Below, in pieces: positions 1 through 64,000 of a stretch of DNA of 64,000 bases (positions are counted from its first letter, which is position 1; each line of letters opens with the position of its first letter). The stretch is from Saliphagus infecundisoli (GTDB lineage: Archaea; Halobacteriota; Halobacteria; Halobacteriales; Natrialbaceae), in the NCBI RefSeq assembly GCF_020177375.1, contig NZ_JAIWHV010000002.1, positions 124,001-188,000 on the forward strand. The letters run 5' to 3'. Below the pieces are notes generated by a model, which did not search any database, had not been told where the DNA came from, and was given only the letters and a program-made list of their open reading frames with translations. Position numbers and translations under genes: made by a program.

Positions 1-1
1 G

Positions 2-394
2 ATCGGGCTCGCGATCTGGCTCTCGACGATGGATCTTCCCCCCTGGGCGGCGGCTCTCCCCCTCGTTCTCGTCGTCGTCGGCATCGGCCGGATCCTGATG
101 GCCTACCTCGACTGGGTCCGGCTGCTGTACGTCATCACCAGCGAGGAGATCTACGTCAAACACGGGCTGGTCTCCCGGGACGTCACCCAGATCCGCCTCG
201 ATCGCATCCAGAACACCGCCTACGACCAGAGCGTCGCCGAGCGCTTCCTCTCGTTCGGCGACGTCCGGGTCTACACCGCCGGAACCAGCACCGAGGACGT
301 CACCTTCCGGGACGTGCCCGACCCCCAGCGGGTCAAACGGACGCTGACGAACCTGCTGAGCGAGCAGGGCCGTCGGGAGCCCGGCGAGCTATAG
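2..394 (+). CDS. PH-domain membrane protein, 5' end outside window
   Basis: The frame is open from the window edge, so the true start lies upstream and only the C-terminal part is visible. What remains is a hydrophobic segment (from LPPWAAALPLVLVVVGIG) followed by a segment typical of bacterial PH (YdbT/YdbS-like) domains: YVITSEEIYVKHGLVSRDVTQIRLDRIQN in pieces, with the usual turn between 'itseei' and 'G-SR' and the later FGDVRVYTAG strand. Such proteins are membrane anchored with a cytoplasmic beta-rich domain; their ligand is generally unknown. The internal ATG at 29 is unlikely to be the start because coding sequence with membrane character continues upstream. Confidence 0.8.
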   Translation: MGLAIWLSTMDLPPWAAALPLVLVVVGIGRILMAYLDWVRLLYVITSEEIYVKHGLVSRDVTQIRLDRIQNTAYDQSVAERFLSFGDVRVYTAGTSTEDVTFRDVPDPQRVKRTLTNLLSEQGRREPGEL

Positions 395-549
395 GGCGGA
401 CCACTTTCGCCTCCCCGGACTGCCGCCGTCGGAAATCTCCACCGGAAACAGGAGGGTGAGAGCCCCCCTTCCGGCGATTCCGCGCTGGCGATCACTTCCG
501 CACCGGGGCAGAAAAACGGCTTTTGTCGTCCCCCGCGTTCGATCCGTCG

Positions 550-828
550 ATGGCACCCGATCCCCACCTCGAGGCCGACCCCGCCGACCCCGTCACCCCC
601 CGATCCCGGGTCGTCATCGACGCCGACGCCGACCGGTACCGCTACGTCTGCCCGAACGGCCACGCCGACTGGGATCGTACCAACAACCACCTCTGGTGTC
701 GGGGCTGTCGGCGCCAGGCCGACAACGGCGCGGACGTCGATCCCGAACACCACCGCCTCTTCGACAAGAAACGCGAGGAGGTCGTCCCCTGGGAGGTCGT
801 CGAGATCGACGGCCCACAGCGGGCGTGA
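550..828 (+). CDS. small haloarchaeal zinc-finger-like protein
   Basis: A 92-residue acidic protein. Two metal-binding-like pairs are visible: VCPNGHADW and LWCRGCRRQ, that is C-x3-H followed 17 residues later by C-x2-C, suggesting a single zinc site. The C-terminal tail is hydrophilic (KKREEVVPWEVVEIDG). ATG 550 is preferred over an in-frame TTG at 523 because homologous-looking sequence begins only after it. It is followed after 6 bp by a small membrane protein on the same strand, so the two may share a transcript. I do not recognise a function. Confidence 0.7.
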   Translation: MAPDPHLEADPADPVTPRSRVVIDADADRYRYVCPNGHADWDRTNNHLWCRGCRRQADNGADVDPEHHRLFDKKREEVVPWEVVEIDGPQRA

Positions 829-834
829 CTCCCG

Positions 835-1047
835 ATGTCGATCCCCTCACTCACCCGACCCTCGCTCTCGACCGCCCAGCGCCTCGTCGGGCTGGCCTGT
901 GCGCTCGCCTTTTTCGGGCTCGCCTACCGCTCGCTGGCCCCCGAGTACGCGCTGGGCTGGCCGACCATCGCCGGCGCCGTCGTCGTCATCGCGATCCTGC
1001 TGGGAAAGCTCGACCAGCTCGCGGCGGTGGTCGACGCCTGGCGTTAG
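835..1047 (+). CDS. small two-helix membrane protein
   Basis: A 70-residue protein with two predicted membrane helices, about residues 15-31 (LVGLACALAFFGLAY) and 41-56 (WPTIAGAVVVIAILLG), joined by a short loop. Its stop overlaps the stop of the convergent ROK kinase gene by 4 bp. No enzymatic motif is present. It is probably co-transcribed with the zinc-finger-like gene 6 bp upstream. Function unknown. Confidence 0.65.
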   Translation: MSIPSLTRPSLSTAQRLVGLACALAFFGLAYRSLAPEYALGWPTIAGAVVVIAILLGKLDQLAAVVDAWR

Positions 1048-1982
1048 GGCGTGGCCTCGACCCCGCTCCGCATGGCGTGGGGCGCGAGCGCGCCGTAGAG
1101 CCCGATCGCGTCGCCGAGGTCCGTCCGGCGGATCGGCGGCACCTCGGGGAGCGCGTAGTCCGCGAGACGGGGCCGGGCGCGCTCGACGATCTCCTCGAAG
1201 TTGGGCTCGCCGACGCCGCCGCCGACGGTGATCAGCCCCGGGTTGTAGGCGTTGACGACGGCACCGATCCCGGCGGCGTTGTAGCGCCCGATCCGGTCTA
1301 AGTAGTCGTCGGCGACGCGGTCGCCCGCCGCGGCGGCCTCGAAGACGTCCCGCGAGGTGAGCCCTTCGGGATCGAGGGCCGTCTCCCTGGACTCGTCGGC
1401 GAGCAGGTCAGCGACGAAGCCGGCGATCCCCCGGCCAGAGCAGTAGGCCTCCCATGCGCCCGGGACGCCGGAACTCGAGCGCTCTTCGGGACCGATCGGG
1501 AGGAGGCCGACCTCGGCGGCGTGGCCCGCGGCGCCTCGGAGGACGTGGCCCCGATCGACGACGCCTGCGCCGATTCCCGTACCCATCGTGAGGTGGACGA
1601 CGGAGTCGTGGCCCCGACCGCGGCCGTACACCCACTCGGCGAGCGCGCCCGCCGTACAGTCGTTTTCGATCCGGACCGGGAGGGAGGACTCCGCTTCGAT
1701 CGCCGGTCCGAGCGGGATCTCCCGGACGACCTCGTTGTCGGGGGTGTCGATCTCGCGGATCGTCCCGCCGTCGATCAGGCCCGCACAGGCGATCGAGACC
1801 GCGTCGATCGTCCCGGCGCGCTCACGGAGGGTCTCGAGTCGGCCGTGGACCTGCTCGATCAGGTCGTCGATCCGGGTTCGTTCGACGTGGACGTCGCCCC
1901 GGAGGCCGGCGCCCGGCGAGCCGAGCGCCGAGCGGAGGTTCGTGCTGCCGATCCCGAACAGGGCGATCGTCTCGTCGGCCAT
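1044..1982 (-). CDS. ROK-family sugar kinase (glucokinase-like), lacking the ROK zinc cysteines
   Basis: A 312-residue ROK family protein; members phosphorylate sugars such as glucose with ATP. The ATP phosphate loop (FGIGSTNLR) is at the N-terminus, the catalytic Asp lies in IENDCTAGALAEW, and the second phosphate-binding segment is MGTGIGAGVV. The conserved GHAAEVG carries the His and Glu of the family. The zinc motif CxCGxxGC expected before WEAY is replaced by SSGVPGA, so no zinc cysteines remain, although GAWEAYCSGRG is kept. Start ATG 1982. It stands alone on the minus strand. Sugar specificity cannot be read from sequence; glucokinase is the usual haloarchaeal annotation. Confidence 0.85.
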   Translation of the reverse strand: MADETIALFGIGSTNLRSALGSPGAGLRGDVHVERTRIDDLIEQVHGRLETLRERAGTIDAVSIACAGLIDGGTIREIDTPDNEVVREIPLGPAIEAESSLPVRIENDCTAGALAEWVYGRGRGHDSVVHLTMGTGIGAGVVDRGHVLRGAAGHAAEVGLLPIGPEERSSSGVPGAWEAYCSGRGIAGFVADLLADESRETALDPEGLTSRDVFEAAAAGDRVADDYLDRIGRYNAAGIGAVVNAYNPGLITVGGGVGEPNFEEIVERARPRLADYALPEVPPIRRTDLGDAIGLYGALAPHAMRSGVEATP

Positions 1983-2014
1983 CCTTCGGTACGATCCCCG
2001 AGAGCGGTATCAAC

Positions 2015-2356
2015 CTATCGTTCCGCCGGACCGGCGTCCGACGCCTGCCTCGCCGGTGCGTTCGCCGGATTGCCGGCCCCTCTCTCCTCCCGGCGGGAAT
2101 CGCCGGTGGGGCCTTCGGATCCGTCGCCGACGAGATCCTCGGGACCGTGGTTCTTCGGGTACTCGATCAGGGTCGCCCCCGCCCCCTGCCGTGAGAGATC
2201 GAACAGCCGGTCGGCGAACCGGTGCCACTCGGCGAGACACCGCTCGTGGAGCCGGAACCGGTGGTGGGTCGAGAGGTGGGGCGGCGGGCCGACGGCGACG
2301 GCCTCGCTCTCGACGCGGCGACCGCACCAGGGACAGGCCGGAGACTGCTCGGGCAT
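2015..2356 (-). CDS. haloarchaeal zinc-finger protein, unknown function
   Basis: A 113-residue protein starting at ATG 2356 (MPEQSPACPWCGRRVE). The N-terminal CPWC pair, followed by histidines (LSTHHRFRLHERCLAEWHRF) and a further Cys, could form one zinc site. The C-terminal third is low-complexity, rich in G, R, E and A, and probably disordered. The frame stays open upstream to 2620 but that extension has non-coding composition. Role unknown; the two-part pattern suggests a nucleic-acid or protein-binding finger. Confidence 0.6.
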   Translation of the reverse strand: MPEQSPACPWCGRRVESEAVAVGPPPHLSTHHRFRLHERCLAEWHRFADRLFDLSRQGAGATLIEYPKNHGPEDLVGDGSEGPTGDSRREERGAGNPANAPARQASDAGPAER

Positions 2357-2673
2357 GTCCCTCCCGGGGAGGCCGACCGGCTTTGTTACGCGTTCCCAAC
2401 GGGCGGCGCCCGGACGGTACGGGCCGCGTACGGTCCGTCCGGTCCGGCGACGATGGCGCCCGCCAACCGCGGGACGCGACGACGGCCTGCCGGATCGACA
2501 GCTATTTGATTCGTCTGGCGGTAATGTGGCTCCACGTTGATCGTCGCCGTCCCGGCCCGTCCTGGCCGCGTCCGAGCGACTGGAGGTTGATCTATGAAAT
2601 ATTGTTCCCGCCACACACACGGCACCGATCGCACGCTCGCCCCGGCCGAACCGTTCCCCGCGGAGCGAAAGCG
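2357..2673. promoter_or_regulatory. divergent intergenic region
   Basis: A 317-bp gene-free stretch between two divergent genes. The middle is locally A/T-rich (around 2505-2530 and 2589-2606, containing ATGAAATATTG) against a GC-rich background and is the likely promoter zone for the nucleotide-sugar dehydrogenase on the plus strand. I see no RNA gene or repeat in it. Confidence 0.4.
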
Positions 2674-3969
2674 ATGACCGGCGCCGCGACCACGACCGTC
2701 TGCGTCGTCGGCCTCGGCTACGTCGGCCTCCCGCTGGCGGTCGAACTCGACCGCAGCGGCCACGACGTCGTCGGCTTCGACGTCGACCCCGACCGCGTCG
2801 AGATCCTCGAGGGAGGCGTCGATCCGACCGGCGACGTCGGCGACGACGCGATCGCGGAGTCGGGAATCGAGTTTACGACCGACGAGTCGACGATCGAGCG
2901 CGCCGAGTTCGTGCTCATCGCCGTCCCGACGCCGGTCGACGACCTCAAGAATCCCGACCTCAAGTACGTCGAGGCCGCCGGCGAGACCGTCGGTCGAAAC
3001 GTCGGTTCGGGAACGACCGTCGTCCTCGAGTCGACGGTCTACCCCGGGGCGACCCGGGAGATCCTCGCGCCCGCCCTGGAGGACGCGTCAGGTCTCACCG
3101 TCGGCGAGGACCTCTTCGTCGGCTACTCCCCCGAGCGCATGGTCCCCGGCGACGAGGAACACGGCCTGCGAAACGTCATCAAGATCGTCAGCGGCCAGAA
3201 CGAGTCGGTCTTAGAGGACGTCGCCGTCCTCTACGAGTCGATCGTCGACGCCGGCGTCCACCGCGCCCCCGAGATCGAGGTCGCGGAGGCCGCCAAATGC
3301 ATCGAGAACGTCCAGCGGGACGTCAACATCGCGCTGATGAACGAGCTCGCGGTCGCCTGTCACGAACTCGGCCTCGACACCCGATCGGTGCTCGACGCCG
3401 CCGGCACGAAGTGGAACTTCCACGACTACCGGCCCGGACTCGTCGGGGGCCACTGCATCCCCGTCGACCCCTTCTTCATGATCTACGAGCTCGAACGCCA
3501 CGACTTCACCCCCCAGCTCATCGAGAGCGCCCGCGAGGTCAACGACTACGTCCCCGTCCACATCGCCGACCTCGTCCTCCGGGGGTTCAACGAGTGCGGG
3601 AAGGTCCCCCAGGAGAGTTCGGTGCTCGTCCTCGGACTCTCCTACAAGCCGGAGGTCGGCGACGTCCGGACCTCCTCGATCAACGGCACGATCGCGAAGC
3701 TCGAGGCATTCGGCTGTGACGTCGTCGGCTACGACCCCCACGTCGACCCGGCCGAAGCGCGCGACGAGTTCGGCATCGAGATCGCCGACGAGCTCGAAGT
3801 CGATGGGGTCGACGCGATCGTTCTCGCGACCCCCCACCGCGCGCTCCGGGAGGTCGACTACACCACCGCGACGAGCGCGATGGCCGCGAACCCGCTGCTG
3901 GTCGACGTCGACGGCGTCCTCGATTCCGACGCGCTCTCGAAGGCGGGGCTCGAGTACTACCGGCTGTAG
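2674..3969 (+). CDS. nucleotide-sugar dehydrogenase (UDP-ManNAc/UDP-glucose dehydrogenase family)
   Basis: A 431-residue NAD-dependent dehydrogenase that would oxidise the C6 hydroxyl of a nucleotide-activated sugar to a uronic acid in two steps. Visible: N-terminal Rossmann motif VVGLGYVGLPLA (residues 11-22), the ESTVYPG segment, the central helical KCIENVQRDVNIALMNE, and the catalytic Cys261 in GGHCIPVDPFF, followed by the C-terminal domain starting VLVLGLSYKPEVGDVR. The length matches the WecC/UDP-GlcDH family. The start at ATG 2674 is chosen because the long upstream in-frame extension has no family similarity. Likely supplies uronic acids for surface glycans; exact substrate not determinable. 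Confidence 0.9.
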   Translation: MTGAATTTVCVVGLGYVGLPLAVELDRSGHDVVGFDVDPDRVEILEGGVDPTGDVGDDAIAESGIEFTTDESTIERAEFVLIAVPTPVDDLKNPDLKYVEAAGETVGRNVGSGTTVVLESTVYPGATREILAPALEDASGLTVGEDLFVGYSPERMVPGDEEHGLRNVIKIVSGQNESVLEDVAVLYESIVDAGVHRAPEIEVAEAAKCIENVQRDVNIALMNELAVACHELGLDTRSVLDAAGTKWNFHDYRPGLVGGHCIPVDPFFMIYELERHDFTPQLIESAREVNDYVPVHIADLVLRGFNECGKVPQESSVLVLGLSYKPEVGDVRTSSINGTIAKLEAFGCDVVGYDPHVDPAEARDEFGIEIADELEVDGVDAIVLATPHRALREVDYTTATSAMAANPLLVDVDGVLDSDALSKAGLEYYRL

Positions 3970-3971
3970 CG

Positions 3972-4181
3972 CTACTCGAGGTAGCCCAGTCCACGCAGCT
4001 GTTCTGCGATCTCCTCGAACTCGGCTTCCGTGAGCTCTCCCGACTTCTGGTGTTGGATGACGATGCTGCGAAGCAGGAATCGCACGAGGTCGCTCGTGCT
4101 CTGGAAGCTGGTGCCCTCGATGGTCTCGTCGACGCGGTCGGCGAGTTCCTTCGGGATCGAGACGGTGGTGTAGTCGGACAT
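3972..4181 (-). CDS. ribbon-helix-helix (CopG-like) DNA-binding protein
   Basis: A 69-residue protein with the RHH signature: beta strand MSDYTTVSIPKELADRVDETI, then helices FQSTSDLVRFLLRSIVIQ, then an acidic third helix (LTEAEFEEIAEQLRGLGYLE). RHH dimers bind DNA through the N-terminal strand; haloarchaea have many single-domain members. ATG 4181 begins exactly at the strand; an alternative ATG at 4193 would add four residues. Convergent and only 2 bp from the nucleotide-sugar dehydrogenase stop. Target genes unknown. Confidence 0.75.
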   Translation of the reverse strand: MSDYTTVSIPKELADRVDETIEGTSFQSTSDLVRFLLRSIVIQHQKSGELTEAEFEEIAEQLRGLGYLE

Positions 4182-4309
4182 GGTCGGTACCATCGCGGGC
4201 GGAGGGATAGGACTGTCGGCAGCCGCGAGACCGGAGGCTCGGGACTGGTCCGGGACCGGCTTCGGACGGGTCCGGTGCGGTTTTGACGCGGGGAGGCGTA
4301 GGCCGCTCC

Positions 4310-4636
4310 ATGGGCGTTCGGCCACCATCGGGAGGCGACGACGAGCCGGAGAGCATCGAGTTCGGGATCGCCGCCGTCGACGCACGGCTCAGGCGGACGG
4401 ACCTCCCCTTTCCGGTCACCGAGGGGGAGGTCGCCGCGGCGCTCGGGGACGAGGAGATCGCCTACGACGTCCACGGGAACACGGTCGCCCTCCGGGAGAT
4501 CCTGGAGGAGGTGGATCGCGAGCGCTTCGAGGACCGCCAGGAGCTGTTGAACGCGCTTCACCCCCCCTTCGAGCGCTACCGGAAGGACCGGAGCGGGAGC
4601 GTCGTCCAGCAGGTCCGCTCGTTTCTCCCCTTCTGA
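4310..4636 (+). CDS. haloarchaeal DUF5789-like small protein
   Basis: A 108-residue acidic protein. The core ALGDEEIAYDVHGNTVALREILE, followed by ERFEDRQELLNALHPPFERYRK, resembles haloarchaeal DUF5789 (DUF2795-like) proteins. A second protein of the same general type is encoded at 23502-23789. It ends in the hydrophobic FLPF. The start ATG 4310 is preferred over 4283. It abuts, tail to tail, the AglJ-like gene with no spacer. Function unknown. Confidence 0.65.
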   Translation: MGVRPPSGGDDEPESIEFGIAAVDARLRRTDLPFPVTEGEVAAALGDEEIAYDVHGNTVALREILEEVDRERFEDRQELLNALHPPFERYRKDRSGSVVQQVRSFLPF

Positions 4637-5692
4637 TCACCGCTCGTCGTCGGCGGAGCGCTCCGGTCGTCCCGGCTCCCGCCGGTCGCCGCCCCGCTCG
4701 CCGCTCCCGGAGACCTCCTCCCGCGAGGAGCGCCGGGTGATCCGCTCCAGGCGATGGCGCTGTTCGCGGTGGAGCGCGACGATCATGTCCGAGAGCACGC
4801 CGAACATGAGCAGTTGGACGCCCAGCAGGATCCCGCTTGCCGCGACCACCGCCATGATCTCGTGGCCCTCGCTGTAGCGGAGCCACTCCCAGAGGACGTA
4901 CGTCGCGACGGCCGCCCCGCCGGCGACCGACGCCGCGCCGAGGCTCCCGAAGTAAAAGAGGGGGTTGGTGGTCTTGGCCAGCGAGTACAGCGTGAGCAGG
5001 ATCGTCCCGCCGTCCCGGATCGGGTGGAGGTTCGTCTCCGAGGCGTCGGGGCGGGCGCTGTAGGAGATGGGGGCGACAGTCGTCTCGACGTCGCGTTTGA
5101 CACACTCGACCGCGAGTTCGGTCTCGATCGTAAACCCCTCGGCCGACAGCGGCAGCCGACGGATCGCCTCCGTCCGGAACGCCCGGTACCCCGAGAGGAT
5201 GTCGGCGTACTCGCCGCCGTGGATGAACCGGAAGGCACCGTTGACCAGCCGGTTTCCGACCCCGTTGAGCCGCGCCATCGCGTCGTCGTCCATGTCGGCA
5301 AAGCGGTTGCCGATGACGTGGTCGTAGCCCGCCGAAAGCGGCGCGAGCAGCGCCTCGACGTCGGCCGGATCGTAGGTGCCATCGCCGTCGACCAGGACGA
5401 CGTAGGGAGTCTCGACGACCTCCAGGGCCTCCCGGACGGCCTGGCCCTTGCCCGAGCCCGACTGGGTCATAACGCGCGCGCCGCGCTCGCGGGCGATTTC
5501 GCGGGTGTCGTCGTCCGAGTCGCCGTCGACGACGAGGACGTTCGTGTAGCCGCGATCGCGAAAGCCCGAGACGACCGCCCCGATCGTCGGCGCCTCATCC
5601 AGGGTGGGGACGAGCACGCAGACCGACTCCGGGGGGACCGGTCGGTCGACGTCCGCGGCGGGGCGATGGCGGGACACGGCCTCGTCGCTCAT
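4637..5692 (-). CDS. aglJ: AglJ-like dolichol-phosphate glycosyltransferase (GT2)
   Basis: A 351-residue membrane glycosyltransferase. The GT2 domain starts at residue 24 (VCVLVPTLDEAPTIGAVV), with VVDGDSDDDT near residue 55 and the nucleotide/metal-binding DGDGTYDP near 102. SGYRAFRTEAIRRL near 167 is characteristic of dolichol-phosphate hexosyltransferases. Two C-terminal membrane helices occupy about residues 245-272 and 279-305. In Haloferax, AglJ adds the first hexose to dolichol phosphate for S-layer N-glycosylation; this protein has the same architecture. Start ATG 5692; the upstream open frame is compositionally non-coding. The tail after 310 is arginine-rich and probably disordered. 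Assignment to AglJ rather than another DPM-like enzyme is inferred. Confidence 0.8.
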   Translation of the reverse strand: MSDEAVSRHRPAADVDRPVPPESVCVLVPTLDEAPTIGAVVSGFRDRGYTNVLVVDGDSDDDTREIARERGARVMTQSGSGKGQAVREALEVVETPYVVLVDGDGTYDPADVEALLAPLSAGYDHVIGNRFADMDDDAMARLNGVGNRLVNGAFRFIHGGEYADILSGYRAFRTEAIRRLPLSAEGFTIETELAVECVKRDVETTVAPISYSARPDASETNLHPIRDGGTILLTLYSLAKTTNPLFYFGSLGAASVAGGAAVATYVLWEWLRYSEGHEIMAVVAASGILLGVQLLMFGVLSDMIVALHREQRHRLERITRRSSREEVSGSGERGGDRREPGRPERSADDER

Positions 5693-5745
5693 CGTCTGTG
5701 CGTTTCCGGCGTCGGGAAAAAGGCTGCCGGTCGCCTCCGACCGCC

Positions 5746-6024
5746 TCAATCGACGACGACGTCGGGCTCGTCGGCCGGCTCGAACTCCTCGAACTCCCCG
5801 TCGTCGTTGCCGCCCCGGAACTTCCGGACGGCCAGCCCGAGGGCCACCAACACGAGAAGTCCGACGACGACGCCGATCGGCTTCCCGCCGCCGTCCTCGG
5901 CCGCGGCGGCCTCCTCCTCGTCCTCCGCTCCGTCGTCCTCGCCGATGGTCGCCTCGCCGATGCGCTTGGGGCCGAACTGCGTGTTTCCGTCCAGGTGCAA
6001 CTCGATGAACGTGAGCGAGACCAT
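5746..6024 (-). CDS. small single-pass membrane protein
   Basis: A 92-residue protein. A short N-terminal beta-like segment (MVSLTFIELHLDG) is followed by an acidic linker, a single membrane helix at about residues 49-66 (PIGVVVGLLVLVALGLAV) and an acidic C-terminal tail. It lies 53 bp upstream of the AglJ-like gene on the same strand and may be co-transcribed with it. Small proteins of this layout are common near haloarchaeal genes; no function known to me. Confidence 0.7.
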   Translation of the reverse strand: MVSLTFIELHLDGNTQFGPKRIGEATIGEDDGAEDEEEAAAAEDGGGKPIGVVVGLLVLVALGLAVRKFRGGNDDGEFEEFEPADEPDVVVD

Positions 6025-6114
6025 GTCCGAACCGTCGACGACCGCACACTTAGCCGTTGTGCCGGCTGCCCCCCGATCGGTACGATTAAGTGTGCGTCAC
6101 TTGCGGGTTCTCCC

Positions 6115-6342
6115 ATGAGCGGACGACCGCTGGACGTCCTCGAGGCGTCGCTCGGCGAACGGGTCTCGGTCCGTCTGAAAAGCGGCGACGAGTATGTCGG
6201 CGACCTGACGGGATACGACCAGCACATGAACCTCGTCCTAGAGGAGGTCTCGATCCCCGTCGAATCGACGGTCGGGGAGGAGCCACCGACCGAAGACACA
6301 ACGATTATACGCGGCGATAACGTGGTTTCGATCACTCCATGA
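6115..6342 (+). CDS. lsm: Sm-like archaeal protein (Lsm)
   Basis: A 75-residue Sm-fold protein. Sm1 is visible as [28 protein letters not shown] (residues 18-45), with the RNA-binding D-x-H-x-N of the QHMN segment, and Sm2 as [10 protein letters not shown] near the end. Archaeal Lsm assemble into heptameric rings that bind U-rich RNA. The stop TGA overlaps the ATG of the ribosomal protein L37e gene (ATGA), a conserved haloarchaeal pair, so the two are translationally coupled. ATG 6115 gives the normal family length; the TATA-like TTAAGTG lies about 25 bp upstream. Confidence 0.95.
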
Positions 6343-6515
6343 CCGGCGCAGGAACCCCGAGCCAAGGAAAGAAGAACAAAACGGTCCACGTCAAGTGCCG
6401 GCGCTGTGGCGAGAAGTCCTACCACACGACCAAAAAGCAGTGTGCCTCGTGTGGCTTCGGCAAGTCCGAGAAACAGCGGAGCTACGCCTGGCAGGGCAAG
6501 ACCGGCGACAACTGA
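6339..6515 (+). CDS. rpl37e: 50S ribosomal protein L37e
   Basis: A 58-residue basic zinc-ribbon ribosomal protein: CRRCG and CASCG supply the four zinc cysteines, preceded by [14 protein letters not shown] and followed by [11 protein letters not shown], which are typical of eL37. It is a structural component of the large subunit that contacts 23S rRNA. Its ATG at 6339 overlaps the lsm stop by 4 bp. It is among the few clearly basic proteins in the window. Confidence 0.95.
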
Positions 6516-6630
6516 CTTCCTCCGGCCAGTCTCTTTCGTTCGTCGGCTCTTCTCTCGTCATCCGATTCCGAGAGCGTCGCCGTCATAACCGTTTCGCGGC
6601 TCGCCTACCGGCTCACCGCTTCGCTTCGAG

Positions 6631-6720
6631 GCCTCGCCCGTTTCGCGGGTCGCTGTCGCTCCCCGCTCCACCTCGAGGCTTCCTTCCTCACTTCGTTCGG
6701 TCGTCAGCCTCGCCGGTCTC
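6631..6720 (-). repeat. rhodanese 3'-tail repeat, copy 1
   Basis: Read on the minus strand this ~90-bp segment matches 8623-8711 closely. It spans the last codons of the minus-strand rhodanese gene and continues past its stop: shared blocks include GAGACCGGCGAGGC, GAACGAAGTGA, CCTCGAGGTGGAGCGG and CGCGAAACGGGCGAGGC. The similarity therefore covers both coding and non-coding sequence. Confidence 0.7.
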
Positions 6721-7494
6721 CACTCGCCCGTCGGCCGCGAGCCACTCCGTGAGACTCCCCTCGTAGAAGGCGACGTCCTCGTAGCCGAGGTGAGAGAGGA
6801 CGACGTAGGTGTGGCTGATCCGGCGGGCAGTGTTACAGTAGAGGACGATCTCCCGGTCGGGCGTGATCCCCCGCTCCGCCAAGAGCGCCTCGAGCTCCTC
6901 CCGGGGCTTCAGCCCGCGGCTCTCGTCGTCGACGACGGTCCGCCAGTCGAGGCGGACCGCGCCGGGGAGTCGGGCCTCCTCGAACTCGAACTCCTCTCGC
7001 GTGTCGACGAGGAGGGCCCCCCGGTCGAGGGCCGCCTCGACTCCCGCCCGGTCGATCAGCGGGCTCTCCTCGGACGGGAGGGGTGTCGGCTCGTACTCCG
7101 TCGCTTCGGGCTCGACGGCACCGGACTCGGTCGGGTGCTCGCGACTCCAGGCGCTGTAGTCGCCGGAGAGCAGGCGGACGTCCTCGTGGCCGTAGACGAG
7201 CGCGGTGACCAGAAACCGGGCAGCGAACACGCCGTGGGTGTCGTCGTAGGCGACGATCGTATCGTCCGCCTCGATCCCCGCTTCCGACAGCAACTCCCCG
7301 AACGCCTCGCTCCCGGGGAGCATCCCCGGCGCGTCGTCGCCCTCGTCGCGGAACCGATCGAAGGGGACGTTGACCGCGCCGGGCAGGTGGCCGATCCCCT
7401 CGTACTCCCAGGACTCCCTGACGTCGACTATCCGCGGGGGGTCGTCGGTCTCGAGCCGTGTCGCGAGCCAGTCTCGGGAGACGATGGGGTCCAT
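6688..7494 (-). CDS. thiosulfate sulfurtransferase (tandem rhodanese)
   Basis: A 268-residue protein with two rhodanese domains. The N-terminal, non-catalytic domain (residues 5-118) has PRIVDVRESWEYEGIGHLPGA; the C-terminal domain (about 145-257) carries active-site Cys220 in VLYCNTARRISH. The enzyme class transfers sulfane sulfur from thiosulfate to cyanide or a thiol acceptor. The loop after Cys (NTARR) differs from the canonical CRxGxT, so the acceptor may differ. It is divergent from a second tandem rhodanese at 7777, with 282 bp between starts. The C-terminus reads VETGEADDRTK, where the partner ends VETGEADD. Confidence 0.9.
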   Translation of the reverse strand: MDPIVSRDWLATRLETDDPPRIVDVRESWEYEGIGHLPGAVNVPFDRFRDEGDDAPGMLPGSEAFGELLSEAGIEADDTIVAYDDTHGVFAARFLVTALVYGHEDVRLLSGDYSAWSREHPTESGAVEPEATEYEPTPLPSEESPLIDRAGVEAALDRGALLVDTREEFEFEEARLPGAVRLDWRTVVDDESRGLKPREELEALLAERGITPDREIVLYCNTARRISHTYVVLSHLGYEDVAFYEGSLTEWLAADGRVETGEADDRTK

Positions 7495-7776
7495 GACCGC
7501 CCGCTACGGACTCCACGTACAGAACACCTCGGTTCCGACACGATCAGCTGCGGTTCCAGGGTCCGGGCAAAAGTCTCCGGTACTCGCCCCGGCGACGACG
7601 GACCGACCCTCCCGCGAACCTCCGTTTCCGGCCCACGACGGCCTCGGCGACGGCTCGCCGGGCCGATCGGCACCCGAGCCGGGCCACCTTCCGGCAACAA
7701 TATCCGGGACGATCGAGCGACGACCGTATTGACCGGATCGGAAGTACCTATGGGGCAGGGGCGTCTATCGCCGGGC

Positions 7777-8646
7777 ATGGCAGAGACCGAATATGCCAAC
7801 GACGTGCTCGTATCGGCCGACTGGGTCGAGGACCATCTCGAGGAGTTCCAGGACGACGACTCCGATCTCCGGCTGGTGGAGGTCGACGTCGACACCGAGG
7901 CCTACGAGGAGGCCCACGCACCCGGCGCCATCGGCTTCAACTGGGAGACCGAACTCCAGGACCAGACGACTCGGGACGTCCTCTCGAAGGAGGACTTCGA
8001 GGACCTCCTCGGGAGTCACGGCATCAGCGAGGACGACACCGTCGTCCTCTACGGCGACAACTCCAACTGGTTCGCGGCCTACACCTACTGGCAGTTCAAG
8101 TACTACGGCCACGACGACGTGAAACTCCTCGACGGCGGCCGCGAGTACTGGCTCGAGAACGAGTATCCGACGACCGACGAGGAGCCCGAGTTCTCGGCGA
8201 CCGAGTACGACGCCTCCGGCCCCCGCGAGAGCATCCGAGCCTACCGCGACGACGTCGAGAACGCGATCGACCGCGGCCTACCCCTGGTCGACGTCCGAAG
8301 CCCCGAGGAGTTCTCCGGCGAGGTGCTGGCTCCGCCGGGACTCGACGAGACCGCCCAGCGCGGCGGCCACGTCCCCGGCGCCCAGAACATCTCCTGGGCG
8401 GCGGTCACCAACGACGACGGCACCTTCAAGAGCCGCGAGGAACTCGAGGAGCTCTACGCCGACCACGGCATCGGCGGCGAGGAGACCACCGTCGCCTACT
8501 GCCGGATCGGCGAGCGTTCCTCGGTCGCCTGGTTCGCGCTCCACGAACTGCTCGGCTACGACGACGCCATCAACTACGACGGTTCCTGGACCGAGTGGGG
8601 GAACCTCGTCGGCGCGCCCGTAGAGACCGGCGAGGCCGACGACTGA
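7777..8646 (+). CDS. thiosulfate sulfurtransferase (tandem rhodanese), canonical loop
   Basis: A 289-residue two-domain rhodanese. The N-terminal domain (residues 10-130) keeps the fold (LVEVDVDTEAYEEAHAPGA) but no cysteine; the C-terminal domain (155-283) has Cys242 in AYCRIGERSSVAW, the classical CRxGERSS thiosulfate sulfurtransferase loop. Start ATG 7777 is used; another in-frame ATG at 7750 would add nine residues. It is the paralogue of, and divergent from, the gene ending at 6688. Likely cytosolic sulfur relay or detoxification. Confidence 0.92.
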   Translation: MAETEYANDVLVSADWVEDHLEEFQDDDSDLRLVEVDVDTEAYEEAHAPGAIGFNWETELQDQTTRDVLSKEDFEDLLGSHGISEDDTVVLYGDNSNWFAAYTYWQFKYYGHDDVKLLDGGREYWLENEYPTTDEEPEFSATEYDASGPRESIRAYRDDVENAIDRGLPLVDVRSPEEFSGEVLAPPGLDETAQRGGHVPGAQNISWAAVTNDDGTFKSREELEELYADHGIGGEETTVAYCRIGERSSVAWFALHELLGYDDAINYDGSWTEWGNLVGAPVETGEADD

Positions 8647-8711
8647 ACGAAGTGAAAGCGGAGGCCTCGAGGTGGAGCGGCGACGGACGGAGCCGCGAAA
8701 CGGGCGAGGCC
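8623..8711 (+). repeat. rhodanese 3'-tail repeat, copy 2
   Basis: Second copy of the segment at 6631-6720, here on the plus strand. The stop TGA at 8644-8646 corresponds to CGA in the other copy, where translation continues three codons to a TGA that is also present here (at 8653-8655). The following non-coding ~55 bp remain recognisably similar. Confidence 0.7.
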
Positions 8712-8917
8712 GAGTAAGCGGCTCGATTTCTTTACTGCACGAACCGCGTGGCGAACGGTACTTAACCGGTGAGCGGCTCGAAGGGGTCGCCGACCGCTCG
8801 AGCCGTCTCGGTTCCGCGGGTCGGCTTCGCCTCCGCTCCACCACGAGACCTCGTTCGCATCGCTCACTCGGCCTCGCTGACGACAGACATAACTCGGGAC
8901 CGATCGTATCGGCGGGT

Positions 8918-9550
8918 ATGACCGATGGCGAGGACTTCGTCGAGCGAATAGAATCCGAGAACCAGACCGAACTCTCGCGGCTTGGTTCCTCGAAGTCGCT
9001 GTACGCCGCGACCGAGGGCGAGATCGACGTCGACCCGGTGCTCCGTGCGACCGCCGATGCCGAGTACGCCGCCTGGCAAACGTTCGAGTCGTGGGCCGAA
9101 AGCGAGGGCGACGACCGCGCCCGCGAGGTCTTCGAGGCGGCTGCCGACGAGGAGGAAGGCCACTACGAGACCGTCGTGGACGAACTCGGCGACCACGATC
9201 CCGAGGAGGGAGAGACGCCGGCACTCCACGACTACCTTCGCGGGCTCGAGGACACCCCCGAACGGCTCGGCGGGCTCGTCGGACGCACCCTCGCCAGCGA
9301 GCGCTCGAAGAGCCAGGTCGTCGGCTTCTTCGTCGGCGATGCCGACCCCCAGACCGCCGCGCTGTTCAGGGAGTTCGGCGACGATTTAGACGACCAACTC
9401 GATCGCGCGCTCGACGCTCTCGAGGCGGCCTGTACCGACGAGGAGATCGAGCGCGCCGAGGAGGCCGCGACCGGTGCGATCGGAGCCGCCTACGAGGAGT
9501 ACGTCGAAGTGTTGGAGGGGATGGGCGCGAACCCGAAGCCCGTCTGTTGA
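8918..9550 (+). CDS. ferritin-like/rubrerythrin-family protein
   Basis: A 210-residue helical protein. The middle contains a four-helix-bundle pattern with metal-ligand-like residues: DAEYAAWQTFESWA, then EEEGHYETVVDEL (E-x-x-H), and acidic helices later (REFGDDLDDQLDRALDALE). Haloarchaeal proteins of this type are usually labelled rubrerythrin family or ferritin-like, but the C-terminal rubredoxin cysteines are absent and only one ExxH is evident, so a complete di-iron site is uncertain. ATG 8918 follows a TATA-like stretch only weakly. Monocistronic. Confidence 0.7.
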   Translation: MTDGEDFVERIESENQTELSRLGSSKSLYAATEGEIDVDPVLRATADAEYAAWQTFESWAESEGDDRAREVFEAAADEEEGHYETVVDELGDHDPEEGETPALHDYLRGLEDTPERLGGLVGRTLASERSKSQVVGFFVGDADPQTAALFREFGDDLDDQLDRALDALEAACTDEEIERAEEAATGAIGAAYEEYVEVLEGMGANPKPVC

Positions 9551-9826
9551 TCAGACGCCCTCTAAGGTCTCTCGATAGCTGGTGATCGCCGCGAGGGCCT
9601 CGCCGACGTGGTCGGCGACCGAAGTGTCGCCCTGGTCGTCCGAGATCTCCGAGAGGGCGTGTTCGTGGCGCGCGAGCCGGCCGTGGTCGACGCCGCTGTC
9701 GTCCTCGGCCATCCGCTCGAACTGTTCGGCCTGCCGGTCGAGCCGGTCGGCCACCGACTCGTCGTCGGCGGCCTCTTCGGCTTCCCGGAGCGATCGTGCC
9801 GCGGTTCCGAGTGGTTCGTTCGTCAT
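9551..9826 (-). CDS. haloarchaeal small helical protein, unknown function
   Basis: A 91-residue acidic, almost entirely helical protein (SLREAEEAADDESVADRLDRQAEQ in pieces), with a histidine cluster GVDHGRLARHEHAL in the middle. It resembles small uncharacterised haloarchaeal proteins that pair helices into a hairpin. Convergent with, and directly abutting, the ferritin-like gene. No function recognised. Confidence 0.65.
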   Translation of the reverse strand: MTNEPLGTAARSLREAEEAADDESVADRLDRQAEQFERMAEDDSGVDHGRLARHEHALSEISDDQGDTSVADHVGEALAAITSYRETLEGV

Positions 9827-9870
9827 CAGGGGACCGTTCGCCCGAACGGGTCAAAACCGTTGTGCTGTGC

Positions 9871-10590
9871 TCACAGCGAGACCGTATCGAGGTCGGCTTC
9901 GAGGTCCGCGACGTGGCCGTTGAACGCCTCGACGAACGCGCCGACGTCGTCGGCGTACCGCCGAAGGTCCTCCGGCGTCGCGGGACCATACTGCGAGAGG
10001 AGATAGACCCCGCCCTCGCCGCCGATCCGGAGATAGCTCGTCCGCCCCTCCTCCCACTTCAGTTCCCAGCGGGTCCCCGAGACGGTCGTCGTGTAGGAGC
10101 CATAGGAATCGCCGTAGCGGTGGAGTTCGTCCGCCATCGCGTCGGCTACCTCCCGGATGCGGGCGACGATCCGGTCGCGTTCGGCGACGGCCTCCGCGGT
10201 CGAGGCGACCTCGGGGAACTCCGTCGGGACGTCCGCCAGGACGTCGTCGTAGGAGGCGACGAACGCGTTGAACGCCACGACGAAGGCGTCGTAGTCGGCC
10301 AGCGCCGTCGCGAGCGCCTCCGGTTCGGGAGGCTCTCTCGTCGAGACGACGTACGTCTCCCCGCCCGTACGGGGCTCGTATCGGAGGTACTGGACGTCGC
10401 CGCCCTCGTACTTCAGCGTCCAGCTTCCGCCGTCGGTGTCGAACGTCTCCCGTCCGTAGTCCCCGCCCTCCAGGAGCGCCAGCTCGCGAGCGGCCCGCCC
10501 CGCATGCGAGCGAACGTCCTCGAGGACCTCGTCTCTGGCAGCGGCCGCGTCGTCGGCCGACTCGATCTCCCGCTCGAGTCCGTCGGTCAT
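9871..10590 (-). CDS. haloarchaeal protein with internal duplication
   Basis: A 239-residue acidic protein. Two halves are visibly homologous: GGSWTLKYEGGDVQYLRY...ADYDAFVVAFNAFVA (residues ~54-111) and GTRWELKWEEGRTSYLRI...DDVGAFVEAFNGHVA (~168-226). Each half has a beta region with W-x-LK-x-E-x-G-x3-YLR followed by a helix F-V-x-AFN-x-H/F-V-A. The N-terminus is helical. No signal peptide or catalytic motif. Located 44 bp upstream of the small helical protein gene on the same strand. Function unknown. Confidence 0.7.
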   Translation of the reverse strand: MTDGLEREIESADDAAAARDEVLEDVRSHAGRAARELALLEGGDYGRETFDTDGGSWTLKYEGGDVQYLRYEPRTGGETYVVSTREPPEPEALATALADYDAFVVAFNAFVASYDDVLADVPTEFPEVASTAEAVAERDRIVARIREVADAMADELHRYGDSYGSYTTTVSGTRWELKWEEGRTSYLRIGGEGGVYLLSQYGPATPEDLRRYADDVGAFVEAFNGHVADLEADLDTVSL

Positions 10591-10774
10591 ACCGTCGGGA
10601 GGCGCCGAGCGGGGTTAGGTGGCCCGCTTTAGAGCACCGGCTCCTCCGCGAACGCCGCAGGTGTGACTGTCTCGCGATCTCCGCCCGCCCCCCACTGCTG
10701 CTTCGAAGTGGAAAGTGAAGGGAGCCATCCAAGCAGTAGCGCTAAACGAGTTCGTGACGAGTGTCCTCTCGACC

Positions 10775-10927
10775 GTGAGTCAGAACGAGTACGAGCAACG
10801 GACGTTTTTCTCATGCGAGATCTGCAATATCGTGTACGCAGGGTTCGAGAAGCCGCCCATCTGTCACAACTGCGGGAACGATACGTTCATCAAGGTCGTT
10901 CCGACCGGTGATGCTGCTGATCGGTAG
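10775..10927 (+). CDS. small zinc-ribbon protein
   Basis: A 50-residue protein if translated from GTG 10775 (MSQNEYEQRTFFSCEICN), or 70 residues from ATG 10715. CEIC and CHNC, 14 residues apart, form a zinc ribbon closely resembling rubredoxin-like or ribosomal zinc ribbons (YAGFEKPPICHNCGNDTF). Codon and base use are noticeably less GC-rich than neighbours (TTTTTCTCATGCGAGATCT), hinting at transfer. Shorter start preferred because the residues before it are not family-like. Confidence 0.55.
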   Translation: MSQNEYEQRTFFSCEICNIVYAGFEKPPICHNCGNDTFIKVVPTGDAADR

Positions 10928-10969
10928 GGCCACCGCTCGACGACGGTCGTCGATCCCGAACCAGGAGCA

Positions 10970-11167
10970 TCAGCGAAATCGGCGGTACGCCCGGAGAAGA
11001 AGGGAAGCAGCCGTACCAGCCCCGGGAACGCGGGAGGACAGGGCCGCAGCACCGAGGAGAAATAGCCCGCCGAGACGGCGCCCCTTTAGGATCTCCATCG
11101 CCGCATCGATGACCGTCGTTACTGTACTCGCGTTCTTGAGCAGACCAGCTCGATCACTTGTTGGCAT
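10970..11167 (-). CDS. small hypothetical protein with hydrophobic segment
   Basis: A 65-residue protein from ATG 11167 (MPTSDRAGLLKNASTVTTVIDAA). A basic-flanked hydrophobic helix (RLGGLFLLGAAALSSRVPGAG) could be membrane associated, and the C-terminus is strongly basic (LLLRAYRRFR). An alternative upstream ATG at 11224 adds 19 residues. Nothing links it to a pathway. Confidence 0.5.
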   Translation of the reverse strand: MPTSDRAGLLKNASTVTTVIDAAMEILKGRRLGGLFLLGAAALSSRVPGAGTAASLLLRAYRRFR

Positions 11168-11462
11168 CGGTATGAGAAGGACAACGCCTCCAGGCACTAA
11201 ACCGCGCCGGGTTGCGTGTATCATGAGAGACGATGAGTTCCGTCCTGGTTTCGACTGTAGACAGGCCCCCGGACCGCTCCCGAAAGGACCCTGATCGGCC
11301 CTGCTGCTTCGGATTCCCAGGTAGGGTCCCGATCTCTGAGGGGACCGAAACTATCGGAGCACGCCAGAAGGTGACCGGTCGGCATCGAACCGGACGTATC
11401 GCGCGTCGTACGAATCCGAGCCAACCACGCTCATACCCGTGGCTCAGAGGATCATGTACAAG

Positions 11463-11533
11463 CCTAGGCCGGGATTTGAACCCGGGCTCTCGTCCTTACC
11501 AAGGACGCGCTTTACCGCTAAGCTACCCAGGCG
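11463..11533 (-). tRNA. tRNA-Thr (GGT)
   Basis: Read on the minus strand: acceptor GCCTGGG pairs with CCTAGGC (one G-T), a D-arm AGCTTAGCGGTAAAGCG, an anticodon stem CGTCC/GGACG around loop TTGGTAA giving anticodon GGT, and a T-arm CCGGGTTCAAATCCCGG. No intron and no encoded CCA. 71 nt. Confidence 0.95.
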
Positions 11534-11582
11534 CGCATCCGTTCGTTGCCGTGAGTCGTCTTTATGGGTTTCGGTTCCCCGG

Positions 11583-12296
11583 TCAGGGGTCGGTCGCCGA
11601 CGTCGCCCGGTCGGCCCGGCCGCCATCGCCGGGACCCGCCTCGGAGTCGGCGGCGTCCGCGGGCTCTCGGTCGTCCTCCCGGCGGTCGGCCCCCGGGCTC
11701 GCGCCGGCACCACCCTCGGGAACGCCCGTACAGCGATCCGGCGGGGGGAACTCGGTGCCGCGGGCGACGTCGCCGGCGTCGGCGAGGATCGCCCGGGTCG
11801 GCGTCGCGCCGACCGCGGCGGCGCCGGCGAGGACCGCGAGTTCGGCGACGTCGCGCTCGAGGCCCGCGTCCAGGGCGTCGGCGTCGGCCCCGGGCTCCTC
11901 CCGGCGGCTCTGGTCGCGGCCGAACGCCTGGACGGTCCGGACGGCCTTGCCGGCGGCGTCGGTCCGGGCGAGGACGTAGAACCCGCGGGCGACGAGGATG
12001 TCGGCGGCGAGGATCTCGAGGTCGCTTCGCTCCCGGTGGTCGTCCCAGGGCTCCTCGTGGGCCAGCCGGCGGGTGAGCGCGAGCCCCTCGTAGATGAGCT
12101 GGACGCCGGCGGCCCGGCGGGCGACCGCGTCGCGGTCTGCGTCGGGATCGGCGGCGACGGCGCTCTCGACGGTGAGGACGGCGGGGGTCATCGACGCGTC
12201 GTCGATCGTCTCGGCGATGACCGCCTGCAGTTGGGAGGGCTCGACGTCCGCGACGGCGTCGCGAGCGGCCCGTCGACAGCGTGCGACCCGGTCCAT
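11583..12296 (-). CDS. haloarchaeal all-helical protein, unknown function
   Basis: A 237-residue protein starting at ATG 12296 (MDRVARCRRAARDAVADVEP). It is mostly alpha-helical with the segments AGVQLIYEGLALTRRLAHEEPWDD and SDLEILAADILVARGFYVLARTDAAGKAVRTVQAFGRDQ (in parts), reminiscent of the helical core of polyprenyl synthetases but without the DDxxD motifs. The last ~60 residues are low complexity. Haloarchaeal proteins of this kind sit next to NAD synthase; here nadE is 103 bp upstream on the same strand. A longer in-frame start at 12386 is not supported. Confidence 0.65.
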   Translation of the reverse strand: MDRVARCRRAARDAVADVEPSQLQAVIAETIDDASMTPAVLTVESAVAADPDADRDAVARRAAGVQLIYEGLALTRRLAHEEPWDDHRERSDLEILAADILVARGFYVLARTDAAGKAVRTVQAFGRDQSRREEPGADADALDAGLERDVAELAVLAGAAAVGATPTRAILADAGDVARGTEFPPPDRCTGVPEGGAGASPGADRREDDREPADAADSEAGPGDGGRADRATSATDP

Positions 12297-12398
12297 CAGC
12301 GGGAGGTAACGGCGGGGGAGCCAAAGGCCTTTGGAACGGGCGGTCGGCGCCGTGCCTCGGGGAGAGAACGCCGTCGACGCCCTCAAGGAGCCGGGCGA

Positions 12399-13193
12399 TC
12401 AGGGAAGCGGATCGGGCGCCGGCGGCGCGGCCCGTTTGTGGGCGCTTCGCTCGTATAGCCCGCGGACGGTATCGATCGCCTCGCGGTCGACGCCGAGCTC
12501 CCGGCGGGTCGCCGCGGCCGACAGCGGGCCGTCGATGTGGAGCGCGAGGATCGAATCCAGGGTGTCGTAGTCGAGGCCGAGTTCGGCCTCGTCGGTCTGT
12601 CCCTCCCAGAGCCCGGCGGTGGGGGTCTTTTCGGCGAGGTCGTCGGGAACGCCGACGTGGCGGGCGAGCTGGCGGACCTGCCGTTTGTAGAGGTTGCCGA
12701 TCGGGTGGCAGTCGACGGCGCCGTCGCCGTACTTCGTGAAGTAGCCGACGGCGGCCTCGCTCCGGTTGCCGGTGCCCAGCACGAGCCGGTCGTCGTGGTT
12801 CGCGACGAGGTAGTTCAGCACGGCCCGGACGCGCGCCCGGGCGTTGCCGACCGCCACCTGATCGCCCTCGGCCTCGGGGTAGGCCGAAAGCAGCGAGCCG
12901 ACGATCGGCTCGATTTCGATGACGTCGTAGGAGAGTTCCAGGTCCATCGCGACCCGTTCGGCGTCGCTCATGTTGTCGTCGTCGCTGACGGTGCCGGGCA
13001 TCACGAGCCCGTGGAGGGCGTCGGCGCCCAGCGCCTCGGCGGCGAGGTAGGCGGTCAGCGTCGAGTCGATCCCCCCCGAGAGCCCGAGGACGGCGCCGTC
13101 GGCGCCCGCGGCGTCGGCCGTCTCGCGGATGAATCCCGTAACGTGTTCGCGGCGGGTCTCGAGTTCGGCCTCCGAGAAGCGAAGGTCCAGCAT
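12399..13193 (-). CDS. nadE: NH3-dependent NAD+ synthetase
   Basis: A 264-residue amide-forming enzyme of the N-type ATP pyrophosphatase family; converts nicotinic acid adenine dinucleotide to NAD+ with ATP and ammonia. The PP-loop LGLSGGIDSTLTAYLA is at residues ~36-51, VLGTGNRSEAAVGYFTKYGDGAVDCHPIGNLYK (shown here only by its key parts GTGNRSE, KYGD, CHPIGNLYK) holds substrate-binding residues, and TPTAGLWEGQTDE is the conserved late loop. No glutaminase domain, so free ammonia or a partner is used. Confidence 0.95.
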   Translation of the reverse strand: MLDLRFSEAELETRREHVTGFIRETADAAGADGAVLGLSGGIDSTLTAYLAAEALGADALHGLVMPGTVSDDDNMSDAERVAMDLELSYDVIEIEPIVGSLLSAYPEAEGDQVAVGNARARVRAVLNYLVANHDDRLVLGTGNRSEAAVGYFTKYGDGAVDCHPIGNLYKRQVRQLARHVGVPDDLAEKTPTAGLWEGQTDEAELGLDYDTLDSILALHIDGPLSAAATRRELGVDREAIDTVRGLYERSAHKRAAPPAPDPLP

Positions 13194-13344
13194 CGGGCGG
13201 CCGTAGGTGACCGGCGGCCAAATAGCCTCTCCCTCGGGAGAAAAAATGGACGTCCGTCCGCTTCGCCGGCGACCGCCGGCCCCACGGACTCCCGGTGTGA
13301 GGAAGCGCTACGTTCAAGTGTCACGGCCCGGAAGTCGGGAACGC

Positions 13345-13415
13345 GCACCGGTGGTCTAGTGGTAGGACATGAGCTTCCCAAGCTCATAGCCCGGGTTCAA
13401 CTCCCGGCCGGTGCA
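13345..13415 (+). tRNA. tRNA-Gly (CCC)
   Basis: Acceptor GCACCGG pairs with CCGGTGC, followed by discriminator A. D-arm GTCTAGTGGTAGGAC, anticodon stem ATGAG/CTCAT with loop CTTCCCAAG giving anticodon CCC, T-arm CCGGGTTCAACTCCCGG. No intron, no encoded CCA. Confidence 0.95.
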
Positions 13416-13562
13416 TCCGAGACGTCTTCTGTGGGCGAGTCGACCGACGGCCGACCCGGCCGAACCAGAGGCCGGCGGCGGACGACGATGATCGAACGCG
13501 CCGGCGTCGGAACCCCTTAACGAAAAGGTACTTATCCTCCAGTTACGTTTCCCCCGACAAGA

Positions 13563-14483
13563 ATGGTTGCAATAGAAACAGATTCGCTCGAGCGGCGGTT
13601 CGGGAGCGTCCGGGCCGTCGAGGAGTTGGACCTCGAGGTCGACGAGGGGGAGGTGTTCGGCTTCCTGGGACCCAACGGCGCCGGCAAGTCGACGACGATC
13701 AACATGTTGCTGGGGTTCGTCCCGCCGACCGCGGGGTCGGCGACGGTGCTGGGTCACGACGCGGCCACCGAATCGCTCGCGGTCCGCCAGCGGACGGGGG
13801 TGCTCCCGGAGGACTTCGGCGTCTACGAGCGGCTCACCGCGCGCAAGCACGTCCGCTTTGCGATCGACTGCAAGGGAGCCGGCGACGACCCCGACGCCCT
13901 CCTCTCTCGCGTCGGGCTGGCGGACGCGGCCGACCGCAAAGCGGGGGGGTTCTCGACGGGGATGCGCCAGCGCCTCGCCTTCGCGATGGCGCTTGCCGGC
14001 GAACCCGAGCTCCTGATCCTCGACGAGCCCTCGTCGGGACTCGACCCCAACGGCGCCCGCGAGATGCGCGAGATCGTCCGCGAGGAGGTCGACCGGGGTG
14101 CGACCGTCTTCTTCTCGAGTCACATCATGGAACAGGTCGAGGCGATCTGTGACCGCGTCGGCGTGATGCGCGAGGGTCGGCTCGTCGCGTGTGACTCGAT
14201 CGCGAGTTTGAAACGCGACCTCGACGTCGATTCGCGACTGGTCGTCGAGGTCGACCGGGTTCCCGAGGGCATCCGCGAGGAGCTTCTGGCGCTCGAAGGC
14301 GTCTCGGCGGTCCGGATCGACGACGGCGAGATCGAGGTCGCGCTCTCGCGGGCGGGCCGCAAGACTGCGGCCCTCGACGCCGTCGAGCGCTCGGGCGCGG
14401 CCGTCGAGGACGTCAGTACCGAGGAGCCATCGCTTGAGGACCTCTTCGAGGCGCTGACGACCGAATCCGAGGTGGCCCCATGA
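13563..14483 (+). CDS. ABC transporter ATP-binding protein
   Basis: A 306-residue ABC ATPase. Walker A GPNGAGKST at residues 36-44, Q-loop region around residue 80, signature STGMRQR at 131-137, Walker B and D-loop LLILDEPSSGLD at 150-161, H-loop FFSSHIMEQ. The last ~80 residues form the C-terminal extension of the drug/Na+ exporter (CcmA/NatA-like) subfamily. Its stop overlaps the permease start (ATGA), so the two subunits are coupled. TATA-like sequence lies near 13520-13530. Substrate unknown; a paralogous system is at 39800-41558. Confidence 0.93.
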   Translation: MVAIETDSLERRFGSVRAVEELDLEVDEGEVFGFLGPNGAGKSTTINMLLGFVPPTAGSATVLGHDAATESLAVRQRTGVLPEDFGVYERLTARKHVRFAIDCKGAGDDPDALLSRVGLADAADRKAGGFSTGMRQRLAFAMALAGEPELLILDEPSSGLDPNGAREMREIVREEVDRGATVFFSSHIMEQVEAICDRVGVMREGRLVACDSIASLKRDLDVDSRLVVEVDRVPEGIREELLALEGVSAVRIDDGEIEVALSRAGRKTAALDAVERSGAAVEDVSTEEPSLEDLFEALTTESEVAP

Positions 14484-15331
14484 GCTGGGCCCACATCGCG
14501 CGCAAGGACTTCGCCGACGCCGGCCGGTCGCTGACGCTGTGGGTCGTGACGGGCCTGTTGATCCTGCTCGTCGCGGGGATGACCGCGATCCCCTCCCTGC
14601 TCGAGACCGAGGAGCCGTTCGGGCAGGCGCTGTATTTCCTGTTTTCGGCGGTCGCGCTGGTGATCCCGATCGTCGGCCTCCTGTTGGGGTACAACGCCGT
14701 CGTCGGCGAACGCGAGTCCGGGAGCATCCGCTTCCTGCTCGGACTTCCCAACACCCGCCGGGACGTCGTTTGGGGGAAGCTCCTGGGCCGGACGGCGGTC
14801 GTCGTCGTCGCATCGGTCGTCGCCTTCGCGGTCGGCGCCGGCGTCATCGCCTGGCTCTACGACGGGTTCGTCGTGAGCGACTACCTCGCACTCCTCGCCT
14901 TTACCGTGGTGATGGGCCTCGTCTACCTCTCGATCGCGATCGGGGTCTCGGCTAGCGTCTCCTCTCGGGGGAAGGCGATCGCGGGCGTCCTCGGCCTCTT
15001 CGTCCTCTTCGACGTCGTCTGGCAGTCGGTGCCGATGGGTATCTACTACCTCCTCGAGGGAAGCTGGCCGACCCTCTACGGCGAGGGGTCGCTGCCGGCG
15101 TGGTTCGTCCTCGTCGAACGGCTCTCCCCGGGGCAGGCGCTGTCGGCCGTCGCCATCGAGATCGTCGACGTCATCGACGTCGCCGAGATCGACCTCACGG
15201 CAGCGGGACGGGTCGCCGGCGAGGTGCCTTTCTACCTCGAGACCTGGTTCGCGGGCGTCATCGTCATCGCCTGGATCGCCGTTCCGATCGCGATCGGCTA
15301 CGCGCGGTTCTCGCGGGCGGTGCTGAACTGA
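14480..15331 (+). CDS. ABC transporter permease (ABC-2 type)
   Basis: A 283-residue membrane protein with about six helices, for example WVVTGLLILLVAGMTAI, ALYFLFSAVALVIPIVGLLLG, VVVVASVVAFAVGAGVIAW, LLAFTVVMGLVYLSIAIGV and VIVIAWIAVPIAIGYAR. The cytoplasmic motif VVGERESGSIRFLLGLPNTRRDVVWGK, here by its key ERESGSIRFLL, is typical of ABC-2 permeases. Overlaps the ATPase gene by 4 bp. Forms an exporter with it. Confidence 0.9.
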   Translation: MSWAHIARKDFADAGRSLTLWVVTGLLILLVAGMTAIPSLLETEEPFGQALYFLFSAVALVIPIVGLLLGYNAVVGERESGSIRFLLGLPNTRRDVVWGKLLGRTAVVVVASVVAFAVGAGVIAWLYDGFVVSDYLALLAFTVVMGLVYLSIAIGVSASVSSRGKAIAGVLGLFVLFDVVWQSVPMGIYYLLEGSWPTLYGEGSLPAWFVLVERLSPGQALSAVAIEIVDVIDVAEIDLTAAGRVAGEVPFYLETWFAGVIVIAWIAVPIAIGYARFSRAVLN

Positions 15332-15370
15332 GACCGCAAGATCCTCCCGCTCTCGCGGCGAAGCCGACCC

Positions 15371-16147
15371 ATGCCGACGGCGAAAAACGGCGACGTGGCC
15401 ATCCACTACGAGCGCGAGGGCAGCGGCGAGTCGGTCGTCTTCGTCCCCGAAGCCGGACTCGGGGGGTGGCTCTGGGGGTGGCAACACGCCGCGCTTTCGG
15501 GTCCCTACGGGACCGTCGTCTGGGATCTCAGGGGGACCGGACGCTCGGACGCCCCCCCGGGACCGTACTCGCTTTCGACGCTCGTCGGCGACCTGCTGGC
15601 GGTCCTCGAGGAGTGTGAGATCCGAAAAGCCCACCTCGTCGGCTGTGGCCTCGGGGGCGCGGTCGCCCTCGAGACGGCCCGCCGCTCGACGCGCGCCGAG
15701 ACCCTGACGCTGTTCGGGACCGCCCCCGCCGGCGAGGGGTTCGCCCTCGACCCCCTCTTCGCCCCGCCCGGCGACCGAGAAGCGATCCGGGACTCGCTCG
15801 AGGTCGCCCTCTCCGCGGAGTTCCGCCGCGACCAGCCCGACGCGATCGAGGGGATCGCCGACTGGCGGGCGGAGGGCGACGCCGATCGCCAGGGCTGGGC
15901 GGCCCAGATCGCCGCCCTCTCCGGGTTCGATGCCACCGACCGGCTCGTCGAAATCACTCAGCCGGCGCTCGTGGGAGCGGGGACCGCGGATCGGCTCGTT
16001 TCCCCCGAGGGGAGCCGCGATCTCGCCGACGGCCTCCCGCGCGGGGAGTACGTCGCCTGGGAGGGCGCGGGCCACTTCCCCTTCGTCGAGCGCTCCCGGG
16101 AGGTCAACGACCGCCTCGCGGGTTTTCTCGCCGAGCACGGCACGTAA
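15371..16147 (+). CDS. alpha/beta hydrolase-fold protein lacking the nucleophile serine
   Basis: A 258-residue alpha/beta hydrolase-fold protein with the early LRGTGRSDAPPGPYS segment and the nucleophile elbow HLVGCGLGGAVALE. The elbow consensus is G-x-S-x-G-G; here it reads G91-C92-G93-L94-G95-G96, so the nucleophile position is Gly93 and a Cys sits one residue before. The acid (Asp207 in GTADRLVSP) and His235 (GAGHFPF) are present. Either catalysis uses an unusual residue or the protein is non-hydrolytic. Next gene, 43 bp downstream on the same strand, is an equally degenerate AMP-binding protein. Substrate unknown. Confidence 0.85.
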   Translation: MPTAKNGDVAIHYEREGSGESVVFVPEAGLGGWLWGWQHAALSGPYGTVVWDLRGTGRSDAPPGPYSLSTLVGDLLAVLEECEIRKAHLVGCGLGGAVALETARRSTRAETLTLFGTAPAGEGFALDPLFAPPGDREAIRDSLEVALSAEFRRDQPDAIEGIADWRAEGDADRQGWAAQIAALSGFDATDRLVEITQPALVGAGTADRLVSPEGSRDLADGLPRGEYVAWEGAGHFPFVERSREVNDRLAGFLAEHGT

Positions 16148-16190
16148 TCGCAACCCCTCCCTCTACGTCGCTGGCCCCCGTGGCTCGCCC

Positions 16191-17363
16191 ATGACGCTCT
16201 CGCTTTCCGCCCGCGCGGACCACTGGGGCGACCGAACCGCCGTCGTCGACGTCTCGGCGGCCCGCCGGAGCTCCCCGGAGCGGTACTCCTACGCCGACCT
16301 CGCCTCCCTCGCCACGGGGTTCGAAACGACTCTCGCCGACCGCGGGGTCGGTCCCGGCGACGTGATGGCCGTCCTGAGCCGGAACCGCGTCCGGACGCTC
16401 GCTCTCCTCTTTGCCTGCCGGCGGCTGGGGGCGACGGTCGCACCGGTCTCTCACCGCCACACCCCCGCAACCGTGACGGGCCCGATCGATCGACTGGAGC
16501 CGACGCTCGTCGTCGCCGAGGAGGCACAGGGCGACCTCCTCGCGGCGCTCGAGGGGGAGTCCACCGCGACGTTCGACGACCTCGCCGACGACGCGGATGC
16601 CGATGGGTCCGGTCGCTCGCCCTCCGACGGTCGCCCGGAGCGGGGCGAGACGCCCCTCCTCGCGCTGCCCGTCGTCTCCGAGCCGAGCGAGGGGAGCGGG
16701 CTCGAGGCGGTCGTAAACTTCCCGGCCGACGCGGTCGAGGCGACCTGCCGCTCGGTGGCGACCACGTGGGGGATCGGCCGGGCCGACCGGCTCGCCCTGA
16801 CGCTCCCGCTGTCGGCGCCCGACGGGCTCCTCCGGGTCGCACTGCCCACGCTCTACTCCGGCGGAACCCTGTTGCTCGATCGGGCGTTCGATCCCGCTGA
16901 CCTCGTTGCGGTCGGAGGGGACGAGCCCGTCACCGTCCTCGCCGGCCGGACGGCCGGGCTTCGCGGCCTCCTCGACGAGGGGTTCCCGGACGCGGCGCCC
17001 GGTTGTGAGATCATCGCCGACGCGGGGGTTCCCGCGGCCCTGCGAGCGGAGTACCGCGAGCACGGACTCGCCGTCCGCCGGGCGTACGGAACTCCGGTCT
17101 GTCCCACGATCCTCTCGGGACCGGCGCCGGACCGCGGCGATGGCGACGACGAGGGCCTCCGCCCGCCGTTCGACTGCCGGGTTCGCCTCGTCGCGGAGGG
17201 AGGAGTCGTCGAGGGCGCTGGGGAGGGCACTCTCGAGCTCGCGGGGCCGATGGTCGGCGAGCGACGGGAGGCGGCCGACGCTGGCCGGACGGACGGTGAG
17301 GGGTGGCATCCGACGGGCGATCGGTTCCGGCGGGACGCCGGCGGTCGCTACCACCCCTGCTAG
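16191..17363 (+). CDS. degenerate AMP-binding (acyl-CoA synthetase-like) protein
   Basis: A 390-residue relative of ANL-superfamily adenylating enzymes. The N-terminal half is recognisable (YADLASLATGFETTLADRGVGPGDVMAVLSRN in pieces; LLFACRRLGATVAPVSHRHTP). Where the phosphate-binding STGTTGxPKG loop should be, it has AVVNFPADAVEATCRSVA, and the C-terminal small domain with the catalytic lysine is absent: the protein ends just after the GWHPTGDRFRRDAGGRY segment (the A7-like TGD). Normal enzymes have 500-550 residues. It may bind an acyl or aryl ligand without adenylation. ATG 16191. Confidence 0.75.
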   Translation: MTLSLSARADHWGDRTAVVDVSAARRSSPERYSYADLASLATGFETTLADRGVGPGDVMAVLSRNRVRTLALLFACRRLGATVAPVSHRHTPATVTGPIDRLEPTLVVAEEAQGDLLAALEGESTATFDDLADDADADGSGRSPSDGRPERGETPLLALPVVSEPSEGSGLEAVVNFPADAVEATCRSVATTWGIGRADRLALTLPLSAPDGLLRVALPTLYSGGTLLLDRAFDPADLVAVGGDEPVTVLAGRTAGLRGLLDEGFPDAAPGCEIIADAGVPAALRAEYREHGLAVRRAYGTPVCPTILSGPAPDRGDGDDEGLRPPFDCRVRLVAEGGVVEGAGEGTLELAGPMVGERREAADAGRTDGEGWHPTGDRFRRDAGGRYHPC

Positions 17364-17402
17364 GCCGCAAGGCCTATTCGGTCGGAGTCGCTTTCCCCGT
17401 CC

Positions 17403-18158
17403 ATGGACCCGCTTCGCATCGCCGTGCTCGACGCCTCACACGGGGACGCGAACACCCCGCGGAACTTCCGGCGGGAGTTAGAGGCCGACCTCGATCGGTT
17501 CGACGTCACCGCCGGCGAACTCCCCCCCGACTTCGCCTACGACGGCTTCCTCGTCACCGGCTCGCGGTCGTCGGTCTACTGGGACGAGGACTGGATCGCG
17601 GGCGTCGAGGAGTGGGCCGGCGAGGCGATCGAGCGGGGGCTGCCCGCGCTGGGCGTCTGCTGGGGCCACCAGCTACTGGCCTCGGTCCTCGGGGGCACCG
17701 TCGAGGACATGGGCGTCTACGAGGTCGGCTACAGCGAGATCGAGCAGACCGGCGACTCCCCGCTCTTTTCGGGGATCGGCGAGCACTTTACCGCCTTCAC
17801 CTCCCACTCGGACGCGGTGACCGAACTCCCGCCGGGTGCCCGTCCGCTGGCCGCAAACGAGTACTCGAACCACGGCTTTTCCTGCGGGGACGTCTTCGGG
17901 ATCCAGTTCCATCCCGAGTACGACCAAGAGACGGCCCGCCATCTCATACGCGAGAAGGAGCTGACCGACGACCGCCGGCGGTCGTTGCTCGCCTCCGTCA
18001 CCGACGAGAACCACGCGGCGACCCGCGAGGCCAAACGGGTGTTCGAGAACTTCCTCGCGTACGTCCGGGACGTTCGAACCGACGACACCCGCGACGCCTG
18101 CGACCCCCGCGACGACGAGGCCGCGTCCGCGGCCGACTCGACGCCGACCGCGGAGTAA
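17403..18158 (+). CDS. class I glutamine amidotransferase-like protein
   Basis: A 251-residue type 1 glutamine amidotransferase domain protein. Nucleophile Cys86 in LPALGVCWGHQLLA, and His170/Glu172 in GIQFHPEYD complete the triad. Standalone members hydrolyse glutamine for a synthase partner or act on gamma-glutamyl substrates (as in PuuD-like proteins or GMP-synthase relatives). The last ~30 residues are disordered and acidic. No synthase partner is adjacent, so its acceptor is unknown. It lies 39 bp after the degenerate AMP-binding gene. Confidence 0.88.
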   Translation: MDPLRIAVLDASHGDANTPRNFRRELEADLDRFDVTAGELPPDFAYDGFLVTGSRSSVYWDEDWIAGVEEWAGEAIERGLPALGVCWGHQLLASVLGGTVEDMGVYEVGYSEIEQTGDSPLFSGIGEHFTAFTSHSDAVTELPPGARPLAANEYSNHGFSCGDVFGIQFHPEYDQETARHLIREKELTDDRRRSLLASVTDENHAATREAKRVFENFLAYVRDVRTDDTRDACDPRDDEAASAADSTPTAE

Positions 18159-18220
18159 CCCGACCACGACCGGCTCCCGACCACGCGAGCGTTTTTCACC
18201 GCCGGCCGCGATGATCGATC

Positions 18221-19381
18221 ATGCTCGACTATCTCGACCTCGAGGCGGATCTGGACGAGAAGGAACGGCTGATCCGCGAGACCGCCCGGGAGTTCGTCGA
18301 CGACCGGGTTCGTCCGGAGATCGGCGAGCGCTTCGAGGACGGGAGCTTCCCCACCGATCTGATCGGCGAAATGGGCGAGTTGGGATTCTACGCGCCCAAT
18401 CTGGAGGGGTACGACTCGCCGAACGTCTCCGAGACGGCGTACGGGCTCCTGATGCAGGAGTTGGAGGCCGGCGATTCGGGGATCCGCTCGATGGCCTCCG
18501 TCCAGGGCGCGCTCGTGATGTACCCGATCCACGCCTACGGGAGCGACGAGCAAAGAGAAAACTGGCTCCCGAAACTGGGCGAGGGCGAGGCCGTCGGCTG
18601 TTTCGGGCTCACCGAACCCGAACACGGGTCGAACCCGTCGGCGATGGAAACGAGCGCCGACCGCGAGGGGGAGCGATACGTCCTCAACGGTACCAAGACC
18701 TGGATCACCAACGCGCCGATCGCCGACGTCGCCGTGGTCTGGGCCCGGGACCGTTCCGAAGGCGGTGACGTTCGGGGCTTTCTGGTCGAGACCGACCGCG
18801 AGGGCGTCTCGACCCCGAAGATAGAGGACAAGCTCTCGATGCGGGCCTCGAGCACGGGCTCGCTCGAGCTTCGGGACGTCGAGATCCCAGCGGAGAACCG
18901 CCTCCCCGACGTCTCGGGGATGAAGGGGCCCCTCTCCTGTCTAACCCAGGCCCGCTACGGCATAGCGTGGGGCGCCGTCGGCGCCGCACGGGACTGCTTC
19001 GAGGTCGCCAGGGAGTACGCCAGCGACCGCGAGCAGTTCGGCGGCCCGATCGCGCGGTTCCAGCTTCAACAACGGAAGATCGCGGAGATGGCGACTCAGA
19101 TCAGTCTGGGGCAGCTACTGGCCTACCGGCTCGCCGACCTCAAGGAGCGGGGCGACCTCCGGCCGGAGCAGGTCTCGATGGCCAAACGCAACAACGTCCG
19201 GATGGCCCGCGAGACGGCCCGCACCGCCCGCGAGATGCTCGGGGGCAACGGGATCACGACCGACTACTCGCCGATGCGCCACATGGCGAACATGGAGACG
19301 GTCTACACCTACGAGGGGACCCACGACATCCACACGCTGATCGTCGGCGAGGAGCTGACGGGAATCGCTGCCTTCGAGTAG
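18221..19381 (+). CDS. acyl-CoA dehydrogenase (glutaryl-CoA dehydrogenase-like)
   Basis: A 386-residue FAD enzyme that introduces a 2,3-double bond into an acyl-CoA. Motifs: CFGLTEPEHGSNPSAMET (FAD/substrate binding), TKTWITNAPIADVAVVWA, the arginine-containing RYGIAWGAVGAARDCFEVA, QLQQRKIAEMATQI, and the catalytic Glu365 in TYEGTHDIH near the C-terminus. The EGTHDIH context and RYGIAWG resemble glutaryl-CoA dehydrogenases, which also decarboxylate. Part of a plus-strand run but 62 bp from the previous gene. Confidence 0.92.
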   Translation: MLDYLDLEADLDEKERLIRETAREFVDDRVRPEIGERFEDGSFPTDLIGEMGELGFYAPNLEGYDSPNVSETAYGLLMQELEAGDSGIRSMASVQGALVMYPIHAYGSDEQRENWLPKLGEGEAVGCFGLTEPEHGSNPSAMETSADREGERYVLNGTKTWITNAPIADVAVVWARDRSEGGDVRGFLVETDREGVSTPKIEDKLSMRASSTGSLELRDVEIPAENRLPDVSGMKGPLSCLTQARYGIAWGAVGAARDCFEVAREYASDREQFGGPIARFQLQQRKIAEMATQISLGQLLAYRLADLKERGDLRPEQVSMAKRNNVRMARETARTAREMLGGNGITTDYSPMRHMANMETVYTYEGTHDIHTLIVGEELTGIAAFE

Positions 19382-19449
19382 CGGCGGGTGCCACGTGGAG
19401 GCATGAGTAGCGCAGCGCCGGCGGCCGACCGACGGACGACGGGGACATC

Positions 19450-20463
19450 GTGAGCCGCGAACCCAACGGCGGCGAGGCCCCGACCGCCCCCGAGAGCGCG
19501 CGCCAGGGCGCGCCGTCGGCCACCGCCGACTCGTTCCGTGGGTGGCTCGGGATCTACCTCACCGGCCTCTGTATGGGCGCGGCAGACATGGTCCCCGGCG
19601 TCTCCGGCGGGACAATCGCGCTCGTCACGGGGATCTACGAGCGCCTGGTGACGGCCATCGCGGCTCTCGATCCGCGCGTGATCGCCGAATTCCCCGCAGC
19701 CCGGACAGCTGCCGGCCGTCGCCGACTCCGGGAGACGTTCGTCGGGATGGACGTCCCCTTCCTGCTCGTGCTCGGCGCCGGCATCGGGACCGCCGTGCTG
19801 GTTCTCTCGCGGCTGCTCGAGGCCGCCTTCGAGGAGTACCTCGTCCTCCTGAGCGCCTTCTTCTTCGCGCTCATGGCCGCCTCGGCCGCCATCATCTACC
19901 GGGACGTCACCCTCGAGACGCCCGCCCAGTACGCGGCGGGCGCGGTCGGGATCGTCATCGCGTTCGCCCTCAGCGGCGCGGCCGAAAGCAGCGGCGGCGG
20001 GAGCCTCCCGTTCGTCGCCCTCTCGGGTATGATCGCGATCTCGGCGATGGTGCTGCCGGGGATTTCGGGTGCCGCCTTTCTCTACGTTCTCGGCCAGTAC
20101 GAGTACCTCGTCGGCTCGCTGAACGACTTCGTCGACGCCCTTGCCGGCCTCCTCGTCGGCGGCGACGTCGCGGCCGCGGTCGGCCCCGGAACCGTCGTCG
20201 TGGCGTTCATGGTGGGTGCGGTCGTCGGCCTCCTGACGATGGCTCGCGTGGTGAAGTGGGCGCTCTCGCGCTACCGGATCGCCACCCTCGCCTTTCTCGT
20301 CGGACTGATGGTCGGCGCGCTCCGACTCCCCGTCGAGGAGGCCGCCGCCGAGACCACGCGGGTGACTCCCGGCCTCGTCGCCGCGATCGTCGCCGCCGGG
20401 GCGATCGGCGCCGGTGCCATCGTCGCCCTCGATCGGTACACCGGCTCGCTCGACTACGCCTGA
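19450..20463 (+). CDS. DUF368 polytopic membrane protein (possible polyprenyl-phosphate translocase)
   Basis: A 337-residue protein starting at GTG 19450, with 8-9 membrane helices. The DUF368 signature MGAADMVPGVSGGTIALVTG (residues ~40-59) and a second related motif AISAMVLPGISGAAFLYVLG form the internal pseudo-repeat of the family. Bacterial DUF368 proteins have recently been linked to recycling of undecaprenyl phosphate across the membrane; by extension an archaeal member may return dolichyl phosphate released by N-glycosylation. The 3' end overlaps the convergent asparaginase gene by 10 bp. Function in archaea is inference. Confidence 0.85.
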   Translation: MSREPNGGEAPTAPESARQGAPSATADSFRGWLGIYLTGLCMGAADMVPGVSGGTIALVTGIYERLVTAIAALDPRVIAEFPAARTAAGRRRLRETFVGMDVPFLLVLGAGIGTAVLVLSRLLEAAFEEYLVLLSAFFFALMAASAAIIYRDVTLETPAQYAAGAVGIVIAFALSGAAESSGGGSLPFVALSGMIAISAMVLPGISGAAFLYVLGQYEYLVGSLNDFVDALAGLLVGGDVAAAVGPGTVVVAFMVGAVVGLLTMARVVKWALSRYRIATLAFLVGLMVGALRLPVEEAAAETTRVTPGLVAAIVAAGAIGAGAIVALDRYTGSLDYA

Positions 20464-21440
20464 CCGTCCGACTCGAGTCCTCCGAAACACTCCGCGACGT
20501 CCGCATCCGAGGAGAGCGCAATCGCCAGCCGCAGCCGGGCCTTCCAGGGCGGGAGGTCGCCCGCACCGACGGCGCCCGCCTCCCGAAGGGTGGCGCCGCC
20601 GCCGGGCCCGCCGTACAGCCCCGCCGTGGTTCCGTCGGGACAGCGAGAGGTGACGACGACGGGAATCCCGTCCGCCATCGCCCGTTCGAGGGCGGCTCCG
20701 AGGTCGGCGGTCGCGTTCCCCAGGCCCGTCCCCGCGAGGACGATGCCGTCGACGCCGGCCTCGCGGGCCCGATCGACCGCTCCGCCGTCGGCGCCGAGGG
20801 CGTTCGTGACGATCTCGACGCGAATCTCGGGGTCGAGTTCGGCGTCGGGGATCGGCGCGGATTCGGGTCCAGGGTCGCGGAGCAGGCGCAGACCGTCGGG
20901 CGTGAACTCCCCGACTGGACCCGTACTGGGGGATTCGAACGTTCCCAGTGCCGTGGTGTGGCCCTTCCGGACCCGGCGGGCGGCGTGGACCTCGTCGTCG
21001 AACGCGAGGTACGTCCCGCCGGCCGCACGGAATCGCGGGTCGGCAGCGGTACGGATCGCGTCTCGAAGGTTCGTCGGGCCGTCGGTTCCCGGCTCGTCGG
21101 CCGGGCGCTGGGCACCCGTGAAGACGACCGGTCGGTCGGGATCGGCGAGCAGTTTGATCGCGTAGGCGGACTCGGCCATCGTGTCGGTGCCGTGGGTGAC
21201 GACGATGCCCTCTACCCCGTCGGCGAGCGCCCCGACGACCGTCTCCCGGAGGGCCTCTAGCCGGTCGAAATCCATCTGGAACCCCGAGGCCTGGGCGACC
21301 TCGGCGACCTCGAGGTCGACCTCCTCGACTCCCGGAACGGCGCCGAGGAGCGTCGGCGCCGACTCGGTCGGCGTCTTCGCGTCGGCGCCGGTGCTCGCGA
21401 TCGTTCCGCCGGTGCTCGCGACCAGCACGCGTGGCTGCAT
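20454..21440 (-). CDS. L-asparaginase
   Basis: A 328-residue bacterial-type asparaginase. First catalytic Thr in VASTGGTIAST (Thr13) and the second triad in GIVVTHGTDTMAESAYAIK (Thr85-Asp86, then Lys). Hydrolyses asparagine to aspartate and ammonia. No N-terminal extension typical of GatD, so a free amidase is more likely than the Glu-tRNA amidotransferase subunit. Start ATG 21440. Confidence 0.92.
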   Translation of the reverse strand: MQPRVLVASTGGTIASTGADAKTPTESAPTLLGAVPGVEEVDLEVAEVAQASGFQMDFDRLEALRETVVGALADGVEGIVVTHGTDTMAESAYAIKLLADPDRPVVFTGAQRPADEPGTDGPTNLRDAIRTAADPRFRAAGGTYLAFDDEVHAARRVRKGHTTALGTFESPSTGPVGEFTPDGLRLLRDPGPESAPIPDAELDPEIRVEIVTNALGADGGAVDRAREAGVDGIVLAGTGLGNATADLGAALERAMADGIPVVVTSRCPDGTTAGLYGGPGGGATLREAGAVGAGDLPPWKARLRLAIALSSDADVAECFGGLESDGQA

Positions 21441-21476
21441 ACCCCTCCCTCGTCGCGGCGAGTGAAGTGTCTCCCG

Positions 21477-21863
21477 CTACTCCCTTCCCCGTGCCGGCGG
21501 CGTACAGCTCACGACCCGGCCGAACAGGCCACGGCGGTCCGCGACCGCCCGGTAGCCCTGCTCGCGGACGCGCTCTCGGCTCCCCGCCGGAAGGTGTTTG
21601 AACGCGAGCGCGAGGTATCGTGCGGGGGTGTCGAAGCGGGCGATCGCTTCCTCCAACCCCTCTCCACAGGAGTAGACGGCGTCGTCGGTCAGTAGGTGCG
21701 AGCAGTCCTCGTACTCGTCGGGGAGCCGGGCGCGCTGGTCGGGGGTGAGTTCGGAGAAGCCGACGACCTCGAACTCCCCGCGCTTCGCGGCCTGTCGGAC
21801 ACACCACGTACAGAACCCACAGTCGTCGTCGTACACCAGCCGCGGCGGGTGTTCGGCGTCCAT
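21477..21863 (-). CDS. DCC-family thiol-disulfide oxidoreductase-like protein (DUF393)
   Basis: A 128-residue protein beginning RLVYDDDCGFCTWCVRQAAKRG, with the DCxxC motif that names the family, then FEVVGFSELTPDQRARLP, and a later SCGEGLEEAIARF. The fold is thioredoxin-like. Typically acts as a small disulfide-handling protein; physiological partner unknown. Lies 36 bp upstream of the asparaginase start on the same strand. Confidence 0.85.
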   Translation of the reverse strand: MDAEHPPRLVYDDDCGFCTWCVRQAAKRGEFEVVGFSELTPDQRARLPDEYEDCSHLLTDDAVYSCGEGLEEAIARFDTPARYLALAFKHLPAGSRERVREQGYRAVADRRGLFGRVVSCTPPARGRE

Positions 21864-21874
21864 ACGACCCGTAG

Positions 21875-22324
<450 letters not shown>

Positions 22325-22361
22325 GACGGATCGCTGTATCGACCGAGAGGAGTCCGTCCGG

Positions 22362-22526
22362 CTACTCGGCGCGGTCGACATCGACCCGTTCTTTCAGCGC
22401 CTCCAAGCCCTCGTCATCGGCGAGTTCCTGCAACCGTTCCCGGAAATGAGTTTCGCAGAGACCGACGTTGACGCCGCCGGATTCGGCGGCGAAAGCGGCG
22501 TCGCGATCGCAGTAGTGACACTGCAT
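22362..22526 (-). CDS. small haloarchaeal zinc protein (DUF6757-like)
   Basis: A 54-residue protein, MQCHYCDRDAAFAAESGG at the N-terminus, with C-x2-C, then GLCETHFRERLQEL supplying Cys and His, completing a likely zinc site, and an acidic helical C-terminus. Conserved proteins of this exact size and pattern are widespread in haloarchaea. Convergent with the ferredoxin gene. Function unknown. Confidence 0.75.
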   Translation of the reverse strand: MQCHYCDRDAAFAAESGGVNVGLCETHFRERLQELADDEGLEALKERVDVDRAE

Positions 22527-22584
22527 ACCAACGGGTTGGGACGGAGTGCATTGAACCCTCCGTTCCCGTCCGGGATCGCCGCGA

Positions 22585-23358
22585 TCACGCGAGCCCGAGC
22601 GCCCGGAACTCGTCCTCGTCGAGCCCCGCCCGCCCGAGGCGGTCGTCGTGGGCGTCGCTGCCGCCCGTGACGAGCAGGTCGTGGCGCTCGATCGCCCGCT
22701 CGACGGGCGCGGGATCGATCTCGCGGCCGTAGGGGTACTCGTACTCGACGGCGTCGAGATCGGCGGTCAGCTCGAGGGCGGCCTCGGGATCGCCGTACCG
22801 AAGCGGGTGGGCAAGCGAGACGATCTCGCAGGCCGCCGCGAGCAGTCTCCGGCCCGTCTCGAACGAGGGGACCGACCGGCCGACGAAACAGGGGCCGTCG
22901 TCGCCGATGAGATCGTCGAACGCCCCTTCGTAGTCGTAGCCCGACTCGGGATGGTCGTCGATCGCGCGGGCGACGTGGGGGCGGCCGATCCCCTCCTCGA
23001 TCCCGATATCGAGGTCGATCCCCAGCCGATCCTCGACCCGTTCGACGATCCGCCGGCCCCGTTCGCGCCGATCCCGCTGGATCCGTTCGCACTCGGCCTC
23101 GAGATCCGGGGTCGGTTCGACGCCGTAGCCGAGCAGGTCCACTCGCTCGCCCGCGGCGGGTTCGACGCGGAGTTCGATCCCGTGGACGATCGGGAGCCCG
23201 TCGCGTTCGACGATCGGGCGGGAGAACGGCTGGAGGCGGTCGTGGTCGGTGACGGCGACGACGCTCACGCTGGCGGCACGGGCGGCCTCCGGGACGTCGC
23301 CGAGTTCGAGGCTGCCGTCGGATCGGGTGGTATGGACGTGGAGGTCGGCGTAGGGCAC
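22585..23358 (-). CDS. PHP-domain phosphoesterase
   Basis: A 257-residue PHP domain protein. Metal ligands are visible in order: DLHVHTTRSDGSL (HxH and Asp, residues 5-17), VTDHDRLQP (Asp-His), GIELRV (Glu), GRPHVARAI, SLAHPLRYGD (His) and GGSDAHDD (Asp/His). Related proteins hydrolyse nucleoside 3',5'-bisphosphates or act as 5'-3' nucleases (YciV/RnaAm). Start ATG 23358. Likely cytosolic; substrate not assignable. Confidence 0.88.
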   Translation of the reverse strand: MPYADLHVHTTRSDGSLELGDVPEAARAASVSVVAVTDHDRLQPFSRPIVERDGLPIVHGIELRVEPAAGERVDLLGYGVEPTPDLEAECERIQRDRRERGRRIVERVEDRLGIDLDIGIEEGIGRPHVARAIDDHPESGYDYEGAFDDLIGDDGPCFVGRSVPSFETGRRLLAAACEIVSLAHPLRYGDPEAALELTADLDAVEYEYPYGREIDPAPVERAIERHDLLVTGGSDAHDDRLGRAGLDEDEFRALGLA

Positions 23359-23501
23359 ACCTCGTAGCTCGGGCCGGGGGGTTCTAAAACCGCTCTCCTT
23401 CGGAACCTCTTATCGTCCTTAATCAGGACAAGGTTTGGGGTGAGCCTAGAGAACATACATGGACAATAGTTATATTACTCCCCGGGCCAGGGACGGGTGC
23501 A

Positions 23502-23789
23502 ATGTTACACGAACGCATCGGCGAACTCGTCGCGGACCAGGAGTACCCCGCGACCACCGGGGACCTCATCGACGCCCACGGCGACCGCTCACTCGAGCTC
23601 CAGAACGGCTCGGAGACGGTCGGCGAGGCGCTCGCACACCTCCCCGAGGAACGGTTCGACTCGCCCGAGGAGGCCCGCGACACGCTCTACGCGGCTGTCA
23701 GCGGGAAGGCGATCGGACGTCCGGGCTACAGCGACCGCGACCCGACGCCGCCCGGGAGTCGCGAAGGGCCTGAGCCGGTCTCGTTCTGA
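23502..23789 (+). CDS. haloarchaeal DUF5789-like protein
   Basis: A 95-residue acidic protein: LHERIGELVADQEYPATTGDL, then LELQNGSETVGEALAHLPEERFDSPEEARDTLYAAVSG (given in parts) and KAIGRPGYSDRDPTPPGSRE. The pattern of a small DUF2795/DUF5789 fold is similar to the protein at 4310-4636. An A/T-rich TATA-like segment lies at about 23463-23476 (AATAGTTATATTAC), a strong promoter candidate. Function unknown. Confidence 0.7.
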   Translation: MLHERIGELVADQEYPATTGDLIDAHGDRSLELQNGSETVGEALAHLPEERFDSPEEARDTLYAAVSGKAIGRPGYSDRDPTPPGSREGPEPVSF

Positions 23790-23839
23790 CCGGCGGCTCC
23801 GGCCCGACCGAGTTGTCGGCCTCGTCGTTTCCGGCCGTA

Positions 23840-24874
23840 TCAGCCGTCGAGATCGATCGCGTCATCCAGATCGAGGGGGACCGACCCCTTGGTGTAGCCC
23901 TCGGCGCTCCCGTCGGGGCGAACCCGGTAGACGACGGCGGGGCGGTGGCGGACGTCGGGTCGTTCGCCGTAGACGGGCGCCCACTGGTCGTCGCGGAACG
24001 ACGAACAGTCCATGAAGAGGACGGCGCCGCCGCCGTGGGACTCGAGCTGGCCGCTGGTCTTGGTTTCGGCGGTGTCCCTGACCGCGGCGATCGGGCCCGA
24101 CGCCGCGCGGGTGTTCGGCGGCTGGGGCCTGGTTACTTCGACCAAGACGTTCGTCTCCCCGTTCGTCGCTCGATAGTCGAGCGAGTGGCCGGTCGTGACC
24201 TCGATCTCGGGGACGACGTCGTAGCCCGCGTCGGTCAGGAGTTTCGCGGCGACGAACTCGCCGATGGCGGCGCTCATCCGGACGCGGTCGACGTGGTCGC
24301 TCGTGCCCAGTTTGCCGGACATCACCCCACGGTACTCGTCCAGCGGGGCGGTTTTCAGGACCGACTCGACGTACCGGGTCGCCTCGCGGCGGCCGGCGTC
24401 GGGAAAGCCGGCGGCGTGGGAGCGAAAGAACTCCCGGGTGGACTCCCGGCCGTCCTTGGACATGAACACGGGAAGAAAGTACCAGGAGAGGTAGGGGTAG
24501 TCGGCGAGCCAGGGATCGTCCTCGTAAAGGGCGGCGAGCAGTTCGCGCTGGGCCCACCGCGAGACCTGGTGGGGCACCTCCTGCCAGCCGAACTTGTCGG
24601 TCTTCCAGAGCGCCTGGGGGGTCTCGGTGTTGCCCATCCAGTAGGCTTCGGCGTCCCGGCGGGCGAACAGCGCGACGTCGTCGTTCGACATCTCGAAGCG
24701 GTGGGTCTCCCAGCCGCCGGTCACCCCGTACTCGGGGGAGACGGCGCGGGCGCCGATGTTGGATCGAAGGGGGCCGAGAAGCTGGGAGCGAACCCGCTGT
24801 TCGCTCCAGGACTCGGGCGAGTATCGGAATCGAAGCGGCCGTGCCACGGCCGTCGGTAGGGGACCGGCGGCCAT
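23840..24874 (-). CDS. DUF5784-like protein with nuclease-fold-like C-terminal region
   Basis: A 344-residue haloarchaeal protein, start ATG 24874 (MAAGPLPTAVARPLRFRYSP). The N-terminal half is aromatic-rich (YWMGNTETPQALWKTDKFGWQ, YLSWYFLPVFMSKDGRES in pieces). The C-terminal half has EFVAAKLLTDAGYDVVPEIE, GHSLDYRATNGETNVLVEVTRPQ: helix, strand, D, then strand-ExT, which is the arrangement of PD-(D/E)xK nuclease-like folds. That inference is from pattern only. Lone gene, no phage or restriction context. Confidence 0.65.
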   Translation of the reverse strand: MAAGPLPTAVARPLRFRYSPESWSEQRVRSQLLGPLRSNIGARAVSPEYGVTGGWETHRFEMSNDDVALFARRDAEAYWMGNTETPQALWKTDKFGWQEVPHQVSRWAQRELLAALYEDDPWLADYPYLSWYFLPVFMSKDGRESTREFFRSHAAGFPDAGRREATRYVESVLKTAPLDEYRGVMSGKLGTSDHVDRVRMSAAIGEFVAAKLLTDAGYDVVPEIEVTTGHSLDYRATNGETNVLVEVTRPQPPNTRAASGPIAAVRDTAETKTSGQLESHGGGAVLFMDCSSFRDDQWAPVYGERPDVRHRPAVVYRVRPDGSAEGYTKGSVPLDLDDAIDLDG

Positions 24875-24939
24875 ACCTCTTGCCCTCGCCGGCCGGTACA
24901 TTGATAAGCGCGAGCGACCAAGATACGTTCATACGTACC

Positions 24940-25113
24940 ATGTCAATGGGTGCCTATGACGAAGACGAACACGAGCGTCGCGAGAAGCAGGCCGCTGCCG
25001 TCGATACCGACTTCGACGACGAACGAACGATCTACCACGGCTCGGTCGAATACGATTCCGGCGAATCGACGGAGGCGCTTCTGGACCAGTTCGAGGAGAT
25101 GAAATCCGGCTAA
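24940..25113 (+). CDS. small acidic haloarchaeal protein (DUF5786-like)
   Basis: A 57-residue very acidic protein: MSMGAYDEDEHERREKQAAA, then DFDDERTIYHGSVEYDSGES and a C-terminal helix ALLDQFEEMKSG. Small proteins of this exact type are widespread in haloarchaea. Its 3' end overlaps the convergent membrane protein gene by 4 bp. Possibly induced; TATA-like TTGATAAGCG lies 40 bp upstream. Function unknown. Confidence 0.75.
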   Translation: MSMGAYDEDEHERREKQAAAVDTDFDDERTIYHGSVEYDSGESTEALLDQFEEMKSG

Positions 25114-25808
25114 CCGGCGACGGCCCGCTGGCGAACGATCGCCAGCCCGCTCACGCAGGCGACCGCGAGCACGTGACCACACAGCGCCCAGAGTAACAGC
25201 GGCCGATCCGCGACGAACGGAACGAACAAGAGCTGGACCGCAGCGAAGCCGACGTTTCGGGCGTCGAGGGCGACAAGCCGCCGGGTTTCGTCGGCGTCGA
25301 ACGCGTACCGGTAAGCTCGCCAGAGCGAGGCGACGCTCGCCCACCAGCAGGTGCCGATCCGGTAGACGACGTCCCAGAGCACGAGCAAGGCGAGGCCCAC
25401 CGCGAGCGGCGGCGGCTTGGGACCGAACAGTTCGGTCACCAGCGACTCGCCGGTCGTCGCAGGGTCGTAGACGAAGAGGTAGGTGATCAGCGCGACGAAC
25501 GCGACGACCCCCAGGACGACCTCAATGCTCGAACCGAACAGCACCTGCCTGTAAGCCGGCGGAGTCTTCAGCGTCCGCGTCTCGCGGCTGTACCGGAGCA
25601 TAAACCAGCTCCCGGCGGCGGCGACGGCGACCGCGGCCGTCCCCGCAGGAACGGCGGTCCACAGCCCGTAGACCGCGGCGACGACGAGGATCGCGGCCTC
25701 GAAGGCGGCGAGCTGGATCGCGACCGCGACCCGGTCGGGGAGGTCGACGCCGGGGAGCGCGCCGACGATGCTCTCGTAGACCCAGGTCTCGCCGTACTCG
25801 ACTTCCAT
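25110..25808 (-). CDS. polytopic membrane protein, unknown function
   Basis: A 232-residue integral membrane protein (ATG 25808, MEVEYGETWVYESIVGALPG). About six helices: LAAFEAAILVVAAVYGLW, GTAAVAVAAAGSWFML, VVLGVVAFVALITYLFVY, LAVGLALLVLWDVVYRIG, FAAVQLLFVPFVAD and LLLWALCGHVLAVACVSGL. Its ATG overlaps by 1 bp the TGA of the upstream SDR-like gene (TGATG), implying translational coupling. Family not recognised. Confidence 0.7.
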   Translation of the reverse strand: MEVEYGETWVYESIVGALPGVDLPDRVAVAIQLAAFEAAILVVAAVYGLWTAVPAGTAAVAVAAAGSWFMLRYSRETRTLKTPPAYRQVLFGSSIEVVLGVVAFVALITYLFVYDPATTGESLVTELFGPKPPPLAVGLALLVLWDVVYRIGTCWWASVASLWRAYRYAFDADETRRLVALDARNVGFAAVQLLFVPFVADRPLLLWALCGHVLAVACVSGLAIVRQRAVAG

Positions 25809-26779
25809 CAGGCCCCGCCGCTCCCCTCGTCGTCGATCGGGACCGCCCCCCGGTCGCTCGAGCCGGCCGCGTGATTCGGCCGCGTTCCATCCTCTCGCTC
25901 CTCGTCGATGGCCCGCCGGACGGCGTCCTCGAAGGTCGTCAGCTCGACGGGGACCAGCTCCTCGATCGAGTCGTCGGTGACGACGACCCGGTTGCCCAGC
26001 CCGTCGATCAACGGGTGGGCGACGTCGGCGGGGACGTCGGTCACCAGATCGACCCAGTACGCCGACAGCGTGGGCGTCAACACCGGCACCGGGACGATCA
26101 GCGGTGTCCGCCCGTGGAGGACCCGGGCCGTCTCCTCTAACATCTCCCGGTAGGTCAGCACCTCCGGGCCACCGACCTGGTACGTTCCGCCCGCGGTTTC
26201 GGGGGCGTCGAGGACGCCGACCAGATAGGAGACGACGTCGCGGACCGCGATCGGCTGGCACTCGGTGCGGACCCACTCGGGGGTCACCATCAGCGGGAGC
26301 CGGTCGGCGAGCTGGCGGATCATCCGGAAGCTCGCGCTCTCGGCGCCGATGACGACCGCCGCCCGCAGCGCCGTCAGGTCGAACTCCCCTTCCCCCAGGA
26401 CGTACTCGACCTCCCGGCGCGACCGGAGGTGCTCGGAGAGCTCGCCGTCGCCGCCGAGCCCGCTCAGGTAGATCACGCGGTCGACGCCGGCGGCGCTCGC
26501 CGCCCGGGAGACGTTGCGGGCCGCCCGGCGGTCCCGCTCGGCGAAGTCCCCGCCGCCGCCCATCGAGTGGATCAGGTAGTAAACCGCCTCGCAGTTCTCG
26601 AGGGCGGTCTCGAAACTTCCGGGCTCGAGGACGTCGCCCTCGAACACCCGGACGCCGCTCGGGGGATCGTAGTCGGCGGCGTCTCTGACGAGGACGCTCA
26701 CGTCGTGACCGGCGTCGATGAGCTCGGGGACGAGCCGGCTTCCGACGAAGCCGGTCGCACCCGTCACGAGCACGCGCAT
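25808..26779 (-). CDS. atypical SDR / NAD(P)-binding epimerase-like protein
   Basis: A 323-residue extended/atypical short-chain dehydrogenase. Dinucleotide motif VTGATGFVGSRL at residues 5-16; VRVFEGDVLEPGSFETAL, AVYYLIHSMGGGGDF and YLSGLGGDG define the NmrA/YesF-like subgroup that often lacks the YxxxK catalytic pair. C-terminal domain includes VGGPEVLTYREMLEETARVL. Comparable proteins act on or bind quinone or complex I partners. Followed and coupled to a membrane protein. Confidence 0.82.
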   Translation of the reverse strand: MRVLVTGATGFVGSRLVPELIDAGHDVSVLVRDAADYDPPSGVRVFEGDVLEPGSFETALENCEAVYYLIHSMGGGGDFAERDRRAARNVSRAASAAGVDRVIYLSGLGGDGELSEHLRSRREVEYVLGEGEFDLTALRAAVVIGAESASFRMIRQLADRLPLMVTPEWVRTECQPIAVRDVVSYLVGVLDAPETAGGTYQVGGPEVLTYREMLEETARVLHGRTPLIVPVPVLTPTLSAYWVDLVTDVPADVAHPLIDGLGNRVVVTDDSIEELVPVELTTFEDAVRRAIDEEREDGTRPNHAAGSSDRGAVPIDDEGSGGA

Positions 26780-26830
26780 GGGTCGTCTATCGGCGCCCGC
26801 GGTTTAACGGGTCGGATCGCGGCGACCGTA

Positions 26831-27715
26831 TCAGTCCCAGCCCGGCGTGTCCGGCGCGCCCCGCTCCTCTTCGACGGCCCGGCCCGCGTCCGCGGGATCG
26901 GTGGCTGCCGGCTCCCCGCGGCCGCCGGCTCGCTCCTCCCAGTCGTCTATCGCGCGTCCGGCCCAGGAGTCGGCCGCGAGAACCTGCTCTCTGGCGTCCT
27001 CGTAGTGGGGGTCGGAGAGCGCCAGGGTACCCGGACTCGACGCCGCGGCGACCGCGACGAACTCCGCGCGGTCCTCGCGGGTCAGGGTCCCCTCGGCGGC
27101 CCGCTCGACGATCCCCTCGAGGTCGTCGGGATCGGGATGGGCGAACAGCTTCTGGCCGACCGCCTGAGGGCCAAAGAGCGGGCCGGTGTCCGCCGCGTCG
27201 CCGGGGTCGTCCTCGAGCAGGCGGTCGCCGCCGCCGGCCGCCTCGACGCGCTCGCACTCGGTCTCGACGCCGAGTTCGAGGTTGTGGGCCGGGTAGGCCC
27301 CACACTCGGCGGGGTAGAGCGCGTCGCCGTGGATCCGACACTGGAGGGTGTCGGGATCGAGGAAGACACAGCTCGGGAGCCAGGTCGGCTCCTCGCGGCC
27401 GACTGGAGCGACCGGTTTCGGAGGTTTCCGCAGGCCGACGAAGAAGGCGGGCCGGCCGGCGACCGCCGCCAGCCGGTGGCCGTCTATCTCGACCGCGCCC
27501 TCGTCGTCGTCTGCCTCCCAGAGCCGGACGGTCAGCGCGTCGCCCATGCCGTCGGCGAGGAAGCCGCGGATCTCCTCGCGTTCGAGGGCGACCAGGTTGT
27601 AAGCCGCGTCGAGGGGACTGTAGGGCCCGCGCCGTTCGTGGTCGGAGCCGCCCTCGGGAGCCAGCGGGCGCCAGTCCACACAACAGCCCGCACAGCCGGC
27701 GCAGTTCAGCTCCAT
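26831..27715 (-). CDS. YkgJ-family cysteine-cluster protein
   Basis: A 294-residue protein from ATG 27715. The cysteine cluster MELNCAGCAGCCVDW is at the very N-terminus, with further cysteines in LPSCVFLDPDTLQCRIHGDALYPAECGAYP (shown as SCVFLD, QCRIHG, ECGAYP). The C-x2-C-x2-CC plus later Cys pattern is that of YkgJ/DUF-type putative Fe-S or Zn proteins. The C-terminal third is acidic and disordered. Function unknown. Confidence 0.8.
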   Translation of the reverse strand: MELNCAGCAGCCVDWRPLAPEGGSDHERRGPYSPLDAAYNLVALEREEIRGFLADGMGDALTVRLWEADDDEGAVEIDGHRLAAVAGRPAFFVGLRKPPKPVAPVGREEPTWLPSCVFLDPDTLQCRIHGDALYPAECGAYPAHNLELGVETECERVEAAGGGDRLLEDDPGDAADTGPLFGPQAVGQKLFAHPDPDDLEGIVERAAEGTLTREDRAEFVAVAAASSPGTLALSDPHYEDAREQVLAADSWAGRAIDDWEERAGGRGEPAATDPADAGRAVEEERGAPDTPGWD

Positions 27716-27789
27716 GGGCCGACCACGCCCGCGAGCACCATAATCCGCTCGGGGGGAACGGTTTTGGCCCCCAGGGGACAAGCCCGCCC

Positions 27790-28002
27790 ATGGCGACCGA
27801 GTCCTGTGACGGCTGTGGGAGACGGCTCCGGGTCGCCGGCGGCATCGCCGACATCTGGTCCGGCGGAGACGGGGCGACCGGGCTCACCCTCGACCTCGAG
27901 GACGGCTCGACGCACCTGCTCTGTTATCCCTGCATCGAGGCGCTCCCCGACCACCCCACGCGCGAAGACGTCGCCGCCCTCGAGGCGGTCCAAGAGGAGT
28001 GA
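27790..28002 (+). CDS. small haloarchaeal zinc-finger protein
   Basis: A 70-residue protein with CDGCGRRLRVAGG and, 30 residues later, LLCYPCIEALPDHP: two C-x2-C pairs forming a treble-clef-like zinc site. Acidic C-terminal helix (REDVAALEAVQEE). Divergent from the YkgJ-type gene, 74 bp apart, so they likely share a bidirectional promoter. Function unknown. Confidence 0.7.
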   Translation: MATESCDGCGRRLRVAGGIADIWSGGDGATGLTLDLEDGSTHLLCYPCIEALPDHPTREDVAALEAVQEE

Positions 28003-28243
28003 CGCGGACGAGAGGGGGAGCCGACAACGAGGACCGGCGATAGAAACCGTGGTGCCATCTCCCCGTTCCTCGAGAACCTCGATCGTGAAACGCTTCACGG
28101 ACCGTGAGGCGAACCCGCTTGCAGATCGGGCCCTGCGGGAAACGGCGGGGATCTCACCCGGAGAGTTACGGGACGCCGTCCCCGGCAGGTGCCACGCGAG
28201 CCCCTTTGCAGGTCCCCCCCTACCAACCGAACGAGCACACCGC
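28003..28243. other. intergenic region with in-frame extension
   Basis: The reading frame of the next gene stays open through this stretch (for example a GTG at 28085, then KRFTDREANPLADRALRETA), and the translation looks compositionally plausible, so a longer N-terminus for the next gene cannot be excluded. I see no RNA gene or repeat here. Confidence 0.3.
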
Positions 28244-28510
28244 ATGGTCAGCGTATCCTTCGTCGACAGCCGCGGGGTCCGTGGCGTGATCCACAACGAC
28301 CTCACGATCGAGGCCGACGGGCCGGTCGACGAGGAGCTCCGCGTGTTCGTCCGGAGCGCGAGCACCAACTACCGCCAGGACTCCCCGACGCTCGAGGCGC
28401 TCACCCCCGAGTTCCTGATCGACCTCTACGTCCACACCGCAGTCAGAAAGGTCGAGCCGATCCCGGACGACGGAGCCGACGGGAACTGCCGGCTCGGCGG
28501 CGAGGAGTGA
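28244..28510 (+). CDS. haloarchaeal small protein, unknown function
   Basis: An 88-residue protein starting at ATG 28244 (MVSVSFVDSRGVRGVIHNDL). Beta-rich N-terminal half followed by FVRSASTNYRQDSPTLEALTP and LIDLYVHTAVRKVEPI. No metal or catalytic motif. Convergent with the RecA-like gene, 9 bp between stops. The frame is open upstream to 28085 or beyond; the ATG is favoured because the hydrophobic strand pattern begins here. Confidence 0.6.
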   Translation: MVSVSFVDSRGVRGVIHNDLTIEADGPVDEELRVFVRSASTNYRQDSPTLEALTPEFLIDLYVHTAVRKVEPIPDDGADGNCRLGGEE

Positions 28511-28519
28511 GCTGTTGGG

Positions 28520-29548
28520 CTATTCTCGCCCGTTCTCGGCGTCCGGCTCCGCGTCGGGGTCGTCGTCGCCCGCGTCCTCTCCGTTTCCGGCCGACTCCTC
28601 GCCCTCGACCTCCTCTCGGGGATCGAACGTGACCAGCCCGAGCCCGCTGGTGTACTCGTAGGTGTGCCACTCCGGGATCGTCAACACGCCACGCATCTTC
28701 CGGACCCGCAGCCGACGGAAGAGGGTGTCCTCGACGATGCCGCCGTCGAGGCGGAGGTCGATCACCCCGTCGGCGACGTACTCCAGGTCCCGCGGGAACG
28801 CCTCCTCGTCGCCGCCGGTCGCCCCGCCGATCACGGGGACGAACCGCCCCTTGCAGACCTCCGCCCGGACGTCCTTCAGGAAGCCGTAGGCCTGGCCCGG
28901 CTGGACCAGCGAGGCGAACTCGACCAGCGAGTCGATCGCGACGAGTCCCGACTCGACCATCCCCAAGTCCTCCAGAGCGTTGTCGAGTTTGTTCCGGAGC
29001 TCGTGGCCGTCGCCGGGGTCCCGGACGACCGCCGTCGCCGGCTCAACCAGGCCGTCGAGATGGCGGTTCCACGGGGTGAGCCGGTCGTAGAGCCGTTCGC
29101 GGTCGTCGACGCGGGGAGTGAAGCAGTCGACGATCCGGACCCGGCCGTCCTCGATCGCTGGCAGGACGTTCCAGTCCATCGCGAGGTAGCTCTCGACCAG
29201 CGAGATCGGCGGCTCGGTAAAGGCCACGAGAATCACGGGCTCGCCCCGCTCCAGGGTTCGCCAGGCGAGTTCCGCCCGCAACGCCCCCTCGCGGGTGCCC
29301 GTGTTCCCCGCGAGCAACACGAACGAGTTCCGCGAGAGCCCCTGTGGGAGGGCGTCGTCGATCCCCGCGACCCCCGCCCGCATCCGGCGGTGGCCGTCGT
29401 ACTCCGTGAACACCCGGTCGCTTCCCGCCAAGGCCTCCCGACACTGCTCCGTACAACACCGGTACCGGTTCCCCTCCTGTTCGAGGACGTGGTCCTCACC
29501 CACGAGCGGCTGACGACAGAAGTCACAGCGGCGGTCGGTCCCTGCCAT
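28520..29548 (-). CDS. RecA/KaiC-like ATPase-fold protein with N-terminal zinc finger
   Basis: A 342-residue protein (ATG 29548). N-terminal cysteines CDFCRQPL and CCTEQCREAL form a TRASH-like zinc finger (residues ~7-40). The following domain has the KaiC/RadA pattern GIDDALPQGLSRNSFVLLAG, LIVAFTEPPISLVESYLAM-type strand, and SGLVAIDSLVEFASLV (Walker B-like D). The P-loop is degenerate: GNTGTREGA instead of GxxxxGK(T/S), so nucleotide binding is doubtful. The C-terminus is acidic. Haloarchaeal relatives are labelled HTR-like proteins, implied in signalling. Function unknown. Confidence 0.8.
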   Translation of the reverse strand: MAGTDRRCDFCRQPLVGEDHVLEQEGNRYRCCTEQCREALAGSDRVFTEYDGHRRMRAGVAGIDDALPQGLSRNSFVLLAGNTGTREGALRAELAWRTLERGEPVILVAFTEPPISLVESYLAMDWNVLPAIEDGRVRIVDCFTPRVDDRERLYDRLTPWNRHLDGLVEPATAVVRDPGDGHELRNKLDNALEDLGMVESGLVAIDSLVEFASLVQPGQAYGFLKDVRAEVCKGRFVPVIGGATGGDEEAFPRDLEYVADGVIDLRLDGGIVEDTLFRRLRVRKMRGVLTIPEWHTYEYTSGLGLVTFDPREEVEGEESAGNGEDAGDDDPDAEPDAENGRE

Positions 29549-29646
29549 GACACCACGTAGAGAGGGGGCCATCAAAAAGGGACGCGTCGGACGCGGTCGG
29601 CGGGGCGTGCCGGGAGTTATGTGGACGGACGCGGTACCACGAGTCG

Positions 29647-30099
29647 ATGCACGTACGCGAGGCAGTCGAGGCCGACGCCCCCGCGCTCGCGGCGGTCGCG
29701 GGGAGTCCGGCCGACGTCATGCGAAATCTCGTCCACGACCGGACGGTCCGGGTCGCAGAGCCCGACGACCCCGACCGCGGATCCGACCCCTCGGGGGATG
29801 CCGACGACGACCGGGAGCTCCTCGGGTTCGTCAGCTTCGACGCCGACGCGGGGACCGTCCACGTCACCGGGATCGACGGCACCGAGGCGGCCTGCGAGCG
29901 ACTCCTCGCCGAACCGATCGAGTTCGCCGCCGGCGAGTCGATGGCCGTCGAGACGTTGCTCCCGCCCGACTCCCCCGCGATCGGTGCGGTCGACCGCCTG
30001 GGCTTCGAGGAAGCGGGCGCCGGCCCGCGGTTCGACGGCGACCCCACGATTCGGTACCGTCTCGAGAGCGCGGCCGACGCTCGGGATCCCGAGACGTAG
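29647..30099 (+). CDS. GNAT-like acetyltransferase domain protein
   Basis: A 150-residue protein with an N-terminal MHVREAVEADAPALAAVAGS, characteristic of the first strand-helix of GNAT proteins, then ELLGFVSFDADAGTVHVTGI and a late AVDRLGFEEAGAGPRF (the common C-terminal 'GF' segment). The acetyl-CoA Q/RxxGxG/A loop is not clear (GTEAACERLLAEP), so activity is uncertain. Acidic linker inserted at residues 38-55. Convergent with polD1. Confidence 0.65.
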   Translation: MHVREAVEADAPALAAVAGSPADVMRNLVHDRTVRVAEPDDPDRGSDPSGDADDDRELLGFVSFDADAGTVHVTGIDGTEAACERLLAEPIEFAAGESMAVETLLPPDSPAIGAVDRLGFEEAGAGPRFDGDPTIRYRLESAADARDPET

Positions 30100-30116
30100 C
30101 GCCGGAACCCCCGCAC

Positions 30117-31799
30117 TTAGCTGAACTTCTGGACCGTCACGTCGAGGGTATCGAGGTCGACGATCGGCGCGAAGCCGGCGTCGGGCTGGATGTTGTTTCG
30201 CTTCTGGAAGTCCGTCTGTGACTGCCAGCACCCGGAGTTGATCGCGAGCACGCCGTGGTACTTCCCGAAGCCGAGCTTGTGGACGTGGCCCGTATGGAAG
30301 ACGTCGGGGACCTCCTCCATCAGCAGATGGTCTTTCTCCTCGGGCGCCAGACGGGTGTGGCCCCCGAACTGGGGGGCGACGTGGCGCTTTTTGAGAAGCT
30401 GGTACATCGCCTTGTGGGGCTCGTCGTAGCTCGCCTTCTCGGCGGGGAGTTCGGCGATCACCTCGTCGAGGGAGCGGCCGTGGTACATCAGGACGGAGAC
30501 GCCCTCGACGGTCACCGTCGCGGGGTTGCTGACGATCCGGGGATCGTGGGCCGACATGATCCCGCGAAGCTCCTCGTCGAACCCCGGCTGGGGTTCCGCG
30601 AGCCGAACGGCGTCGTGGTTGCCCGGGATCATCACGATCTCGAGATCCCCGGGGACGCCCTTCAGGCGCTCGTTGAACGCCTCGTACTGGTCGTAGATGT
30701 CCACGATGTCGAGTTCCTCGTCCTGGCCGGGGTAGACGCCGACGCCCTCGACCATGTCGCCGGCGATCAGGAGGTACTCGACCCGCTTGGCCGCGTCGGT
30801 GTGGAGCCAGTCGGCGAAGGCGTCCCAGGCCTCGCCCATGAACTCCCGGCTCCCGACGTGGACGTCGCTCACCAGCGCCGCCTGGACCGGCCGGTCGGCC
30901 GTCGAGGGCTCGTGGGTCCGGGGGACGTCGGGGAAGTACATCGAGTCGACGAAGGCGATCCCCGCATCGTCCGCGAGGGTGCCCTCCATCGCGAGCACCT
31001 CGTCGAAGAGCAGTTCGTCGACGAGCCCGGCGTACTCCCGATCCTTCATCACGAGCCACGGGAACGTGCCGGTGGCGTCCTCGAGTTCGATCAGCCAGTG
31101 GCCGCTGGCCGTCGAGCGAACGTCGTTAACGAGGCCGACCATTCCGGCCTCGCTGCCGCCGGGCATCGACCCGATTGCGCTCGCGGGCCGGTGGTTGACC
31201 CGCCCCTTCAGCTTCGAGCCGAGCCGGTCGAGGCGGTCACGAAACACCGCCACGAAGTCCCGGTACTCCCCGGTCCCCGTGCTTGCGCCGGTCATGTCGC
31301 CGGCGATCTCGACCTCCCGATCGCCGCGTTCGACGGTTTCGCGCTCGACGGTCTCGCGGTCGGCCACCCGGCTCTCGGATTCGGTTTCGCGGCGATCTTC
31401 CCCGTCGACGTCCGGCGGCTCCGACCCCTTCGTTTCGACTGGAGACCCCCCACCCCCGTCGCTGGGACGTTCGGGATCGGTTCCAGTTGAAACGGAGGGG
31501 TCTTCGGGGGCGGAGCCCGAGTCGGGCATCGGGCCGAGTCGCCGCTCGGACCCGTCCGAGCTTCGGTCCGATCGGCCGTCCCCACCCGTCCCGTCTCCCG
31601 CCCGATCGACCGCCGCGCGGGCCGACCGGACCAACTCCGGCCGGATCACCAGCGCGTCCTCGGGCGTCTCCCGAAGCACGCGCTCGAGGACGGCCGCCGG
31701 CCGTTCGCTGTCGGCGATCATCGCCACCGTCTCTCGGTCGGCGTTGTAGCCGCGGCTCGTCAGTTCGCGGACGATCCGGGCGGCCCCCTCTACGGACAC
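30117..31799 (-). CDS. polD1: DNA polymerase D small subunit (DP1, exonuclease)
   Basis: A 560-residue DP1 subunit of the archaeal replicative polymerase D; provides 3'-5' proofreading. N-terminal helical domain (residues 1-65), then a long disordered acidic linker (~70-180), an OB fold (~190-290), and the calcineurin-like phosphoesterase with ALVSDVHVGSREFM, AGDMVEGVGVYPGQ, MIPGNHDAVRL, MYHGRSLDEVI and TGHVHKLGFGKYHG. Start is GTG 31799. The linker coding region contains two ORB-like origin boxes (31424-31444 and 31480-31501), one translating to SPVETKG. Divergent from the signal peptidase gene and near orc1. Confidence 0.95.
   Translation of the reverse strand: MSVEGAARIVRELTSRGYNADRETVAMIADSERPAAVLERVLRETPEDALVIRPELVRSARAAVDRAGDGTGGDGRSDRSSDGSERRLGPMPDSGSAPEDPSVSTGTDPERPSDGGGGSPVETKGSEPPDVDGEDRRETESESRVADRETVERETVERGDREVEIAGDMTGASTGTGEYRDFVAVFRDRLDRLGSKLKGRVNHRPASAIGSMPGGSEAGMVGLVNDVRSTASGHWLIELEDATGTFPWLVMKDREYAGLVDELLFDEVLAMEGTLADDAGIAFVDSMYFPDVPRTHEPSTADRPVQAALVSDVHVGSREFMGEAWDAFADWLHTDAAKRVEYLLIAGDMVEGVGVYPGQDEELDIVDIYDQYEAFNERLKGVPGDLEIVMIPGNHDAVRLAEPQPGFDEELRGIMSAHDPRIVSNPATVTVEGVSVLMYHGRSLDEVIAELPAEKASYDEPHKAMYQLLKKRHVAPQFGGHTRLAPEEKDHLLMEEVPDVFHTGHVHKLGFGKYHGVLAINSGCWQSQTDFQKRNNIQPDAGFAPIVDLDTLDVTVQKFS
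31424..31444 (-). promoter_or_regulatory. ORB-like box inside polD1
   Basis: Minus-strand CCAGTCGAAACGAAGGGGT differs by one base from the intergenic origin boxes CCACTCGAAACGAAGGGGT. It lies in the disordered-linker codons of polD1. With 31480-31501 it forms an inverted pair with G-tracts pointing outward. Confidence 0.6.
31480..31501 (+). promoter_or_regulatory. ORB-like box inside polD1, opposite orientation
   Basis: GTTCCAGTTGAAACGGAGGG followed by GT; three differences from the intergenic box over 22 bp. Inverted relative to 31424-31444, about 35 bp apart. Confidence 0.45.
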
Positions 31800-31868
31800 A
31801 GCCCCTCATTGACGAGCGCCGAGAAAAACATGGCGAACGGGGAGAGCGAACAGAAGGTTGATTGTCGA

Positions 31869-31885
31869 CCCCGTCGAAACGGGGG
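31869..31885 (+). promoter_or_regulatory. hairpin / partial ORB-like sequence before signal peptidase
   Basis: CCCCGTCGAAACGGGGG is a perfect stem (CCCCGT/ACGGGG) with loop CGAA, ending 3 bp before the ATG of the signal peptidase. The GTCGAAACGGGG half also resembles an ORB core. Either a translational hairpin or a weak Orc1 site in the polD1/sec11 divergent promoter. Confidence 0.3.
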
Positions 31886-31888
31886 CCA

Positions 31889-32902
31889 ATGAACGGCCCC
31901 GGCTCCGACGACCCTCCGGAGGAGACGCCCGACGACCGGTCGTCGGCGTCGAACTCGGAGCCGACGGCCGAGTCCGGAGACGGGAAGGGTGCCGACCGCT
32001 CGCGGCCGGAGGAGGCGACCGCGAACGGAACCGGCGCGCCAGTCGCCGGGGATCGATCGGCCGACGGGGAGCCCGACGCTCCCGAACGGGAATCGACGGG
32101 GAGAGAACGGGATCTCGAGCCGACGGAGGCCCCGATCCGGTGGTTCCTCCGGACCGACAACGGGACGGTCGTCGCGATCCGGGACGTGGCCAGCAGCGTC
32201 GCGATCGTCGCCCTGATCGGGCTCGTCCTCTTCGGCGTCAGCGGGATCTGGCCGCCGATGGTCGCCGTCGAGAGCGGGAGCATGGAGCCGAACATGCAGA
32301 AAGGCGACCTGGTCTTCATCGCCGAGGAGGGGCGGTTCGTTGGCGACGGCCCGATCGGCGATACGGGCGTCGTCAGCGCCGAAAGCGGCACCGAGAGCGG
32401 CCACGAGAAGTTCGGCCAGGCCGGCGACGTCATCGTCTTCCGGCCCGACGGAAGCGAGTTCCGGACGCCGGTGATCCACCGGGCACACTTCTGGGTCGAA
32501 CCCGGCGAGAACTGGGTCGCAGAGCAGGCGAATCCCGACTACCTGAACGGTGCGACGACCTGCGAGGAGGTGGTGACCTGCCCGGCGGGCCACGCCGGCT
32601 TCGTCACGAAAGGCGACGCCAACGACGGCTACGACCAGGTAATGGGTACCGGCGCATCGACCGACGTCGTCAGACCCGCCTGGATACAGGGGAAGGCGAT
32701 GTTCCGGGTCCCGTGGCTCGGCCACGTCCGCCTCGCCTTCGACGACCTCCTCGCGACGGGGCCGACCGCGATAGAGCCCGTGGCCGCAGCGGAGGCGTCG
32801 CCGGCCGGATCGACGCCCGCGTCGGTCGGCACCGCTGGCCTCGTGGCCGGCACGGTGGCGATCGGAACCGTGACGGTCGCCCGGCGGCGACTGCGGAACT
32901 GA
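31889..32902 (+). CDS. sec11: signal peptidase I (S26, archaeal type)
   Basis: A 337-residue type I signal peptidase that cleaves Sec/Tat signal peptides on the outer face of the membrane. A long disordered acidic N-terminus (residues 1-85) precedes a membrane helix (about 96-120, SSVAIVALIGLVLFGVSGIW). Catalytic Ser131 is in AVESGSMEPNMQKGD; the His is in TPVIHRAHFW (archaeal enzymes use Ser-His-Asp); GFVTKGDAND supplies the Asp region. A second helix is at the C-terminus (TAGLVAGTVAIGTVTVA). The 85-residue acidic N-terminal tail is longer than usual. Start ATG 31889; an upstream TTG at 31862 is less likely. Confidence 0.9.
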   Translation: MNGPGSDDPPEETPDDRSSASNSEPTAESGDGKGADRSRPEEATANGTGAPVAGDRSADGEPDAPERESTGRERDLEPTEAPIRWFLRTDNGTVVAIRDVASSVAIVALIGLVLFGVSGIWPPMVAVESGSMEPNMQKGDLVFIAEEGRFVGDGPIGDTGVVSAESGTESGHEKFGQAGDVIVFRPDGSEFRTPVIHRAHFWVEPGENWVAEQANPDYLNGATTCEEVVTCPAGHAGFVTKGDANDGYDQVMGTGASTDVVRPAWIQGKAMFRVPWLGHVRLAFDDLLATGPTAIEPVAAAEASPAGSTPASVGTAGLVAGTVAIGTVTVARRRLRN

Positions 32903-33005
32903 GGTCAGTCACTACGCGTGAGGAGGTGAGAGCGGCAGTGATCTGCGCGGACGGGACCGGGATCGACGGCTGTGGGAGAGGCGAGAAAGGATCCGCCCGG
33001 ACCGA

Positions 33006-34880
33006 TCAGTTGTCGAACCGGGCCTGGACGAACGGCTGGACGTCGTCGATGTCCGAGAGCCGCGAGTCCGAGAGGAGCACGACCTCGGTCTCCTCGATGG
33101 GCACCGAGAGGCTGATCTCCTTGGTCCGGCCGTACCGGCCCTTCGAGACGACGACCGCGTTGACGATCCCCAGCATGTCGAGTTCGCTGATGAGGTCCGT
33201 GACCCGGCGCTGTGTGAGGACGTCGGCGTCGATCTCCTCACAGAGACGCTTGTAGATGTTGTACACCTCGCCGGTGTTGATCGAGTGGACGCCGTTCTTC
33301 TCCAAGAGGATCGTCGCGAACAGGACGAGTTTCGACTGGGTCGGGAGCGTGCGGACGACCTCGACGACGCGGTCGAGTTCGATCTTGTCCTGGGCCTGTC
33401 GGACGTGGTCCTCGTCGATCCGCTCTGCCTGCCCGCGTTCGGCGAGTTCCCCCGCCGTCCGGAGGAGATCGAGCGCGCGCCGGGCGTCGCCGTGTTCCTG
33501 GGCCGCGAAGGCCGCACACAGCGGGATGACGTCGGCCGAGAGCACGCTCTCCTTGAACGCGACCTCCGAGCGGTGCTGGAGGATGTCCCGGAGCTGGTTG
33601 GCATCGTAGGGCGGAAAGACGATCTCCTCCTCGCCCAGACTCGACTTGACACGGGGGTCGAGGAAGTCGGTGAACTTCAGGTCGTTGCTGATCCCGATGA
33701 TCGACACCCGGGAGTTGTCGAGTTCGGAGTTCATCCGCGAGAGGTTGTAGAGGGTGTCGTCGCCCGACTTCTCGACGAGTTTGTCGATCTCGTCCAGCAT
33801 GATGACGACCACCCGCTCGGAGTAATCGACCGCCTCGAAAAAGACGCTGTACACCCGGTCGGTCGGCCACCCCGTCATCGGTACCTCCTCGAACCCCTCC
33901 AGGTCGGCCTCTAACTCCTCGATCCGGTCGCGAACCTCGTCGACGGAGGCGAAGCCGGTTCCGACGAGTGGGTGACCCGACTCCGCTCTCGCCTGCTCCT
34001 CGGCGTCCGGGATCTCGACCCGCTCTCCTTCGGATTCGTCCCCCTCGTTGACGAACCCGCCCTCGGGATCCGCCTCGGGATCGACGATCGGGTCCGGCTC
34101 GACGGCCGAGGCGAGATCGGTCCCGGACTCCGAATCGGACCCCCCCGTTTCGACTGGAGGATCTTCGGATTCGGCGTCGCTTTCGGCTGTTTCCGGTCGT
34201 TCGAGGGTATCGGGATCGTCCGGGCTCCCCGCCGCGAAACCGTCCTCGCCGGGGGCCGACTCCGACTCGCCCGTCGCGGGTTCGGAACCGTCTCCGGTCG
34301 GGCCGGCCGATCCGCCGGCGGAGTCGGCACCCTCCCGACGTCCCCCGTCGATCCGTCCGTCGTACTCCTCGGCCGCGGAGAGGAGGGAGTCGAGCGTATC
34401 GAGTCGTTCCTCGATGATCCGCTCGTTCTCCTCGATGAACTTGTTCGCGAGCTGGGCGAGCACCCGGTACTGGGTGTCCGTGACCTCGCAGTTGATGTAC
34501 TCGACCTCGCAGGGGACGCTGTACTTCGAGGAGGTGGTCTCTAGCTCCTTGCTCACGAACTTCGCGCTCGCGGTCTTTCCCGTCCCCGTCTTCCCGTAGA
34601 TGAGGATGTTCGAGGGGGTCTCTCCGCGGAGCGCGGCGACGAGGATCGTCGCCATTTTGTTGATCTGGTCGCTCCGGTGGGGGAGCTCGTGGGGCGTGTA
34701 CGACGGACGGAGCACCTCCTTGTTGTCGAAGATCGGCTCGCCCGAGAGGAGGTCGTCGAACAGGCCCTGGCCGGGGTCGTCGCTCCCCGACTCGGCCTCC
34801 CCGCTCGACCCGAAACCGCGCGTGGAGGCGAGGTCGATCTCTCGACTCGAACCCGTCGTCTGTGAATCGTCGTCAGACAT
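33006..34880 (-). CDS. orc1: Orc1/Cdc6 replication initiator
   Basis: A 624-residue AAA+ initiator that binds origin recognition boxes and loads MCM. Walker A GKTGTGKT at residues 96-103; Walker B MLDEID at 361-366; sensor-1 IIGISNDLKF; sensor-2 HGDARRALDLLR; C-terminal winged helix from about residue 520 (TLPTQSKLVLFATILLEKNG onward). A ~150-residue acidic, low-complexity insertion (about 170-325) lies between Walker A and B; haloarchaeal origin-linked Orc1 proteins often have such an insert. The insert encodes PPVETGG, whose DNA resembles an ORB. Transcribed away from the origin region directly upstream, as usual for an origin-proximal orc1. Confidence 0.96.
   Translation of the reverse strand: MSDDDSQTTGSSREIDLASTRGFGSSGEAESGSDDPGQGLFDDLLSGEPIFDNKEVLRPSYTPHELPHRSDQINKMATILVAALRGETPSNILIYGKTGTGKTASAKFVSKELETTSSKYSVPCEVEYINCEVTDTQYRVLAQLANKFIEENERIIEERLDTLDSLLSAAEEYDGRIDGGRREGADSAGGSAGPTGDGSEPATGESESAPGEDGFAAGSPDDPDTLERPETAESDAESEDPPVETGGSDSESGTDLASAVEPDPIVDPEADPEGGFVNEGDESEGERVEIPDAEEQARAESGHPLVGTGFASVDEVRDRIEELEADLEGFEEVPMTGWPTDRVYSVFFEAVDYSERVVVIMLDEIDKLVEKSGDDTLYNLSRMNSELDNSRVSIIGISNDLKFTDFLDPRVKSSLGEEEIVFPPYDANQLRDILQHRSEVAFKESVLSADVIPLCAAFAAQEHGDARRALDLLRTAGELAERGQAERIDEDHVRQAQDKIELDRVVEVVRTLPTQSKLVLFATILLEKNGVHSINTGEVYNIYKRLCEEIDADVLTQRRVTDLISELDMLGIVNAVVVSKGRYGRTKEISLSVPIEETEVVLLSDSRLSDIDDVQPFVQARFDN
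34139..34160 (-). promoter_or_regulatory. ORB-like sequence inside orc1 insertion
   Basis: Minus-strand CCTCCAGTCGAAACGGGGGG plus GT; keeps the CCA-TCGAAACG core but has GGGG in place of AAGG. It encodes PPVETGG in the non-conserved acidic insert of Orc1. Confidence 0.35.
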
Positions 34881-34894
34881 CCGTCGTATGCGTT

Positions 34895-34916
34895 ACCCCT
34901 TTGTTTCGTGTGGAAC
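34895..34916 (-). promoter_or_regulatory. origin recognition box, orc1-proximal
   Basis: Minus-strand GTTCCACACGAAACAAAGGG plus GT; two differences from the strongest boxes. It sits 15 bp upstream of the orc1 ATG, so Orc1 binding here could also autoregulate its gene. Confidence 0.75.
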
Positions 34917-35390
34917 GCGGACCGGAAACGAGCGATACTCGCCCATATGTGGCCGAAATCGGCCGGGAAACCGTCTCCCATCCCTCGCCCGAGTCCAGTT
35001 GATGCAGACGAACCAGAGGAATAGCTAGCTAATAAGTCCTTCCCTTCAACGGCAACGACACTCGGATTGCGGGACTACTTCGACGGAATATACGTCTCGA
35101 CGAGTCGGCGTTCGACGAGGTCGATCCGTCCTCGAGGGGAAAGTCGGGTCGCAACCGCCTCGGCTCGAGTGGAACGAGGGGTGTCCTCGTCGGGTCGATC
35201 GATACAACGGGGACCGAGCCCTCGAGAGGAGAACCGAGCTCACGACGGGTCGGATCGCGAACCCCGAGCTCGGAAGAGCGACGGAAAGCGAGAACAGGTG
35301 TGGATCGGAGCGTCCGGAGAGGGTGAAGCGACGGGTTCGGATGGAGACCCGCAACGGACGTGACGGATTAGGGAGGGATGAAGAGCGAAC

Positions 35391-35417
35391 CCCCCACCCC
35401 TTCGTTTCGAGTGGAGA
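35391..35417 (-). promoter_or_regulatory. origin recognition box (left arm of inverted pair)
   Basis: Minus-strand core CCACTCGAAACGAAGGGG followed by TGGGGG. Identical over 24 bp to the box at 35701-35727 but in opposite orientation; the G-rich end points toward orc1. Confidence 0.85.
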
Positions 35418-35700
35418 GCGATCCGGATGGGTGGGGGAGGGGGGTTCTCTAGAACAGGTGGTTTTATTTGGGTGGGAGGGAAACAGTATCCGCAACACTA
35501 GCAAACCGAGCGATTTACTAGATTTGTGGTAGTCGTTACTAGTCCTTCCGATCTCCCCCGTGGCTTGCTGGTCCCGTTCGGTTGATTTCTCCGCTTTGCT
35601 CCCGAGTGGCTTCTCTCGCCTTTCTCTCGCCGGTTTCGTCTCTCGATCGATCCCCTCGTCGCTGCCTTCGTGCCGACTGTTCCGAACCGCCCCTCGTTCG

Positions 35701-35727
35701 GTTCCACTCGAAACGAAGGGGTGGGGG
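35701..35727 (+). promoter_or_regulatory. origin recognition box (right arm of inverted pair)
   Basis: GTTCCACTCGAAACGAAGGG then GTGGGGG. Inverted partner of 35391-35417, 285 bp away, flanking the A/T-rich stretch; the G-rich end points away from the centre. Confidence 0.85.
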
Positions 35728-35923
35728 TAGGTCGCGGGGTCGGTCCGTGGTACCTTTACTGGCTTCGGCGTCGCTCGCGGCGGCTCCCTCCCCGTTGTAT
35801 TACCTTCCTTCTTCGTGAGGCCGACGGGTTCGATGGACTCGTCGAAAGGGACTCACCGGGGAGCTCCCACCGACATGGTCGACTGCTGGAGAGAGTTCTT
35901 CCTCTCGACGACGGCCCTCCGAA

Positions 35924-37225
35924 CTACTCCGATCGAAGCTCCGCGAGCATCGTCGACATTCGGTTCAGGATCAGGCCACAGAAGACCCCGAGGACGCCGA
36001 CGATCGTCAGGAACAGGGCGACGAGCGTCCGGCCGGGCGCGATCGCACCCTGGGCGTTGTACGTCGCGGCGACGTCGACGCCGAGGGCGAGTCCGGCGAG
36101 GGTCAAGACGAGTCCGGGAACGCCGAAGAAAAGCAGCGGATGGCGGTCCCGGATGAGTTGCACGAGATAGGTCGCGACCCCGAGCCCGTGGCGGATGGGG
36201 TTGTACGTCTGGCCGTCGATCCCCTCGTAGCGGACGTCGATGGGAACCTCCTCGATCCGCATGTCGGCGTCCATCGCGGTCCCGATGAGTTCGCTCTCGA
36301 CGCCCATCCCGTCGGTCCGGATCGAGAGGGTGTCGACGGCCTTCGGCGAGAACGCTCGGAACCCGCTCTGGGTGTCCGAGAGGTGCGTTCCACTGGAACC
36401 GAAGGTGAGGACGTCGAGGAACTGCTGGCCGAACCGGCGGTAGAACGGGGTCTCGCCGCCGCTTCCCTCGAGATACCGACTGCCGACGACGAGATCGGCC
36501 TCGCCCTCCTCGATCGGTTCGGTCACCTTCGGGATGTCGTGGGGGACGTGTTGGCCGTCGCCGTCAAGGACGATGACGGAGTCGGCGTCGGCGGCCCGCG
36601 CGTACTCGAAGAACGTGTATAGCGCGCTTCCTTTCCCCTTGTTCTCCGCGTGTTCGATGACCGTCGCGTCGGTGTTCCTGGCAATCGCTGCCGTGTTGTC
36701 GGCGCTGCCGTCGTCGACGACGACGACCTCGTCGGCGTACTCCTGGGCGGCGATGATCGTGCTGCCGATGCCGACGGACTCGTTGTAGGCGGGGATACCG
36801 ACCAGCCGGCCGGTCTCCCCTCGAATCGGCGCGGAGATCGCGTACTCCGGGGCGGAGTGAACCGCCTCGTGACAGCTATCGAGGTCGATCTCGTCGCCGG
36901 CTTCACAGAGGGCGATCCCGCCCGCCCCCGCGGTCCGGGCGGCCTCGACGAGGCGTTCGCGGGCGTCGTCGACGCTCCCGCAGTCGGCGGGTTCGACGAT
37001 CGTGGCGTCGGTCTGGTCTATGGCCGCCTCGGTGTCCGCGGAGATCCCCCAGGGGACGATGAAGACGGCGAACCCGTCGCGGATCGACTGGAGGACGGTC
37101 CTGTGAAGGTTGTTCTCGCCGTCCTCGGTCGCGAGAACCCCGATGGCGACCGGCTCGGAGCGAACCCGCTCGTGATCGTCCTCGGCGAACTCCGCCCGGT
37201 TCGTGTTCGTGAACGATTCAGACAT
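35924..37225 (-). CDS. membrane glycosyltransferase (GT2, DPM-like) with N-terminal extension
   Basis: A 433-residue protein. The N-terminal ~140 residues form a separate region (PVAIGVLATEDGENNLHRTV; nucleotide-binding-like but unassigned). The GT2 domain starts about residue 142 (VGIPAYNESVGIGSTIIAA), with VVDDGSADNTAAIA and the DxD-containing VLDGDGQHVPHD, then DTQSGFRAFSPKAVDTL and GMGVESELIGTAMD, typical of dolichyl-phosphate-sugar synthases. Two C-terminal membrane helices (LLFFGVPGLVLTLAGLALG and LVALFLTIVGVLGVFCGLIL). Likely makes a dolichol-linked sugar for surface glycans. A strong TATA-like TAAAAACC lies near 37309. Confidence 0.85.
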   Translation of the reverse strand: MSESFTNTNRAEFAEDDHERVRSEPVAIGVLATEDGENNLHRTVLQSIRDGFAVFIVPWGISADTEAAIDQTDATIVEPADCGSVDDARERLVEAARTAGAGGIALCEAGDEIDLDSCHEAVHSAPEYAISAPIRGETGRLVGIPAYNESVGIGSTIIAAQEYADEVVVVDDGSADNTAAIARNTDATVIEHAENKGKGSALYTFFEYARAADADSVIVLDGDGQHVPHDIPKVTEPIEEGEADLVVGSRYLEGSGGETPFYRRFGQQFLDVLTFGSSGTHLSDTQSGFRAFSPKAVDTLSIRTDGMGVESELIGTAMDADMRIEEVPIDVRYEGIDGQTYNPIRHGLGVATYLVQLIRDRHPLLFFGVPGLVLTLAGLALGVDVAATYNAQGAIAPGRTLVALFLTIVGVLGVFCGLILNRMSTMLAELRSE

Positions 37226-37947
37226 GATGTGGGAAACGACCCACAGCCGTCTCCGGTCGTTCCGACGGCTGCAGTTCGGTTGATCGTATGAACCAGTGAG
37301 GACCGAGCATAAAAACCTTCATGCCTGAATACGACTTATCAGAAATAAATTCAGCGCGCGCCGAGCGAAGGGATCGTCCGACGCCGCCGGTCGATGATCG
37401 GACGGGCGACCACCTCCCGTGGCTCCGTTCCGACCGCCGACCGTTCGATGTCGGGGTCCCCGTGGGACGCCCGAGTTCGACCGCTTTCATCACACGAGCG
37501 TTCGAGACCACGGTATAAGAGAATTTAGGTTCTACGTACGCTACCGGTAGCCGATACGACCGGTCGTATCGATCGGGCTACTTCGGATATATCGCCCCGT
37601 ACGGTCCGAATACGCGGGATATTCGGATCGACGAATATAGTTCTCTGGCGACAAGACTGGCGTGGGTTCCCAACCGGACGACCGAAACGATCTCCACGAT
37701 CGCCGCCGGGTCGATCGACCGTTACCTGCGTATTAACGGTCGTCAATCGCTTCTTACCGACGTATCGCTGCTTGCCGGCTTTTCGGACCGACCGCACCCG
37801 GCACGAGCGGTGATCGGGATGCCCCGCAAGGCCCGGAGCAGGACGATCGAACTGACCCGAGGGAAACGGACGACTGGACGGAAACGAAACGATAACACCG
37901 CCGCCTCGAGAGGAGTCGGCCGTGAGAGCCCACTCTCGCGGTCGGGC
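37226..37947. promoter_or_regulatory. intergenic region rich in palindromes
   Basis: About 720 bp between the divergent glycosyltransferase and prepilin peptidase genes. It is less GC-rich than the surroundings and holds TATA-like stretches (37309-37316, 37335-37350, 37515-37535, 37587-37595). Adjacent perfect palindromes lie at 37541-37571. No convincing gene; the short frame at 37321-37518 is probably not coding. Confidence 0.5.
37541..37571. repeat. adjacent perfect palindromes
   Basis: CTACCGGTAG (37541-37550) is followed after one base by the 20-bp perfect palindrome CGATACGACCGGTCGTATCG (37552-37571). Both share a central ACCGGT. Candidate operator for a dimeric regulator, or a hairpin in a leader. 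Confidence 0.65.
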
Positions 37948-38952
37948 GTGATCGGGACGACGACTCCCGATCTCCTGCGACTCGTCGCCGTCCCACTCCT
38001 CGCCTGGGCGGCCGTCCGCGACGTCCGGAGCCGACGGGTTCCGAGCGTCGCGTGGGTCCCCCTGGGGGCCCTCGGCGCTGTCTTGCTGTGCTGGGAGGCG
38101 TGGCTGGCCTGGCGGGCCGGCCCGCTCGCCCGGAGCGACCTGCTCGTGCCCGCCGCCGTCGGCTTCGGGCTCGTCGTCCCGATCGCCTACTTCACGTGGT
38201 GGGCCGGGGGGTTCGGCGGCGCCGACGCCCGGGCGCTGTTCGCGCTCGCGCTTCTCTTCCCGACGGTTCCGACGTACGCCATAGAGATCCCGCCGGACAC
38301 CCCCCCGTTTCCGCTCGAGCCCGGGACGATCGCCGCGTTCCCCTTTACGATACTCGCCAACGCGGTCGTCGTCGCCGCCTGCGTCCCCGTTGCTCTCGCG
38401 GTCCGGAACGCCGCCGCTGGCCGGCTGACTCCCGCGATGGCCGTCGGCCGCCCCGTCGACTGGGACGCCCTCGAGGAGACCCACGGTCGGCTCCTCGAGA
38501 CGGCGGAAGGGCCCGCCCTGAGAGCGGGACTCGACCTCGATGCCCTCCGGATGTACCTCCGGTGGCGGGGGCTGACCGTCGCCGACCTGCGGGCCGATCC
38601 CGACCGCTACCGCGATCCCGCGACCCTCCCCGTCGAACCCGATCGGCCGACCGACGGCGCGGTCGGGGCGGGGCGGTCAGCTCCCACAGGAGCCGCGGCG
38701 GGCGATGGCGACCGACCGGCCCGCGGCCCGGAAGCGACCGCCGACGACCCCTGGGGAGCGGAAACCTTCCTCGACGAGATCGAGGGCACGGCCTACGGCA
38801 CCTCGCCCGAAACGCTCCGGGAGGGCCTGGAGGTCGTCCGTCGCCGCGACCGGGTCTGGATCTCGCCAGGGATGCCCTTCCTGGTCGCGGTCCTCGTCGG
38901 CCTCGTGATCGCGCTCGTCTACGGCGACCTCCTGGTCGGGCTGGTGGCGTGA
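37948..38952 (+). CDS. archaeal prepilin/preflagellin peptidase (A24, PibD-like)
   Basis: A 334-residue aspartic membrane peptidase from GTG 37948. Catalytic Asp25 in WAAVRDVRSRRVPSV and Asp93 in GGFGGADARALFAL (the GxGD-type motif). Membrane helices around residues 8-22, 33-50, 66-86, 94-110, 130-155, with a large soluble region (about 175-300) and a C-terminal helix (MPFLVAVLVGLVIALVYGDLLVGLV in part). It would cleave class III signal peptides of pilins and archaellins on the cytosolic side. The frame is open to ATG 37810 but that segment is arginine-rich and not membrane-like. Confidence 0.85.
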   Translation: MIGTTTPDLLRLVAVPLLAWAAVRDVRSRRVPSVAWVPLGALGAVLLCWEAWLAWRAGPLARSDLLVPAAVGFGLVVPIAYFTWWAGGFGGADARALFALALLFPTVPTYAIEIPPDTPPFPLEPGTIAAFPFTILANAVVVAACVPVALAVRNAAAGRLTPAMAVGRPVDWDALEETHGRLLETAEGPALRAGLDLDALRMYLRWRGLTVADLRADPDRYRDPATLPVEPDRPTDGAVGAGRSAPTGAAAGDGDRPARGPEATADDPWGAETFLDEIEGTAYGTSPETLREGLEVVRRRDRVWISPGMPFLVAVLVGLVIALVYGDLLVGLVA

Positions 38953-39524
38953 TTCCGCTGCTGTACGCCGTTCCCGAGAACCCCAACGACGGTCGTGGTT
39001 GTACCGGACCGGAGACGCCACTCCGTTCAGCAAACGGTAGCGAGGAGCCTCCTTCCTCAACGAGCGACCGACGGGAGCGAGTAGGGTGGAGAGGAATCGC
39101 GTTGCGAAGCTGGACGAAACCGCAAGGATTAGGCCGTCTCCGCCCGTTATGTGAGATACTGCCGTCCTCGCACAAGCCGGGGTCGGTAGGAGCCACGAGT
39201 AAACTGGCTCCCGTGGTGCGACGGCGTGGCCGTCGCACCCTATACTCGGGAACGACGACCGCGAACGGGTTCGATCCCCGTCCCCAGTGTTGGGGTAGAG
39301 TGAGAGAACACCGGGAATTAAATCGGCGGGACAATCCACGGAACGGATCCGGTAGGCGGGTCGCAGCAACAACTCCGACCCGCCGTCCGCCCGTGGACGG
39401 TAAGAGGAAGCCGGGCCGCGCCCTTGCATGGGGTTGCGGGGTACAATGTCGTTGCGGTAAAGCCCCGCCCTCAAGGAGTGACCGACCGCCGCAAGGCGGG
39501 AGGGTGCGAGTAGGGCGGGGTAGT
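38953..39524 (+). mobile_element. two decayed IS200/IS605-like right ends with tnpB remnant
   Basis: No intact gene. Near 39049-39092 there is CCTCAACGAGCGACCGACGG followed by GAGCGAGTAGGGTGGAG; near 39459-39528 a related, better preserved unit has CCCCGCCCTCAAGGAGTGAC, inner hairpin CCGCCGCAAGGCGG, and GCGAGTAGGGCGGGGTAGTT. Outer stem CCCCGCCCT pairs with AGGGCGGGG. This resembles the right end/guide-RNA scaffold that follows tnpB genes in haloarchaeal IS1341-type elements. Translation of 39300-39420 gives LNRRDNPRNGSGRR, like a TnpB C-terminus. A hairpin GGTGCGACGG/CCGTCGCACC lies at 39215-39239. Confidence 0.55.
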
Positions 39525-39758
39525 TTACCCGTATCGGTCGTACACCGGAACGAGGACCGTCCACACGACCGCGACCCCCGCGCCGACGGCGACGATCGCG
39601 GCCCAGAGGGCGGTCGGCCCGCGAGGCGGCGGTCCCCGCGCGAGCGCGACGACGAGCGCGAGGAAGAGCCCGGCGCTCGCGAAGAGGGTCCCGAGTTCGA
39701 GGGCCGCGGCGACCGGGGTGGCGCGGACGTCGGCCCACAGTCCCGAGAGCCATCCCAT
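39525..39758 (-). CDS. small two-helix membrane protein
   Basis: A 77-residue protein with membrane helices at about residues 22-41 (LGTLFASAGLFLALVVALA) and 51-70 (LWAAIVAVGAGVAVVWTVLV), ending PVYDRYG. Its stop lies at the edge of the IS200/IS605-like scar. It is downstream of, and collinear with, the ABC exporter genes on the same strand, 41 bp from the permease stop, so it may belong to that transcript. Function unknown. Confidence 0.6.
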   Translation of the reverse strand: MGWLSGLWADVRATPVAAALELGTLFASAGLFLALVVALARGPPPRGPTALWAAIVAVGAGVAVVWTVLVPVYDRYG

Positions 39759-39799
39759 GGGGCGAAATCCCACCGGGACCCACAAAGTCCTTCCTCCCG

Positions 39800-40591
39800 C
39801 TACGCGCCGACGTCCGCCCGCCGGAACCGGATGGACGCGAGAACCACGAGCGCTGTGGTCGCCCCGAGCAGGACGACCGCACCGCCGAGGTCGTGGCTCC
39901 CGTCGACGAGGATCGCGCTCGGGTCGTAGTAGGCGGTCGGGCTGATCCCCCCGATCCACTCGAGGTTCTCGGCGCTCGCCGATATCGAGTCGACCAGGAA
40001 CAGCGCGAAGACGGCGGCGAGGGCGGCCCGCTGGGCGACGTCGGCCCGGTCGACGAGCGTCGAGAGCAGGAGGCCGATCGCCGCACACGCGAGCAGGTAG
40101 GGGATCGAGAGCAGGTGGACCATCGCCAGGTCGACGGCGTCGATCGACTCGCCGACGGCGATGACGCCGCCGTAGACGGCGAGCGGGACGACGGCGTTGA
40201 GCACGAGGATCGGCACCGCGAGCGCGAGGAACTTCTCGCCGAGCACGCGGCTTCGGGAGACCGGCAAGGAGAGCAGCAGGTCCATTCGGTCGCGCTCGAC
40301 GTCGGTGGCGATCGCTCCGGCGCCGAGGTAGGCGACGTAGAGCCCCAGAAGGAGCACCCAGAGGAACTGGTAGACCTCGACGGCGAGAAAGCCCTCGATG
40401 GTGCCGATCGCCTCGATCCCGAAGGCCTCCCGGAAGGCGGGCGGGAACGCCTCGGCGTAGCTCTCCATGTCGACGTCGGCAAAGGAGGGAAAGAAGGCGA
40501 CGAAGAAGACCGCGAGGGCGCCGAGCCCGACCGCGAGCGCGAGGGTTCCCGTCAGGCGCTTTTCGGCCTCGTAGCGGACGATCTCAAGCAT
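39800..40591 (-). CDS. ABC transporter permease (ABC-2 type)
   Basis: A 263-residue membrane protein from ATG 40591. Helices: ALAVGLGALAVFFVAFFPSF, YQFLWVLLLGLYVAYLGAGA, FLALAVPILVLNAVVPLAVYG, LLSIPYLLACAAIGLLLS, AALAAVFALFLVDSIS and VVLLGATTALVVLASIRF. The IATDVERDRMDLLLSLPVSRSRVLGEK loop (key EKFLALAVP after RDRMDLLLSLPVSR) is the ABC-2 coupling segment. Overlaps the ATPase gene by 8 bp. Paralogue of the 14480-15331 permease. Confidence 0.9.
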   Translation of the reverse strand: MLEIVRYEAEKRLTGTLALAVGLGALAVFFVAFFPSFADVDMESYAEAFPPAFREAFGIEAIGTIEGFLAVEVYQFLWVLLLGLYVAYLGAGAIATDVERDRMDLLLSLPVSRSRVLGEKFLALAVPILVLNAVVPLAVYGGVIAVGESIDAVDLAMVHLLSIPYLLACAAIGLLLSTLVDRADVAQRAALAAVFALFLVDSISASAENLEWIGGISPTAYYDPSAILVDGSHDLGGAVVLLGATTALVVLASIRFRRADVGA

Positions 40592-41558
40592 CGGCGTCAC
40601 CTCCGGCGGGTTCGCTCGCCGGTTCGGGCGCCCTTCCGGACTCTTCGCCCGCATCGCTCTCGTTGCCCTCGCCGTCCGAGTCCTCGCTCCCGCCGTAGTA
40701 GTGCATGAACACGTCCTCGAGAGGCGGTTCGGCGATCTCGACGTCGACGACGTCGTAGCTCGCGAGGTGGGCCAGGAGCGTGCCGTAGTCGCCGGCATAC
40801 GCAAAGCGGTGTTCGTCGCCGAGCCTCCGGACGTCGGTCGCGCCCTCCACGTCGCCCAGCCCGCTCCCCTCGCCGCCGACCTGGACGCGGACGCGCTTGC
40901 CGCCCCGGTCGACCAGGCTCTCGACGTCCTCGGCGGCGACCAGTTCTCCCTCCCGGAGGATCCCCACTCGGTCACAGACCCGCCGGACCTCGCTCAGGAC
41001 GTGACTCGAGAAGAAGACGGTCGTCCCGCGGTCGCGTTCGGCCCGGACGAACTCGTTGAACCGCTCCTGTTTGAGCGGGTCGAGCCCGCTCGTGGGTTCG
41101 TCCATGATCACGAGGTCGGGGTCGTGCATGAACGCCTGGATCACGCCCAGCATCTGGCGGTTCCCCGAGGAGTATTCGCGGATCTCCCGATCGAGGGGTG
41201 GCGTGAAGATCTCGAGGAGTTCCGCGCGTCGTTCGTCGCCCCGGATCGACGCGAAGTAGTCGAGCACCCGCCGCCCGGTGACGTCCTCGTCGAAGCCAAG
41301 GTCGGCGGGGAGGTAACCGATCCGGCGCTTTGCCTCGATCAGATCCGACTCGCTGGTGACGTCGGCGCCGAGTACCTCCGCCGAACCGGCCGTCGGCGAG
41401 AGCAGCCCCAGCAGGACCCGGATCGTCGTCGTCTTCCCGGCGCCGTTGGGGCCCAGGAAGCCGAAGACCTCGCCTTTCCCGACGGAGAAGGACAGCGACT
41501 CGATCCCGACGACCTCGCCGTAGGTCTTCGTTAGCTCCCGGACCTCGATCGCAGCCAT
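40584..41558 (-). CDS. ABC transporter ATP-binding protein
   Basis: A 324-residue ABC ATPase: Walker A GPNGAGKTTT near residue 36, signature YSSGNRQM, Walker B LVIMDEPTSGLDP, H-loop FFSSHVLSE. C-terminal extension as in the exporter subfamily, ending in a disordered acidic tail (GGSEDSDGEGNESDAGEESG). With the overlapping permease it makes a second exporter in this window. A TATA-like ACATATAC lies about 25 bp upstream of the start. Confidence 0.93.
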   Translation of the reverse strand: MAAIEVRELTKTYGEVVGIESLSFSVGKGEVFGFLGPNGAGKTTTIRVLLGLLSPTAGSAEVLGADVTSESDLIEAKRRIGYLPADLGFDEDVTGRRVLDYFASIRGDERRAELLEIFTPPLDREIREYSSGNRQMLGVIQAFMHDPDLVIMDEPTSGLDPLKQERFNEFVRAERDRGTTVFFSSHVLSEVRRVCDRVGILREGELVAAEDVESLVDRGGKRVRVQVGGEGSGLGDVEGATDVRRLGDEHRFAYAGDYGTLLAHLASYDVVDVEIAEPPLEDVFMHYYGGSEDSDGEGNESDAGEESGRAPEPASEPAGGDADA

Positions 41559-41622
41559 ACCACCGGTAGAACGTGGAGCTACATATACAGTTCCGGTCGC
41601 CGATAGGAGCCACGGCTCCTCT

Positions 41623-41707
41623 TCATACGGACTTCTGTGAATCAGTACCGGTGAAACCGTGACCGTTCTGGGATTTCACCGGTAAATCGTTACAGCAATC
41701 CGTATCA
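41623..41707. repeat. ~85-bp palindromic element, copy 1
   Basis: Ends CATACGGACTTCTGT and ACAGCAATCCGTATC are imperfect terminal inverted repeats. The interior holds TACCGGTGAAA and TTTCACCGGTA, a perfect 11-bp inverted repeat. The reverse complement of this element is closely similar to 53659-53742. Lies in the gap between the ABC ATPase start and HIT gene stop. Confidence 0.75.
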
Positions 41708-41719
41708 GGCCCGAGACGG

Positions 41720-42139
41720 TCAGAGCCGGTCGTCGATATCGCCCGCGATCTTATCTAGTTCCTCGTCGGAGAGGTCGGGCGGGTCGCCCGCGACGGCGTG
41801 GATCGGGCCGCCGCCGTCGCCCTCGAATCGGGGGATGACGTGGCCGTGGACGTGCGGGACTTCTTGGCCTGCGGCCTCGCCGTTGTTGAACGCGACCGTC
41901 GTCGCGTCGGCATCGACGGCCTCCTCGACGGCGGGCACCACCCGGTGGAGGGTCGCGTAGAGGTCGCTCGCGACGTCGTCGGGGACGTGGTTCAGGCGCT
42001 CGTACTCCTCTTTGGGGATCACGAGGGTGTGTCCCGGCGCGAGCGGGTTGGCGTCGAGAAAGGCCAGCGTGGTCTCGTCCTCGTAGACGACGCGCGCGGG
42101 GATGTCCCCCGAAACGATCTGACCGAAGATCGTGCTCAT
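41720..42139 (-). CDS. HIT-family nucleotide hydrolase
   Basis: A 139-residue HIT protein. The histidine triad is VPHVHGHVIPR near residue 100, and the N-terminal MSTIFGQIVSGDIPARVVYEDET is typical of the HINT/Fhit-like branch. Also IPKEEYERLNHVPD and FNNGEAAGQEV. It hydrolyses nucleotide phosphoramidates or dinucleoside polyphosphates via a His-AMP intermediate. The 3' end is 12 bp from the palindromic element. Confidence 0.92.
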   Translation of the reverse strand: MSTIFGQIVSGDIPARVVYEDETTLAFLDANPLAPGHTLVIPKEEYERLNHVPDDVASDLYATLHRVVPAVEEAVDADATTVAFNNGEAAGQEVPHVHGHVIPRFEGDGGGPIHAVAGDPPDLSDEELDKIAGDIDDRL

Positions 42140-42314
42140 ACGCGGACGTGTGTCCCCATCGGGCAAGAAGGTTGGCGATGGTGGCGGAGACCGGTCGCGG
42201 AGTGCGACCCGAATGGTTCCCGATCGGTCGATTCACACATGATTCTTCCGGCTCTGTCGGGCGGCGACCGAACGCTGTGGGGACGGCCGACGACGAGCGG
42301 CGACGACCGGACGG

Positions 42315-42953
42315 TCACCCGACGAGGTCCTCGAGTGCCTCGCCGACTGCCGTCCGGTACTCCTCGGGTTCGTACCCCAGCCGGGCGACCCAGACGTCCT
42401 GGTAGGAGGGGTGTAGGATCGGGAGCAGCGTGAGGCCGAGTCCGCCCAGTGGGATCGGCTCGAGCACGCAGTCGAGAAAGCCGTCCAGCTCCCGTCCCTC
42501 GGCCGCGAGCACCGAGGTCGTCGCGTGTTTGCCGGTCGCAAGCACCACGGCGGGGGAGACGGAGTCGATTTCGGCGAGCAGGTGATCCCGACACCGCTCG
42601 CGCTCCCCGGGGGTCGGCTCGCGGTTCGTCGGCGTCTCGTCCTTGCTCGCGGCTTCGCCGCTCGCCTCCGAGGACCGTGGCTCCTCGCTCGCGGGAAAAC
42701 ACTTCACGGCGTTCGTGTAGTAGGCGTCGGGATAGCCGACGTCGGCGAGCAGCCGGCGGATCCGCCGGCCGGAGTGGCGGGAGGTGTAGGCCTTCCCGGT
42801 CCAGTTGCCCCCGCGCCAGCGGTCGGCCTCCGGGTTCCCGTATCCCGGCGCCTCGCCGACGACGATCACGTCCGCGTCCCCGGGTCCGGTTCCCCAGGAG
42901 ATCCGCTCGCGGCCGGAGACGAGGGCGGGACAACGGCGACAGCCCGGCGCCAT
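42315..42953 (-). CDS. family 4/5-type uracil-DNA glycosylase
   Basis: A 212-residue DNA repair glycosylase that removes uracil. From ATG 42953. Fe-S cluster cysteines appear as C5 and C8 (GCRRCPAL), with Cys85 (NAVKCFP) and the Cys in GERERCRDHL. Motif A is VVGEAPGYGNPEADRWRGGN; motif LLPILHPSYQD is the late minor-groove segment. A low-complexity acidic insert (EEPRSSEASGEAASKDE) follows Cys85. A 147-nt longer reading frame upstream is not supported. Confidence 0.88.
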   Translation of the reverse strand: MAPGCRRCPALVSGRERISWGTGPGDADVIVVGEAPGYGNPEADRWRGGNWTGKAYTSRHSGRRIRRLLADVGYPDAYYTNAVKCFPASEEPRSSEASGEAASKDETPTNREPTPGERERCRDHLLAEIDSVSPAVVLATGKHATTSVLAAEGRELDGFLDCVLEPIPLGGLGLTLLPILHPSYQDVWVARLGYEPEEYRTAVGEALEDLVG

Positions 42954-43115
42954 GACGTGGCGGCGGTCCGGCAACGCGGGCTCGGAGGACTCCGGATCGA
43001 ACACGCCCGGCGTTCGGAGCGGCCGGCCAAGGGCTTCACGGTCCTGGCACCGTGGCGCCTCTCGAGCCCGGGCGGGATAGACAAGTTTACGTCCGTCCAC
43101 TCGTTTCCCTGTTTC

Positions 43116-43346
43116 ATGCGCGAACTCGCAGTCGAGGTGCTTTCGGCGGTCGTCTACGCCGTCGCCGCCGGGCTGTTGACGGTCGTCGGTACCGCCGCGG
43201 AGTACACCAGCTTCCAGTACGTCACGACCGGCGGGGAGACGATGGTCGCCGTCTGGCTCGCCGTCTTCGGCGGAATCATGCTGTACGCCGGGATCACGGT
43301 GGGTCGCCGGAAGGCCCTCGCCTCGCTCGCCTCACTCGCCGGATAA
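43116..43346 (+). CDS. small two-helix membrane protein
   Basis: A 76-residue protein with helices at about residues 6-27 (VEVLSAVVYAVAAGLLTVVG) and 42-60 (TMVAVWLAVFGGIMLYAGI). A TATA-like TTTACG lies ~30 bp upstream. Divergent from the uracil-DNA glycosylase gene and 107 bp upstream of ileS. Small membrane protein of unknown role. Confidence 0.65.
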   Translation: MRELAVEVLSAVVYAVAAGLLTVVGTAAEYTSFQYVTTGGETMVAVWLAVFGGIMLYAGITVGRRKALASLASLAG

Positions 43347-43453
43347 CGCCGTCCTCGGTCGGTTCTCGGGCCTCGATCGCCGACTCTCGCTCTGCGTTCT
43401 CGGCCGTCTGCACAACCGATTCCCCTTTAGTGTCCGAGGCGGTCGTATCCCCT

Positions 43454-46400
43454 ATGAGCAGGTTCGGCGAGATCGAGGAGGGCTATGACCCCCACGCGGT
43501 CGAGCAACGGGTGTTCGACCACTGGGAGGACGTAGACGCCTACGAGCGGACCAAACGGCACCGAGCCGAGGGCGAGACCTACTTCTTCGTCGACGGCCCG
43601 CCGTACACCTCCGGGTCGGCCCACATGGGGACGACCTGGAACAAGAGCCTGAAGGACTGCTACATCCGGTTCCTGCGAATGCAGGGCTACGACGTCACCG
43701 ACCGCCCGGGCTACGACATGCACGGGCTCCCGATCGAGACCAGAGTCGAGGAGCAACTGGGTTTCGAGAACAAAAAGGACATCGAGGCCTACGGCGAGGA
43801 CGCCTTCATCGAGGCCTGCAAGGAGTACGCCGACGAACAGCTCGAGGGCCTCCAGTCGGACTTCCAGGACTTCGGCGTCTGGATGGACTGGGACGATCCG
43901 TACAAGACGGTCGACCCCGAGTACATGGAGGCCGCCTGGTGGGGCTTTTCGAGGGCCGCAGAGCGCGGCTTAGTCGAGAAGGGCCACCGGTCGATCTCGC
44001 AGTGTCCCCGGTGTGAGACCGCCATCGCGAACAACGAGGTCGAGTACGAGGACGTCTCCGACCCCTCGGTCTACGTGAAGTTCGATCTCGCCGACCGCGA
44101 GGGATCGCTGGTCGTCTGGACGACGACCCCCTGGACCATCCCGGCGAACACCTTCACAGCCGTCGATCCCGACGGCGAGTACGTCGGCGTGCGCGCACGG
44201 AAGGAGGGGGAGGAGGAACTGCTGTACGTCGCGGAGGCGAAGTACGAGGAAGTCCTCCGGGAGGGTCGCTACGACGACTTCGAGGTCGAGGAGGAGCTCG
44301 CGGGCGAGGAGCTGCTCGGCTGGGGGTACGACCATCCCCTCGCGGCGGAGGTCCCAGACCACACCGATCACGACGGCGCCCACGAGGTGTACGCCGCCGA
44401 CTACGTCGAGACGGAGGGCGACGGCACCGGCCTCGTCCACTCCGCGCCGGGCCACGGCGAGGAGGACTTCGAGCGCGGCCGGGAACTGGGCTTCCCGATC
44501 TTCTGTCCTGTCGGGAGCGACGGCGTCTACACCGATGCTGGTGGGAAGTACGAGGGCCAGTTCGTCAAGGAGGCCGACGAGGAGATCATCGCCGACCTCG
44601 AGTCGAAAGGGGCGATGCTCGCCTCCGGGACGATCACCCACAGCTACGGCCACTGCTGGCGCTGCGATACCGGGATCGTCCAGATCGTTACCGACCAGTG
44701 GTTCATCACGATCACCGACATCAAAGACGAGCTCCTGGAAAACATCGAGGACAGCCAGTGGCACCCCGAGTGGGCCCGCGACAGCCGCTTTCGGGATTTC
44801 GTCAGCGAGGCCCCCGACTGGAACGTTTCCAGACAACGATACTGGGGGATCCCGATCCCGATCTGGACCCCCGAGGGCCGCGATGACGACGAGGAGATGA
44901 TCGTCGTGGGCGATCGGGAGGAACTCGCCGAGCGCGCAGACCAGGCTATCGATCCCGACTCCGTGGATCTCCACAAGGACACCGTAGACGAGCTGACGAT
45001 CACCGAGGACGGGACGACCTACACCAGGGTTCCGGACGTCTTCGACGTCTGGCTCGACTCCTCGGTCGCCTCCTGGGGCACTATTGGCTTCCCCGCCGAC
45101 CAGGAACGGTTCGAGGAACTCTGGCCCGCCGACCTCATCATGGAGGCCCACGACCAGACCAGGGGCTGGTTCTGGTCCCAGCTCGGGATGGGGACCGCGG
45201 CGATGGGCGAGATTCCCTACGAACAGGTGTTGATGCACGGGTTCGCCCAGATGCCCGACGGCCGGGCGATGAGCAAGTCAAAGGACATTCTGGTCGATCC
45301 CCACGAGGCGATCGACCGTCACGGCCGGGACGTCATGCGCCTCTTCCTGCTCTCGAACAACCCCCAGGGCGAGGACATGCGCTTTTCCTGGGACGGGATG
45401 GAGACGATGGAGAATCATCTCCGGACGCTCTGGAACGTCGTCCGGTTCCCGCTGCCGTACATGCGTCTCGACGGCTTCGATCCCGACGAAACCACTCTCG
45501 AGGACGTCGATTCGGACCTCGAGGTCGTAGACGAGTGGGTGCTCGCCCGCCTCCAGTCCACGAAACGGGAGGTGACCGCGGCGTTCGAGGACTATCGCCA
45601 GGACCGCGCCCTTTCGGCTCTGATCGAGTTCGTCGTCGAGGACGTCTCCCGGTACTACGTCCAGGCGGTCCGCGAACGGATGTGGGACGAGGAGGAAAGC
45701 GGGTCGAAGACGGCGGCCTACGCAACGATTCACCGTGTCCTCAGGGAGGTCGTGACGCTGCTCGCCCCCTACGCTCCCTTCGTCGCCGACGAACTCTACG
45801 GGACGCTCACCGGCGAGACCGGATACGAGACGGTCCACATGGAAGACTGGCCCGAGGTCTCGGACTACTGGACCGACGACGAACTCGAGGCCGACGTCGC
45901 CCTCCTCCGCGCGATCGAGGAGGCGGGCGCGAACGCCCGCCAGGGAGCCGGTCGGAAGCTTCGCTGGCCCGTGACCCGGATCGTCGTGGCCGCGGACGAC
46001 GAGCGGGTTGCCGAGGCGGTCGCCCGCCACGAGGACCTGCTGGCCGACCGGCTCAACGCCCGTGCGGTCGAACTCGTGGGTCCGGGCGAGCGGTGGGGCG
46101 AACTCGCCTACAGCGCCGAGGCCGACATGAGCGAACTCGGCCCCGCGTTCGGCGACCGCGCCGGCGAGGTAATGACTTCGCTGAACGAGGCCCGGATCGA
46201 GGAGCCCGACCTCGCGGCCCTAGAGGGGGCGGTCGGCGAGGAACTCGAGCCCGAGATGGTTTCGTTCGTCACCGAGACGCCCGAGGACGTCGCCGGCACG
46301 GCGTTCGGAATCGACGGCGACGACCGCGGCGTCGTCTACGTCGACGCCGACCTCACCGAGGACATCGAGAGCGAGGGCTACGCCCGCGAGGTCGTTCGAC

Positions 46401-46630
46401 GGGTCCAGGAGATGCGAAAGGACCTCGACCTCGACGTCGAAGAGCGGATCGCAGTCGAGATCGCTATCGCCGACGACCGGGTCGCCGACCTCGTCCGCCG
46501 GCGGGAGGAGCTGATCCGCGAGGAGGTCCGGGCCGACGCGATCGGGGACGTCGATGAGGGCCACCGCATGGAGTGGGAGATCGAGGGGGTCGACGTCGAG
46601 CTGGCGATCGAGCCGGCCCCTTCGTCCTGA
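43454..46630 (+). CDS. ileS: isoleucyl-tRNA synthetase
   Basis: A 1058-residue class Ia synthetase that charges tRNA-Ile. The HIGH motif is SAHMGTTWNK near residue 57 and the KMSKS motif is AMSKSKDILVDP near residue 607. The CP1 editing domain lies between (e.g. VVWTTTPWTIPANTFTAVD and GTGLVHSAPGHGEEDF). Zinc-type cysteines (SQCPRCE; HCWRCD) are present. The C-terminal anticodon-binding and archaeal extension regions are complete. ATG 43454 gives normal length. Monocistronic. Confidence 0.97.
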   Translation: MSRFGEIEEGYDPHAVEQRVFDHWEDVDAYERTKRHRAEGETYFFVDGPPYTSGSAHMGTTWNKSLKDCYIRFLRMQGYDVTDRPGYDMHGLPIETRVEEQLGFENKKDIEAYGEDAFIEACKEYADEQLEGLQSDFQDFGVWMDWDDPYKTVDPEYMEAAWWGFSRAAERGLVEKGHRSISQCPRCETAIANNEVEYEDVSDPSVYVKFDLADREGSLVVWTTTPWTIPANTFTAVDPDGEYVGVRARKEGEEELLYVAEAKYEEVLREGRYDDFEVEEELAGEELLGWGYDHPLAAEVPDHTDHDGAHEVYAADYVETEGDGTGLVHSAPGHGEEDFERGRELGFPIFCPVGSDGVYTDAGGKYEGQFVKEADEEIIADLESKGAMLASGTITHSYGHCWRCDTGIVQIVTDQWFITITDIKDELLENIEDSQWHPEWARDSRFRDFVSEAPDWNVSRQRYWGIPIPIWTPEGRDDDEEMIVVGDREELAERADQAIDPDSVDLHKDTVDELTITEDGTTYTRVPDVFDVWLDSSVASWGTIGFPADQERFEELWPADLIMEAHDQTRGWFWSQLGMGTAAMGEIPYEQVLMHGFAQMPDGRAMSKSKDILVDPHEAIDRHGRDVMRLFLLSNNPQGEDMRFSWDGMETMENHLRTLWNVVRFPLPYMRLDGFDPDETTLEDVDSDLEVVDEWVLARLQSTKREVTAAFEDYRQDRALSALIEFVVEDVSRYYVQAVRERMWDEEESGSKTAAYATIHRVLREVVTLLAPYAPFVADELYGTLTGETGYETVHMEDWPEVSDYWTDDELEADVALLRAIEEAGANARQGAGRKLRWPVTRIVVAADDERVAEAVARHEDLLADRLNARAVELVGPGERWGELAYSAEADMSELGPAFGDRAGEVMTSLNEARIEEPDLAALEGAVGEELEPEMVSFVTETPEDVAGTAFGIDGDDRGVVYVDADLTEDIESEGYAREVVRRVQEMRKDLDLDVEERIAVEIAIADDRVADLVRRREELIREEVRADAIGDVDEGHRMEWEIEGVDVELAIEPAPSS

Positions 46631-46633
46631 CGG

Positions 46634-46813
46634 TCAGGCCCCTGCGCTCCCCGCGACCGCCACGTACAGTCCGACGACGCCCGCCACCACGATCGCCCCG
46701 CCGCCGACCGCAAGCGTGGTCAGTCCGCCCTGGAAGATCCCGGCGACGAGCACGCCCAGGCCGACCGCGAGGGTCAGAAACGACGCGCCGAACGCGACCG
46801 TGTCCCGCTTCAT
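46634..46813 (-). CDS. small two-helix membrane protein
   Basis: A 59-residue protein (ATG 46813, MKRDTVAFGASFLTLAVGLG) with two helices, about residues 7-27 and 34-55 (LAVGGGAIVVAGVVGLYVAV). Similar tiny proteins are common in haloarchaeal genomes. Tail to tail with ileS, 3 bp apart. Function unknown. Confidence 0.65.
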   Translation of the reverse strand: MKRDTVAFGASFLTLAVGLGVLVAGIFQGGLTTLAVGGGAIVVAGVVGLYVAVAGSAGA

Positions 46814-46896
46814 GTCCCGTCCTCGGTCCCGCATCGAGGTAATACCACGAGGCCGTCCTCAGTCGCTGTGACCGAGAGCCGGCGGCGAGACCCTGA

Positions 46897-47760
46897 TCAG
46901 TCCGCCGACAGGTGCTCGGCGAGGACCGGCGCGACCGAGGCCGCGGTCGCCGGCCCCTCGATCGTGTCGGTACCGTAGATCGCCTCGACGCCGCTCGCGG
47001 CGAGTTTGGTGTAGGCGTTTCCGGCCAGCAGCGGGTGGACACAGGTCGCAAAGACCCGGGCGACCTCCCGGTCGTGGAGCACTTCGACGGCCTCGCTCAT
47101 CGTCGATCCGGTCGCGATGATGTCGTCAGCGACGACGACGTCGCGGCCGGCGACGTCCGCGTCGGAGGGCGTGATCTCGACGCTGTCGCCCGACAGTCGG
47201 TGCTTGTCGAAGTGGTCGATCTCGCCGCTGCCGTACGTGTCTCGAACGGTTTCGGCGATGCCGACGGCTCCCTCGTCGGGCGCGAGAAAGACCGGATCGG
47301 CGAGGTCGTCGGGGAGCGGGTCGGCGAGAACCGGAGCGGCATCGACTACTTCGGCGGTCGGCTCGAAGAACTCGCACACCCCTTCCTCGTGGGGGGAGAC
47401 GGTGAGCACGCGGTCGGCGCCGGTCGAGATCGCCCGGGCGACCGCCCGCGAGGAGATCGGCTGGCCGGACTCGAAGGCCCGATCCTGGCGGGCGTAGCCC
47501 ATGTAGGGGAGGACGGTGACGACCTCCTCGGCACCGGCCTCGTGGAGAGCGTCCTGGAGCAAGAGGAGCTCGAGGTGGGCCGCGTGGGAGGTCGTCGAGG
47601 CGACGACGACGGCCCGGTCGGCGTCGAAGCCGGGGACCGCGGCGAGGAGTTCGCCGTCGGGAAAGCGGTCGTACTCGACGGCCGCGAGCGGGCAGTCGAG
47701 TTCGGAGGCGAGAGCCGCCGAGAGTGCCTGGGAGGCCGAGCCGCTGACGATCGCTGTCAT
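46897..47760 (-). CDS. prs: ribose-phosphate pyrophosphokinase
   Basis: A 287-residue PRPP synthetase that transfers pyrophosphate from ATP to ribose 5-phosphate. The flexible N-terminal strand MTAIVSGSASQALS, the ATP-binding YARQDRAFESGQPISSR, and the PRPP-binding loop DVVVADDIIATGSTM are visible. Slightly shorter than bacterial PrsA, as in other archaea. Start ATG 47760. Confidence 0.95.
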   Translation of the reverse strand: MTAIVSGSASQALSAALASELDCPLAAVEYDRFPDGELLAAVPGFDADRAVVVASTTSHAAHLELLLLQDALHEAGAEEVVTVLPYMGYARQDRAFESGQPISSRAVARAISTGADRVLTVSPHEEGVCEFFEPTAEVVDAAPVLADPLPDDLADPVFLAPDEGAVGIAETVRDTYGSGEIDHFDKHRLSGDSVEITPSDADVAGRDVVVADDIIATGSTMSEAVEVLHDREVARVFATCVHPLLAGNAYTKLAASGVEAIYGTDTIEGPATAASVAPVLAEHLSAD

Positions 47761-47824
47761 GGTCGGGGCCACAGCCCGGACGGTAAACCCGCTTTCGTTC
47801 CGCGTTCGGTCGGTACCGCTTATC

Positions 47825-48740
47825 TCGCCATGTGGCCTGATCGGATAATTTCGATGTAACTCGGAGTGAATATCATGTTACATTGGGACTGCGTACGTAA
47901 CGTGGATACTTCCGTCAGAAATATGGATATTGAGGGAGTGTGGTGCCTAAAGGTAGCCAGGCAGACGCTCCTCGTAGCCGGCCGCTTCGGCGCGTTGGAT
48001 CAGGTCCGAAACGACACCCGACTTTGCTTTGGTGTAGTCGCCAGGGTCATCGGCGTGGTTCTCGACAGCCTCGCGCTTGACTTCCTCGTACTCCCTGCGT
48101 GCGTCTGCGTGATCGCGAAGGTAATCGCGGAAGAGAATCTGGTTTCTGATCTTGTCCTCGTCGTCCATGGTATGCATCCTGTGGAAGACAGCGTGGTCGT
48201 CGGCCCAGTTGATGAGCAGAATCGAGGTGTCAGTCTCGGAGAAACGCTCGAACTCCTCATGTTCCTCTTCGATTCGCTCTCCGGTTGCGTCCATTTGTTC
48301 AAACGCGTCGAAGGCGACAAGGACGTCTAGTGCGGGTTTGCCAGGGACGCCCGGAATCGCAGTACTTCCTACGTGGTGTATTCCGAGTAGTCCCTCACCA
48401 GCAGCCGCTCGAAGTCGCTGCTCCTCGCGCTCGTATTTCTCTGTCCAGACCGGATCTTCGAACAGTGTGATATCTTCATCGGGGTCCATCGCTGGACAAG
48501 TACGTAGCGGCTGCTATCGGAAAAGAATTATCTTTGAGATTAAATTTACTCTCTACTTACTATTTCACACTTTGCAAATTTAATTCTTTCGGAGAAGCCA
48601 GTGGTGACGTCATGATGAATGGATGATTTGACAGCCTTTGATAAGTCGATCGCTGCACCGTTATCTACTTGATCTGTATGTAACACGGAGTAAGCTATTC
48701 GGACCTAACGTTGCGGTCTAAAACCAACCGGTATCTCAAC
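47825..48740. other. A/T-rich patch around a GrpB-family gene
   Basis: Base composition falls clearly below the rest of the window on both sides of the GrpB-family gene: TTTCGATGTAACTCGGAGTG and AATATGGATATTGAGG upstream of its stop, and ATTAAATTTACTCTC, CAAATTTAATTCTTTC beyond its start. ATTAAATTT (48540) and AAATTTAAT (48578) form an inverted repeat. No integrase or repeat border is visible. Confidence 0.55.
47947..48489 (-). CDS. GrpB family nucleotidyltransferase-like protein
   Basis: A 180-residue GrpB (UPF0157) protein. The family hallmark HHVGSTAIPGVPGKPALDVLV (key HVGSTAIPG and PALDVLV) carries the nucleotidyltransferase-like GS and D-x motifs. Then HRMHTMDDEDKIRNQILFRDYLRDH and AYEEVKREA-like helices. 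Codon use has more A/T-ending codons than its neighbours and it lies in A/T-rich DNA, suggesting recent acquisition. Role in archaea unknown. Confidence 0.85.
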   Translation of the reverse strand: MDPDEDITLFEDPVWTEKYEREEQRLRAAAGEGLLGIHHVGSTAIPGVPGKPALDVLVAFDAFEQMDATGERIEEEHEEFERFSETDTSILLINWADDHAVFHRMHTMDDEDKIRNQILFRDYLRDHADARREYEEVKREAVENHADDPGDYTKAKSGVVSDLIQRAEAAGYEERLPGYL

Positions 48741-49587
48741 TTGTCACGCCAGACTCAGGACCGGCGAGGGCGACGGCGCCGACGTCGGGGACGCCGAGGG
48801 GGTGGCTCCGCCACTCCCTGACGGTCTCGCCCGATTCGCCCGCGAGGAACTCGCCGTCCTCGGTCACCGCGTACGCCCGCTCGCCGTACGCGAAGCCGGC
48901 GACCTGCCCGGGAGCCTCTCCCCGGTCGTGCCAGTCACCGTCGGCGTGTTCGTACACCCGCTCGCCCGCGGCCGCGTGGGCGCGGGCGAGCGAGCCGGGT
49001 TCGCTCGCGGGGTCGGCGCCGACGACGTCGAACGCGCCCTCGACCGACCGGAGCCAGCCGTTGCCCAGCGCGTACAGCCCGTCGCCGGTCGCGGCGAGGG
49101 GGATCCCCGCCGCCGAGACGTCCCGTGCGTCGTCGAGCCCGGCCGGCTCGAGCCCCTCGCCCTGGACCCGAAGAACGCCGTCGGCGGTCGCGACCAGGTC
49201 GCCGTCGATTCCTCGAACCTCGCGCGCGTCGCCGAGGGTCGTCCACTCGCTGCCCCGGAGGCGGGCGACCCGGTCGTCCGGCCCGACCGCGATCACTCTC
49301 TCGCCGTCGACGCCGACGCGGGTCGCGGGGCCGAACCCGGTTTCCTCGAGGTCGGGGTCGCCGCCTGCCACCCCGCGGTCGGCGAGCAGGAGGGCGTCGT
49401 CGGTCGCGACGGCGAGTTGGCCGCCGGCGGTCGCGACGTCGCGGGCGCGCCCGCGCCGGCGGAGGCCGAACTCGCCGACGGAGCCGCCGGCGATCGAGAC
49501 CGAGAGCAGGCCGACGCCGCCCGCGACGTACGCCCGGTCGGCGCCCGCCCGGTCGCCGTAGACGCGTTTCTCGTCGATCGTGCTCAT
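48736..49587 (-). CDS. haloarchaeal beta-propeller-like protein (HVO_0234-like)
   Basis: A 283-residue protein from ATG 49587. Repeated ~40-residue units of the type 'VATAGGQLAVATDDALLLAD', 'GIDGDLVATADGVLRVQGEG', 'AAGIPLAATGDGLYALGNGW' suggest a six- or seven-bladed beta propeller. No signal peptide. It is divergent from glmM with 73 bp between starts, an arrangement I recall for similar haloarchaeal proteins. Function unknown. Confidence 0.7.
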   Translation of the reverse strand: MSTIDEKRVYGDRAGADRAYVAGGVGLLSVSIAGGSVGEFGLRRRGRARDVATAGGQLAVATDDALLLADRGVAGGDPDLEETGFGPATRVGVDGERVIAVGPDDRVARLRGSEWTTLGDAREVRGIDGDLVATADGVLRVQGEGLEPAGLDDARDVSAAGIPLAATGDGLYALGNGWLRSVEGAFDVVGADPASEPGSLARAHAAAGERVYEHADGDWHDRGEAPGQVAGFAYGERAYAVTEDGEFLAGESGETVREWRSHPLGVPDVGAVALAGPESGVTS

Positions 49588-49660
49588 GGCGGTTTCTCGG
49601 CGGGCCACGGGTATGCCCCCTTCGGAACCCCTTTGGGTGCTCCGTCCCGAGCGCTCGTTG

Positions 49661-51025
49661 ATGGAGATCTTCGGCTCGAGCGGGACGCGCGGGGTCGCCG
49701 GCGAGGAGGTGACCCCCGAGTTCGCCATGCGCGTCGCGAAGGCCGTGGGGACGGTCAGGGGGGACGGGCGGGTCGCGGTGGGTCGGGACACCCGGACGAG
49801 CGGGCGAATGCTCGCCGACGCAGCCGCGAGCGGGCTCGCGAGCGTCGGCCGCGACGTCGACCGGCTGGGCGTCGTCCCGACCCCCGGAGTCCAGGCGTAC
49901 GCCGCCCGCGAGGGCGTCGAGGCACTCGTCGTCACGGCCTCGCACAACCCGCCGCGGTACAACGGGATCAAGCTCGTCGGCAGCGACGGGATCGAGCTCT
50001 CGGTCGCCGAACTCGAGCGGATCGAGGAGACGTTTGACTCGGGGGAGTTCGCCGACGCCGCCTGGGACGGGGTCGGCCGGGCCGAGGGCGTCGAGGGTGC
50101 CGGCCGGGCGTATGTCGAGGACCTGCTCGGGGCCGTCGATCGCTCGCGGATCGCCGGTGCGGAGCTGACCGTCGCCCTCGATCCGGGCCACGGCGCCGGC
50201 GCCGCCACTACCCCTCGATTCCTCCGGGAACTGGGCTGTCGCGTGCTCACGGTCAACGGCCAGCCCGACGGGCGCTTTCCGGGCCGGGATCCCGAGCCCG
50301 TCCCGGCGAACCTCGGAGACCTCTCGCGGCTGGTCCGGACCAGCGACGCCGACGTCGGGATCGCCCACGACGGCGACGCCGACCGCGCGGTGTTCGTCGA
50401 CGAACGCGGCGAGTTCGTCAGCGGCGACGCCTCGCTGGCCGCGCTCGCGGCCGCCGAACTCGACGCCGGCGACGCCGTCGTCTCCGCGGTCAACGTCTCC
50501 CAGCGGCTGGTCGACGTCGCCGACGAGGCGGGGGCCGACTTGGAGCTCACCCCGATCGGGTCGACGAACATTATCGGCCGGGTCCGGGAGCTCACGGAGG
50601 AGGGCCGGCGGGTGCCCGTCGCCGGCGAGGGAAACGGCGGGGTCCTCTTTCCGGGCTACCGCCTCGCCAGAGACGGCGCCTACACGGCCGCGCGCTTTCT
50701 CTCCGTGCTCGGCGGCCGCCGGGTCAGCGAGGTCGTCGCGCCCTACGACGACTACGCGAACGTCCGCCGGAACGTCCACTACGAGTCGCCCGGCCAGCGG
50801 GCGGCGATGCTTACGGCTGCGGCCAACCGCGCCGAACGGGAAGGCGCGACGATCAACACCCGCGACGGCTACCGGCTCGACTACGGCGACGCGTGGGTGC
50901 TCGCCCGACCCTCGGGCACCGAGCCGCTGGTCCGGATCTACGCCGAAGCGCGGGACATCGCGCGCGCGGAGATGCTGGTTGCGGGGATGTACGACGAACT
51001 CGTCGAGGCGAAAGCCGAGATCTAG
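49661..51025 (+). CDS. glmM: phosphoglucosamine mutase / phosphomannomutase family
   Basis: A 454-residue alpha-D-phosphohexomutase. N-terminal FGSSGTRGVAGE; phosphoserine Ser94 in VVTASHNPPRYNG; metal loop AHDGDADRAVFVDE near residue 227; sugar-binding VAGEGNGGVLFP; and the C-terminal phosphate-binding RPSGTEPLVRIYAEA. Interconverts glucosamine-6-P and glucosamine-1-P (or mannose analogues) for UDP-sugar synthesis. glmM is the best guess from length and haloarchaeal annotation practice. Its end overlaps the convergent coiled-coil gene by 4 bp. Confidence 0.88.
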   Translation: MEIFGSSGTRGVAGEEVTPEFAMRVAKAVGTVRGDGRVAVGRDTRTSGRMLADAAASGLASVGRDVDRLGVVPTPGVQAYAAREGVEALVVTASHNPPRYNGIKLVGSDGIELSVAELERIEETFDSGEFADAAWDGVGRAEGVEGAGRAYVEDLLGAVDRSRIAGAELTVALDPGHGAGAATTPRFLRELGCRVLTVNGQPDGRFPGRDPEPVPANLGDLSRLVRTSDADVGIAHDGDADRAVFVDERGEFVSGDASLAALAAAELDAGDAVVSAVNVSQRLVDVADEAGADLELTPIGSTNIIGRVRELTEEGRRVPVAGEGNGGVLFPGYRLARDGAYTAARFLSVLGGRRVSEVVAPYDDYANVRRNVHYESPGQRAAMLTAAANRAEREGATINTRDGYRLDYGDAWVLARPSGTEPLVRIYAEARDIARAEMLVAGMYDELVEAKAEI

Positions 51026-52158
51026 AGCGCCTCGCTGAGGCGGTCGCGCTCGGCCCGAAGCCTCTCGAGTTCCGCTTCGACCCGGCCGTCGGCGAGCCGT
51101 TCGCGTTCCGTCTCGGTGAGCCGGTCGGCCGCGACCGCGGCCTGCCGGAGTCGCCCGTACTCGGGATCGCGGGTCGTCTCCCGAACCGCCCGGAGGGCGG
51201 CGACTTCGGCCTCGCTCCCGACGCGCTCGACGAACGGGCGGAGCTCGCGGGCCCGCCGGGAGAGGACGCCCGCGGGTTCGGGGGGCCACTCGACCGTGAG
51301 CGGTTCCGCGTCGATCCCCTCGAGGGAGGTCCGCTCGGTCGTCACCCGGCGTTTCAACGCGTCGGCGTCCGCGACGTAGTGGGCGAGTTTCGAGCGGGAG
51401 TAGCCGGCGTACTCGAGGAGGGTCGGGACCGGCTCGGTGCCCGCCGGCGCCTCCTCGACGTAGCGGCGTAGCGCCTCGGGCGGGCGCTCGAAGGGAACCA
51501 GCGGGTAGAGCCGGCTCCGGTCCACGAGGTCGAACAGCTCCCGGGCCGGAGCTTCCCGTCGATACTGCTCGAAGGCGTCCTCGACGGCCGCGTTGTAGCG
51601 GTCGATCGGGTCGCGGAGCCGTTCGACCGGTGCCTCGAGATCGGCCGATCCGAGCTCGAGAAGCTCCTCGCGGCGCTCGATCCCCGCCTCGAGCTCGTCG
51701 AGACGCTCCCGGATGTCGATCCGGGCCGACTCGCGGGCCTCGGCGGCTGCCTCGCGCTCCTTGAGCAGATCGACGAACTCGCTCGCCGGCTCGACGGCCT
51801 CGCGGGCCCGCTCGAAGTCGGCCTCGCTCAGCCGGCGCTTGTCGATCGCGTCGTTCGCGTCCTCGAACGCCCCTCGGCGCGGGAGGTCCTCGGGGAGGTC
51901 CTCGAGCAGGGACTCGAACTCGCCCTCGAGCTCGACGTAGGCCTTGAACGTCTCCTTGCCGGTTCCGGCGGCTCGACCCTCGTACTCCTCGAGGAGGCCC
52001 GTCGCCTGCCGGTAGGCATCGGCGACCCTCTCTACGGTGTCCTCGCCGTGTTCGTCGATCCGGTCTTCGGCCTCCGCGTGGCGCCGCCGGGTGGCCTCGA
52101 GGCGTTCGACCGGTCCGTCGTCCTCGCCGGTCCGTGGGCTCTCGAGACGCTCGCTCAT
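51022..52158 (-). CDS. haloarchaeal coiled-coil protein (DUF7118-like)
   Basis: A 378-residue acidic protein, predominantly long helices with heptad character (e.g. [42 protein letters not shown] in parts). No Walker or metal motif. The mid region has [27 protein letters not shown], then [19 protein letters not shown] 52158 overlaps the hisI stop (ATGA), so it is coupled to hisI. Function unknown. Confidence 0.7.
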
Positions 52159-52529
52159 TCGTAGACGGTGTCGGGATCGAACACTCGTTCGCCGACGGTC
52201 TCGCCCTCTATCGTCCGGTAGAAACAGGACCGATGGCCGGTGTGGCAGGCCCCGCCCTCCTGGTCGACGAGGTAGAGCAGGGTGTCGGCGTCGCAGTCGA
52301 CCCGGACCTCCGCGACCGACTGGACGTGGCCGCTCGTGGCCCCCTTCTCCCAGAGTTCGTCCCTGCTCCGGGAGTAGTAGTGGGCCCGTCCGGTCTCTCG
52401 GGTCCGCGCCAGCGCCTCCGGCGAGACGTAGGCGAGCATCAGCACCTCCCCGTTTTCCGCGTCCTGGGCGACCGCGGGGACGAGCCCGCTCTCGCCGAAA
52501 TCGACGTCGACGGCCGCGCTGTCATCCAT
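52155..52529 (-). CDS. hisI: phosphoribosyl-AMP cyclohydrolase
   Basis: A 124-residue HisI enzyme, third step of histidine biosynthesis, opening the purine ring of PR-AMP. Zinc/Mg ligands: [13 protein letters not shown] and [13 protein letters not shown] carry the conserved cysteines and Asp residues; [27 protein letters not shown] (key [18 protein letters not shown]) is the substrate-binding region. Standalone, not fused to HisE. Overlaps the coiled-coil gene by 4 bp. Confidence 0.95.
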
Positions 52530-52715
52530 GTTCGACGCAATGGCCGTCGGTGCGATAGGTCTTTTGCCGGGCCCGAGCCCGGACGTTTTTATCCGATCGG
52601 GGAAGCAGACCCGATCGTGCCCTCTCTTCGCATATATTTCCTACCGGTGGTTTCGGATAGATAGACATTAAGAACTAATAGAAAGATCCACGGTGGGCGG
52701 TAATGTCCGACGGAC

Positions 52716-53661
52716 ATGTCGGTGAGAATGACGGGCGTTCCACCCACGCGATGTCCCGAGTGCGAGGGGCGGCTCCGGCCGGTCGGCACGGAACTGGTCT
52801 GTGAAGAGTGCGGCCTCGTCACCGAGGGCGACGTCATCGACCACGGCCCCGAGTGGCGGTCGTTCGACCGAGCCGAACGAAAACGGACGGGAGCGCGCCT
52901 GACGCGTTCGCGCCACGACCGGGGGCTCTCGACGCGGATCGGCTCGGGATCGAGGATTCGGGTGACCGGCCGGAAACGCCGTCAACTCGCCCGAATGTGC
53001 CGGGAACAGGCCCGTGCGCGCTTCGAGACGAAAGCCGACTACAACCGGATGACCGGCTTCACCGAGATTCGGCGGATCGTCTCCCAACTCTCCCTTCCGG
53101 GGGCCGTTCGGGAGCAGGCCTGTACGCTCTTCGAGTCCGCACAGACCGAGGACCTCCTCGTCGGCCGCTCGCTCGAGGGGTTCGCCGCGGCCGTGGTGTA
53201 CGCGACCTGTCGAACCCGCGATATCGCCCGGACGAGAGAGGAGATCCTCGAGATATCACGGGCCGACGGCGACGAACTCGCGGCCGCCTACGCCGCGCTC
53301 AACCGCGAACTCGGCCTCCCGACGGGCCCGATCGACCCGGGAGTATCTTCCCCGGTACGCCTCCCGGCTCGACCTCGACAACGGCGTCGAACGCCGGGCC
53401 GAATGGTACGCACGCGACCTGGCCGAAGCCGCTGTCCTCGGCGGGCGGAACCCGAGCGGCGTCGCCGCGGCCTGTCTCTACGCCGCCGCCCGCCGGGGCG
53501 ACTGCGAGTCGATCACCCAGGCGACGGCTGCCGACGTCGCCGGCGTCTCGCCCGTGACGGTCCGATCGACGGTCGAGGAGATCAGAGCCCTCGGATCCGG
53601 CGATGCAGACGCTGATGAGGGGAAAGAGCCCGACGACGGCGACCGATCCACGGATGACTGA
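52716..53661 (+). pseudogene. tfb: transcription initiation factor TFB, frameshifted
   Basis: TFB paralogue (archaeal TFIIB). The zinc ribbon CPECEGRLRPVGTELVCEECG is at residues 13-33, followed by a short divergent B-reader/linker and the first cyclin repeat (FTEIRRIVSQLSLPGAVREQA... TCRTRDIARTREEILEISRA). The frame then breaks at about 53334-53347: the reading frame up to IDP must shift by +1 to continue YLPRYASRLDLD...ACLYAAARRGDCESITQATA...SPVTVRSTVEEI, the second cyclin repeat, ending at TGA 53659-53661. The uncorrected frame runs out to 53615 in arginine-rich nonsense. A one-base insertion or two-base deletion (or sequencing error) explains it. TATA-like CATATATTTC lies at 52630. Confidence 0.85.
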
Positions 53662-53742
53662 TACGGATTGCTGTAACGATTTACCGGCGAAACTGTGACG
53701 TTCTGCGTTTCGCCGGGTAATGACTTATAGCGGTCCGTATGA
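53659..53742. repeat. ~85-bp palindromic element, copy 2
   Basis: TGATACGGATTGCTGTAACG begins at the TFB stop codon and the element ends GGTCCGTATGA. The interior inverted repeat is ACCGGCGAAAC/GTTTCGCCGGGT, where copy 1 has GGTGAAA/TTTCACC: a paired T-A to C-G change. It matches the reverse complement of 41623-41707. It lies between convergent TFB and MCM genes. Confidence 0.75.
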
Positions 53743-53769
53743 GCGGGCGCTCGGGATCGTGACCGCGAG

Positions 53770-56700
53770 TCAGGTCGTCCGGAGGTGATCCATGCTCGGC
53801 TCGTAGACCTCCCCTTTCTGTTTGAGGTTCTCAATCTCGTGTTCGGCTTTCGACTCCTCTAACCCGATCTCCTCGGCCCGGTCGAGGACGATGTCGACCG
53901 GCGCGCCCTCGTCGTACTCCTCCTCGATGTCGGTAATGAGCTGCTTGATGTTCTTGATCCGGTCGCGCTGGGATTTCGAGGTCCCCGCCTCGACGATGTC
54001 GGCGTCGAACTCGCCGGTCTCGGGGTCGACGCCGATGTCCTGGAGACACGACCGGACGATCTCGATCACCCGTTCTGCGTCGGCCAACTCGACGGTATCC
54101 GAGAGCCGGATCCGGGCGCTTGCCTCCGAGAGCCGGACCAGCGCCTCGAGTTTTCGGGCCGTGACCGGCACGGGGGCGTCCTCGTCGGTCCCCTTCGAGC
54201 GCAGATCGACGTAGAAATCGCGGATCTCCTCGCGGGCCGCCTCGGTCATCCGCGGGTGGCAGTTCTGTTTGGCGTGGGCGATGTACTTCCGGAGGAGTTC
54301 GGCGTCGATCGTCGGATCGACCTGCTCGGTCATCTCCGTTATCTCGTCGGCCGACACCTCGAGGGTGTTCATCTCCTCGCGCTGGGTCGTGAGTTCGCCC
54401 GCGTAGTTCGTCGTGAGGATGTGTTCGGCCAGATTGCGGTCTTTCTCCTCGTCGGGCTTGTCCGTCACGGTGAAGATCAGGTCGAACCGCGAGATCAGGG
54501 CGGGCTCGAGCTCGATCTGTTCGCTGATCGGTTCGTACTGGTCGAACCGGCCGTACTTGGGGTTTGCCGCGCCGAGCAGCGAACACCGCGATTTCAGGGT
54601 TGCGTTGATCCCCGCCTTGCTCACGCTGATCTGTTGTTGCTCTAAGGCCTCATGCATGGCCGACCGGTCCTCGGAGTTGTGGACGACCATTCCGTTCGCG
54701 ATGAAGTTGTGTGTCCCTTCGACGGTCAGGTCGTAGACTCGTGGCTGTTCCCGGCGTTCGATTTCGTCGAGAATCTCCGATACTCGAGACCGTTTCGTAT
54801 CGAGTAGCTCCCGACACTCGGAGCGAACTGTATCGAAGTTCCCGACGTCGGTCTCGCCCGCAAACAACCGTGAAACGGTCGAACCAGCGACACCCATCTC
54901 CTCGGCGACCTGCTTGAGAGAGATTTCGTACGCCTCCAGCCGGGTTCGAAGTTCGTCCCACGTTTCTACCGCGCCGTCGTTTTCGAGCAGGGATCGTGCC
55001 TCCTCTCGGACCGAACCGACAGTGGTCACGCCGACTTCGTCGGCGAGACGCTGTTCGAGAACCCGGACTCTGGTGTCGATATGTTCGCGCGAATCGATCC
55101 GTCGAACGCTTTCCACTCGACGCCACTTCACGTCGCCCCTGATTAGCTCTCGAAGCGGGTCCAGATCGACCGAGGCTGGCGTCTCGAGGAGTTCGCGGAG
55201 TCGGTTCCGGACCCGTTCTCGGAGCTGGGAACCGTCACCCCAGCGGACCGAGAGTTGCGACTGAGAGATCGACATTTCTTCGGCTAACTCCTGCTGGGGG
55301 ACGTGATACCGTTCCCGAAGCACGGCGAGTCGATCCCAGGACGTCTCCGTTGTAAGTTCGTCGTAATGGTCGTTCGCCTCCATCCGTCGGTTTTCGAACG
55401 CCTCGAGGACGCGCTTCGAGAGACGGATCGACGCGTTCGCGTCACCGTTTTCGAAGTTGCAGTAGGTCGAATCGTGTTCGAGGCCACACTCCGACTGGTG
55501 GAGGCGGAGCGCACCCCGGGTCTGTTCGAACAGTTCGCCACACTCCGGGAGCACGTCTATGATGGTTCGAGTTCCGGTGGTCCGTTCACAGGCACGCTCT
55601 AACGCTTGCCGTTTTCGCCCGAGCGTGAACCCAATGTGGCGCTCGAACGCGGCAAGCGATTCGTCGGACGTGATCGCGAGAACGAACAGGTCACGTCCTC
55701 TCTCCCGGGACCGCGTCTGTATCTGGCTCGAGACGCCGAACTCGAGCAACAGCATCTTCGTACCGAGCAATAGTTCGTAGCTCGAGGAGGCTATTTTGAC
55801 GGCGCGCTCGCCGACCGTTCCCTCGGAATCCGCGAGCGCACGGACGAAGGCCGCTTTCGTCTCCCGGGACGCTTTCGTTACCGTCTCCGGAAGCCGTTTG
55901 CCGTCGTAGTTTTCGAGGTTCGTTCCGGCGTCAAGGAGTTCGTCTACGTACTCCTTCCCGTGGACGCGGACCGTTTCGACGCCGTCGTCTCGTCGTTCGC
56001 TCGGGTGACGAACGGCCCGCGTATCGAACGCGTTCGCACACGCCGTTTCGAAGTCCCGAAGCAGTTCTTCCTCTTTGTTCGTAAATCGGATCCCATAGAC
56101 GCCTTCCTTCCGGTCATAGAAGACGTTACCATCACCGGCGAGGTATCCGAGGATAGCCCCGTGCGAGGGTGAGAGATGGTCTATTTTCTGATCCGGCCTC
56201 CCCGTCGGCAGGACACTGACCCCACCGTCCGTCACTTCTTCGGGAATCCGTCCGGGAACGAAAACCCAGTCGTCTTCTTCCAGGTTCTGTGCTTGACGCT
56301 CGGTTCGTTCTCCGCCGTCCAGAACGAAAAACGGGTGGTCGGCGGTCGTCGTTAGCCGCTCTCCACTCTCTAGTTCGACCCGTCGGAGTTCGTTCGGTGA
56401 GCCGTACTCGTGGACTGCGAGCACGTCCCGCTTGACGATGCTCCCGTCTTCGTCCATCGTCCAGACGTCCACATCGACGTTCCGGATCGTTCGTCCGTTC
56501 TCGAGTTCCTCGATACTTCCGCTGTCTACTACATCGTGTGCGAGTTCACGGATCGGCTTGATTCCGTTACCGGTCCGGACCAGCGTATCCCCGGTGACAC
56601 ACCGCATCTTGTCGAGTTCGTCGATCGCCGCGATCCCACGATCCGCGAGGACGAGCGCGCCCGCCTCCAGGGTCCACTGCTGGCCGTCGCCGAAGTCGTC

Positions 56701-59700
56701 ACGGACGGCGGCGGCAGTGTTGTGGGTGACGATCCCGTTCCCGACGAAGTTGTGCGTCTCCGGGACGGTGAGGTCGAACACTTCCTTCTCGCCGGTATCG
56801 ACGGCGGAGACGACCTCGTCCCAGCGAAGGTCCGCGTCGATGACGTGGGCGACGGTTTCCTCGGCCGGAGCGAGGTCGAGGTCCTCGAGCATCCGGCGCG
56901 CCCGGGATCGACTCGGATTGTCGCCCCTGCGGACGTTGTTGTGGTAGTCGCCGGCTACGCCGCCGTCGGCGGCGACGAGTGCGGGGCCGACCGGCATCGT
57001 CTCGCGCTGTCTGCGCTCCTCTCTCACGACCCCTTCGAGCGCTCGCCGTTTCGCATGGGAGTCGAACCCGATCGCGTCCGCGTAGCGGTCGATGTCGGCG
57101 CCGAACATCTCGACGAAGTACTGGACGTGCTTCGACTCGATCGTCTGCCCGTCAGCGAGTTCGTAGGTTCCCCGCCGGTCACGTTCCCTGACTCGCGAAC
57201 GGACGCCGTAGGTCTCCAACACGAGCTGGATCTGGTCTGCGAGGCGCTCGCTGATGGTCGAAACGAGGACGCTCGATCCGCCATCGTCCCGGGCGGACAC
57301 CGAGCCGTCCGCGTCCATCAGCCCGCGGAGGAACGCGTCGGCGTGTTCCGCGGTCGTCAGCTCGGGGGCGAGCGCAAGGTCGTCTTTCGGCGTCGCCATG
57401 CCGGCGTTTTCGAACAGCCTGGCGATCGTCGCGCTGTTGACGCGGATGCAGGGGACCCGGTCGTCCTGTCGTTCGATCGCCGGCCGCTTGTCGAACTTCT
57501 CGGCGAAGATCTTCGCTGCGCGCTCGAGCAGCGCTTCGTCGCCGTTCGAGATTCGGACCTGCCCTCGGTTGCCGCCGCGTCGATCGATCGAGATATCGCC
57601 GTCGCCGAAGACGAGCCCGAGCAGGTACATCAGATCCGCATCGAACCGCTCGGGAAGCGTGATCGAGTCGCCGTGGCGTATCATCAACCGATCGAACTCG
57701 ACGTCCTCACGGGTCGCGCCGACCGCATCCAACATCCGGTCTACCTTCTCGAGAGGAACGTAGCGGTTCTTGAGGTGGAGATAGATGAAGTCCTCGGAGA
57801 GGTCGAGCGCGGCGGCGGCGTCCCGAAGGGTTCCGAACTCGTCGGTCAGGGACTCCCGCAGGAACTGGACGGAGTCGTCGGCGAGTTCGATCTTTTCCGT
57901 TGTGAGTTCCATGAAGTCCCGAACCGACCGCTCTGCTCGTTCTACGTTGTCGTACTTCGGAATCGCGACGTGATCACCCGGTTCCACGTCGGTGATCTCG
58001 GTCCACTCGATACCGGACTCGCCACAGGTCAGAACGGGGGTGTTGACCGATGCCTCGAGTTCCTTCCCGTCGTTCGTCTCGATCCGACGACACGGCTTCT
58101 CGGGCATCCGCCAGACGTGCGAGGAGTCCGCCTTGATCATCTCCCCTGCGTTCCGGTCGAACGTTCGTACACCAACCTCCTTCTCGACTGCCGTCTCGGC
58201 CGAAACCGATTCGGGGAGTTCCCCGGAGACGACGTCCTCGATCCGCCGGAACCCGCTGTCGGTGTGGATCGTCGTATCGGCGGTCACACAGAGCCCTGCA
58301 CTGCTACTGCCTTTCCCCGACGTGTACACCGAGCGGGGCGCGATGTTCTGGATGTAGCTCAGCATCTGGGAGTTGTGCGAGATGACCCCGTTCGAGACGT
58401 AGTTGTGAGTCCCCTCGACCTCAAGGTCGTATACCCAGTCATAATCGGGCTCGACCTCGTCGATGGACTCGATCCGCTCCCAAGCGACGTCTCCAGTAGC
58501 AAACCGCTCGAGGTCGCTAACACTCGTGTCCAGGGTGCCACCGTCCGTCGAGACGACCTTTTCGGGCTTGTGTTTCTCCGTTCCAAGCGCGTCGTTGAAA
58601 GCCCTGATGACTTTCCGGAGGTTTTCTCGACTCGGGTTCTTGGATCCGCGTTCGTAGTTTTGATACGTCGCTTTGGGAAGCCCGCAGTCGGCCTGCGTGA
58701 TCGAGAGCGATTCCCGAATCCGACGAAGCTCCGAAGCGAGGTTTGGAACGACATCGAGGTCCGTATTGGCCTTCGTTCCGGCGTGCTCCAGTGCAGCCTG
58801 TTGCTTTCGCTCGGTTATGAATCCGATTTCAGCGACGTACTTTCCGAACTCGTTTCCGCTTATTCTGAGACGGTAGCTCCCGTTATCCCTCTCGTGTAGC
58901 TGTGAGCGAACTCCGAGCGAGAGGAGCAGTGTCCTCACACCCTCGAGTAACTCCCGACTCATCGACGTGACGGTTATCTCTCGCTGCGATACCGAAACGT
59001 GTCCTTCACCTTCGATGAACGCTTTGAGGAACTCCGATCTAGTCGAGTCGGAGCCACCGAAAACGGGATCGGGAACGCACTGTTCGCTGGACGGCCGAAG
59101 AATACGCGGTTCGATCGACTCGAGGAAACTGACGAACTCCCCCGCCGAACAGAGCAGTTCACGAGCGTCATTTCCTTCGTGTGGTTCGCGTTCGGTGGTG
59201 TCGAGCCCTAACGTCTCCAAAGTATCTGCTGTGTCGTTCAGTACTTCCCTGTCGTTGTTCGTAATCGAAACGAATCCCGTATTATCGTCGCGCTTTTCGA
59301 CGTACCCTTCCGCGACGATATAGCCGACCAATCGGGCCAATGCAGGCGTCCACTCGTTCGGTGGGTCGAGTCGAACGGCGTTTCGCGATCTGGATCGGCG
59401 AAAATCGATTTCCAGCGTATCGTCTCCGTTCGTCGGGAGAGTTCGAGGCGTAGCGATGAACCGTCCTTCGGTGAGTTCGTCTGCAGCTATCGGACTGAAC
59501 TGACCCTCGTGCTGTACGAACAAGGGATGGGACGGAGTCACCTCGAGTTCGCGTCCGCTCGAGGTTCGTATTCGATACATCCGCTCGGGCGCTTCTCGTT
59601 TCCAGACTTTCGTGGCTTGCCGTGTTCCCATCGTCCCGTCGTCTTGGAGAGAGGGGACGTCGATATCGACCTCGTCGTACCAGCCGTCGTCGACCGGCTT

Positions 59701-60786
59701 CGGATCGTTGAGGTTGGATTCGACGAGATCGCGGATCCGCACGTCCTGTCCGTCCGCGAGCGTCACTCTCGTATCTCCGCGGACGCACTTCCCGGTGCCC
59801 GGGTCCCCGATCAGGAGCATGTGGAGGTCCCCCCGGATCCGCGAGCCGTCGGGGAGATGTTTGGTGACGCCCGAGAAGAGCTGGAGCATCATCGCGAGTT
59901 TCTCCTGTTCGTAGCCGTAGATCGAGGGCGCGATGGACTCGACCATCCGCTCGTAGACGTCCTCGCTTTCCGAGAGCTGGTAGATACGCTTTTTGTCCTC
60001 GTCGGTGATGTCCATGTCCTCGAACTGCTCTTCGTCTACCTCCACGGACATCCCCTCCATGTAGAAGTCGAAGACGGGGGACTTGTCCTGGCCGTCGCCC
60101 TGTTGTTCGAGCCGGAGGACGCCCGCCGCCGAGACGTGGTCGCCGGGGGTCACCTCGCCCGTGATGTCGTCCTCGACGTGGACGTCGATCGCCTGGGGAG
60201 TTTCCCCGCCACGGAGGCCCTCGGGGCTCTCCTGGATCCGGAGCTTCTGGGAGTCGACGAACTCGGACTGATCGAAGTTCACCCGGAAGGGTCCCTGGCG
60301 TTCACAGCCCTGGCACTCGTGGGGTTCCTGGAAGTCGCCGCTGGATTGCGGTACCCTGGTAAGAGTGCCACAGAGCTGGCACTCGAAGGCGGCCTCCTCG
60401 ACTTTCGGGCGGACGTCGGTCGCCTTCCGGACGATGCCCCGGACCTGCACCAGGGTGTTCATGTGGCGGGCCCGGATCTCGCGGATCTCGGGGGACTCCG
60501 TGTCCGCGAGCCCGCGCACGCGAACGTGTGCCCGTCCGAGACTGACGTCGATCGGGAGGTCGTAGAGCCGCAGCGCCTCCTCGGCGTACTGCTGGAGCTG
60601 TTCGGGCTGGCTGATGAAGTCGTCGGCGAGGTCGGGATCGAACCGGTAGAGGTCCTGCCAGTCGACCGACAGCGAACGCTGTTCGTTGGGGTATCGCTGG
60701 GCGAGCTGTTTGACCTCGTTGTCGTAGTAGTTCCTGAAGAACTGCTCGAACGCGTCGACGAGTTCCGCGTTGCCCGCTTGCGCCAT
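53770..60786 (-). CDS. mcm: MCM replicative helicase precursor with three inteins
   Basis: A 2338-residue precursor that splices to a ~700-residue MCM helicase. N-extein (1-333) has the N-terminal domain and zinc site CQLCG...CECQGC (about 136-161) and ends at the Walker A lysine of GDPGTGK. Extein 2 (806-832) is SQMLSYIQNIAPRSVYTSG onward; extein 3 (1357-1395) contains AGALVLADRGIAAIDELDKM (Walker B); the C-extein (2038-2338) begins SEDRSAMHEALEQQQIS, with sensor 1 GAANPKYGRFDQY, the arginine finger ISRFDLIFTV and a C-terminal winged helix. Inteins sit in Walker A, after SSSAGL, and after Walker B. Start ATG 60786. Hexamer unwinding DNA 3'-5' at the fork. Confidence 0.97.
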   Translation of the reverse strand: MAQAGNAELVDAFEQFFRNYYDNEVKQLAQRYPNEQRSLSVDWQDLYRFDPDLADDFISQPEQLQQYAEEALRLYDLPIDVSLGRAHVRVRGLADTESPEIREIRARHMNTLVQVRGIVRKATDVRPKVEEAAFECQLCGTLTRVPQSSGDFQEPHECQGCERQGPFRVNFDQSEFVDSQKLRIQESPEGLRGGETPQAIDVHVEDDITGEVTPGDHVSAAGVLRLEQQGDGQDKSPVFDFYMEGMSVEVDEEQFEDMDITDEDKKRIYQLSESEDVYERMVESIAPSIYGYEQEKLAMMLQLFSGVTKHLPDGSRIRGDLHMLLIGDPGTGKCVRGDTRVTLADGQDVRIRDLVESNLNDPKPVDDGWYDEVDIDVPSLQDDGTMGTRQATKVWKREAPERMYRIRTSSGRELEVTPSHPLFVQHEGQFSPIAADELTEGRFIATPRTLPTNGDDTLEIDFRRSRSRNAVRLDPPNEWTPALARLVGYIVAEGYVEKRDDNTGFVSITNNDREVLNDTADTLETLGLDTTEREPHEGNDARELLCSAGEFVSFLESIEPRILRPSSEQCVPDPVFGGSDSTRSEFLKAFIEGEGHVSVSQREITVTSMSRELLEGVRTLLLSLGVRSQLHERDNGSYRLRISGNEFGKYVAEIGFITERKQQAALEHAGTKANTDLDVVPNLASELRRIRESLSITQADCGLPKATYQNYERGSKNPSRENLRKVIRAFNDALGTEKHKPEKVVSTDGGTLDTSVSDLERFATGDVAWERIESIDEVEPDYDWVYDLEVEGTHNYVSNGVISHNSQMLSYIQNIAPRSVYTSGKGSSSAGLCVTADTTIHTDSGFRRIEDVVSGELPESVSAETAVEKEVGVRTFDRNAGEMIKADSSHVWRMPEKPCRRIETNDGKELEASVNTPVLTCGESGIEWTEITDVEPGDHVAIPKYDNVERAERSVRDFMELTTEKIELADDSVQFLRESLTDEFGTLRDAAAALDLSEDFIYLHLKNRYVPLEKVDRMLDAVGATREDVEFDRLMIRHGDSITLPERFDADLMYLLGLVFGDGDISIDRRGGNRGQVRISNGDEALLERAAKIFAEKFDKRPAIERQDDRVPCIRVNSATIARLFENAGMATPKDDLALAPELTTAEHADAFLRGLMDADGSVSARDDGGSSVLVSTISERLADQIQLVLETYGVRSRVRERDRRGTYELADGQTIESKHVQYFVEMFGADIDRYADAIGFDSHAKRRALEGVVREERRQRETMPVGPALVAADGGVAGDYHNNVRRGDNPSRSRARRMLEDLDLAPAEETVAHVIDADLRWDEVVSAVDTGEKEVFDLTVPETHNFVGNGIVTHNTAAAVRDDFGDGQQWTLEAGALVLADRGIAAIDELDKMRCVTGDTLVRTGNGIKPIRELAHDVVDSGSIEELENGRTIRNVDVDVWTMDEDGSIVKRDVLAVHEYGSPNELRRVELESGERLTTTADHPFFVLDGGERTERQAQNLEEDDWVFVPGRIPEEVTDGGVSVLPTGRPDQKIDHLSPSHGAILGYLAGDGNVFYDRKEGVYGIRFTNKEEELLRDFETACANAFDTRAVRHPSERRDDGVETVRVHGKEYVDELLDAGTNLENYDGKRLPETVTKASRETKAAFVRALADSEGTVGERAVKIASSSYELLLGTKMLLLEFGVSSQIQTRSRERGRDLFVLAITSDESLAAFERHIGFTLGRKRQALERACERTTGTRTIIDVLPECGELFEQTRGALRLHQSECGLEHDSTYCNFENGDANASIRLSKRVLEAFENRRMEANDHYDELTTETSWDRLAVLRERYHVPQQELAEEMSISQSQLSVRWGDGSQLRERVRNRLRELLETPASVDLDPLRELIRGDVKWRRVESVRRIDSREHIDTRVRVLEQRLADEVGVTTVGSVREEARSLLENDGAVETWDELRTRLEAYEISLKQVAEEMGVAGSTVSRLFAGETDVGNFDTVRSECRELLDTKRSRVSEILDEIERREQPRVYDLTVEGTHNFIANGMVVHNSEDRSAMHEALEQQQISVSKAGINATLKSRCSLLGAANPKYGRFDQYEPISEQIELEPALISRFDLIFTVTDKPDEEKDRNLAEHILTTNYAGELTTQREEMNTLEVSADEITEMTEQVDPTIDAELLRKYIAHAKQNCHPRMTEAAREEIRDFYVDLRSKGTDEDAPVPVTARKLEALVRLSEASARIRLSDTVELADAERVIEIVRSCLQDIGVDPETGEFDADIVEAGTSKSQRDRIKNIKQLITDIEEEYDEGAPVDIVLDRAEEIGLEESKAEHEIENLKQKGEVYEPSMDHLRTT
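54676..56601 (-). other. MCM intein 3 (Walker B site), unusually long
   Basis: 642 residues (1396-2037). Starts CVTGDTLVRTGNGI, has TTADHPFFV, dodecapeptides ILGYLAGDGN and FVRALADSEG, and ends IANGMVVHN before extein Ser. After the endonuclease domain come three HTH-like segments: SECGLEHDSTYCNFENG, VPQQELAEEMSISQSQLSV and LKQVAEEMGVAGSTVSRLF. Confidence 0.95.
56719..58290 (-). other. MCM intein 2 (SSSAGL/T site)
   Basis: 524 residues (833-1356). Starts CVTADTTIHTDSGF and ends VGNGIVTHN before extein Thr. LAGLIDADG motifs LLGLVFGDGDI and FLRGLMDADGS. Block B reads ASVNTPVLT, lacking the usual histidine. A helical TLRDAAAALDLSEDFIYLHL resembles an HTH. Confidence 0.95.
58372..59787 (-). other. 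MCM intein 1 (Walker A site)
   Basis: 472 residues (334-805). Starts CVRGDTRVTLADG, has block B TPSHPLFV, dodecapeptide endonuclease motifs LVGYIVAEGY and FLKAFIEGEGH, and ends VSNGVISHN before extein Ser. An XRE-like helix-turn-helix (SITQADCGLPKATYQNYE) follows the endonuclease domain. Confidence 0.95.
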
Positions 60787-60921
60787 TGACCTCCCCTAGC
60801 GCTCGATGGTCTATAAACCGTCGCTCCTCGAGATTCGGATCGCGGCCGGCGGCTCGGCGGGAAGCCCTCGCCCGGCAACGGACTGCACAACCGCTTTTCG
60901 GATCGACGCGCTGGCATCGGT

Positions 60922-61065
60922 ATGGTCACCGATCCGGTGTGTGGCTCGGAGGTACACCCACAGGACACCGAGGGACAGTCCGAGAAAAACGGGAAGATGT
61001 AGTACTTTTGCTCGCTCGACTGCCGCGAGTCGTTCGAACAGGACTCCGACGCCTACATCGACTGA
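60922..61065 (+). pseudogene. YHS-domain protein interrupted by an amber codon
   Basis: Frame from ATG 60922 reads MVTDPVCGSEVHPQDTEG, then GKM, TAG (61000-61002), then YFCSLDCRESFEQDSDAYID and TGA. This is an archaeal YHS protein (DPVCGxEV ... YFCSxxCRxxF) whose expected Tyr codon has become TAG. With the stop corrected it would be 47 residues. YHS domains bind metal through the conserved cysteines. The gene is only 135 bp upstream of the MCM start, divergent. Confidence 0.75.
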
Positions 61066-61495
61066 ACGGACTCGTTTTTGCGTGGGGCCGACTCTACCGG
61101 AGATCGAGTAGTTCATACACGCGCGCACCCTCGCGTGTGAACGCGCGGGAATCATCCGATCAGACCACGCCCACGAGGGCGGGATGACCGATCGACCTCC
61201 ACCCGCGCGACACTCCTTCGACGTATCTGATCGAGCCGCCGCTTCGTTTAAGTAGTGTAAGGTGTCGGTCCTGGCGGTGGAAAACCGTGCCATGGTATCG
61301 GGTTTCGGAGCGCCTCCAGTCCGACGGCGTTATATGTACCCCACTCCTCGGATGGAACGCAAACGACGTGGTCCACGCGGCCACGTCCCCTCCGGCCGAG
61401 ATCCGGCACGGGGGTCGGCACACATCCGCGCGCCGCCGAGCGGTCGGCGGGGTGCGAACGACGACGCCGGGTTCCGGCGGCCGTCGCGAGACGAC

Positions 61496-61514
61496 GCCCT
61501 TATATGATAAGGGC
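61496..61514 (+). promoter_or_regulatory. rRNA promoter TATA within inverted repeat
   Basis: GCCCTTATATGATAAGGGC: a perfect 8-bp inverted repeat (GCCCTTAT/ATAAGGGC) spans the TATA-like box. Confidence 0.65.
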
Positions 61515-61575
61515 GGATACGAAAAGTCACGCGACGGTCGTTCCGGATGCGACTTCCGGCGCGATCCGTTCCGAA

Positions 61576-61595
61576 GCCCTTATCAGTACAAGGGC
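61576..61595 (+). promoter_or_regulatory. rRNA promoter TATA within inverted repeat
   Basis: GCCCTTATCAGTACAAGGGC: arms GCCCTT/AAGGGC around TATCAGTA, aligned with the previous promoter about 80 bp upstream. Confidence 0.6.
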
Positions 61596-61668
61596 ACTCG
61601 GATGTGATGCGAAGAACGCGTGAGTGACGGGGCGTTCGACTCGCTTCGTCGTCTCGGACGCGAGGTCC

Positions 61669-61691
61669 GAAGGGGTTAAGTACCCTTCCGG
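61669..61691 (+). promoter_or_regulatory. rRNA promoter TATA within inverted repeat
   Basis: GAAGGGGTTAAGTACCCTTC core: arms GAAGGG/CCCTTC around GTTAAGTA, the closest promoter to 16S, about 200 bp upstream. Confidence 0.6.
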
Positions 61692-61760
61692 GCCTACAAA
61701 GAAGTCCGAAGGAGATGAGGATTCCACCCCTGCGGTCCGCCGTCAAGATGGAATCTGATG

Positions 61761-61776
61761 TTAGCCTTGACAGTTC
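61761..61776 (+). other. 16S processing stem, 5' arm
   Basis: TTAGCCTTGACAGTTC is perfectly complementary to GAACTGTCAAGGCTAA at 63435-63450. With CGAACGGACC / GGTCCGTTCG further inside, it forms the long stem that holds the bulge-helix-bulge cleaved by tRNA splicing endonuclease to release pre-16S. Confidence 0.85.
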
Positions 61777-61882
61777 GGTGACGCCCGATCGGTCCGACCG
61801 ATCGCGATCACCGAACGGACCAAGTTACGTGTGAGTGTGTTTACACACTCCGCCAAACTCCCTGGCATCGCCAGGGAATAGC

Positions 61883-63356
<1,474 letters not shown>

Positions 63357-63434
63357 ACTGATCAGGACCGGGGCGACGCCCCGGCCTACTATTCGGTCCG
63401 TTCGCGATCGCCCGTCGTCCGACCGGGCACCTTT

Positions 63435-63450
63435 GAACTGTCAAGGCTAA
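63435..63450 (+). other. 16S processing stem, 3' arm
   Basis: GAACTGTCAAGGCTAA, perfectly complementary to 61761-61776. Lies between 16S and the spacer tRNA. Confidence 0.85.
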
Positions 63451-63469
63451 CCATCCCCCGCGAGGGGGT

Positions 63470-63541
63470 GGGCCCATAGCTCAGTGGTAGAGTGCCTCCT
63501 TTGCAAGGAGGATGCCCTGGGTTCGAATCCCAGTGGGTCCA
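63470..63541 (+). tRNA. tRNA-Ala (TGC), rRNA spacer
   Basis: GGGCCCA acceptor pairs with TGGGTCC (one G-T), then A. D-arm TAGCTCAGTGGTAGAG, anticodon stem CCTCC/GGAGG with loop TTTGCAA giving TGC, T-arm CTGGGTTCGAATCCCAG. The 16S-tRNA-Ala-23S order is standard for haloarchaea. Confidence 0.97.
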
Positions 63542-63779
63542 TACGTCGGGGTCGAGGTCGAACCGTGTCCCTTAAGTGGGAGACGGCGCTACGATCTGAT
63601 CCCGAAGACCGATGCACCACCCCGCGCAAGCGTGGGTGGGAAGGGTTGATGCATGCCAGCCGTCTACTGGCGTGCGGATGAGACCGTGTGTACGTGTAGT
63701 CCAGGCGTCCACTGGACCCGTTCCCGGGTCACTAGCGTTGCACTCAGTGCAGCGTTACATCCGATCCGTAGAACGTGGC

Positions 63780-64000
63780 TACTGTGCCAGCTGGTGGATA
63801 GCTCGGCTCGAGTGCCGATGAAGGACGTGCCAAGCTGCGATAAGCCCAAGGGACCCGCATGGAGGGTAAGAACTTGGGATCTCCGAATGGGAATCCCCAC
63901 CGCAATTGCTTCGCGCAATGGGGAACGCCGGGAATTGAAACATCTTAGTACCGGCAGGAAAAGAAAGCAAACGCGATGTCGATAGTAATGGCGAATGAAC
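63780..64000 (+). rRNA. rrl: 23S ribosomal RNA, 5' part
   Basis: From about 63780 the sequence has the conserved 23S 5' region: TGTGCCAGCTGGTGGATAGC, GATGAAGGACGTGCCAAGCT, and near the edge ATGTCGATAGTAATGGCGAA. The gene continues beyond the window. The exact 5' end is uncertain by several bases. The spacer before it contains a hairpin GCATGCCAG/CTGGCGTGC (63650-63674). Confidence 0.95.

Follow-up and report, generated by a model that had tools for sequence, protein, structure and literature searches.

Introduction

The main replication origin of the haloarchaea, oriC1, has been described as a set of inverted initiator boxes (ORBs) bearing G-strings, which surround AT-rich DNA upstream of an oriC1-type orc1 gene and lie within a conserved gene order (PMC3528665, PMC3936714). 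The known cases, including Haloarcula hispanica oriC1-cdc6A, Halobacterium oriC1-orc7 and Haloferax volcanii oriC1-orc1, have inverted G-string ORBs on either side of an AT-rich stretch, and likewise stand upstream of an oriC1-type orc1 and adjoin the polD1 and signal peptidase genes. In H. hispanica the G-strings are essential for oriC1, and an internal G-rich inverted repeat, which is not present in all haloarchaea, has been ascribed an enhancer-type function (PMC3936714). The cdc6A gene of this organism proved far harder to delete than oriC1, from which the authors inferred a role for the protein beyond oriC1 (PMC3936714).

ORB clusters off the origin proper are already known for oriC2, where the ORB-rich element oriC2D, downstream of cdc6E in H. 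hispanica, exerts negative control, probably through titration of Cdc6. The main ORB survey was confined to intergenic regions (PMC3528665). Here we describe a 64,000-nt stretch of the genome of Saliphagus infecundisoli (contig NZ_JAIWHV010000002.1, positions 124,001–188,000; hereafter the window), in which a very probable oriC1 is accompanied by further boxes in the orc1 promoter and within the coding sequences of orc1 and polD1.

Initiator boxes in the window

The ORB core was scored as TCCA-NNN-GAAACG-RAGGGGT. At up to three mismatches, five matches were found in the window, compared with none in 100 shuffles of it, and the whole genome (4.53 Mb) contained eight such sites, compared with none for the reversed pattern. 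Six of these eight are packed into approximately 4.3 kb (Table 1), and three lie in coding sequence, namely an inverted pair in polD1 and one box in the insertion of orc1. An earlier note on this DNA had named three boxes, two flanking AT-rich DNA and one before orc1, all of which were recovered; its reading was incomplete, because it missed the two boxes in polD1 and the one inside orc1. Single ORB-like sites were seen at 26844 of contig C22 (L012, 1501–1521), ~130 kb from oriC1, and at 280115 of the same contig (L016, 1501–1521), ~120 kb from oriC1, the latter where the gene of an NMD3-like protein, adjacent to htpX, begins.

Table 1. Genes, initiator boxes and associated elements of the oriC1–orc1–polD1 stretch (window coordinates).
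Feature	Position	Strand	Details
polD1 (DP1, small subunit of DNA polymerase D)	30117..31799	-	NF003116, 930 bits
polD1 intragenic ORB 2	31424..31444	-	Encodes PVETKGS on coding strand
polD1 intragenic ORB 1	31481..31501	+	Encodes DPSVSTG on coding strand
Signal peptidase I homologue	31862..32902	+	Between orc1 and polD1, divergent from polD1
orc1 (Orc1/Cdc6 initiator, oriC1 type), with long acidic insertion	33006..34880	-	NF001625, 651.7 bits; Cdc6_C, Cdc6_lid
ORB-like box in orc1 insertion	34139..34159	-	From whole-genome ORB scan; without G-string
orc1 promoter ORB	34895..34915	-	TTCCACACGAAACAAAGGGGT; 2 mismatches; without G-string
Left oriC1 ORB with G-string	35391..35416	-	1 mismatch to ORB; G-rich end leftward
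G-rich tract directly inside left ORB	35424..35447	+	Read from sequence
AT-rich trough, candidate unwinding element	35481..35540		41.7% GC
Right oriC1 ORB with G-string	35702..35727	+	Inverted repeat with left box; G-rich end rightward
Family 2 glycosyltransferase bordering origin	35924..37225	-	Glycos_transf_2

The origin upstream of orc1

The intergenic region upstream of orc1 (34881–35923) contains at least two inverted ORBs with an AT-rich element between them, and adjoins an oriC1-type orc1 that is followed, in the conserved order, by a signal peptidase gene and polD1. Regarding the linkage of these three genes that had been proposed in the earlier note, orc1 and polD1 were recognised by profile search, whereas the signal peptidase match is weak, falling below the curated cut-off of its model (TIGR02228, 47.9 bits against 51.85). 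A homologue of this gene occurs in 72 of 81 oriC1 loci. On the opposite flank, the glycosyltransferase is outside the conserved oriC1 neighbourhood, and had no homologue in the 80 other oriC1 loci sampled.

The left and right boxes form a perfect inverted repeat, with 25-nt arms (35391–35415 and 35703–35727) that are 100% complementary and separated by 287 nt, and both carry GGGGTGGGGG. As had been claimed, the DNA that they flank is AT-rich: it includes the 60-mer of lowest GC in the intergenic region, which, ranked by GC against every 60-mer of the window, belongs to the bottom 0.33% and encloses the AT-rich string GATTTACTAGATTTGTGG (about 35512–35529). The G-rich tract next to the left box corresponds to one half of the enhancer-type inverted repeat known from H. 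hispanica oriC1; its C-rich counterpart on the right side is weak, and the locus may differ from the known haloarchaeal origins in that the repeat is clear in its left half only. Upstream of orc1, 89 of the 96 relatives examined possess an outward-facing ORB pair, both boxes of which carry G-strings in 88 cases. The spacing of this pair is variable, with 51 values in all and 5–95% limits of 184 and 337 bp.

The locus has the features by which haloarchaeal oriC1 has been described (PMC3528665, PMC3936714), in agreement with its earlier identification as a chromosomal origin, and by its sequence features it can be assigned with high confidence as the main origin. Orc1 bound at the two G-string ORBs would recruit MCM to the AT-rich stretch that they enclose. 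The origin itself is of a known kind and adds nothing new. Analysis of GC skew, which had been suggested as a check, was carried out as cumulative G−C over 400 kb of the contig (0–400 kb), and placed a minimum at 155 kb, close to oriC1 at 159 kb; its support is modest, because the curve dips almost as far again near 340 kb. This modest signal would suit a region that is merely the orc1 promoter, with no active origin in this strain, a reading that is nevertheless very unlikely, as every sequence requirement of oriC1 is present, including both G-strings.

Boxes in the promoter and coding sequence of orc1

The third box named in the earlier note lies 14 bp from the ATG of orc1 (the A being position 34880) and, provided that the transcript is leaderless, overlies what we take to be the expected position of the haloarchaeal TATA element. 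A box was found at the promoter in 88 of 97 distinct orc1 genes, in 65 of these at −33/−32, and the reversed, opposite-strand and shuffled patterns all scored zero; the idea of initiator autoregulation, previously raised from the position of the box alone, gains support from this conservation. With the box over the TATA stretch expected of a leaderless transcript, autorepression is plausible, and Orc1 binding at this third ORB would allow the protein to repress its own gene.

The acidic insertion of Orc1 comprises roughly 160 residues between AAA+ motifs (window 34040–34400), and its length varies among relatives. A coding-sequence box of the kind found here occurs in 44 of 97 orc1 genes, mainly in the family to which the window belongs, and the peptide usually encoded is SPVETEGS. 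The synonymous null is weaker for this box (median 0.0015) and is non-significant in some genes. A decayed partner at 48 bp is frequent in relatives, and in one genome both boxes of an inverted pair at this 48-bp spacing are intact inside orc1 (L287, 1780–1832).

A pair of initiator boxes inside polD1

The two polD1 boxes match the ORB core and are arranged as an inverted pair, 57 bp from start to start, with their G-rich ends outward. They lack the extended G-string of halophiles, which was found in 4 of 78 polD1 boxes compared with 147 of 177 oriC1 boxes, and are therefore not claimed as origin ORBs of the oriC1 type; the promoter box and the orc1-insertion box lack it too. Consistent differences from the oriC1 boxes are also found in sequence, with CAGT in place of CACY, and GGAGGGGTC in place of GAAGGGGTGGGGG. 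The boxes encode approximately residues 99–125 of DP1, and the DP1 model has a pLDDT below 50 across residues 70–152, suggesting that the host region is a disordered linker, free to carry a DNA element.

The pair recurs, inverted, in a first sample of 80 oriC1 loci from the order Halobacteriales. Where polD1 adjoins orc1 (67 genomes), 41 have the pair at no more than 7 mismatches in 40, and although spacings of 40–79 bp were allowed, 37 of these pairs are spaced at 57 bp and the other four at 54 bp; the reversed pattern and ten shuffled patterns yielded no pairs in the same 67 genomes. When both cores had to match exactly and the gap between them could vary from 25 to 55 nt, the pair was found in 131 of 392 Halobacteriales genomes, representing 47 of 96 genera, compared with none for the reversed pattern, and among the 30 examples fetched, 29 were inside polD1 and one was near orc1. 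Named genomes, covering Natrialbaceae, Haloarcula, Halomicrobium, Haloferax, Halobellus, Haladaptatus and others, provided 80 loci, with a spacing of 57 bp in 71, 54 bp in three, 69 bp in three and 75 bp in one, the remainder being one weak match at 78 bp and one Halorubrum with a single box. By contig matches and best hits, the window's own organism groups with the Natrialbaceae. When distinct polD1 genes were considered (n = 139), the pair was present in 97 at up to 6 mismatches and in 127 at up to 10 of 40, and these 127 pairs included 115 at 57 bp and seven at 54 bp, a rigidity that contrasts with the variable spacing of the oriC1 pair.

Some lineages depart from this pattern. Seven of the 139 distinct genes have no box with four or fewer mismatches, in several genomes of one further family the pair is decayed but has kept its 57-bp spacing exactly, and four loci, from a Halorubrum and three apparent relatives, have kept one polD1 box, often with zero mismatches; these single-box genomes could be a natural half-site experiment. 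Two further ideas on the provenance of the pair were rejected: an origin older than the haloarchaea, as 11 polD1 loci from non-haloarchaeal members of the phylum all lacked a pair of the standard motif, and a mobile or viral element, as the exact core pair occurs in no viral contigs.

In three genomes where polD1 lies ~14–78 kb from orc1, the pair remains in polD1, and it can thus be said to belong to this gene and not to the core of oriC1. Since no genome examined had polD1 at a great distance from oriC1, the pair may need proximity to the origin.

Selection on DNA, peptide or RNA

Across the 104 genes with 57-bp spacing, between-species identity is 84% and 81% for the two boxes and 36% for the 38-nt stretch between the 20-mers, the latter being about the random level. 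When the box peptides were recoded synonymously by the codon usage of the respective genome, 2000 draws per gene gave no equally good match in 40 of the 41 genes. Codons that are otherwise rare are fixed in the boxes, including GTT (37/41; background 0.088), ACT (33/41; 0.087) and CCA (40/41; 0.11), together with GGA (33/41; 0.137) and GAA (41/41; 0.319). In addition, a single DNA box, present in two orientations, is translated into two unrelated peptides, DPSVSTG and PVETEG. As recoding of the same peptides almost never recreates the boxes, selection acts on the DNA rather than the peptide, and the pair is almost certainly an element conserved at the DNA level.

The identical codon phase of 111 of 111 genes, and the conservation of the peptides within a variable linker, would also be expected if the island were a DP1 peptide motif (DPSVSTG ... 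PVETEG), with DNA identity as a by-product. This is extremely unlikely given the fixation of rare synonymous codons and the near-total failure of recodings to match, the origin of unrelated peptides in one box read both ways, a spacer of fixed length and random sequence, and the modelled disorder of the region. It is just as improbable that the inverted repeat serves as a stem-loop in polD1 mRNA: although its two complementary arms are ~36 nt apart, they lack covariation (173 of 1000 partner shuffles pair equally well or better), leaving an RNA stem unsupported, the three arm differences in the window become A–C or C–A mismatches in the mRNA, and both arms match the ORB consensus.

Probable binding protein and proposed role of the polD1 pair

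The conserved DNA element in polD1 is likely to be bound by Orc1. Its 20-nt core is almost identical to that of the oriC1 boxes, nearly all ORB-like sites of the genome fall within the oriC1–orc1–polD1 stretch, and ORB types follow their adjacent Orc (PMC3528665). Because the polD1 boxes depart consistently from those of oriC1, both at position 5 and beyond GGGGT, a paralogous Orc/Cdc6 or some other protein could be the binder, and haloarchaea possess many Orc paralogues (PMC3528665); this is fairly unlikely, the promoter and orc1-insertion boxes being likewise devoid of a G-string.

A regulatory, non-initiating role for the pair is suggested with moderate confidence. The absence of G-strings, a spacer with no AT enrichment (0.350 against a gene mean of 0.353) and the H. 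hispanica data together favour a site of Orc1 control at which replication does not initiate. Orc1 would thus have a second target, formed by inverted ORB cores without G-strings in the linker-coding DNA of polD1, which it would occupy as a complex of fixed geometry. Such a complex could keep Orc1, and perhaps MCM, off oriC1 and so restrain the origin, and/or stand as a roadblock in polD1, making transcription of this gene depend on the level of Orc1, with transcription blocked when this is high. A single pair is a small sink, which speaks against titration, and the retention of one box or none in some lineages also counts against the reading as a whole.

The outward-facing arrangement, shared with the oriC1 boxes, allows a different role to be envisaged, in which the pair, as a compact version of oriC1, serves for initiation in a minor or dormant capacity, two inverted Orc1 molecules loading MCM between the boxes, much as ORB-bound Orc1-1 of Sulfolobus steers MCM between inverted ORBs (PMC12141716). 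Only 36 bp separate the boxes, however, the spacer is no richer in AT than the rest of the gene, and the G-string that is essential at H. hispanica oriC1 (PMC3936714) is missing, making initiation at this site unlikely.

Taken together, the explanation that we consider reasonably probable combines oriC1, promoter autorepression and a conserved, non-initiating Orc1 target in polD1. Whether all or nearly all haloarchaea carry a rigid double Orc1 site inside polD1 that feeds back on polymerase expression or initiator supply is, on the present comparisons, an evenly balanced proposition. If it is true, origin licensing would be coupled to replisome supply through DNA concealed in a coding region.

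Comparison with known systems

No report of ORBs inside polD1 was found in the open-licence literature, supplements aside, and a rigid pair of initiator boxes that is kept within this gene through the haloarchaea seems unreported. Origin prediction restricted to intergenic DNA has overlooked conserved initiator-box elements in coding sequence, and the polD1 pair points to a control site that is unstudied. The control of initiation level in archaea is poorly understood, and a conserved initiator-type site, off the origin and at a polymerase gene, offers a concrete handle on it.

In Sulfolobus, the inverted ORBs of oriC1 (ORB2-DUE-ORB3) guide MCM onto the intervening DNA (PMC12141716). That element is intergenic and its DUE carries the ucm motif, whereas the polD1 pair has no AT-rich spacer. 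In E. coli, datA and intragenic DnaA boxes are initiator-binding DNA that lies off the origin and modulates initiation. Protein and motif are unrelated to those considered here, and datA is IHF-dependent and contains no rigid inverted pair within a replicase gene. A citation of datA is found in PMC4010727.

A further likeness is to oriC2D, which also places initiator boxes off the origin proper in a probable restraining role. It differs in being a cluster that belongs to a separate origin and a separate Cdc6, and titration of its type involves many ORBs downstream of the cognate cdc6 that are required for restraint of initiation, whereas here there are two boxes only, inside polD1. The polD1 pair, though no member of the oriC2D class, may by analogy work like it, as a single intragenic pair with a fixed 57-bp spacing that has been conserved through the order.
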